From: Rubripirellula sp.
GTDB lineage: Bacteria; Planctomycetota; Planctomycetia; Pirellulales; Pirellulaceae
Length of the DNA: 34,358 nt
Assembly: GCA_012270065.1 (NCBI GenBank)
Contig: JAAXJB010000013.1
Span: 1-34,358 of the forward strand
Reading direction: 5' to 3'
In this document: positions 1 through 34,358 of the stretch, one piece after another
Numbering within the stretch: position 1 is the stretch's first letter
Layout: every line of letters begins with the position of its first letter
Program-made: the position numbers and the translations under genes
Notes under the pieces: generated by a model
Databases searched by the model: none
The model's input: only the letters and a program-made list of their open reading frames with translations
Told to the model about the DNA's origin: nothing

Positions 1-6
1 CCAGGT

Positions 7-1836
7 TTGGCGGCTTTCGCGGGCGGTTCAAGGAGGCGTCGAGTACAAGTTGGATTGGCGGTTTGGTGGCTGCTGGGAGCCGGATGTGTAACGCGACTGC
101 GTGCAGAAGGCCCCGGAGACGAAGTGCCCGGGCGTTTCGACGAATATGGCATGCTCATGCTCGAACGCCCGAAATTGGAATTGATCCCAGGACAGGAATT
201 GGGATTTCCCGCAGGTCTGGTTGATCTTTGGATGCGGGCCTTGAAACGTGATGAGCCTGAATTTCAGCGGCTCATTATCGATACCATGGCGATGGCACAT
301 GCGGAGAATCTGCAAGGGCTCGAGGTTGCTACTGAGCGCCTCGTTGCGCTCGATTCCGCCGAGAATCAGGATCTCGATGTGCTCCGCGCATCAGTGCAGA
401 CCCTGATTGTCCTTGATATCAGAGAGCATCAGGATCTGTTCGCAAAGCTTGCCTTGGCGAAAGGCGCTCCGATTTCCGAAATTGTGGAGCCTGCGCTTGC
501 TCAATGGGCTTCCAAAGCGATGGAGGATGCCTGGCTCAAGAGGGTTCAGGAACAGGCAGCAAGCCCAAGCCAGATGATTCTTGCTATGAATGGCTTGGCA
601 GCGATCAAGTGTTCGGCAGCAGGTGATGCGCTGCAAACACTCGTGCTCAATACGAGTGCATTGCGGAGAGTCCGCCTCGCGGCAGCGGAAGCGTTGGCCA
701 GCATTGCACCTCAGTGGCAGGTTGATCTGGCTTCCAAACTGCATGCAAGAACACCGGGACAGCTTCTTGATTCCCTGATGGCGTTATCCGTTTTGAAGGG
801 CAACCAGACGCAGGAGGCTGTGGATCTTCTTGAAAAAATTGTGCAGGAAAAAAATCAGAATAGTGCTGTGTTGGCTGGAACGCTCGAGCAACTTTACAGC
901 ATCGACTACAAACTCTTGCTACCACATGTCAGAGGGTTGGTGACGAGTCGGGATTCAAGTGTTCGACTGTGGTGTGCCCGTGCATTGGCTGATGCAAGGA
1001 GATCAGAGGATATTCCGGTGATGGCGGGTCTTCTGAATGATTCGAACCCGGGGCTGCGTTCCTTCATGAGTGGTTCGCTCGTCGATTTTGGTAAGACGGA
1101 GGAGTTGCGACCCGCGGTCATTGGGGAAGTTGAGAAAATCCTCGCGGGTACCAACTGGCGGGGATGCGAGCAGGCATGTGTTGTTTTGGGGCGTTTGGAT
1201 CATGAGCCAGCAGCTGAACGAATGGTCGAACTGCTGGGGAATCCGAGAGGCGACGTCAAGGTTGCTGCTGCCTGGGGATTGACTCAATTGCGAGTTGCTG
1301 CTGTTCTGCCCGACATGCTTGATCATGCGGAGAGTGTTTATGAGGGTTTGTCTTCGAAACAACTCAACGCGGGGATGCCCGGTGTTACATTGCATCTTGC
1401 ACACCTGTTTATCGCCTTCGGCGACCAGAATTACACTGAATCGGAACCACTCTTGGTAAAAATGATTCCCAAGAGCTATGACTACGGCGAGTTTGCTCGT
1501 CCTGCAGCAGTCTGGGCCTTGGGAGTTTTCCATCAGAACGAGCCGGATTGTCCCCTTGTACCAAAGCTGGTGGACAGATTACTGGACGATTTTTCGATGG
1601 TTCCAGAAATAGAGCTGGTTCGCATCATGTGTGCGGTGAGTCTGGGTCGCATGAAAGCTGCGTCTGCTAATGCTGATCTCGTCAAATTTTCCGGACAAAC
1701 CAATCTGTTGGGGAGCGCGACGCGTTGGGGCATCCGGGAGATCACTGGCGATGAGGTTCCGCTACCGAAACAGGAAGTTACCTCGAATACCAAGAATCAG
1801 TGGTTTCTCACACCACTGACCCCGGAATCTGATTGA
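7..1836 (+). CDS. Secreted HEAT-repeat protein (5' end uncertain)
   Basis: The 609-residue protein consists mostly of short paired helices of HEAT/armadillo type. Examples are segments around residues 195-240, 310-360 and 385-435 with alternating Leu/Ala heptads such as RLAAAEALASIA and VKVAAAWGLTQL. Such repeats are protein-binding scaffolds; no catalytic motif is visible. The N-terminus has four consecutive Arg, then a hydrophobic stretch (LAVWWLLGAG), then a possible signal peptidase site after LRA, so export is likely. GAGC could be a weak lipobox, but the -3 residue is Gly. The TTG at position 7 is the first in-window start. The frame stays open to base 1, so the true start may lie upstream of the window. 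HEAT repeats are also common inside planctomycete cytochrome dehydrogenases such as the convergent neighbour, but this protein has no CxxCH. The exact function is unknown. Confidence 0.8.
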   Translation: MAAFAGGSRRRRVQVGLAVWWLLGAGCVTRLRAEGPGDEVPGRFDEYGMLMLERPKLELIPGQELGFPAGLVDLWMRALKRDEPEFQRLIIDTMAMAHAENLQGLEVATERLVALDSAENQDLDVLRASVQTLIVLDIREHQDLFAKLALAKGAPISEIVEPALAQWASKAMEDAWLKRVQEQAASPSQMILAMNGLAAIKCSAAGDALQTLVLNTSALRRVRLAAAEALASIAPQWQVDLASKLHARTPGQLLDSLMALSVLKGNQTQEAVDLLEKIVQEKNQNSAVLAGTLEQLYSIDYKLLLPHVRGLVTSRDSSVRLWCARALADARRSEDIPVMAGLLNDSNPGLRSFMSGSLVDFGKTEELRPAVIGEVEKILAGTNWRGCEQACVVLGRLDHEPAAERMVELLGNPRGDVKVAAAWGLTQLRVAAVLPDMLDHAESVYEGLSSKQLNAGMPGVTLHLAHLFIAFGDQNYTESEPLLVKMIPKSYDYGEFARPAAVWALGVFHQNEPDCPLVPKLVDRLLDDFSMVPEIELVRIMCAVSLGRMKAASANADLVKFSGQTNLLGSATRWGIREITGDEVPLPKQEVTSNTKNQWFLTPLTPESD

Positions 1837-2027
1837 ATTGCAAATCCGGTCCGGTCATCAGTGTGCTTGAATCCTTGCATCGGGCTTTTCGTTTTCTTCT
1901 TCTGAGTGCCAGAGCGGCGATTGCATCCCTGCAGCAGTGTTTCTGCTCCACTGAATCGATATTTTTATTAGCCTGGCGACCAGCTGTCAGGCAAGGTGAA
2001 CCCGTTCCGAGTGATCTGCCGTTGCTG

Positions 2028-5000
2028 TCATTTGTTTACGTCGGGCATGAGGGGGATCTGCTTTTCACTTTGCATGTAAGCGAAAAGGTCACGGACTTGC
2101 TGCTCACTCAGATTCTCCAGTAGCCCTTCCGGCATGAGCGATGTTTCTTGTTGTTGTCTTCGCTCGATGGATGCGATGGGAAAGGATTCGCGTCTGTCAG
2201 CTGTCTGGATCGTAATGGTTTGATTGTCCTCACGGACGGGGATGCCAGTCATGACTCGACCATCGTCGAGCAGAAAAACAGACTGTCTCATTCCTCGTGG
2301 TACGATGCGGCTTGGATCGATAAGGTTATCCAGCAAGTAATCGATGCTGTCACGATTGGAACCTGTCAGGTCCGGGCCGACATCCTGACCTTGTCCGTAC
2401 ATCTTGTGGCAGTTGGCGCACAACCTGTTGAAAAGCAATCTTCCGTTTGGCAGATCCGGTGGAATTTGCGCCGCGTGGGTTGATTGTCCCTGATGAGTTC
2501 CAAGTGCAATTGATCGATAATGGTCAATTCGCTTTTCCTTTTCCTTGCTCGACGTACGCACAGCCCCCCAGTGTTCGGCGAGGAGTCTGTTCACTTCTGG
2601 GACACCGAGGTTGGCGATCCGGCTTGCCGTGCCAGCGGGGATATCCACTGCGGCAATCTTCCCATCGGCGATCCCTTGCAACAGAGAGATGGCATATTCG
2701 GGACGTGACGCGAGCGTTTCAATGATTGCCGGTCTGTGGTCGTGTTTGGCGTTGCCGTACATGTTCAGTAGTTGTTCGGGTGCCTTGGTTGAGGCGTGTT
2801 GTGCAAGGCCCCGGATTGCATCAGCACCGACAATTCGATCGGACTTGAGCGAAAGCAGTGTTCGATTCAGTTGCTCTGTGCCGGTTTCAATAACGACTTT
2901 GAGTGCCTGTCTGCGGGCCGCAGGATCAGCGTCTTTGTCTTGTGCGAGTTTCAGAAGTGAATCAACCGTCCTGCCATCTCCAAACAGCACGAGAAGCTCA
3001 TTGGCAAGAGCCTTGATGCGCGGGTTGCCAACATTTTGGTGCAGTTGCAGGAGCGTTAACCAATGCGGCTGCGCGGTAAGTTTGCGACGTCCACGAAATG
3101 CGTGTGTCATGCCCTCAAGATAGTCAATGGCTCGATCCGGGGAGGCTTTGGCAGCAGCAACAAGTAGCGTGGAAATGTATTGCGGATGGCTGTCGATTTC
3201 GGACGCCAGACGACGGGCCGTGTGACGCCTCAGCAGAGGCATGTATGTGTTTTGGGCTAACTGGATCGCCTGTTTTGGGTTGTCCATCACTGCGGATTCA
3301 ATCCCATACCAGATCAGCAGCGGTTGCACTCGGTCACCGACATCGTCTTGCTGCATCGCAAGTTTCTCGGCGAGGGGCCAACGACGTTGCAGCGGCAGCT
3401 TTTGCAGTGCTGATGCGAGGAAAAGCCTTACCAGCGGTGAGGTTTCAGTTTCTGCAAGTTTTGTGAACGAATTTGCAACATGATTCACTTGTTCGGGGGA
3501 ATCAGTGAGTAGCTGTACTGCCCACAGCCGTATGTGGGCACTTGGATGGTTCAGAAGCTGAAGTAGCCAGGGCTCGGGGGCCGCGTTGATACTTGCCAGG
3601 CACCAAAGCGCTCTCAGTTTTCGGGTGACGTCGACATCGCCATGGAAGATGACCATTAGTTCTTTCACGGCTTGGTCCATGTTCTGATCCGAATTCGCCA
3701 TCTCCTGTAAACGTCGGCGGGCGTGGCGTACAAACCAGTCATTTTGGTCTAGTTGTAAGCGCACGAGCTGCTCAGGGTCCGCACGGACCAATTGTTCAAT
3801 TGTCGCGCTGCTGGGTTTCGAGTTGTGGCGACCAGTGTAAATGATCTTGTAGATTCTTCCGCTTGTGCGGTGCACACCATCACGGTCATGGCATTCTCCC
3901 AAGTCAGACCAGTCGGTGAGATAAACATCACCATCTGGACCATATTTGAGTTCAACGCCGCGAAACCATGGGTCGTTCGCAATCAGAAAGTCTTTGCCAT
4001 GTGTCGCACGATAGCTGTTGCCCTCGCGGATTAAATTGTCCATGTTCACGCGCCGTCCGTGAGTGTTGCACATGAATATGGCATTGTGAAAACTGCTGGG
4101 CCACTTACCGCCTTGATAGATCATGCCGCCGGCATGTGAGTGTCCGCCACCATGTGAGTCGTGTCGACCGTCGTACTTCTTGCGATTTGCGTTGTTGGTG
4201 ACGCCCGGTTGGCCCTTGGTATCCCAGTGGAAATGATCAGCAGTCGGGCCGATGAGTTCGTACAGGTGTGGATTGAAGTCATCTCCGAACATCCGCTGAT
4301 AATGCGCCCCCGGTACGACGTGCCATAGGTGATTGATCACGTTGTTTGTGAAAAACCACTGACCGTGCTGGTCGTAGTCGAGGCCCCACGGGTTGGTCGT
4401 GCCATGGGTGACAACTTCAAACTTCTGACGAGTAGGATGATAACGCCAAATGGAACAGTTGAGCTTTGTGCTCTTTCCCTCGGGAGAATCTGCCGTCCTG
4501 ACGTGGGATGTATCGGTAATGCCGTGTCGCCCATAAAGCCAACCATCAGGGCCCCAGCGAAGCCCGTTCACCATGTTGTGCCGTGCACGTGTACTGAACC
4601 CATCAAGCAACGCGATGGGGGCACTGTCGGGGACATCGTTCCTGTCACGGTCAGGAATGAAAAGCAGATTTGGAGCTGAGGTAACCCAAACACCACCAAA
4701 GCCAAGTGTGATACCAGTGACTCGTTGACCCTCGTCCCAGAATATCTTTCGGTGATCGTGTTCACCATCGCCATCGGTGTCCTCGAGGATCACGATACGA
4801 TCTTTCAGGTTCAGATCGTAATCACCCTGATAGGTATAGCATTCTACTACCCACAGACGGCCTTGATCATCAAATTCAAATGCGATGGGTTGGTGTACGT
4901 CTGGTTCCCCCGCAAAAAGTCGGATGTGAAAATCCTCCGGAACAGTAATTTTTGCGACCGACTGTTCAGGGGTGGGAGGATGTTGACCCGCGGGTTGCGT

Positions 5001-5219
5001 ATTGACTGCGTATTCGGAGTCAGACTTTTGGGCTAAAAGACCCTGAACTGGGATATGACAGAAAAGCACGAATAAAATAACGCAACCGCTCGCTCGCCCG
5101 CTTAGTGTGTTGAATGAAAAAAGCTGTTGCGGATGCCTCAACCAGATGGGATGAAGGGAAAGCTTGAGGAATTCACCGCATGAGACTTCGTGCTGCGGAG
5201 TACTTTTCTGTTTCAGCAT
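2028..5219 (-). CDS. PVC-type membrane-bound dehydrogenase with HEAT repeats and C-terminal heme domain
   Basis: This large exported protein matches the Pirellula/Verrucomicrobium dehydrogenase architecture (TIGR02604 N-terminal domain, TIGR02603 heme domain). The N-terminal half is a sugar-dehydrogenase-like beta-propeller (motifs FEFDDQGRLWVVE, LRWGPDGWLYGRHG, LKYGPDGDVYLTDWSD). HEAT-like helices fill the middle. A single c-type heme site, CANCH, lies about 125 residues from the C-terminus, followed by the typical VGPDLTGSNRDSIDYLLDNLIDPS block. The protein is presumably periplasmic and passes electrons from an unknown substrate to the heme. The open frame extends to a TTG at 5285. The ATG at 5219 is chosen here; a TTG at 5141 would place the signal segment (CVILFVLFCHIPVQGLLAQ) nearer the N-terminus and is equally possible. 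None of these starts has a clear Shine-Dalgarno. A short leader ORF ends 16 bases upstream of the ATG. Confidence 0.9.
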   Translation of the reverse strand: MLKQKSTPQHEVSCGEFLKLSLHPIWLRHPQQLFSFNTLSGRASGCVILFVLFCHIPVQGLLAQKSDSEYAVNTQPAGQHPPTPEQSVAKITVPEDFHIRLFAGEPDVHQPIAFEFDDQGRLWVVECYTYQGDYDLNLKDRIVILEDTDGDGEHDHRKIFWDEGQRVTGITLGFGGVWVTSAPNLLFIPDRDRNDVPDSAPIALLDGFSTRARHNMVNGLRWGPDGWLYGRHGITDTSHVRTADSPEGKSTKLNCSIWRYHPTRQKFEVVTHGTTNPWGLDYDQHGQWFFTNNVINHLWHVVPGAHYQRMFGDDFNPHLYELIGPTADHFHWDTKGQPGVTNNANRKKYDGRHDSHGGGHSHAGGMIYQGGKWPSSFHNAIFMCNTHGRRVNMDNLIREGNSYRATHGKDFLIANDPWFRGVELKYGPDGDVYLTDWSDLGECHDRDGVHRTSGRIYKIIYTGRHNSKPSSATIEQLVRADPEQLVRLQLDQNDWFVRHARRRLQEMANSDQNMDQAVKELMVIFHGDVDVTRKLRALWCLASINAAPEPWLLQLLNHPSAHIRLWAVQLLTDSPEQVNHVANSFTKLAETETSPLVRLFLASALQKLPLQRRWPLAEKLAMQQDDVGDRVQPLLIWYGIESAVMDNPKQAIQLAQNTYMPLLRRHTARRLASEIDSHPQYISTLLVAAAKASPDRAIDYLEGMTHAFRGRRKLTAQPHWLTLLQLHQNVGNPRIKALANELLVLFGDGRTVDSLLKLAQDKDADPAARRQALKVVIETGTEQLNRTLLSLKSDRIVGADAIRGLAQHASTKAPEQLLNMYGNAKHDHRPAIIETLASRPEYAISLLQGIADGKIAAVDIPAGTASRIANLGVPEVNRLLAEHWGAVRTSSKEKEKRIDHYRSIALGTHQGQSTHAAQIPPDLPNGRLLFNRLCANCHKMYGQGQDVGPDLTGSNRDSIDYLLDNLIDPSRIVPRGMRQSVFLLDDGRVMTGIPVREDNQTITIQTADRRESFPIASIERRQQQETSLMPEGLLENLSEQQVRDLFAYMQSEKQIPLMPDVNK

Positions 5220-5235
5220 TTGGGATGGAACTGGG

Positions 5236-5298
5236 CTACGTGGAATGAGGTGATATGGGCCTGCTGTTGTGATACTGTCCACCAAGTGTCGATTTCAT
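5236..5298 (-). CDS. Possible 20-residue leader peptide before the dehydrogenase gene
   Basis: On the minus strand an ATG at 5298 follows a purine-rich AAAGGA (5302-5307), which is a far better ribosome site than any start of the downstream dehydrogenase has. The frame runs 20 codons (MKSTLGGQYHNSRPISPHST) to a TAG at 5236-5238, 16 bases before the ATG at 5219. This layout would suit a translationally coupled leader, but it could be chance. The peptide has no recognisable attenuation codon run. Confidence 0.25.
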   Translation of the reverse strand: MKSTLGGQYHNSRPISPHST

Positions 5299-5858
5299 TT
5301 TTCCTTTGCGCTGGTAAGCACTGGAAACAGTCTGCCCGCTCGTTGGTGGAGTGAAAACCTGAAAAACAGTCAGTTGGGCAGGCTGGTCTTGGACGCGGGA
5401 AACATTGTTCGGATTACTTCTGGTGGTTTCTGACCTTCAAATCCCACGGCCCCAATCCTCCCTGCCAAAAACTGAAACTTCTGCTTCTTGCTGGGAGCCT
5501 CAGGATACCTCATGTGTCTGTACTGGTTGGGTTCGCTGCGAATTTACACTGTGTTTCACGCAAAGCAGGTTGCAGATTACCCAGATGGAACGAACGCGCC
5601 TTTCCGAGCAGATGTTGGATTGTCTTGACGAATGAAACTTGTCCGGCCGAAGCGGGGCGTTAAGCTGGCGTTGCACGACTTGGATGCGGGGGAAGGGTTC
5701 AGCAGGTTTTAAACCCGGTGTACCCGAAACACCGTGTAAATGTTGCTGTTTTCGAGATGTTTTGCAGCAGATCGATTACGGTGGATGGATCTCGGCGAAC
5801 CCGGCAGGATTGACGCGGAGAAGATCATTCGAAAGAGCAGGGAATTTTGAGGCTTCAG
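5299..5858. other. Divergent intergenic region, about 560 bp
   Basis: This gap lies between the divergent dehydrogenase and DUF1571 genes, so it should hold both promoters. Two open frames (5405-5635 and 5639-5872, plus strand) translate to low-complexity Cys/Arg/Ser-rich sequence with no family resemblance and no Shine-Dalgarno, so I do not call them. A 6-bp inverted repeat, CGGTGT (5716-5721) with ACACCG (5729-5734) and a 7-base loop, sits next to the palindrome GGTTTTAAACC. No convincing terminator or RNA gene is seen. Confidence 0.5.
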
Positions 5859-6707
5859 ATGTCGAGATTTAGCTTGCGGGTGCGATTGCTGCTTCCATCG
5901 CTGGTACTGGTTTTTCTGTCAGAGGGGAGTCTGTTTGCGGAGGGACTTTCCACCGAGGGTGACGTTGGTCCCTCGCACCCTTTGGCAGCAACAATTCAGT
6001 TTGCAGAAGCACGGCAGAGCTTCATCCGCGAGAACGTGCGAACTTATTCGTGTCAGTTGATCAAACGTGAACGCATTGGTGGAAGACTGCAGGCATACCA
6101 GTATGCCGATGTCCAGGTGCACTGTGGAAATCAGGATTCCGGAGAGTCTGCGTCACCAATGTCGGTGTTGATGCGATTTCAAGGTCCCGCGAAATTGAAG
6201 GGACGTCTCGTTCTATTCACCGAAGGCGAGAACGACGGTCAGGCTTGTGTGCGAATGGGTGGAACCGGACTCTTCAAGAATGTTGAACTGAAAGTGGATC
6301 CACATGGCGAGGCGGCACGGCGGGAAAGCCGTTATCCAATCACAGACATTGGCTTTGACCGAATCATGCAGCGTCTAATCGATCTGGCACAGGCCGACTT
6401 GCGTGCGGATCCGAAAGCACTCAACACGGTGGTCACCTACTTTCAAAATGCGAAGTTGAAGGACCGGAGTTGCACGCATATTCAAGTCGTTCATCCGCAG
6501 CACAGAGAAGGGTTCAGCTTTCACAAAGCGAGTCTTTATGTGGACGATGAACTGAAGGTTCCTGTGAGGCTTGTGGTTTTCGACTGGCCAGAGGAAAAGG
6601 GTGGAAAGCCAAGGTTGATCGAAGAATACAACTATATGAATCTGAAGTTGAATGTAGATCTGGAAAAGAATCTTTTTCAGAAATCACGATATTTCAATGA
6701 TGAATGA
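5859..6707 (+). CDS. Exported DUF1571 family protein
   Basis: The protein fits the planctomycete DUF1571 family. After a signal peptide (RVRLLLPSLVLVFLSEGSLFA) it has the family opening block, here RTYSCQLIKRERIGGRLQAY. Then come VLMRFQGPAKLKGR, a Gly-rich section around MGGTGLFKNVELKVDPHG, the SRYPITDIGF block, and a C-terminal region with VYVDD-like strand patterns and EEYNYMNLKLN. The biochemical role is unknown; the fold is probably beta-rich, and similar proteins are usually annotated as exported or lipid-binding-like. ATG 5859 is preferred over the in-frame TTG at 5847, because the purine-rich AGAGCAGGGAA lies 14-24 bases before it and overlaps the TTG. The stop is 1 bp from the stop of the convergent serine hydrolase gene. 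Confidence 0.85.
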   Translation: MSRFSLRVRLLLPSLVLVFLSEGSLFAEGLSTEGDVGPSHPLAATIQFAEARQSFIRENVRTYSCQLIKRERIGGRLQAYQYADVQVHCGNQDSGESASPMSVLMRFQGPAKLKGRLVLFTEGENDGQACVRMGGTGLFKNVELKVDPHGEAARRESRYPITDIGFDRIMQRLIDLAQADLRADPKALNTVVTYFQNAKLKDRSCTHIQVVHPQHREGFSFHKASLYVDDELKVPVRLVVFDWPEEKGGKPRLIEEYNYMNLKLNVDLEKNLFQKSRYFNDE

Positions 6708-6708
6708 A

Positions 6709-7848
6709 TCAATGAACAGTGAGAGATTGCTTTTGATCCATGGCTTGCTTGATTTGCATGCGGAGTGTCGAAGTCGTTTCGTGATCTGATGGATCCGCAA
6801 GAGTCCAGGTGGCAATCGTGTATCCGCCAGTGGACAGATTGAGTCTTATCGTCGATTGAGATGGCGGAAGAGAGCCGTTGTGCATCAGAATTTTCTGTTG
6901 TCCTGTGAGTTGGTGCGTCCAACCATTGCCATAATTCTGATCGTGATAGGGGAGTGACAGATAGGCTTCCCACTGGCGTTGTCGCATCAGTCGGGAACTG
7001 CCGATCGTTCCGCCATTGGCAACCATGCGGACGAAACGCTGCAGGTCACTGGCAGTTGTATGGATACTGCCACCGACGAGCGGCAAACGCAACTCGTCGC
7101 CATATTGATGAGGAGCTCGGGTACCTTTGCTTCCTCCTGTTGCAACGGGTGAGTTAGAGTGGGTCGGAAAATAGGTGGTCGATCTCATTCCCAGTGGTTT
7201 GCAGAGATATTTTTGCAGAAGTGCTTCAATCGACTGGTTGGTTGCTTTTTCGGCGATTCGCCCGAGGAGGCAGTAGCCAGCACCACTGTAGGCATAACGC
7301 TCGCCGGGTTTTGCCGACAATGGAAAATCACAGATCTGAAGGCTTGCTTCGGATAGAGACAGTGTGAAATCCCGGATTGGTTTCAGTTGTGCCCGCGTCA
7401 GTCGGTGTTTCTGCGTATAGATTCCACCTCGGTGAGTTAGCAACTCCTGAACGCTGGGCGATCTCACCGGTGTCCCGTTTTCCAATTCAAGTCTGCCGAG
7501 GCACGGCAGCCACTGGTCGGCGGGTTCGTTGAGCTCAAGAATCTCCCTGTCGATCAGAATGAAAAGCAGGCACGCAACCACTGGTTTTGAACATGACCCA
7601 ATGCAGAATTTTGTGTTCTGGGTGACTGGATTCTGTTGATTGGGACTGTCGAATCCGTAATTCGAAGTTGGTGCTGGTGATCCTCGTGTCGATCCCTCGA
7701 TAAGTTGGGCCCCCACAATGGCCTTTCTTTTCAGTGAGTCGCTGAACAGTTTTTGCAAACTTGACTCGTTGGCGGCGCAGAAATTGCCGGCATGGAGGAA
7801 TATCATCAGCGGGGCGAGGTAGTGCAGCATTGAAGGTGTTTTTGCCAT
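6709..7848 (-). CDS. Beta-lactamase-fold serine hydrolase (class C-like)
   Basis: The protein belongs to the beta-lactamase/DD-peptidase/esterase fold (PF00144). Counting from the chosen ATG at 7848, the nucleophile motif SxxK is S85-C-S-K88. The second motif is Y187-S-G rather than the usual Y-x-N, within RYAYSGAGYCLLGRI. A third-motif candidate is HNGSLP near the C-terminus. A hydrophobic N-terminus (MLHYLAPLMIFLHAGNFCA) indicates export. Family members include penicillin-binding proteins, esterases and D-aminopeptidases; substrate cannot be assigned. The frame extends to 7917, but a start there would bury the signal peptide, so the ATG at 7848 is preferred. It lies tail to tail with the DUF1571 gene, without room for a separate terminator. 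The Asn-to-Gly change in motif 2 may alter specificity; it does not prove inactivity. Confidence 0.85.
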   Translation of the reverse strand: MAKTPSMLHYLAPLMIFLHAGNFCAANESSLQKLFSDSLKRKAIVGAQLIEGSTRGSPAPTSNYGFDSPNQQNPVTQNTKFCIGSCSKPVVACLLFILIDREILELNEPADQWLPCLGRLELENGTPVRSPSVQELLTHRGGIYTQKHRLTRAQLKPIRDFTLSLSEASLQICDFPLSAKPGERYAYSGAGYCLLGRIAEKATNQSIEALLQKYLCKPLGMRSTTYFPTHSNSPVATGGSKGTRAPHQYGDELRLPLVGGSIHTTASDLQRFVRMVANGGTIGSSRLMRQRQWEAYLSLPYHDQNYGNGWTHQLTGQQKILMHNGSLPPSQSTIRLNLSTGGYTIATWTLADPSDHETTSTLRMQIKQAMDQKQSLTVH

Positions 7849-7999
7849 TTTCACCACGGGATGAGGGAGTGCGGCAGTCAGCAGAGCCGGGTAATGTTTC
7901 GCAACATGGCGAAGCATGGAATTCTCATGTGGTTGTCGACCGACACTTGACTGGTCATCATTCTACTGAATGTGATCCGTCTTTTTCTTCCGTTGGACA

Positions 8000-10570
8000 T
8001 TGAATTCATTGGCCGAGAACAAACGCAAAGGACTTGCGAGCCGGGTATCCGGTGACGCGATTCGCATTCGAGGAGCGAGGGTCCACAATTTACAGAATGT
8101 GGATATCGATATTCCTCGTGATGCTTTGACTGTGATTACGGGGGTGTCGGGAAGCGGGAAGAGCTCACTGGCCTTTGATACTCTTTATGCTGAAGGGCAA
8201 CGCCAGTACATCGACAGCCTGTCAGCCTATGCGCGGCAATTTCTGGATCAGATCCCAAGGCCCGACGTGGACTCGATCGACGGTTTGGCGCCCACGCTTG
8301 CGATTGATCAGAAGTCCGGCGCAAGTGGTGCGAGAAGTACCGTTGCGACGATATCGGAAATCTATGATTACTTGCGATTGATGTATGCGAGAGTGGGGAT
8401 ACCTCATTGTGGTGAGTGTGGTTCAGCAATCTCGCAGCAATCGCCCGACTCGATTCGAGATTCACTGGTTTCACTTACTGAGAAAACAAAAATCGTATTG
8501 CTGGCGCCAATGGTGCGAGGTCGGCGTGGATCTCATCGTGAGGTGTTTGAAACGATCCGCAAAGCCGGATTGATCCGTGCACGAGTCGATGGAGAAACAT
8601 TCCTTCTGGAGGACATTCCACCGCTCGCGCCGAGAAAAAACCACACGATTGAGGCGGTCGTCGATCGGTTGGTTGTTCGCGATGGCGTCGAATCACGTCT
8701 GACCGAATCACTCCAGCTAGCCTTGAAACTTGGGGATGGTCTTTGTTCTGTCCTGATTCAGGAAAGTGCAAACAAAGATACTGGTTCGGGGCAATGGAAA
8801 GAAAAGATCTACAACACTGCCATGGCGTGCGTTGAGTGCGATGCCAGCTTTGAGGAGATTGAGCCGCGTACTTTCAGTTTCAACAGTCCCTATGGTGCAT
8901 GCCCAGAGTGTGACGGGCTCGGTCTGGTTGGCGAGGATGAAGATTGCTGCACGAGCTGTGATGGGGCTCGCCTGCGTCCTGAAGCTCTGGCCGTGACCAT
9001 CGCTGGCAAACCGATCCATGAAGTGATCTCCATGCCAATCGAAGAATCAGAATCATGGTTTGCGGGTCTTTCGAAAGAAATTTCAGAGATGCAAAGAGTA
9101 ATCGCCGCACCCATCACTCGCGAGGTTGTGCGAAGATTGCAGTTTCTGATTCGTGTTGGGTTACCATACCTGACGCTTGACAGACGTGCCGATACGCTCA
9201 GCGGTGGCGAATTGCAACGAGTCCGTCTGGCCACAAGTATTGGCAGTGGGCTCGTTGGGGTCTGTTACGTCCTGGACGAGCCATCAATTGGCCTGCATCC
9301 AGCCGATCATGATTGCCTTCTCGATTGTCTTCGTGAGTTGCAGAATCAGGGAAACACGGTCGTCGTGGTGGAGCATGACGAGGCGACCATGAGAGAAGCA
9401 GACATTTTGGTGGACATTGGTCCGCAGGCTGGCAAGCAGGGCGGTCGGATCATCTGTCAGGGGGCTCCTGAACAGGTCATGGCCGACGTTAACAGCTTGA
9501 CCGGGAAATACCTCAGTGGTGAACTTCGTGTTACAGAACCACGCGCGAGGCGGAAACCGGTGCCTGGGCATCAGATTGTGATCAAGCATGTCACCACTCA
9601 CAATCTGAAAGATGTTACCGCGTCTTTTCCCCTTGGGACCTTGATCGGGGTAAGCGGTGTGTCGGGGAGCGGCAAAAGTTCATTGGTCAATGACACCTTG
9701 TTTCCCGCGCTTGCCAAAAAACTGAAGTTGGTGGGCAAGCAGCCCGGTCCTTTCCGTGGATTGGCTGGTGCAGGATTGATCGACAAGTTGATTCCAATTG
9801 ATCAGACACCGATTGGACGCAGTGCACGCAGTTGTCCTGCGACCTACTCTGGTGTCCTGGATGAGATTCGGAAACTGTTTGCTTCCACCAAAGAAGCCAA
9901 AACCCGCGGTTTTACTGCGAGCCGTTTCAGCTTCAATTCTGCTGCCGGACGCTGCGACCTGTGTAAGGGGCATGGTGTCGAAAAAATCGAAATGAATTTC
10001 CTCAGCGATCTGCAAGTCGAATGTACCCGGTGCGGTGGGAAACGATTCAATCGGCAGACGCTTCAAGTGCGTTTTAAGGGTGCCAACATCGCGGATGTGC
10101 TGGGAATGTCCATCAATCAGGCGGCGGGCTTTTTTGAGAATGTGTCAAAATTGAATCGCTATCTTAGGTCACTGCAGGATGTTGGTCTTGGATACCTCCA
10201 CCTTGGGCAACCGAGTACGACGTTGAGTGGTGGTGAGGCACAGAGAATCAAACTGGGGACCGAATTGGCACGCGTATCGACAGGTAGGACGCTTTACCTG
10301 TTGGATGAACCGACAACCGGGCTCCATTTCGCGGATGTGCAACGGCTGACAGATGTGCTGCAGAAGCTGGTTGACGGTGGAAATACGGTGATCGTGATTG
10401 AACACAATTTTGACCTCCTCACGGCTTGTGACTGGATTGTGGATCTCGGGCCAAAGGGCGGGATCGGTGGCGGTGAGATTCTTGCGGAGGGAACACCGGA
10501 ACAGGTTGCAAAGGTGAAGAAGAGCGCGACGGGTAAGTACCTTGAAAAGGCGTTGTCAGCGATGATGTAA
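8000..10570 (+). CDS. uvrA: UvrA family excinuclease subunit lacking the insertion domain
   Basis: This 856-residue protein is a UvrA, the damage-recognition ATPase of nucleotide excision repair. It has Walker A sites GVSGSGKS at 48-55 and 553-560, signatures TLSGGELQR (399-407) and TLSGGEAQR (741-749), and Walker B blocks VLDEPSIGLH and LLDEPTTGLH. The UvrB-binding region (about 125-255) is present. The first zinc site is C277/C280/C301/C304 and the C-terminal one is C652/C655/C675/C678. Known UvrAs are about 940 residues. Here the segment between C304 and the following CTSCDGARL motif is about 12 residues instead of roughly 110, so the insertion domain is missing. The reading frame is intact, so this looks like a genuine variant or paralog. 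The start is the TTG at 8000 (another TTG is at 8009); no good Shine-Dalgarno is visible. Transcription is probably monocistronic. Confidence 0.92.
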   Translation: MNSLAENKRKGLASRVSGDAIRIRGARVHNLQNVDIDIPRDALTVITGVSGSGKSSLAFDTLYAEGQRQYIDSLSAYARQFLDQIPRPDVDSIDGLAPTLAIDQKSGASGARSTVATISEIYDYLRLMYARVGIPHCGECGSAISQQSPDSIRDSLVSLTEKTKIVLLAPMVRGRRGSHREVFETIRKAGLIRARVDGETFLLEDIPPLAPRKNHTIEAVVDRLVVRDGVESRLTESLQLALKLGDGLCSVLIQESANKDTGSGQWKEKIYNTAMACVECDASFEEIEPRTFSFNSPYGACPECDGLGLVGEDEDCCTSCDGARLRPEALAVTIAGKPIHEVISMPIEESESWFAGLSKEISEMQRVIAAPITREVVRRLQFLIRVGLPYLTLDRRADTLSGGELQRVRLATSIGSGLVGVCYVLDEPSIGLHPADHDCLLDCLRELQNQGNTVVVVEHDEATMREADILVDIGPQAGKQGGRIICQGAPEQVMADVNSLTGKYLSGELRVTEPRARRKPVPGHQIVIKHVTTHNLKDVTASFPLGTLIGVSGVSGSGKSSLVNDTLFPALAKKLKLVGKQPGPFRGLAGAGLIDKLIPIDQTPIGRSARSCPATYSGVLDEIRKLFASTKEAKTRGFTASRFSFNSAAGRCDLCKGHGVEKIEMNFLSDLQVECTRCGGKRFNRQTLQVRFKGANIADVLGMSINQAAGFFENVSKLNRYLRSLQDVGLGYLHLGQPSTTLSGGEAQRIKLGTELARVSTGRTLYLLDEPTTGLHFADVQRLTDVLQKLVDGGNTVIVIEHNFDLLTACDWIVDLGPKGGIGGGEILAEGTPEQVAKVKKSATGKYLEKALSAMM

Positions 10571-10903
10571 TCCGGGTTTGGATAATGTCGGCAGTTCACG
10601 GAAATGCCAGATGAACCACGCAGTGATGAATGCGCGCATGGTGCAGAGAGTGGCGGAGGGGCACGGGCTGTCACGTTGGTTCTGACCACTGAACTCGTTT
10701 GAACCACGTGGGTTACGCGACCGACGAATTTCTGCACATTCTACGTAACAAGTCGCTCGGTGGATTGGTGTCAGACGTTGTTGGTGGGGGGGTAAGAAAG
10801 TCCAGGGTTTCCCGTTGCTGTTTGCTGGGTCATCGATTTTTTTCGTTGAAGCCGTTACTCTTGTTGTTGAGAACAATTCCGCTCACTTGCTGGTTGAATC
10901 AAC
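10571..10903. other. Intergenic region, 333 bp
   Basis: Between uvrA and the rhomboid-like gene I see no coding frame with family resemblance, no RNA gene and no strong hairpin followed by a T-run. A G-run (GGTGGGGGGG, about 10783-10792) is the only compositional oddity. Confidence 0.4.
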
Positions 10904-11698
10904 GTGCTAGAACGTCTTGACCGAATCGTCCGTCCTATCGCCATACGCAACTTGACGCTGTGGATCATCGTTGGGCAAATTGCGATGTATCTCGTTTCTC
11001 TCGAAGACAACACGCTCATCGGGAGAGCGGCGTTGGTTTGGGATCTTGTTTTGGCGGGTGAGGTGTGGCGACTGCTCACTTTCTTTTTTGTGCCTTTCAG
11101 TCGAGACCCGATTTTCCTGATCTTTGCCTATCTTATTTTCTACATGATGGGTAACGCGCTGGAGGCCTACTGGGGAGTGGTTCGGTTCAACGTGTTCCTG
11201 TGGCTTGGGGCGGTGTTGACCATGGCTGCGGCAGGCGTCGTGCATGATCAGCCGGTTTCTGGGGCATTCATGCAGGGCACGGTTTTTCTTGCGTTCGCCA
11301 CGATCAATCCGGATTTTGAATTGCGTCTTTTCTTTGTCCTGCCGGTGAAAGTCAAATTTTTGGCAATGATCCAGGTGGCCGGGTATTTGCTGGCGATGTT
11401 CTCCGGATGGGCGGCGATGCTGATGGTTTTGGCGTCAGTGGGCAACTATCTTGTGTTTTTCGGTCCAGGTCTTGTGAATCGGCTGCAGAATGCTGCTCGC
11501 AGAGCTGAATGGGAACGAAAGCAACTCGATATCCATTCACAACCAAGGCATGTTTGTACGACCTGTGGCATCGACAGCAATTCCGCGCCGAAAATGGATT
11601 TTCGATACTGTTCACGATGCGAGGGGGAGCACGCCTATTGCGAAGAGCACTTGAAAGATCATCAGTGCGTCACCGGGGCGTCCATGCCTGTGAATTGA
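10904..11698 (+). CDS. Rhomboid-fold membrane protein, probably inactive, with Cys/His-rich C-terminal tail
   Basis: The 264-residue protein has about six hydrophobic segments between residues 17 and 190 in rhomboid order. It carries the WR motif (W55-R56), the E-x-x-W-G turn (E87-W90-G91) and a P-V-S-G-A-F-M-Q-G segment that aligns with the catalytic GxSGAxxG. S119 may therefore be kept, but its first Gly is Pro. The second catalytic residue, the His of the AHxxG motif, is Ser here (A177-S178-V-G180). An active Ser-His dyad is therefore unlikely. The cytosolic-looking tail has C218-x2-C221, C236-x2-C239, C246-x2-H249 and H253/C255, a pattern expected to bind two zinc ions. It may act as a membrane-anchored binding or chaperone protein like known pseudo-rhomboids. 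The GTG at 10904 is the chosen start; no clear Shine-Dalgarno is seen. Confidence 0.75.
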   Translation: MLERLDRIVRPIAIRNLTLWIIVGQIAMYLVSLEDNTLIGRAALVWDLVLAGEVWRLLTFFFVPFSRDPIFLIFAYLIFYMMGNALEAYWGVVRFNVFLWLGAVLTMAAAGVVHDQPVSGAFMQGTVFLAFATINPDFELRLFFVLPVKVKFLAMIQVAGYLLAMFSGWAAMLMVLASVGNYLVFFGPGLVNRLQNAARRAEWERKQLDIHSQPRHVCTTCGIDSNSAPKMDFRYCSRCEGEHAYCEEHLKDHQCVTGASMPVN

Positions 11699-11778
11699 CC
11701 TGCCGCGTGGATTTGCCTTTTACACATCGTTCTTTTCTTCAGCGAGCAGTTGCTCATGCTGCGGGACGAAGTCATGCA

Positions 11779-12381
11779 TCAGCCGTCCCGTTGGCAGCAT
11801 TTGATGATGGCTTCTGGCAGTGCTTTGCATTCGAGTTCGAACACTCGAGCGGCGAGTGAATCAGCCGTGTCATCCCGATTGACTGGGCAGCATTTCTGCA
11901 GAATGATCGGGCCATTATCGTATTGGTTATCGACGTAATGAACGGTGCACCCGCTGAATTGTACTTTCCGTTCCAGGGCTGCCTGATGCACTCGCTGTCC
12001 ATACATGCCAGCTCCCCCGAAACTTGGTAACAGCGAGGGGTGGATGTTGATGACCTTTTCGCTGAAGTCATCCGGGATTTGGACATGTTTCAGGAATCCT
12101 GCCATGACAACCAGGTCAACGCCCAATTGGCGACAAGGGCCGAACATGGCTTCCATGTACTCAAGAGGGTCTGGGTAGGCCGATTTGAGAACCACTTGGG
12201 TTTCAAGGCCCGCTTGTCGGGCGACCTCGGTACCGCGGACTCGATTGCTGCTGCTGATAACCAGTTTGAAATCGATGCCAGCAAGTTTCCCCTGATTCTT
12301 GAGGTGGAGCAAATTTTGCAAAGATCGACCGCCACCGCTGAGAAATACGGCGATGTTGCTGCTTTTGGGGGGAACGTTCAT
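11779..12381 (-). CDS. purN: Phosphoribosylglycinamide formyltransferase
   Basis: PurN transfers a formyl group from 10-formyl-THF to GAR in the third step of de novo purine synthesis. The 200-residue protein has the N-terminal phosphate-binding loop [13 protein letters not shown] (13-25). The catalytic triad is N112 and H114 in [13 protein letters not shown] and D155 in the DNGPIILQ block. Length is close to the family norm (about 190-215). Its ATG overlaps the ileS stop as ATGA, so it is the second gene of an ileS-purN operon and is probably translated by termination-reinitiation. It converges on the rhomboid-like gene with an 80-bp gap and no clear terminator. The folate-binding and substrate loops look complete. 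Confidence 0.95.
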
Positions 12382-15300
12382 GAGTTGACCTTCTTGACGA
12401 AGACCTGGCCTGCATCAGTATTCACTGCGTCCACATCGTCCATTGCCGATGTGGCGAGGCTTGTGGCCAAAGTTTCGTGACAGATCATTTCTCGATGTTC
12501 TTCGAGCGCTGCACTTACCATCTCATCGAGAGGAACAATGCTGACCTCGATTCTGTCTTCGTATTCGCAGTCGATTTCTTTACGCTGGTTCTGGATGGCA
12601 CGAATGATGTCTTTGGCGACCCCCTCACGTCGTAATTCATCGGTTACTTCGGTGTTCAGGACGACCACACAACTTGGACCCTGAGCAGCAGCCCAGCCAT
12701 CACGTGCTTTGAGTCGGACCTGGATGTCGTCTGAATCAAGCGTCAAAGGACCATCTGGAAGCTCGATCGTCACGTTTCCACTTTGCTCTAAGGCATTGAG
12801 TAGTTCGTTTCCGTCTGCCTCACCCAACGCTTTTTTGACTGCCGGTACCTGTTTGCCAACTTTGGGGCCGAGCCGTTTGAAATTTGGTACCACTGTGTAT
12901 TGAACGTACTGGTCACCATCGGTTGTGTAGTGAACCTCTTTCACGTTCAGTTCTTCGCGGACAAGAGCATTGTGATTTTCCAGCCAGGCAATTCTGCTAT
13001 CGTCAGTAAGCACGACTTCGACGCGGCTGAGTGGCAATCGCACCTTGAGTTTGGCATCTGCCCGAGCTGCTCGACCTTGCGAAGCGATTTCGCGGAGCAG
13101 TTCCATCGACGCGGAAAGGTCTTCGTCAATCTGGTCCTGATTTGCTTCGGGGTAATCACACAGGTGGACACTCTTGAGTGTTTTCCCATCGAAGGGGCTG
13201 GTGAGGTTTTGCCAGAATGTCTCAGCAAGGAACGGTACGAATGGAGCGATCAGCTTGGTGACTTCGATGAGTGTTTCGTAAAGCGTCCAGTAGGCATCGG
13301 CTTTGTCCTGTGCGTGTTGGTCAGCATTTGCATCGGCCCAGAATCGATTGCGGCTGCGACGGACGTACCAGTTACTCAGTCCATCAACGAGTGCATTGAT
13401 AGAATGGCACGCGTTGTAATTGTCAAATGCATCCATCCTCTCGGTGACGGTTTTGATCGTCCGATTCAGTTCTGAAAGAATCCATCGGTCGATCTCACTA
13501 CGTTCGGATGCAGGGCGATAATCAGGTGCGGTGGCCAGGGAATCGCCGGAGAGTTGCTCGTCTGCACCAGCAGCCGTGGTTGGATCAAAACCGTCGATTT
13601 CAGCGTAGATCGAAAAGAAACTCGCGACGTTCCACAACCTCAAAAGAAATTCCGGAATTGATTCCTTGATCGACTGTTCACGGTAGCGGATTGCTGTCCA
13701 CGGGGGTTGCCCGGCAAAAAAGAACCAACGGAGTGCATCGGCACCATATTTTTCGAAGATTTCATTCGGTTCGCGGTAGTTCCGCAAACTCTTGCTCATC
13801 TTGTTCCCGTCTTCACCGAGCATCAGACCCAACACGATGCAGTTTCGGTACGGATGCGGAAAATCCGCTTCGGCGTTGGACAGCATGGGTGCGTCGGAGG
13901 GCGTGCTACCTTCCTCAGCGATGTTTGCTCCCTGACCGAAGAGCATCGTGCTGATTGCGAGTTGACTGTAAAACCAGCCTCGCGTCTGGTCCAAAGCCTC
14001 ACTGATAAAATCAGCGGGAAACTGGTCCGCGAATGCAGCGGAATTCTGGTGGGGCCAGCCCCACTGTGCAAAAGGCATCGCGCCGCTGTCATACCAGCAG
14101 TCAATCACCTCGGTGACACGTTGCATTCGGCCATCTTCCGCAAAAGGCGAATCGTAGGTGAGCGCGTCGATGTACGGCTTATGAACTCGCAGATCATCAA
14201 CTAGATCAGGATTGGCTTCCTTAGCGGCTTCCCAGACCTCTATGCCTGCCAGGCCCGGCTTGGCAAGGATCTCCTCGTAGCTGCCCATTGCTTCCATGCG
14301 GCCCGTCTTGTCGCAAACCCAGATGGGAAGCGGTGTGCCCCAATATCTTTCTCTCGAAAGTGCCCAGTCTACGTTGGATTCGAGGAAATTACCGAACCGG
14401 CCATCCCGGATGTGCTCAGGCGACCATCCGATTTCGGAATTGTTTTTCAACATCAAGTCGCGGAATCTTGTGGTTCTGATGAACCAACTATGTCGCGGAT
14501 ACTGAATCAAAGGATCCTGGGATGCACGCCAGCAGAACGGATACTCGTGAAGGTATTGCTCCTGATGCAACAAAATGCCGGCTTCCTTCAATTGCCGTGT
14601 CAATGGTTTGTCTGCGTCTTTGACCCATGTTCCCTCCATTGACGCAAAATCCGAAGTGAATTTTCCGTCAGGACCGACAGCGCAGAGAAGCTCGGGACGT
14701 TCCCCTTCGACAAAACGCCGTTGTTCGGCAACCAGCACCTCGTGGTCAACTTCACCAAAGGCCGGCGCCTGATGCACCAGACCACTGCCTGAATCGGTGG
14801 TGACAAAATCAGCAGCAACAACACGCCAGTAATGATGCTGGGTTGTCCCGTCGACAAGCGTTCCGGTGGGATCACCTGTTTTGGACTGGTAGTCAGGAAA
14901 AGGAGGTTGATAGCGCTGGCCGATCAATTCGGTGGCAGAAATTTCCTCAACGAATTCGAGATCCCGTTTCAGTTTGTTTGAAATGGTTTCAATCAGATCT
15001 TTTGCGAGCACCAGTTCCTGACCGGTTTCCGGGTCACGCACCACGGCATACTGGATGGCATCCGGGTGCACAGCAGCAAAGACGTTGCTCGGCAAGGTCC
15101 ACGGTGTGGTAGTCCAGACAACCAGCGAACGATTGGGGGTATCAACCAGCGGAAACAGAACGTAAACACTCGGGTCCGCTACTTCACGATAACCTTGTCC
15201 GACTTCCCCGGAAGACAATGCGGTACCGCCCTGAGCCCACCACCAGACGATTTTGTGGCCCTGATAAAGCAGACCACGGTCAAACAGGTTTTTCAGACTC

Positions 15301-15788
15301 CACCAGACACTCTCAACATAACTCTGGTGGTATGTCACATACGCCTCTTCCAGATTCACCCAGAAACCGAGCCGGCGTGTCAGCTCTTGCCATTCCTGCA
15401 TGTATCTCCAAACGCTCTGCTGACATTTCTGGATGAATGGCTCTTCTCCGTACGCTTCTATTTCTTCCTTGCTGTGAATGCCGAGTTCTTTGCCAACTTC
15501 GACTTCCACTGGCAAACCATGAGTATCCCAGCCAGCTTTGCGTTCGCAGCGGAAGCCTCGCATTGTTTTGTAGCGAGGAAAGACATCTTTGATGCTGCGG
15601 GTCAGGCAGTGACCCGGGTGAGGCATGCCGTTGGCGGTCGGCGGACCCTCATAAAAGACAAAAGAGGGACCGTCCTGGCGGCGTCGCAAAGATTCCCGAT
15701 AGACTTCGTTCTCGTCCCAGAATTTCAGGACTTGCTGTTCCAGAGCCGGGAAACTGGGACTGGTGGAGAGAGCGCGGAAAGCAGACAT
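12378..15788 (-). CDS. ileS: Isoleucyl-tRNA synthetase (eukaryote-like type)
   Basis: The enzyme charges tRNA-Ile with isoleucine. The HIGH motif appears as HPGH (57-60) inside [16 protein letters not shown], and KMSKS near residue 660 in [12 protein letters not shown]. The editing (CP1) domain block [10 protein letters not shown] is present, as is the SWFIRTT-type domain before the second catalytic half. The GMPHPGH block, the length of about 1136 residues and the C-terminal [18 protein letters not shown] region fit the second, eukaryote-like IleS type. That type is known to be less sensitive to mupirocin; this is family knowledge, not tested here. The ATG at 15788 is preferred over the upstream in-frame TTG (15794), though neither has a good Shine-Dalgarno. 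It heads the ileS-purN pair. A short tandem repeat lies 61-96 bp upstream. Confidence 0.96.
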
Positions 15789-15848
15789 GGGCAAGGGTGC
15801 AAAATTAGATCGGCCTGTGTTGAATGCATTGCCAGGCTGAGATCAGCA

Positions 15849-15884
15849 ATCAGCATGCGATTAGCATGTGATTAGCATGTGATT
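15849..15884. repeat. 11-bp tandem repeat upstream of ileS
   Basis: Three adjacent 11-bp units run from 15849: ATCAGCATGCG, ATTAGCATGTG, ATTAGCATGTG, followed by a partial ATT. The last two units are identical. The array is 61-96 bp upstream of the ileS start, in the expected promoter or 5' leader area. Confidence 0.85.
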
Positions 15885-16525
15885 CAGGGCCTGTGGGACA
15901 AAATAAGGAGATGAATCCAAAGCCAAGGCGATGCGAAAGTAAGATTGTACGGTTCTTGTCCCGAAGCGGCGAGGTCAGGATGACGGCCTTCTGGAGCAGG
16001 AAACTGGTTTCCTGGCCCGTGGCGATAATTGACGGGATTTGCGGGGAATCCAGTCGTAAATGTGAAATCCTGACCGGTGCTGATCATCCATTCGCCCAGG
16101 CCTCACGAATGCCCCGGGATGAAGGTTGCACGGCAGAGTATCTGCACTGGATTGAATTTTCCGCAGTACTGAGTGATGGACGCTGGTTCGACGACTGACC
16201 GCCTTGGTGGGAATTGCACCGGATGATATCTGCGGCCGGCTCTTGGGTTTCCGAGCATGGATAAGAAGGGCTCATCGCGCGGATGATAGTTGCTGAAGGC
16301 TCGTGTTGCGCGATTCTCCATCCCAGGACACGGAAAGTGCTGGTTGGTTGTGAGCCGACAGGATTTCTACACTCATTTCCGAAAATAACTGCGATGCATT
16401 GTGAGCGTTGCTTTTTGGTCTGTGCCGCACAAAGAGGTGGGGCTCTGACTTTTAACGTACCGGAAGATGTTAGACTCAGGGTGAACTTTGCATTTTGGTA
16501 GCGTATCGAGCCGCGACGTTACCCT
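15885..16525. other. Divergent intergenic region between ileS and the histidine kinase
   Basis: About 640 bp lie between the repeat upstream of ileS and the kinase start. It must contain the promoters of both. No RNA gene, IS remnant or strong terminator is seen. A TTTTAACGTACC segment near 16448-16459 resembles one half of the TTAACG repeat found before the response regulator, but it stands alone. A weak small ORF candidate within it is listed separately. Confidence 0.4.
15980..16198 (+). CDS. Doubtful small ORF, hypothetical
   Basis: A plus-strand frame, open from 15893, contains an ATG at 15980 and would encode about 72 residues ending in LSDGRWFDD. The amino-acid composition is balanced and includes segments such as AIIDGICGE and LHWIEFSAVLSDG, more protein-like than the other intergenic frames here. 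There is no well-spaced ribosome site (GGTCAGG abuts the ATG) and no family I recognise. Minus-strand frames over the same bases are also open. I give it only as a candidate. Confidence 0.2.
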   Translation: MTAFWSRKLVSWPVAIIDGICGESSRKCEILTGADHPFAQASRMPRDEGCTAEYLHWIEFSAVLSDGRWFDD

Positions 16526-17950
16526 ATGTTTTTCGCCCTGTCATTTTCGAGATCAGACCGTTGCCGACCATCACCGAGCATACCAGTGGAAACAAAGGCA
16601 TCTGACCAGGAACAGCTCAAGACGAATCAACGCTCGGAGGACCTGGAGGGAGTCTCCGGTGTCGAGTGGGGTTTGGGGCTAGGCGCTCTTGCCTTGGCTG
16701 TTGTTTGCCTCGGGTTTGGGTGGGTTCCCTTTCCGATTGTCCTGTTGGGTTTGTTTGGCGTATTCGTTCTGCTTTTCCGTCTTGCGTCTTCCAAGCAGCA
16801 GTTTGCGATTGATTCGCGCCAGATGTTGAGCAGGTACCGTGACGAAATTGATCGGGCACGTGATGACTGGGAGTTAGTAAAGCGGGAGACCGAGGATACG
16901 ATCGCCGCTTTTTCTTTCATGAAAGACGGGGTCATCGTTCTTGGAAGTGATGCTCGTGTAACGCTGATCAATCCTGGGGCTCGATCGCTGCTGGGTCTCG
17001 ATCCCGACCGCAAGTTGGTGGGATTACCCTTTGTTGAAGTTTTTCGAGTGCCGAAGATGCATCTGGGAATTCAGGCAGCCGAGACGATGGATAAACCACA
17101 GGATTTTCTGCTCGAAGTGCAGAATGAGCTTGTGGTGCGGCCTGTGCATGTACGTATCGACCGGATCGCGCATGATGGTAGTGATAGTCTGGTGATTGGT
17201 TTGCGGGACGTTACGGAGGCGCAGGCGGTGGAGTCAATGCGGCGCGAGTTCATCGCCAACATATCGCATGAACTGAAGACACCCCTGGCAGCGATCAAAG
17301 GCTATGCAGAGACGGTTGAGGACGCCATCGAAGATGATCCAGAAGCTGCTGTTCACTTCATGCTGCAGATCCGCAGCCAGTGCTTGAGGTTGGAGAAACT
17401 CGTGGCAGACATGATGCAATTGGCACGTGCGCAGGCCGGTAAAAAGCATTTTCAGTTGGGACCGGTCGATGTTGCGGCTTGCATTCGGGAAGGAGTGCAA
17501 ACCAATCTGCCTGTTGCACAGCGTAAAAATATCGAACTGCGATGCACGAATTCACTCGACGAATTGACTGCGTACGCTGATTTTGATGCCACTGTCATGA
17601 TCATGAATAACCTGATCAGCAATGCCGTGCGCTACACACAGAGTGAGGGATTGGTGGAAATCGGGATGCGGCAAGTTGGTAAATTCATCGAGATTTCGGT
17701 GCGGGACAACGGGATCGGTATCTCGCCCAGTGAGCAGGAGCGAATCTTTGAACGTTTTTATCGTGGTGCCAAAGGCCGTGAAGCAGTGGATGAAGGAACC
17801 GGAATCGGTTTGGCACTTGTGAAAAATCTTGCTGTTACCATGTCAGGCGAAGTGCGTGTTTCCAGTCGGAGTGGTGAAGGAGCGACGTTCGATGTTCTCC
17901 TACCTGTTTTTGACGAGAATCTGGATGCTGACGACTGGTCTTCTGATTGA
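16526..17950 (+). CDS. PhoR-like sensor histidine kinase
   Basis: The 474-residue protein has two closely spaced membrane segments (about 50-87), a short linker, and a PAS domain (about 122-232, with MKDGVIVLGSDARVTLINPGA). The HisKA dimerisation box FIANISHELKTPL carries the phospho-accepting H248. The ATPase domain has an N box (NNLISNAV, 361-368), a G1 box DNGIG (394-398) and a G2 box GTGIG (424-428). This is the PhoR layout (two N-terminal helices, cytoplasmic PAS, HisKA, HATPase). The following gene is a PhoB-like regulator, so they are probably a phosphate-type pair, although kinase-first order differs from the usual phoB-phoR. The ATG at 16526 lacks a Shine-Dalgarno; the GTG at 16586 (residue 21) is an alternative that would keep all domains. 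Confidence 0.92.
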   Translation: MFFALSFSRSDRCRPSPSIPVETKASDQEQLKTNQRSEDLEGVSGVEWGLGLGALALAVVCLGFGWVPFPIVLLGLFGVFVLLFRLASSKQQFAIDSRQMLSRYRDEIDRARDDWELVKRETEDTIAAFSFMKDGVIVLGSDARVTLINPGARSLLGLDPDRKLVGLPFVEVFRVPKMHLGIQAAETMDKPQDFLLEVQNELVVRPVHVRIDRIAHDGSDSLVIGLRDVTEAQAVESMRREFIANISHELKTPLAAIKGYAETVEDAIEDDPEAAVHFMLQIRSQCLRLEKLVADMMQLARAQAGKKHFQLGPVDVAACIREGVQTNLPVAQRKNIELRCTNSLDELTAYADFDATVMIMNNLISNAVRYTQSEGLVEIGMRQVGKFIEISVRDNGIGISPSEQERIFERFYRGAKGREAVDEGTGIGLALVKNLAVTMSGEVRVSSRSGEGATFDVLLPVFDENLDADDWSSD

Positions 17951-17978
17951 TGGCAATTGTCGGATTACCCACTCGTTC

Positions 17979-17995
17979 TTAACGGAATATTAACG
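17979..17995 (+). promoter_or_regulatory. PHO-box-like direct repeat TTAACG-N5-TTAACG
   Basis: Two identical hexamers, TTAACG at 17979-17984 and 17990-17995, have an 11-bp period. The site lies about 110 bp upstream of the response-regulator ATG and just past the kinase stop. PhoB/PhoP-type winged-helix regulators bind such tandem 11-bp half-sites; the Bacillus PhoP half-site consensus is TT(A/T)ACA. This is probably an autoregulatory operator, by inference. Confidence 0.45.
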
Positions 17996-18104
17996 CCTGC
18001 GGGGCTGTTTCCAGGGCCGGTTTTCCGGTTCAATGATCGTCAAAAATGATCTTCGGCTGACAGTCGCAAGGCTGACTTCTCTGATACAGGAATCCGCAGA
18101 GACC

Positions 18105-18791
18105 ATGTCCAAAATCAAGGTTTTGATCGTTGAGGACTACGCACCACTGGCCGAAACGCTGGAGTATCAATTGGTGCGCGGAGGTTATGATGTTCTACGG
18201 GCTTCTGATGGTCGTTCTGCCGTGCAGCAGGCGAAATTGAACCTCCCTGACGTCGTGATTCTCGATGTCGATTTGCCCGTCCTGTCCGGGATTGAAGTCT
18301 GCCGGTTGCTCAGAAGTGATGCTGCGACAAAAGACACGCTGATCCTGATGTTGAGCGCTTTGGGCGAAGAATCTGATCAGCTTGTTGGATTCGCTATGGG
18401 CGCTGATGACTATGTCGTGAAGCCCTTGGAAAGTTACAAGGTCCTCCTGCAGCGTCTCAAAGCACTTCTTCGACGCCGTGAACCCGTCGCCATCGAGTCA
18501 GACCAAGTGAGCCACCATGGAGTCGTCGTCGATCGAAGACGCTTCATTGTTACCGTTCATGACGAACAGCTGAAACTGACAAAGAGCGAGTTCAAGCTTC
18601 TGGAAACCTTGATTCGCCAACCCGGCAGAGCATTTGCAAGAGCAGAATTGGTCGACGCCGCTCTGGGGGATGACACCATGGTGTTGGATCGGACCATTGA
18701 CGTTCATGTACGGGCGCTGCGACGAAAAATGGGTGAATACGCTGAGTTGATCGAGACGGTTCGTGGAGTCGGTTACAAATTTCGTGAGTAA
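18105..18791 (+). CDS. PhoB/OmpR-family response regulator
   Basis: The 228-residue regulator has an N-terminal receiver domain with acidic pocket E10-D11, phospho-acceptor D54 (VVILDVDLP), S84 and K106 (VVKPL). The C-terminal winged-helix DNA-binding domain includes LTKSEFKLLETLIRQPGRAF and ends with the typical DVHVRALRRKMG and VRGVGYKF. It is very probably the partner of the kinase 154 bp upstream. The frame is open from 18033, but the ATG at 18105 fits the receiver start (MSKIKVLIVEDY); AGGAA (18088-18092) lies 12 bases ahead. The pair may respond to phosphate, based on kinase architecture and the upstream TTAACG repeat, not on visible pst or pho targets, which are absent from this window. 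Confidence 0.94.
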   Translation: MSKIKVLIVEDYAPLAETLEYQLVRGGYDVLRASDGRSAVQQAKLNLPDVVILDVDLPVLSGIEVCRLLRSDAATKDTLILMLSALGEESDQLVGFAMGADDYVVKPLESYKVLLQRLKALLRRREPVAIESDQVSHHGVVVDRRRFIVTVHDEQLKLTKSEFKLLETLIRQPGRAFARAELVDAALGDDTMVLDRTIDVHVRALRRKMGEYAELIETVRGVGYKFRE

Positions 18792-18989
18792 TACTCGCAA
18801 TGCTTGCAATTCCTGGTCTTGCCCTACCATTGCTGTGATTTGCGCTGTTCCGCCTGTTTTTTGATCGCTGCAAGTTTTTTTGAACAAGTCTGACCGGTTC
18901 GTTCGATAAACCTCAATGGTTTCTTCATAATTAGCAGCTCGGCAGCTCGCCCTCTTGATGGGGATGCTGGTATCGAAACGAGGGGCAAA

Positions 18990-19259
18990 GTGGAAGATCA
19001 GGCAAAAAACAGGAATACTACGGAGAGACAATCCGCTGCCACCCCTGAGGAAGTTGTTGCGGCAATGGCGCTCAGTGAGTTGCAAGAGCTGTTGCAGGAT
19101 CTAGGCATGGATTCAACTGCCCCAACCGGCCGCAGGCTGCGGCAACTGGTGATCCAGCTCCACAGTTTTGAACGGGCAATCGAGGCGATTGGTGGGCCTG
19201 CCACCTTGGGAACCAATCCTCAACAGGAAGCTAGCGAATCTTCTCGCCGCGCGGCCTGA
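18990..19259 (+). CDS. Small hypothetical protein
   Basis: The 89-residue protein is soluble and largely helical, with a charged N-terminus, a middle section MALSELQELLQDLGMDSTAP and a second helix RRLRQLVIQLHSFERAIEAIGG. No signal peptide, membrane segment or known motif is visible. The GTG start follows a good ribosome site, GAGGGG (18980-18985), with suitable spacing, which supports real expression. It lies between the response regulator and the convergent terminator of the CxxC protein, about 200 bp from the regulator stop, so it probably has its own promoter. I do not recognise the family and assign no function. Confidence 0.6.
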   Translation: MEDQAKNRNTTERQSAATPEEVVAAMALSELQELLQDLGMDSTAPTGRRLRQLVIQLHSFERAIEAIGGPATLGTNPQQEASESSRRAA

Positions 19260-19323
19260 GGTTGACCGTAACACTTAGCAAAATCAATTGCCGTTGGTTG
19301 GCATTGTTGTGAGCAGCAGATAC

Positions 19324-19358
19324 AAAAAAAGCCTGGTGCTGAAAAACAGCACCAAGCC
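19324..19358 (-). terminator. Intrinsic terminator of the CxxC protein gene
   Basis: Read on the minus strand, an 11-bp stem GCTTGGTGCTG / CAGCACCAGGC with a TTTTT loop is followed by seven T. One G-T wobble is the only imperfection. It lies about 50 bp past the stop codon at 19411. This is the clearest intrinsic terminator in the window. Confidence 0.9.
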
Positions 19359-19410
19359 GGGTTTCCACGGGGAATTCTGTTGTGGTCTGTGCTCACCGAG
19401 CACGGAGGGA

Positions 19411-19983
19411 CTAGTTGAGGATTTCTTTCAACTGGCTCATGACCTGCTTGACATCCAGATCTTTGGTGTCTGAAACAGCGTAACTGCCTTTGACACCGGA
19501 ATCGCCTGCCAGAGTGATGGTCACGGCAGCCTTGGCATTGATTCCGTAATTGTCCGGGCCGTTTTCAAACTCGTTAGGAACGACAAATGGGACGTTCTTG
19601 GCCTTGCTGGTTGCGGCGAATTTCTGAGCTTCAGCCTCCAAGCCCTCTTTATCGTCTCCAAGCAAGTTCACGAACACGCGGAGTTTTGACGACTCGTTGC
19701 TTGCGATGGCCTTGTCGAGGTTTTTCACCAACTGCGCTACTTTCTTGTCAGTCGAGCGGGTGAACACGATGACCTGGGGGCGTGAACCATTCTTGCAACG
19801 GTAACAAAGGTTCTGACCCTTGCTGACTCCATCGCTCTCAGCGCCAGCGACTTTGGTTACGTAGAAGGCGCCAAGACGGTCCCCTTTCTGAGGGCCACTC
19901 TTTACAGCGTTCTCTGCCATGGCGTTTCCGCTGACGACGGCTGCAACGCAAAGGCCCAGGCCGAGTACAAAGAGATTCTTCAC
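19411..19983 (-). CDS. Secreted CxxC protein, possibly thioredoxin-like
   Basis: The 190-residue protein has a signal peptide (KNLFVLGLGLCVAAVVSGNAMA, likely cut after AMA). It then has a C60-Y-R-C63 motif followed by a strand-rich RPQVIVFTRS segment, which resembles a redox-active thioredoxin-type start. A helix-rich middle (KKVAQLVKNLDKAIASNE) precedes FVVPNEFENGPDNYGI, comparable to the cis-Pro region of thioredoxins, and a final SYAVSDTKDL-D helix. No exact family is certain. The GTG at 19983 is chosen because AAAGGAAA sits 7-14 bases upstream and the signal peptide starts right there; the frame is open to 20058. The gene is divergent from the diheme propeller cytochrome and ends in a strong terminator, so it is probably monocistronic and well expressed. 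Confidence 0.75.
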   Translation of the reverse strand: MKNLFVLGLGLCVAAVVSGNAMAENAVKSGPQKGDRLGAFYVTKVAGAESDGVSKGQNLCYRCKNGSRPQVIVFTRSTDKKVAQLVKNLDKAIASNESSKLRVFVNLLGDDKEGLEAEAQKFAATSKAKNVPFVVPNEFENGPDNYGINAKAAVTITLAGDSGVKGSYAVSDTKDLDVKQVMSQLKEILN

Positions 19984-20187
19984 GGGATTTCCTTTTGAGA
20001 GGTGGGAAGTTGTTTCGCAGACGGCTGCGATAGGATATTCGAGTTGATTGTAAGCCAATGACTAGCGTCTGTGCGATCTGTTGCCACGTGACCTACAAAT
20101 GTATGCTAAGTGGTAGCTAGCCGTTCGAGAATGGGGGTCACAGAACTCATTCCTCGCACCGTATGCCAGAACAAGGAACTTTTGCGG

Positions 20188-22128
20188 ATGTCGAGAACGC
20201 CAACCATGAGCTTGAGCCCCGTCAAAACGTTACAGGTGGCTGGATTGTTTGTCCTCATTGCCGGCCTCGGTGTACCGCTGTGGAGGGGTGTGCGACAGGC
20301 GTGGGCGACAGCGCCGGATGCCAGCGAAAAGGTTGTCCCCGCGGGAAGAAAAGACTCTGCGGTCCAAAGCGGAAGCCGCATTGAGCGTGAACGCCAGTTG
20401 AACGCTGCAAGCGAACTTGATCGGTCTCCGGTTGATATTGCGCTTTCGCCCGATGGTAAATGGCTGGTGACAGCAAACCAGATTGCCAACACTGTGTCTC
20501 TGCTGGACACGCATAAAGCCAGCGTCGTTGCGGAGGCGGCTTGTGGTGAGTACCGCGTTGATGTGGAAGTCCCGCCAGACGGTCGCAGGCTATTGCTGAC
20601 GACCCAGTGGTCGGGGCTGTTACAGGTTTTTTCAATCACCGAAGGGGCTTTGGTTCTTGAAGGTGAGGTCAGGGTCGGGTTCGATCCTGCGGGCATGGCA
20701 ATCACTTCCTCCGGCGACCGTGTTTACATCGGGCAAGTGGCCAACGCGAAGGTCGCTGAGGTGGATTTGGAATCACTGACGATCACTCGGCGATTGACGG
20801 CCGGGCAGTGGCCCCGGTACCTGACGCTATCACCCGACGATCGGCGTTTGGCCGTCGGCAATGGTGGAGATTCCAACATCTCTGTGTTGGATACTGTGAC
20901 GGGTGAGACGCTGTACGAAGAGCCGCTCGCCAACGGCACCAACCTTGGTCAGATGAGAACTTCGGCGGACGGAAAGTATGCCTATTTCACGTGGATGGTT
21001 TATCGTACGAATCCGATCACGGTCGGTAACATCCGACGGGGGTGGGTGCTGGCTAGCAGGATCGGCAGAGTCAAGCTGGACGGTCCCTCTTATCGCGAGG
21101 CGATTTCATTGGATGTGCCTGGCAAGGCGGTTGCCGACCCTCATGATCTGGTCATCAGTGACGATCAGGAGTGGCTGGTGGCATCGGCTTCAGGTACCCA
21201 TGAACTTCTGATTTACCGGTTGAGTGAAATGCCGTTCATTGCACAGGGTGGACCTGGCGATTTGATCGATCGACGTCTCCAGTACAACCGCGACATCTTT
21301 GATCGCATTGATCTGGGAGGGCGTCCAATGGGTTTGCGGATGGCAGAGGATAGCCGCACGGTCTACGTCGCTAATTTTCTTCGTAACTCCGTTCAAATCG
21401 TAGATCTTGAGAAACGCGAAATCACGAATGAAATCCAGTTGGGAGGGCCGAAGGAAAAAACTTTGGCCCGTAAAGGGATGGAAATTTTCTATGACGGACA
21501 GCGGAGCCTTGACCAGTGGTACAGCTGTCATTCCTGCCATCAGGAAGGCGGAACAAATGCACGGCCCATGGATACCTGGAACGATGGTACCGAAATGACT
21601 TTGAAAACGGTTTTGCCACTTCATGATGTGCTGCAGACCTTTCCATGGACATGGCATGGATGGCAGCGGAACATGACAGAAGCGATGGAAAAATCGGTAA
21701 CATCAACCATGCTGGGCGAGCCCCCAAGCGAGGAGGACAAAAAAGCTCTGATCGCGTATCTGGGAAGTCTTAAAACGCCGCCAAATCCTTTCAGGACGGC
21801 TGACGGACAAATGACAAAGGCGGCCCAGCGCGGGAAGCAGGTCTTTTTCAGTAGCAAGGCGGGTTGTGCAGACTGTCATCATGGCCCGCGATTTACCGAC
21901 GGAAAAATTCACGATGTTGGCCTCGGATCAAAAAAAGATGTTTATGAGGGATACAACACACCTTCGCTCGTCGGTGTTTATCGGAAGGTCAGATTACTTC
22001 ATTCTGGTCGTGCACGGGATCTTGACCGGGTAATCAATGATCTGCACAGTCCCGAGAAAGTGAATGGTGAGGGTGACTTGTCTGATCAGGAGACAGCCGA
22101 CTTGATTGAGTATCTCAAGTTTTTGTAA
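20188..22128 (+). CDS. YVTN-type propeller fused to a diheme cytochrome c (CCP/MauG-like)
   Basis: After an N-terminal hydrophobic segment (KTLQVAGLFVLIAGLGVPLW), an about 400-residue YVTN/WD-like beta-propeller begins. It shows repeated blades such as IALSPDGKWLVTANQIANTVS, LTLSPDDRRLAVGNGGDSNIS and VYVANFLRNSVQIVDL. The C-terminal third carries two heme sites, CHSCH near residue 447 and CADCH near residue 560, with TPSLVGVYRKVRLLHSGRA as in diheme cytochrome c peroxidase/MauG proteins. It should be an exported redox enzyme or electron carrier; the substrate is unknown. The ATG at 20188 is chosen over an earlier GTG (20110) because AAGGA lies 10 bases upstream and the export signal follows. 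It ends ahead of a 340-bp gap. Confidence 0.9.
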   Translation: MSRTPTMSLSPVKTLQVAGLFVLIAGLGVPLWRGVRQAWATAPDASEKVVPAGRKDSAVQSGSRIERERQLNAASELDRSPVDIALSPDGKWLVTANQIANTVSLLDTHKASVVAEAACGEYRVDVEVPPDGRRLLLTTQWSGLLQVFSITEGALVLEGEVRVGFDPAGMAITSSGDRVYIGQVANAKVAEVDLESLTITRRLTAGQWPRYLTLSPDDRRLAVGNGGDSNISVLDTVTGETLYEEPLANGTNLGQMRTSADGKYAYFTWMVYRTNPITVGNIRRGWVLASRIGRVKLDGPSYREAISLDVPGKAVADPHDLVISDDQEWLVASASGTHELLIYRLSEMPFIAQGGPGDLIDRRLQYNRDIFDRIDLGGRPMGLRMAEDSRTVYVANFLRNSVQIVDLEKREITNEIQLGGPKEKTLARKGMEIFYDGQRSLDQWYSCHSCHQEGGTNARPMDTWNDGTEMTLKTVLPLHDVLQTFPWTWHGWQRNMTEAMEKSVTSTMLGEPPSEEDKKALIAYLGSLKTPPNPFRTADGQMTKAAQRGKQVFFSSKAGCADCHHGPRFTDGKIHDVGLGSKKDVYEGYNTPSLVGVYRKVRLLHSGRARDLDRVINDLHSPEKVNGEGDLSDQETADLIEYLKFL

Positions 22129-22466
22129 TGTTAGGGCGTTGGCTGTCATCATCGAAGTGTTATGCCTCGGCAGCGTCGTCCGACTGCATGAGTCGTTGTC
22201 GGTCCTGCCTGGTTGGACCCCGGGTTGAAACGGCATATTATCCCTGATTGCTGCTTGTGCTGTTCTGGGTGCGTCAGCTCGCGTTCTTGGAATCAGGCCA
22301 ATTCAAGTCCTTGGATCTCACGGCTCGATCTTTCCTGCAAAACGCCGTACATTCTTGACGGACGTACGATTACTCTGCCGGATTCCGCTCTGCCGGGTTA
22401 CTGGGCAGGATGCACGTCCTTTCTGCGTGAAGAGTCTTCCCCGAAAGAATTCAATCGAGCTTCTGT
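22129..22466. other. Intergenic region, 338 bp
   Basis: I see no supported coding frame, RNA gene or strong terminator here. An overlapping frame (22213-22536) runs out of phase into the methyltransferase and is not called. Confidence 0.4.
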
Positions 22467-23240
22467 ATGGCATCCTGGTATGATCACCCGCAGTACTTTG
22501 ACATGGTGTTTCGAGATGAAACGGCGTCCGAAGTAAAATTCTTTGAACAGGCCTTTTCCCGGTTCGCAGACGGTGCGGTGCGGCGCCTTCTGGAACCCGG
22601 GTGTGGTAGTGGACGCCTCGTTGCCGGTATGGCTGCCAAGGGGTATGAGTTGACAGGTGTGGATCTCAGTCAACCCATGCTCGATTATCTCAAACGCCGA
22701 TTGCAACGGCGTGGTTTGAACGCGGAACTCAGTTGTGGCGACATGACGTGCATGTCTTTCGCTGAAAAATTTGATGCGGCGTTCTGTACCTTCAACACCT
22801 TTCGTCATCTCACCGACGAAGCAAGTGCTGAGAAGCATCTGAGAAACGTTGCCGATCATCTGCGAAAAGGTGGTCTATACATTCTTGGATTCCATTTGAT
22901 CCCCATGGATGCGGATCCAGAATGCACTGAACGATGGACAGCCCGGCATGGAGGGACCACGGTGCATGTCACTCTCAAAGTGATCGATTTTGATCGCAAA
23001 AAACGCCGGGAAATGTTGCGTGTGTCCGTAAAAGCGGAAAAAAGGTCGGGCAGGGTTGAACGCATCCGTAGCGAGTTTCCGCTACGAATTTACACTCCGG
23101 CGCAGGCAAGGAAACTGCTCAATAAAGTATCCGATGTGTATCAGATCGCCGGGATTCATGACTTCGATTATGATATCGACGAAGAACGTGAGTTTGATAA
23201 TGATCTGACAGATGCTTTGTTTGTGCTCAAGCGAAAATGA
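22467..23240 (+). CDS. Class I SAM-dependent methyltransferase
   Basis: The 257-residue protein has the Rossmann-fold methyltransferase hallmarks. Motif I is LLEPGCGSGRLV (about 36-47), followed by the acidic post-I residue in LTGVDLSQPMLDYL, motif II around FDAAFCTFNTFRHL, and motif III GGLYILGFHL. The C-terminal half (QARKLLNKVSDVY, DYDIDEEREFDND) is typical of small-molecule methyltransferases of the Methyltransf_25 group. The acceptor is unknown. The ATG at 22467 is the only good start; the upstream ribosome site is weak. It is separated by 168 bp from the sulfatase, so an operon is possible but unproven. No signal peptide, so it is cytoplasmic. Confidence 0.88.
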   Translation: MASWYDHPQYFDMVFRDETASEVKFFEQAFSRFADGAVRRLLEPGCGSGRLVAGMAAKGYELTGVDLSQPMLDYLKRRLQRRGLNAELSCGDMTCMSFAEKFDAAFCTFNTFRHLTDEASAEKHLRNVADHLRKGGLYILGFHLIPMDADPECTERWTARHGGTTVHVTLKVIDFDRKKRREMLRVSVKAEKRSGRVERIRSEFPLRIYTPAQARKLLNKVSDVYQIAGIHDFDYDIDEEREFDNDLTDALFVLKRK

Positions 23241-23408
23241 GCGGGATCGTTATTCTTGTTTACAGTGACACTGGTGAATGGCAGCCGCTGGTTCACGTCT
23301 CGTGAATCGCTACCGGTAAACTGGATCAGATGACGGGAACTTGCGTTGTCAAAGGCTCGGTTGTTCGTGATCGGGATTCATCTTTTAGAAAAGATCAGGA
23401 GTCAAGTT

Positions 23409-25094
23409 GTGGGCAGACAAGTTCAGGCTTTTGTAACGCTAGTGGCCGTTTTTGTTTTGATGACAGTTTGGGGCCCGGGTTTTGGGACATTGTCATCGAA
23501 TGCATGGGCCGATCCGCAAACAGTTGCTGAGGAGCAAACCCGAAAACCAAACATCATTGTGGTGTTGGTGGATGACATGGGTTTTTCAGACATTGGTTGC
23601 TATGGAAGCGAAATTGAGACGCCGCATCTGGATCAGCTTGCAGCAGAGGGTCTGCGGTTCACTCAGTTCTACAACTCGGGAAGGTGTTGTCCGACTCGTG
23701 CCAGTTTGATGACTGGTTTGCAGCCGCACCAGGTTGGCATCGGTCACATGACTGAACCTCCCGAGGAATCACTGGGTTTCGAAGGGCCATATCAAGGCTA
23801 TCTCAATGACCAGTGTACAACGCTTGCAGAAGTGCTTCAGTCTGCTGGCTATCACACACTGATGACTGGCAAATGGCATTTGGGGTTGCAGCGAAAGGAG
23901 TGCTGGCCGCTGCAACGTGGTTTCGATCGTTTTTATGGCGGACTTTCCGGGGCCTTCAATTATTTCAAGCCCGGTGGTGGTCGGGGGATGTCTCGGGGGA
24001 ATGAGAAGGTTGAAACCGCCGATGGATTTTACGCAACCGATGCGTTCACCGACGTTGCATGTGAATTCATCTCTGATGCCTGCGATTCTGATCAGCAGCC
24101 GTTTTTCCTTTATCTCGCTTACAACGCCCCGCACTGGCCGCTCAATGCCAAGCTCAAGGATTTCCAGAAATACAAGGGCAAGTACAAGGGAGGCTGGGAT
24201 GAATTGATGTCAAAACGACTTGCCAAACAGATCGAAATAGGAATGTTTGCCGACGATATTGCTGCGGCGCCTCATGAGGGGCCCGTGTGGGATGGGTTGG
24301 ATCCGAAAAAACGTGATGACCTTGATTCGATCATGGCGGCCTATGCTGGATGCATTGATTCCATTGATCAGAACATCGGCAAACTGTGTCGTCACCTGCG
24401 TTCGATCGGGCAGTACGACAACACGCTGATCCTTTTCCTTTCCGACAACGGTGCGTGTCAGGAAGGTGGTATTCTGGGGCAGGGCTCAGAGGAGATGGTC
24501 AAAAATCCTCCGCTCGAGACTGTTGCAGGAGTGCGACTGGGACAAGCGTGGGCAAATGCCTGTAACACGCCTTTTCGACTCTACAAGCACTTCGTTCACG
24601 AAGGTGGTGCATGCACGCCAATGATCGCCTCCTGGCCAGCCGGGATGCGGGATGTGACTCGGGGGGGATTCATCCGGCACCCAGCTTACCTGCCAGACAT
24701 CATGGCGACGTGTCTGGAAATCTCGGGTGCTGAGTATCCTCAGAACTTACCGCCGTGCGTTGGGAAATCCATGTTGGCGACGCTGACCGGTAGCAAGAAA
24801 ACGATCCACTCTGAGCCCATCTATTGGGAGCATGAGGGAAATGCAGCGATGCGTTGGGGCGATTGGAAGCTTGTACGGGAATACCGGAAACCCTGGGAAC
24901 TGTACGACATCGCGAATGACCGGACCGAGTTGATTGATCTGAGTGGAGTCAAAGAAACCAAGCGAAATCAGATGGTTACCATGTGGGAATCATGGGCCAC
25001 TGAAAATAAAGTGGCATTTCCCGAACGCTTCAACATGTACGAGTTTCTACGCAAGAAACGGAACGCAGAAAAAAAGAAACAAACGCAGAAGTAA
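23409..25094 (+). CDS. Secreted sulfatase (arylsulfatase family)
   Basis: The 561-residue protein is a formylglycine-type sulfatase that removes sulfate esters, probably from algal or other polysaccharides. Metal-binding D55-D56 lie in VLVDDMGFSDIGCYG. The active-site CxPxR is C93-C94-P95-T96-R97, so C93 is the residue converted to formylglycine. Further family blocks are TGKWHLG and LFLSDNGAC. A signal peptide (FVTLVAVFVLMTVWG...NAWA) exports it. The GTG at 23409 is chosen because AGGAG (23397-23401) sits 7 bases upstream; the longer frame from TTG 23346 has no such site. It ends 264 bp before the convergent gcvP 3' end. Substrate specificity cannot be read from sequence alone. Planctomycetes typically carry many such genes. 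Confidence 0.93.
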   Translation: MGRQVQAFVTLVAVFVLMTVWGPGFGTLSSNAWADPQTVAEEQTRKPNIIVVLVDDMGFSDIGCYGSEIETPHLDQLAAEGLRFTQFYNSGRCCPTRASLMTGLQPHQVGIGHMTEPPEESLGFEGPYQGYLNDQCTTLAEVLQSAGYHTLMTGKWHLGLQRKECWPLQRGFDRFYGGLSGAFNYFKPGGGRGMSRGNEKVETADGFYATDAFTDVACEFISDACDSDQQPFFLYLAYNAPHWPLNAKLKDFQKYKGKYKGGWDELMSKRLAKQIEIGMFADDIAAAPHEGPVWDGLDPKKRDDLDSIMAAYAGCIDSIDQNIGKLCRHLRSIGQYDNTLILFLSDNGACQEGGILGQGSEEMVKNPPLETVAGVRLGQAWANACNTPFRLYKHFVHEGGACTPMIASWPAGMRDVTRGGFIRHPAYLPDIMATCLEISGAEYPQNLPPCVGKSMLATLTGSKKTIHSEPIYWEHEGNAAMRWGDWKLVREYRKPWELYDIANDRTELIDLSGVKETKRNQMVTMWESWATENKVAFPERFNMYEFLRKKRNAEKKKQTQK

Positions 25095-25278
25095 CCAGAT
25101 AAATCAGAGTGTCTGGTTCAATGAGCAAAGGCATGCCATGTGGTTGCACTTGACCAACTTCTGCAGCTTTCGCAGCAGTTGCGTGACGTTACCGATTCGT
25201 CATTGCAGGGTGTGGCTCAGCAGAAAACCAGAAAGTCGAACACTGCATTTGTTTATCAGCCCCCCGTGCCCATCAGCC

Positions 25279-25333
25279 CCGTGATCATCATGGTCCATCA
25301 ATCTGGCCCGTGATCATCTCGTCCGTGATCATC
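25279..25333. repeat. Three copies of CCGTGATCATC between convergent genes
   Basis: The 11-mer CCGTGATCATC occurs at 25279-25289, 25308-25318 and 25323-25333. Each contains the palindrome TGATCA, and spacing is 18 then 4 bases. It lies between the sulfatase stop and the gcvP stop, within a 264-bp gap that holds no other supported feature. Confidence 0.8.
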
Positions 25334-25358
25334 GGGCAGGAAGCAGGCAGTTCGGGGA

Positions 25359-27011
25359 TCAGTTTTCTGGTTCGCAGTAATCACTCATGGGAGGACAGCT
25401 GCAGACCAGGTTTCGGTCACCGTAGGTATTGTCAATTCGTCCCACGGCCGGCCAGAACTTTGACTGTCGAAGCCAGGGGGTTGGCCATGCTGCCTGCGAG
25501 CGGGGGTAGGAATGGGGCCATTCGTCGCTGCCGATTTTCTGCATGGTGTGCGGTGCGTTTCGCAGAGGGTTGTCATCCCGATCCATGTCGCCATTTTCGA
25601 TTGCCCGTATTTCCTCGCGGATCGAAAGCATGGCATCACAAAAACGGTCAAGCTCGACTTTTGACTCACTCTCGGTTGGTTCGATCATCAGGGTTCCGGG
25701 AACTGGCCATGACATAGTCGGGCCATGAAAACCGTAGTCGATCAAACGTTTTGCGATATCGTCGATGCTGACGCCAGCGGATTTTTCGAAAGGTCGACAG
25801 TCCACAATGAACTCATGAGCGACGTAACCGTTGCTGTCGGTGTACAGGATGTCGAACTCACCTTGAAGTCGTTTTGCCATGTAGTTGGCATTCAGGATGG
25901 CAACCTGCGTTGCTTTCTTGAGGCCCAACCCGCCCATCATGCCGATGTACACGTAACTGATGGTGAGGATGCTGGGACTGCCGTACGGTGCCGCGGAAAC
26001 GGGACCGATTGCGAACTCGCCAGCAGTGTCAGGACGCTCCACCGGGTGCTCCGGCAGGAACGGTACCAATTGGGACGCCACGCCGATCGGGCCCATGCCC
26101 GGACCACCGCCGCCATGCGGTATGCAGAATGTTTTGTGGAGATTCAAGTGGCACACGTCGGCTCCGCAGTGCCCCGGGCTTGTCAGGCCAACTTGGGCAT
26201 TCATATTGGCGCCGTCCATGTATACCTGACCGCCGTGTTCATGGATGATGTCGCAGACCTCTCGGATCGTTGACTCGAAGACGCCGTGTGTGGACGGGTA
26301 AGTGATCATGAGTGCCGACAGGTTTTCGGCGTGGCTGGAGGCTTTTTCACGCAGGTCGTCCATATCGATGTCGCCACGATCATTGCATTTGATCGCCACT
26401 ACTTTCATTCCAGCCATGACGGCTGAGGCTGGGTTGGTACCGTGAGCCGATGTTGGAATCAGGCAGACATCGCGCGCATTCTCACGGCCTTCAGTACGCG
26501 CCATGTGTTCGTGATAAGCGCGGATGACAAGCAAACCGGCGTACTCACCCTGGGCACCTGCATTGGGTTGCAGACTGATCGCAGCAAACCCGGTGACTTC
26601 ACAGAGCCATGATTCAAGTTCGCGGAAGATGTGCGTGTATCCACGCCACTGGGTGTCTGGTGCAAATGGATGGATGTTTGCAAATTCGGGCCATGTGACC
26701 GGGATCATTTCACTGGTTGCGTTCAGTTTCATGGTGCAGGATCCCAGCGGGATCATCGAGTGCGCCAGAGACAGATCGCGACCCATCAGACGGAAAATGT
26801 ATCGGAGTAATTCCGTTTCGCTGTGATAAGAGTTGAATACTTCATGGGTCATGAAGGAGGTGGTGCGCTCAAACTGGTCGAGTTCGAGCATGCCCTCGTC
26901 TTTGGCTTCGTCAAGAAGTTGGTCAACGTCAAATCCTGTGAAGTGCCCAAAGTTGAAGGCAGCGAGCAGGTCGGCAATCAAGCTTCGATCCGCGGTTTCG
27001 TCGAAAGTCAC
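25359..27011 (-). CDS. gcvP: Glycine decarboxylase (P protein), C-terminal half
   Basis: This is the PLP-bearing half of the P protein, which decarboxylates glycine and loads the aminomethyl group on GcvH. Counting from the GTG at 27011, the PLP lysine is K293 in [40 protein letters not shown] is the strongly conserved substrate-side block, and the C-terminus ([19 protein letters not shown]) is complete. The same frame continues upstream without another stop ([12 protein letters not shown]) to an in-frame TGA at 27048-27050, and the N-terminal half lies beyond it. The alignment across the TGA is continuous with single-chain GcvP, so the start at 27011 is only the longest post-stop one. It could be restarted there or only be made by readthrough. 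No gcvT or gcvH is adjacent. Confidence 0.85.
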
Positions 27012-27047
27012 ACCCAGCGTCCCGTCTTCATACTCTCGGAGGTGGAT

Positions 27048-27050
27048 TCA
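27048..27050 (-). other. In-frame TGA interrupting gcvP
   Basis: Minus-strand codons read ...GAA CGT TGA ATC CAC CTC CGA..., with both flanking halves in one phase and no indel. Vertebrate GLDC has Gln at this position (AQRQINFR). A CGA-to-TGA (Arg) or CAA/GGA-to-TGA change would explain it. TGA is a normal stop elsewhere in this window (ileS, purN, uvrA-neighbour rhomboid, DUF1571), so the code is not reassigned. Confidence 0.9.
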
Positions 27051-28370
27051 ACGTTCGCGAGCCGCATCGGCTACCTCTCGTGCCGCATGGGTTCGTCCCT
27101 TGCCCAGCCGGATACGCAAGGTGTCAAACACCGGTCCTGCACTGAGCGTGTGATGTCCAAGGCGGGCAAGTCCACGGATGAGGGCACAGGTGAAAGCTTG
27201 CGTCCGTCTGGCGATCCGCTTTAATCCTTCGGGGCCATGATAGACACCGTAAAACGAGTTGATGATGGCCAACAACGCTTGCGCTGTGCAAATATTGCTC
27301 GTAGCTTTATCACGGCGAATATGCTGTTCGCGGGTCTGCATCGCCATTCGCAGAGCGGGGTTCCCGGCAGAGTCTTTGGAGACGCCGATGATCCGTCCAG
27401 GCAACTTGCGTGCGTGTCTCTGCTCGGTCGCGATAAACGCGGCATGAGGACCGCCAAGCCCCATTGGGACGCCAAAGCGTTGGGCGCTGCCCACGCATAT
27501 GTCGGCTCCCCACTCCCCGGGTGGCTTCAGCAGGGTCAAGGAAAGTAGATCTGCCGCGACGACTGTCATGCACTTGTTCTGCTTGGCGGCTTCTGCAATG
27601 GACGAGTAATCATTCAGGGTCCCGTCTGTTGTCGGGTATTGAAGCAGGATCCCGCATAGCCCTCCATCGCCGTAGTCGAAGTCAATTTCACTGGTCGGCC
27701 CGATGATGAGGTCGATGCCCAATCCAGTTGCGCGTGTCTTCAGCAGGGCGAGTGTCTGGGGGTGACAGGTGTCGCTTGCGAAGAAGCCTTTTTTGCGATG
27801 GCCCGATACAGCACAGCACATGGTCATCGCCTCCGCCGCAGCGGTCGCTTCATCGAGCAGGCTGGCACCGGCCAAGGGAAGTGCAGTCAGATCGGCAATC
27901 ATCGTCTGGAAATTGAGCAGAGCTTCGAGGCGGCCCTGCGCGATCTCTGCCTGATACGGTGTGTACTGCGTGTACCAGCCGGGGTTCTCGAGAACGTTTC
28001 GCAGAATCACGGGTGGTGTGATCGTGCCTGTGTACCCCATGCCGATGCATGACCGATAAACTTTGTTTTTCGCCGCAATGGTTGCCAAGCCACTGAGAAA
28101 TTCGTGTTCGCCACGCGGTTCCGGGATATTCAGAGTGGTGTCAGCCTGAATGTCCGAGGGGATGGTGGCAGTGGTCAAGGCATCCAGGCTGCTGAAACCA
28201 AGGGTCTCGAGCATGCATTCGATATCATCGTCGCCGGGGCCGATATGCCTTCCAACAAATGCGTCCGCATGGTCAAGCAGACTTGCCGACTCGGTCGGTA
28301 ACCCCGCGCTCGACAGGTGAGCGTGCTCAGTCTGTTCCGGTCTTGTTTTGGTTTCGGTTGGATTCGTCAT
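27048..28370 (-). CDS. gcvP: Glycine decarboxylase (P protein), N-terminal half
   Basis: This 440-residue product corresponds to the N-terminal, non-PLP half of GcvP. It has [17 protein letters not shown] near the start, then [50 protein letters not shown], and KTREQH-type [21 protein letters not shown] at its end, all P-protein hallmarks. The frame extends to a TTG at 28433, but the ATG at 28370 fits; the leader of about 30 residues before GRHIGP is longer than usual. It stops at the in-frame TGA, 12 codons before the downstream half's first start. Two-subunit P proteins (GcvPA/GcvPB) split at about the same domain boundary, so the halves could still assemble if the second is translated. Confidence 0.85.
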
Positions 28371-29115
28371 TTCAAGGGCACTCAACTTTGGTTTGCTCAA
28401 ACTGTGCGGGAAAGTAGCAATCGCTGGATCCAATCCGGCTTTTGTTGGGGGCTGGACTTGGCCGTCTGGTCAGGTCGGCCGGTATTTTTTCAAAAGAAAA
28501 GCCTGTACTTGGTCAAATGAGAAGCAATGGTCGTAAATCAGGGGCAGCAGGGACGCCATAGCAATGAAATATCCCTGACGGTCAGTCGGCCCTGATGTCA
28601 GGAAAACTGATGACAGGAAAACTGATGACAGGGAAAATTGCCTTTTTTCGGATTTGGCTTTCGCTGTCGGCACCTGTTGCAGCATCCTTTCCTCACATTC
28701 ACCCCGGGTCTGGAACCGCAATACAGCGACGGTAACCACCCGAATCGGCTCAGGCATTCTCTCGAAGCTCCATGTTAGGTCAGAAAGGTGGACAAGTCAT
28801 TGGGCTAAACGATGATTTTTATGCTTCGGCGGCGATCCGACCCCTGCTGTGCTGTGAAGGGCTAACGGTTGGGTCGACCCTTGGGAGAATGGGCTGGCGT
28901 CTGGGAGAAGAAGAGGTTCCACCGCAGAAGCTGAAACCTGCGGAAGAGCGCATTGGCTGCCCTCCGGCGCAATGGTAGCCGAATTGCCTTAACACGGCAA
29001 AAAACGTTGATGTGGACCGTGTATCAGGCTGGGGCTGGGGATTCATCCTGTAGAATGTTCACATGTCTTGATTGACCCGTCTCCCGTTACAGCCTCAGCA
29101 GAGAACCACCTCGCC
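28371..29115. other. Divergent intergenic region with repeats and palindromes
   Basis: This 745-bp stretch separates gcvP and the PSD1 gene. It contains a 15-bp triplet repeat (listed separately), the palindromes CTGACGGTCAG (near 28575) and GGGTCGACCC (28871-28880), an inverted repeat CCGCAG/CTGCGG (28922-28943) and a short TTGCC/GGCAA hairpin (28984-29000). Open frames at 28470-28757 (-) and 28772-28978 (+) have no recognisable family; the first is partly made from the repeat (FLSSVFL). I call neither as a gene. Confidence 0.5.
28593..28637. repeat. 15-bp tandem repeat, three copies
   Basis: Three head-to-tail units follow one another: TGATGTCAGGAAAAC, TGATGACAGGAAAAC and TGATGACAGGGAAAA (28593-28607, 28608-28622, 28623-28637). 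Adjacent units differ by one or two bases. Confidence 0.9.
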
Positions 29116-32064
29116 GTGAAAACCTACCAGGCGAAGCTCGCGCGTGTCGTGTGCTTTGATCGCAACCCCGTGTCGCTGTTGCAATATTCGGCCATTGCAT
29201 TTCTCACTCTTGGAAATTTGCTGACTGCGCATTCTCACGCGGATCAGCCCCAGGTGGATTTTGCACGCGACGTCTTGCCTGTGCTATCGAATAAGTGCTT
29301 CGTATGCCATGGTCCTGACCACCACGATGACACAGATCTGAAACTTGACTCTTTTGCAGCTGCGACATCTGATCGGGGCGGTTATCAAGCAATTGATCCA
29401 GAGACCCCCGAAGACAGTGAACTGTTGAAGCGCATCTTCTCCGAGGCTGATCCAATGCCGCCGCGTGATGCTGAGCGGCAGCTCACCGACCGGGAGCGGA
29501 GCGTTTTAAAAACGTGGGTAACACAGGGCGGGCAATACGCGACCCCCTGGGCAGTTGTGAAGCCCGAAAAGCGCGGTGCTTTTGAGCACGCCTCGGAGTC
29601 AATAGAGCAGCTGCTGGAAAAACGTCTCGCCGAAAAGCAGTTGACGTTTTCCCCTGACGCGTCGCCATCAACGTTGGCGCGTCGAGTTTCACTGGTTCTT
29701 ACCGGGCTGCCACCCGCGCCGGAGGTCCGGGACGCTTTCCTTGCCGATCCAACGGATGCTGGTTACGAGGTTCTCGTTGATCAGTTGCTTGCGGATCCGA
29801 AATACGGCGAGCATCAAGCACGATACTGGCTCGACGCAGTGAGGTACGGAGACACTCATGGTCTGCACCTGGACAACCGACGGGGCATCTTTCCTTACCG
29901 TGATTGGGTGGTCAGGGCCATGAATCAGAATTTGCCCATCAACGATTTCTTTACCTGGCAGTTGGCGGGTGACTTACTCGATCAGCCAACGCTTGAACAG
30001 CAAGTTGCAACGGGATTCGTACGCATGAACCCGACCACTGGCGAGGGAGGGGCAATACCGGATGAATTTCAGATGAAGAACAATTTCGACCGCGTTGAAA
30101 CCCTGGGTACCGTGTTTCTGGGCATGTCATTGACCTGTGCCAGATGCCATACCCATAAATATGATCCGATCCCTCAGGAAGAATATTATCGACTGCTTGC
30201 TTTCTTCAACAACACGGCGGAACCGTCGATGGATCGTAATGCATACGAATACGGTCCAACGGTGAAGGTTCCAAGGGACCATCAGGCATGGGAGCATTGG
30301 CAGAACCGGCAAGCTGAGGCGTCGGATTTGATCGGATCGCTGGATTTGAAAACGGATGAGCTTGAAGCGCTCATCAAATACGCTACGCCGCGAGTTGCCT
30401 GGAAAACAGAAAACTGGAAGGCGACCAAACCGTTGCCACTGACACGCGTTGATCTGCCTGCCCACGACGACTCGAATGCCGGATGGTCTGACTTGAAAGG
30501 GTTTCCTGGAAGTTTGAGCGGACGCGCTGCCAAAGGAAAATTACCGGACAAAAATCAGCATGTTTTTGTTGCGTTTGACGTTACCGTACCACAGAGCCAG
30601 ACACTGATGCTGACCACGCACGCCCTCTCGGGGGTGCGCGTAACAGTGGATCGGGAGTCCGTCCCGGTTAATGAGAACAGCGACAACAAAAACCTGAGCG
30701 TTCCATTGCAGTTGGACGCCGGAAAACACAGGGTCGTTGTGGAGTTGCCCGGTGTGTCAGGTGACAGTGTGTCAGGTGACAGTGTCTCAGGGAATTCCGA
30801 GTTGATGATCCAATTGAAGCATCCCTGGGATGCTCTCGGCAAAAACCGGAACTGGAATGAGTGTGGGTTAGCCGAACGCTTGCAGATGCTTGCCAGCGAG
30901 GCGAATCCTCTGGAAAAGAAGCTTACCGGTAAGGCAAGGAGACTTGCCTTTCAACTTCTGGAGGATGAGTCGCAATTCACTACCACGTTGATTGCAAAGG
31001 AATTGACGACGCCGCGCAAGACATTTGTACTTCGACGGGGCGAATACAATCTACCAGTGGGTGATGCGGTAGAACCCGGAACTCTGGCTGTGATGGGATC
31101 CTTGCCGCAAGACCAACCCGCCAACCGGCTTGGTCTTGCGAACTGGTTGACCTCGCCAGAACATCCGCTTGTGGCAAGAGTATTCGTCAACCGCATCTGG
31201 CAACGAACATTCGGCCATGGTTTGGTGCGGACGCCTGAAGATTTTGGTTTGCAAGGTGAACAGCCCACGCATCCCGGGTTGCTCGATTGGTTGGCCGTTG
31301 ATCTTCAGGACACCGGTTGGGATCTGAAAAAGATGCTTCGCGCGATGGTGATGACCAAGGCGTTTCGGCAGTCTTCTGCGTGGAGGTCGGATATTGATGA
31401 TCCGGAGAATCGTCTATTTGCGAGAGCTTCCAGTTATCGACTTGATGCCGAAGTTCTTCGTGACATCGGTCTTTGGGCCAGTGGGTTACTGGATGAGCAC
31501 ATGGGCGGGGAAGGAGTGAAACCCTATCAGCCTGCAGGGATGTGGCTTGCTTTGGCTCACCCGGGTAGCAACACAAAAAACTATGTGGCTGATGTTGGCA
31601 ATCGGCTGTATCGGCGGAGCTTGTACGTTTATTGGAAAAGAACGAGTCCTCATCCAATGATGACTCTTTTTGATGCTCCTGATCGTGAATCGAGCTGTGT
31701 GCGACGCTCCCGAACCAACACTCCCCTTCAATCGCTCGGAATGCTCAATGAAACGCAACGGATTGAGATGGGGAGGGCGTTGGCCACTTTGTTACTGGGG
31801 ACGCCTGGGAACCGGAAAGATCGTATCAATCAACTTTTCCGGTTACTTGCGTGTCGCAATGCAAGTGTTCAGGAACAGGAGTCTTGCTCAAAGTTGTTGG
31901 ATCATTTGAGCAAGCGGTACGGTGAAACGCCAGACGATGCTAAACGGTATTTGGCTGTTGGTAATGCAAGGGTGCCCAGCAAGGACTCTGTGATTGATTT
32001 GGCTGCCTGGGCACAATTGGCGACAACCGTGCTGGCAAGCGATGTTGCAATTCTGTTGTATTGA
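29116..32064 (+). CDS. PSD1-type protein: planctomycete cytochrome C + DUF1549 + DUF1553
   Basis: This exported protein of about 982 residues has a signal/anchor segment (LLQYSAIAFLTLGNLL). The planctomycete cytochrome C domain follows with heme motif CFVCH (61-65) in VLPVLSNKCFVCHGPD. The DUF1549 domain includes RRVSLVLTGLPPAPE, YWLDAVRYGDTHG and CARCHTHKYDP, a second CxxCH. A Gly/Ser-rich middle holds a VSGDS tandem repeat. The C-terminal DUF1553 domain has HPLVARVFVNRIWQ, FGLQGEQPTHPGLLDWLA and RSRTNTPLQSLGMLNE. Function is unknown; a redox or oligosaccharide role is often proposed. The usual companion gene, a DUF1501 protein, does not follow. The GTG at 29116 puts the signal peptide near the N-terminus; the TTG at 29068 is the alternative. 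Confidence 0.93.
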   Translation: MKTYQAKLARVVCFDRNPVSLLQYSAIAFLTLGNLLTAHSHADQPQVDFARDVLPVLSNKCFVCHGPDHHDDTDLKLDSFAAATSDRGGYQAIDPETPEDSELLKRIFSEADPMPPRDAERQLTDRERSVLKTWVTQGGQYATPWAVVKPEKRGAFEHASESIEQLLEKRLAEKQLTFSPDASPSTLARRVSLVLTGLPPAPEVRDAFLADPTDAGYEVLVDQLLADPKYGEHQARYWLDAVRYGDTHGLHLDNRRGIFPYRDWVVRAMNQNLPINDFFTWQLAGDLLDQPTLEQQVATGFVRMNPTTGEGGAIPDEFQMKNNFDRVETLGTVFLGMSLTCARCHTHKYDPIPQEEYYRLLAFFNNTAEPSMDRNAYEYGPTVKVPRDHQAWEHWQNRQAEASDLIGSLDLKTDELEALIKYATPRVAWKTENWKATKPLPLTRVDLPAHDDSNAGWSDLKGFPGSLSGRAAKGKLPDKNQHVFVAFDVTVPQSQTLMLTTHALSGVRVTVDRESVPVNENSDNKNLSVPLQLDAGKHRVVVELPGVSGDSVSGDSVSGNSELMIQLKHPWDALGKNRNWNECGLAERLQMLASEANPLEKKLTGKARRLAFQLLEDESQFTTTLIAKELTTPRKTFVLRRGEYNLPVGDAVEPGTLAVMGSLPQDQPANRLGLANWLTSPEHPLVARVFVNRIWQRTFGHGLVRTPEDFGLQGEQPTHPGLLDWLAVDLQDTGWDLKKMLRAMVMTKAFRQSSAWRSDIDDPENRLFARASSYRLDAEVLRDIGLWASGLLDEHMGGEGVKPYQPAGMWLALAHPGSNTKNYVADVGNRLYRRSLYVYWKRTSPHPMMTLFDAPDRESSCVRRSRTNTPLQSLGMLNETQRIEMGRALATLLLGTPGNRKDRINQLFRLLACRNASVQEQESCSKLLDHLSKRYGETPDDAKRYLAVGNARVPSKDSVIDLAAWAQLATTVLASDVAILLY
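30754..30798 (+). repeat. 15-bp in-frame repeat encoding VSGDS
   Basis: Two identical units GTGTCAGGTGACAGT (30754-30768, 30769-30783) are followed by a diverged third (GTCTCAGGGAATTCC). They encode VSGDS-VSGDS-VSGNS in a loop of the PSD1 protein. The 15-bp length keeps the frame. Confidence 0.9.
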
Positions 32065-32433
32065 TGAAGTGATCGCCAGATTCTGGTTGCCGTATTGCGT
32101 GTCGTGTGTTCCTTGCGTTTCCGTTTGATCAATTGAACAGGTTGTCACGCAGTGCCCTTTTGTCGATAAGGACGATGGTCAGTCGTTGTTCTATCACTTT
32201 CCTGTTTTGCATTGCTGGTTCATTGAGTTGCGCGAACTTGATGCTTTTCGTTCAGGTGTTGTTGAAAAAGAATTCCCTGGGTCGTTACCACCCCCGTCGT
32301 GGTTGTTTTACAATGTTGAACGCGCCCGCCGGGTTGTCTTTCGAATTTTGGACTGCAACCTGACAATTTGTGTCCTTTATCTGTTCGTTCGACGAACTGT
32401 TCTTCCCCAATCCTGGAAATTGCAGACTGCATC
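32065..32433. other. Intergenic region, 369 bp
   Basis: I see no supported gene in this gap between the PSD1 and propeller genes. Frames at 32106-32363 and 32186-32437 lack ribosome sites and known motifs. In most planctomycetes a DUF1501 gene would follow the PSD1 gene here; no trace of one is recognisable. Confidence 0.45.
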
Positions 32434-33711
32434 ATGAGAAGGTTACTGAATGCCCGCGAGTTTGGCCTGTTTTGTTCATTGCTGGTGGTGGGTGGATTGG
32501 TCAATTTGAGGGCCGCTGAACCTTGGAGTCGATTTCATGGTGAGAATGGGCAGGGTGTTTCTGAAGACATGGTGATCCCTGTTTCATGGACCGATGCGGA
32601 TTACACGTGGTCGATTGATCTTGGGTCGCGCGATGTTGGTTCGCCGGTGGTGTCTGGCGGGAACATTTATTATCTGTTGTCCTTCCCCGAAGAAAATCAG
32701 ATTGGTGTTCAGTCGGTGGAACTTGATACCGGTGAATTACGTTGGACGCGCAAGTTCGTGCAACCGTCTCATCATTTGCATAAGCGTAATACTTTGGCGT
32801 CCAGCACTCCGTGTGTGGATGATGACTTTGTATTTGTAGCCTGGTCAGACCCGGAACATACGTTTTTGAAGTGTTTTGATCACGATGGCGCCCCGGTCTG
32901 GTCGCGGGATTTTGGGAAATGGCAATCCCAGCATGGTTTCGGTACTTCGCCAGTGGTGTACGGCGATTCCGTCCTGTTGTTCAATTCACAGCAGGCCGAA
33001 CAGTTGAAGTCCGGGCAAACGGCTGGAGCAAGCCGGATGATCTGTGTGGATCGCAAGAGTGGAAAGACGAAATGGGAAACCGGTTTGGCGACCACAAGAT
33101 CGTGTTACGGCGTTCCAGCGCTGTATCAGGGAAAAGGGCGACCGCAATTGATTGATGCCAACACCGGAAATGGAATGTTTGCGCTTGATCCCGTGAGTGG
33201 TGAAATGCTGTGGAGTCTTGATGTTTTTGAGATGCGTTGTTGCAGTACTCCACTGATCATCGGAGATCTCGCAATTGCCTCGAGTGGAAGTGGTGGCGGA
33301 GGGAACCATCTTGTGGCTGTCCGGATACCGGCATCAAGCGGTGAAAAACCGGAGCAGGTCTACCGCCTCGATCGCGGTGCGCCCTATGTGCCAACTCCCG
33401 TGGTGAAGGGAAACCGCTTGTTCCTCATTGATGACAAGGGCATTGCGAGTTGCGTCGCGGCTGACTCGGGAGATGTCATCTGGTCAAAACGTGTCGGAGG
33501 AAATTACAGTGCCTCGCCGGTGCTGGTAGGAAACCGGTTGTTGTTGATCAGTCTTGATGGGCAGGCAACGGTTCTCAGTGCAGCAGACGAATATCGACGG
33601 TTGGGGCAATTCTCACTGGGTGGCCCAGTCGGTGCGACACCTGCAGCCGTAGATGGATCACTCATTTTGCGAATCGGTGACCGATTGGTTTGCCTTCGTG
33701 GGACAAAATAG
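32434..33711 (+). CDS. Exported PQQ-like beta-propeller protein
   Basis: The 425-residue protein has a signal peptide (NAREFGLFCSLLVVGGLVNLRA, probable cut after RAA). It then shows repeated PQQ/quinoprotein-like blades of about 45-60 residues, each with a GxxxW tail, for example DTGELRWTRKF, KSGKTKWETGL, VSGEMLWSLDV and DSGDVIWSKRV. The WSRFHGENGQGVSEDMVIPVSW opening is typical of planctomycete 'outer membrane protein assembly BamB-like' propellers. Such proteins may be scaffolds or lack PQQ; I see no calcium/PQQ catalytic signature. The ATG at 32434 fits the signal peptide (the frame is open from 32368). The gene is in the same direction as PSD1 but 370 bp away. Confidence 0.88.
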   Translation: MRRLLNAREFGLFCSLLVVGGLVNLRAAEPWSRFHGENGQGVSEDMVIPVSWTDADYTWSIDLGSRDVGSPVVSGGNIYYLLSFPEENQIGVQSVELDTGELRWTRKFVQPSHHLHKRNTLASSTPCVDDDFVFVAWSDPEHTFLKCFDHDGAPVWSRDFGKWQSQHGFGTSPVVYGDSVLLFNSQQAEQLKSGQTAGASRMICVDRKSGKTKWETGLATTRSCYGVPALYQGKGRPQLIDANTGNGMFALDPVSGEMLWSLDVFEMRCCSTPLIIGDLAIASSGSGGGGNHLVAVRIPASSGEKPEQVYRLDRGAPYVPTPVVKGNRLFLIDDKGIASCVAADSGDVIWSKRVGGNYSASPVLVGNRLLLISLDGQATVLSAADEYRRLGQFSLGGPVGATPAAVDGSLILRIGDRLVCLRGTK

Positions 33712-33811
33712 GCGATTTTGAGTTTGAAAAGGTTTCGGGGGGCCCGGTATCCTGTTGCGGTGCCTTGACGTAAGGGCCGCTTATTTGTGCTGATAGAAAA
33801 AGTGAAATGTG

Positions 33812-34358
33812 ATGGGTAAGAATAAGAAAAGCGGGTTCAATCGAATCGGTAGGTACTTTCTTGCGGGTTTATTCGCGATTCTACCGTTGTTGATCACCGT
33901 GATTGCCATCACCTGGACGCTCGGGTTTCTGGGGCAACTGGTGGGACCTGATACGTTTCTCGGTAATCAGTTGAGCAAGATCGGGTTGAATTTTGTCCGC
34001 AACCCGGTGGTTGCTTACGTCATCGGTTGGGTAGGCATTTGCATTGGTACGCTTGTCCTCGGATTCCTTGTGGAATCCGGCATGCGCGGGTTGTTTTCGA
34101 AAGTAACGGCGGCAATTGCAAATCGCTTGCCCCTGGTGGGTAAGGTCTATGATACATCCAGGCAGCTTGTCGACATGCTTGATTCAGGTGGCGACGACAA
34201 GCTGAAAGGTATGGGGGTCGTTTATTGCACCTTTGGGGAAAAGGGTGGGGTCGGTGTCCTGGCGCTGTTGCCCACGCCCGAGCCGATTGCAATCAATGGT
34301 GAGAAGTTTTTCGCCGTTCGTGTTCCCCAATCCCCGGTGCGAATCGGTGGTGGGGTGG
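33812..34358 (+). CDS. DUF502 membrane protein, 3' end outside the window
   Basis: An ATG at 33812 opens a frame that runs off the window without a stop, giving 182 residues. Two membrane helices lie at about 16-40 (FLAGLFAILPLLITVIAITW) and 66-87 (VVAYVIGWVGICIGTLVLGFLV). The loop RLPLVGKVYDTSRQL (105-119) and the following soluble strands (GMGVVYCTFGEKGGVGVLALLPTP, FFAVRVPQSPV) match the DUF502 family of inner-membrane proteins. The function is unknown. It follows the propeller gene by 100 bp on the same strand and has no strong ribosome site (AAAGTGAAATGTG). Confidence 0.88.
   Translation, partial: MGKNKKSGFNRIGRYFLAGLFAILPLLITVIAITWTLGFLGQLVGPDTFLGNQLSKIGLNFVRNPVVAYVIGWVGICIGTLVLGFLVESGMRGLFSKVTAAIANRLPLVGKVYDTSRQLVDMLDSGGDDKLKGMGVVYCTFGEKGGVGVLALLPTPEPIAINGEKFFAVRVPQSPVRIGGGV

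Follow-up and report, generated by a model that had tools for sequence, protein, structure and literature searches.

The single gcvP gene of this planctomycete, which encodes the fused form of the glycine dehydrogenase P-protein, is interrupted by one in-frame TGA at codon 441, and no stop occurs at the aligned position in any of 99 related loci (98 have a sense codon there and one an alignment gap). The TGA is very probably a nonsense codon confined to one genome, in an otherwise normal gene, due either to a consensus error or to a recent mutation. We place about half of the probability on a consensus error in the draft assembly and about a third on a real mutation that arose recently in the strain sequenced. 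This reading is preferred because of the absence of the stop from the 99 loci, because only two of the 106 near-full-length fused gcvP matches listed for the family contain a truly internal stop, and because the gene shows no decay along its length.

The gcvP locus and its reading frame

The window, i.e., the whole stretch of DNA that was analysed, is one entire contig of 34,358 bases. It belongs to a draft assembly of 7.0 Mb (122 contigs, 99.5% complete) whose closest named relatives are planctomycete bins and isolates. The features of the locus are as follows.

25359..28370, minus strand: gcvP (glycine dehydrogenase, P-protein, fused form), 1003 codons plus stop, with one in-frame TGA inside
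27048..27050, minus strand: the in-frame TGA, gcvP codon 441, as read in the sequence itself, with no stop here in the 99 related loci
27051..28370, minus strand: open part 5' of the TGA, 440 codons, a GcvPA-like half minus its last ~30-35 residues (TIGR00461, NF001696)
25362..27047, minus strand: open part 3' of the TGA, 562 codons, the last stretch of the N half followed by an entire GcvPB-like half that includes the PLP region (TIGR00461, NF003346, Pfam GcvP2_C)
26955..27047, minus strand: codons 442-472, 3' of the TGA, predicted to close the small domain of the N half with two strands and a helix (AlphaFold2; Pfam GDC-P end at 472)
27042..27044, minus strand: gcvP codon 443, His, where 98 of the 99 related loci have Asn
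27009..27011, minus strand: GTG codon 454, the first in-frame ATG, GTG or TTG past the TGA

The frame opens with an ATG at 28370 and closes with a normal terminal TGA, codon 441 being the sole stop within it. Comparison with relatives revealed no frame-breaking indel in gcvP, and both sides of the TGA share one frame. The original prediction of an in-frame TGA without an indel, located between 27011 and 27062, is thus borne out; this span includes the TGA, and 27011 belongs to the GTG of codon 454. When the TGA is read through, the protein scores 1427.8 bits against the fused P-protein model TIGR00461 (cut-off 859.2), over residues 41-992 of 1003 and profile positions 1-939 of 939. The HLNLHKTF stretch, whose lysine (K746) we take to be the PLP-binding residue of gcvP, is unbroken in the part after the TGA, in agreement with the earlier statement that the PLP lysine is intact. 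Around it, in the C half, most columns of the segment H741-G760, with the lysine motif and the glycine-rich loop, are invariant or nearly so in 61 sequences.

The window locus is the only place in the genome with gcvP matches; no second copy that could rescue it was found. The gcvT and gcvH genes lie intact side by side in the same genome, which rules out loss of the whole glycine cleavage system. The single gcvT, all three GcvH-family matches and all nine SelB-family matches of this genome are free of stops.

Codon 441 in related genomes

The 99 related loci comprise 19 from the genus and 80 others; L004 and L023 represent one contig, and the same apparently holds for L005 and L024. A gcvP match was found in 20 of the 22 genus genomes, that of the window included. 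Column 441 is variable: ten different residues, Gly, Arg, Gln and Lys among them, occur in the 99 relatives. Within the genus, the 19 further loci have Gly (nine), Gln (six), Ser (two), Asn (one) or His (one), and all seven nearest relatives have Gly. Two of the 99 relatives have Cys, but no locus of the genus does.

An intact codon in close relatives had been named beforehand as one half of an outcome that would refute the interpretation, and it is what these loci display; no TGA common to relatives was found at this codon. The suggestion that a C-to-T change in CGA would suffice to create the stop fits these residues less well: with Gly in every one of the nearest relatives and in nine of the 19 genus loci, none of which has Arg, CGA is not favoured as the ancestral codon.

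Position of the stop within the protein

The TGA had been described as falling exactly between the two homologous halves of the P-protein, which does not hold. On the read-through protein, the NCBIfam GcvPA model aligns to residues 47-469 (profile 9-439 of 447) and Pfam GDC-P to residues 41-472, up to its final profile position, 429. The GcvPB model reaches residue 516 with its profile position 54, which projects its start to about residue 462. From these ends and this projected start, the natural GcvPA/GcvPB joint is placed, at the level of profile alignments, some 20-35 codons downstream of codon 441, so that the TGA lies inside the N half, before the joint.

An AlphaFold2 model built from 61 aligned sequences (mean pLDDT 84.8, pTM 0.87) likewise puts codon 441, and with it the predicted cut, within the small domain of the N half. 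In this model, a strand (417-421) and a helix (427-439) precede codon 441, and two strands (442-446 and 452-455) and a helix (462-472) follow it. The same order of elements can be read from the model in the C half, with a strand (854-857), a helix (869-878), two strands (885-887 and 893-896) and a helix (904-925).

The two open parts are unequal when scored as separate chains. The part before the TGA matches the GcvPA model NF001696 over profile positions 9-400 of 447 with 327.9 bits, below the cut-off of 364, and so corresponds to an incomplete first chain. The part after the TGA scores 458.1 bits against the GcvPB model NF003346 (cut-off 441), as expected of a complete second chain, and 870.7 bits against TIGR00461, also above the cut-off. 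If the TGA is real and unrescued, the chain would end after residue 440, partway through the small domain of the N half; such a fragment would be expected to misfold and leave hardly any P-protein, or none. The cell would then lack glycine cleavage despite the remaining gcvT and gcvH.

Conservation along the gene and beside the stop

Of the 570 sites without variation in the rest of the genus, five are changed in the window's gcvP (0-10 in the 19 relatives), which indicates that the gene as a whole is not decaying. Synonymous sites are saturated in most comparisons, making dN/dS ratios of little use, and counts of private changes were used instead. Within the near clade, private base changes in gcvP versus ileS, the control gene described below, number 49 versus 93 in the window's genome, 40 versus 35 in G018, 62 versus 98 in G013, and 13-21 versus 24-35 in four others.

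Three of the five changes at genus-invariant sites (codons 432, 443 and 456) lie within 15 codons of the TGA (hypergeometric 0.0005, for a width picked after seeing the data); in the near clade alone, three of 18 changes fall within 20 codons of it (p 0.04). The His at codon 443, two codons past the TGA, is unique to the window's gcvP, the one locus without Asn having Leu, while the new residues at codons 432 and 456 are each found in nine of the 99 loci. This cluster beside the TGA could stem from faulty base calls over a short stretch, from constraint relaxed once a real stop had arisen, or from chance.

Internal stops in the family and in a control gene

A P-protein match is present in 233 of the 241 family genomes and in all 159 of those of good quality, so that a true loss would be unusual. 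Near-full-length fused gcvP was defined by a match starting at or before query position 53 and ending at or after position 996. Counted by hand among the matches listed, 106 meet this definition and come from 105 of the 241 family genomes, including that of the window. Six of the 106 are flagged with a stop, which is truly internal in two: the window's gcvP and that of G078 (L148), with a TGA at query codon 687 and, in the same bin, a separate GcvPB-like match. The others are ruled out as internal stops, the stop being the normal gene end in G100, G111 and G021 and lying two codons ahead of the matched start in G064.

Several other arrangements were seen in this survey. G006 contributes two fused copies to the 106, with 88% and 57% identity to the window's gcvP. 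In a partial match outside the 106, from G166 (L151), a TGA directly follows query residue 636, 17 bases short of a contig end, and the second piece is on another contig; we tentatively take this TGA for a contig-end effect. The two-piece gcvP genes of G154 and G063 are ruled out as natural fissions near the same point, one piece of each ending at or within 14 bases of a contig end. In G114 (L153) and G044 (L154), the fused gcvP is found in two neighbouring pieces and is apparently frame-shifted.

The control gene was ileS, whose loss a cell should not survive. Seventeen loci were aligned, that of the window's own genome included; the other five of the 22 genus genomes have ileS matches in pieces (G001, G008), distant matches only (G011, G020) or no listed match (G010), with no stop flagged among the matches concerned. 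One of the 17 aligned loci has an in-frame stop, a TAG at codon 296 in the numbering of the window's ileS, in a draft of 550 contigs from the same genus (G009, L137). It is presumably an assembly fault, and it illustrates that stray stops occur in drafts of this genus.

Within the window, 15 of 17 genes have a counterpart for comparison in at least one of two syntenic relatives (all except those at 7-1836 and 2028-5285), and only gcvP is interrupted by an internal stop. The assembly therefore seems locally good, which speaks against an error. The cluster of changes and the replacement of Asn443 by His also weigh against the preferred reading; they fit either bad calls or real relaxed constraint.

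Alternative explanations

The options listed originally, i.e., a nonsense mutation, a sequencing error, readthrough or a tolerated split, with selenocysteine as unlikely, form a sound set. The boldest reading compatible with these data, although itself unlikely, is that the TGA is real, fixed in the species and tolerated: a leaky stop or a restart just past it would give a working P-protein whose N half is broken within its small domain. The nearby changes, among them the loss of the nearly invariant Asn, would be the first sign of relaxed constraint at the new breakpoint.

Leaky readthrough taken by itself, in which near-cognate decoding of UGA would yield enough full-length P-protein at a site accepting many residues, is slightly less likely again. 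It would fit the ten residues tolerated at this column and the conservation of the full-length frame, but no suppressor tRNA was seen among the 40 typed tRNA places (150 of 283 candidates scored), where a UCA anticodon occurs in tRNA-Sec only and tRNA-Trp has CCA. Nor was a mark of programmed readthrough found, as far as the RNA fold 3' of the TGA goes, this fold being no better than those of shuffled sequences (z from +0.67 to +2.02).

The leading idea of the original prediction was a tolerated step from the fused to the split enzyme. Here, the TGA would be fixed in the species, translation would restart at GTG 454 or TTG 464, and the two chains would assemble as GcvPA and GcvPB do. Several observations are in keeping with it: both frames are open and conserved, the second part is a complete GcvPB-like half above its curated cut-off, the private changes cluster by the TGA as relaxed constraint at a new junction would have them do, and the two-chain GcvPA/GcvPB enzyme occurs naturally in the same family, fused P-proteins being found in some genera and two-chain ones in others, with low identity between the two.

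The position of the TGA, however, goes against such a step, since it precedes the natural joint and severs two predicted strands and a helix from the N half. Of the four GcvPA chains in the alignment, those of two two-chain family members (L198 and L200) were used, L199 and L201 being left out; they run 53 and 55 residues beyond the column aligned to codon 441. Moreover, no new start or ribosome site was found past the TGA: a start-type codon is also present at the positions of GTG 454 and TTG 464 in 8 and 15, respectively, of the 19 uninterrupted genus relatives, and the longest Shine-Dalgarno word upstream has 3 bases. The GcvPA/GcvPB pairs inspected in the family share ~39-46% identity with the C half of the window's gcvP, versus 53-88% between fused proteins; by sequence comparison, they seem to form a long-separated lineage instead of deriving recently from this gene. 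As none of the 99 relatives shares the TGA either, a tolerated fission is left without support and appears improbable.

An old pseudogene, in a lineage without glycine cleavage, is more improbable still: the TGA itself and the change at a nearly invariant Asn (codon 443) would agree with it, but the 1003 codons hold no further stop or frameshift, changes are not raised gene-wide, and gcvT and gcvH are intact and adjoining.

Selenocysteine at codon 441, which had already been judged unlikely, is the least probable of all, the column being variable and Cys rare in it. The genome does have the machinery, with a tRNA-Sec bearing a UCA anticodon, selB, and a gene that we take to be selA from recognition of its sequence, and the organism should therefore make selenoproteins.

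L103 (G000:C73:95291-100135) and L111 (G000:C29:30878-33970): selA and selB side by side, tRNA-Sec elsewhere

A loose SECIS rule is satisfied downstream of codon 441, but also by 23-25% of all gcvP and ileS codons, and, as noted above, the downstream RNA does not fold better than shuffled sequences. Planctomycete selenoproteins are known: the planctomycete P2 is reported to have an FmdB with Sec, for which homologs with Gly exist in three other planctomycetes (PMC4807772), so that Gly in relatives or missing Cys would not alone exclude selenocysteine. Against it, thiol redox homologs account for 15 of the 17 bacterial families in which Cys-to-Sec changes are reported (PMC1794560).

Comparison with known systems and meaning

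Over its whole length read through, the window's gcvP is like the fused GcvP proteins (TIGR00461; solved relatives 4lgl, 6i33 and 9uz6) in its PLP region, both halves and C-terminal domain, and differs from them by the stop at codon 441 and the His at 443. It resembles the two-chain GcvPA/GcvPB enzymes (NF001696, NF003346; 1wyt chains A and B) in having two open frames, each with most or all of one half, whereas its break comes ~20-35 codons too early, within GcvPA, and no start or ribosome site particular to the second frame was found. With the stop-interrupted genes of other drafts (ileS of G009, gcvP of G078), it has in common a single internal stop in a conserved gene, although it sits in a better assembly (122 contigs, 99.5% complete) and has further differences at codons close to the stop.

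This single stop in gcvP thus looks like an ordinary event. Should it prove to be an error or a recent mutation, its meaning would be limited to a caution for metabolic models, in which glycine cleavage could be miscalled as absent from this organism. If the TGA were instead truly fixed and tolerated, it would offer a rare view of a fused enzyme splitting at an unexpected point, as well as a test of how intact the first half of the P-protein must be.
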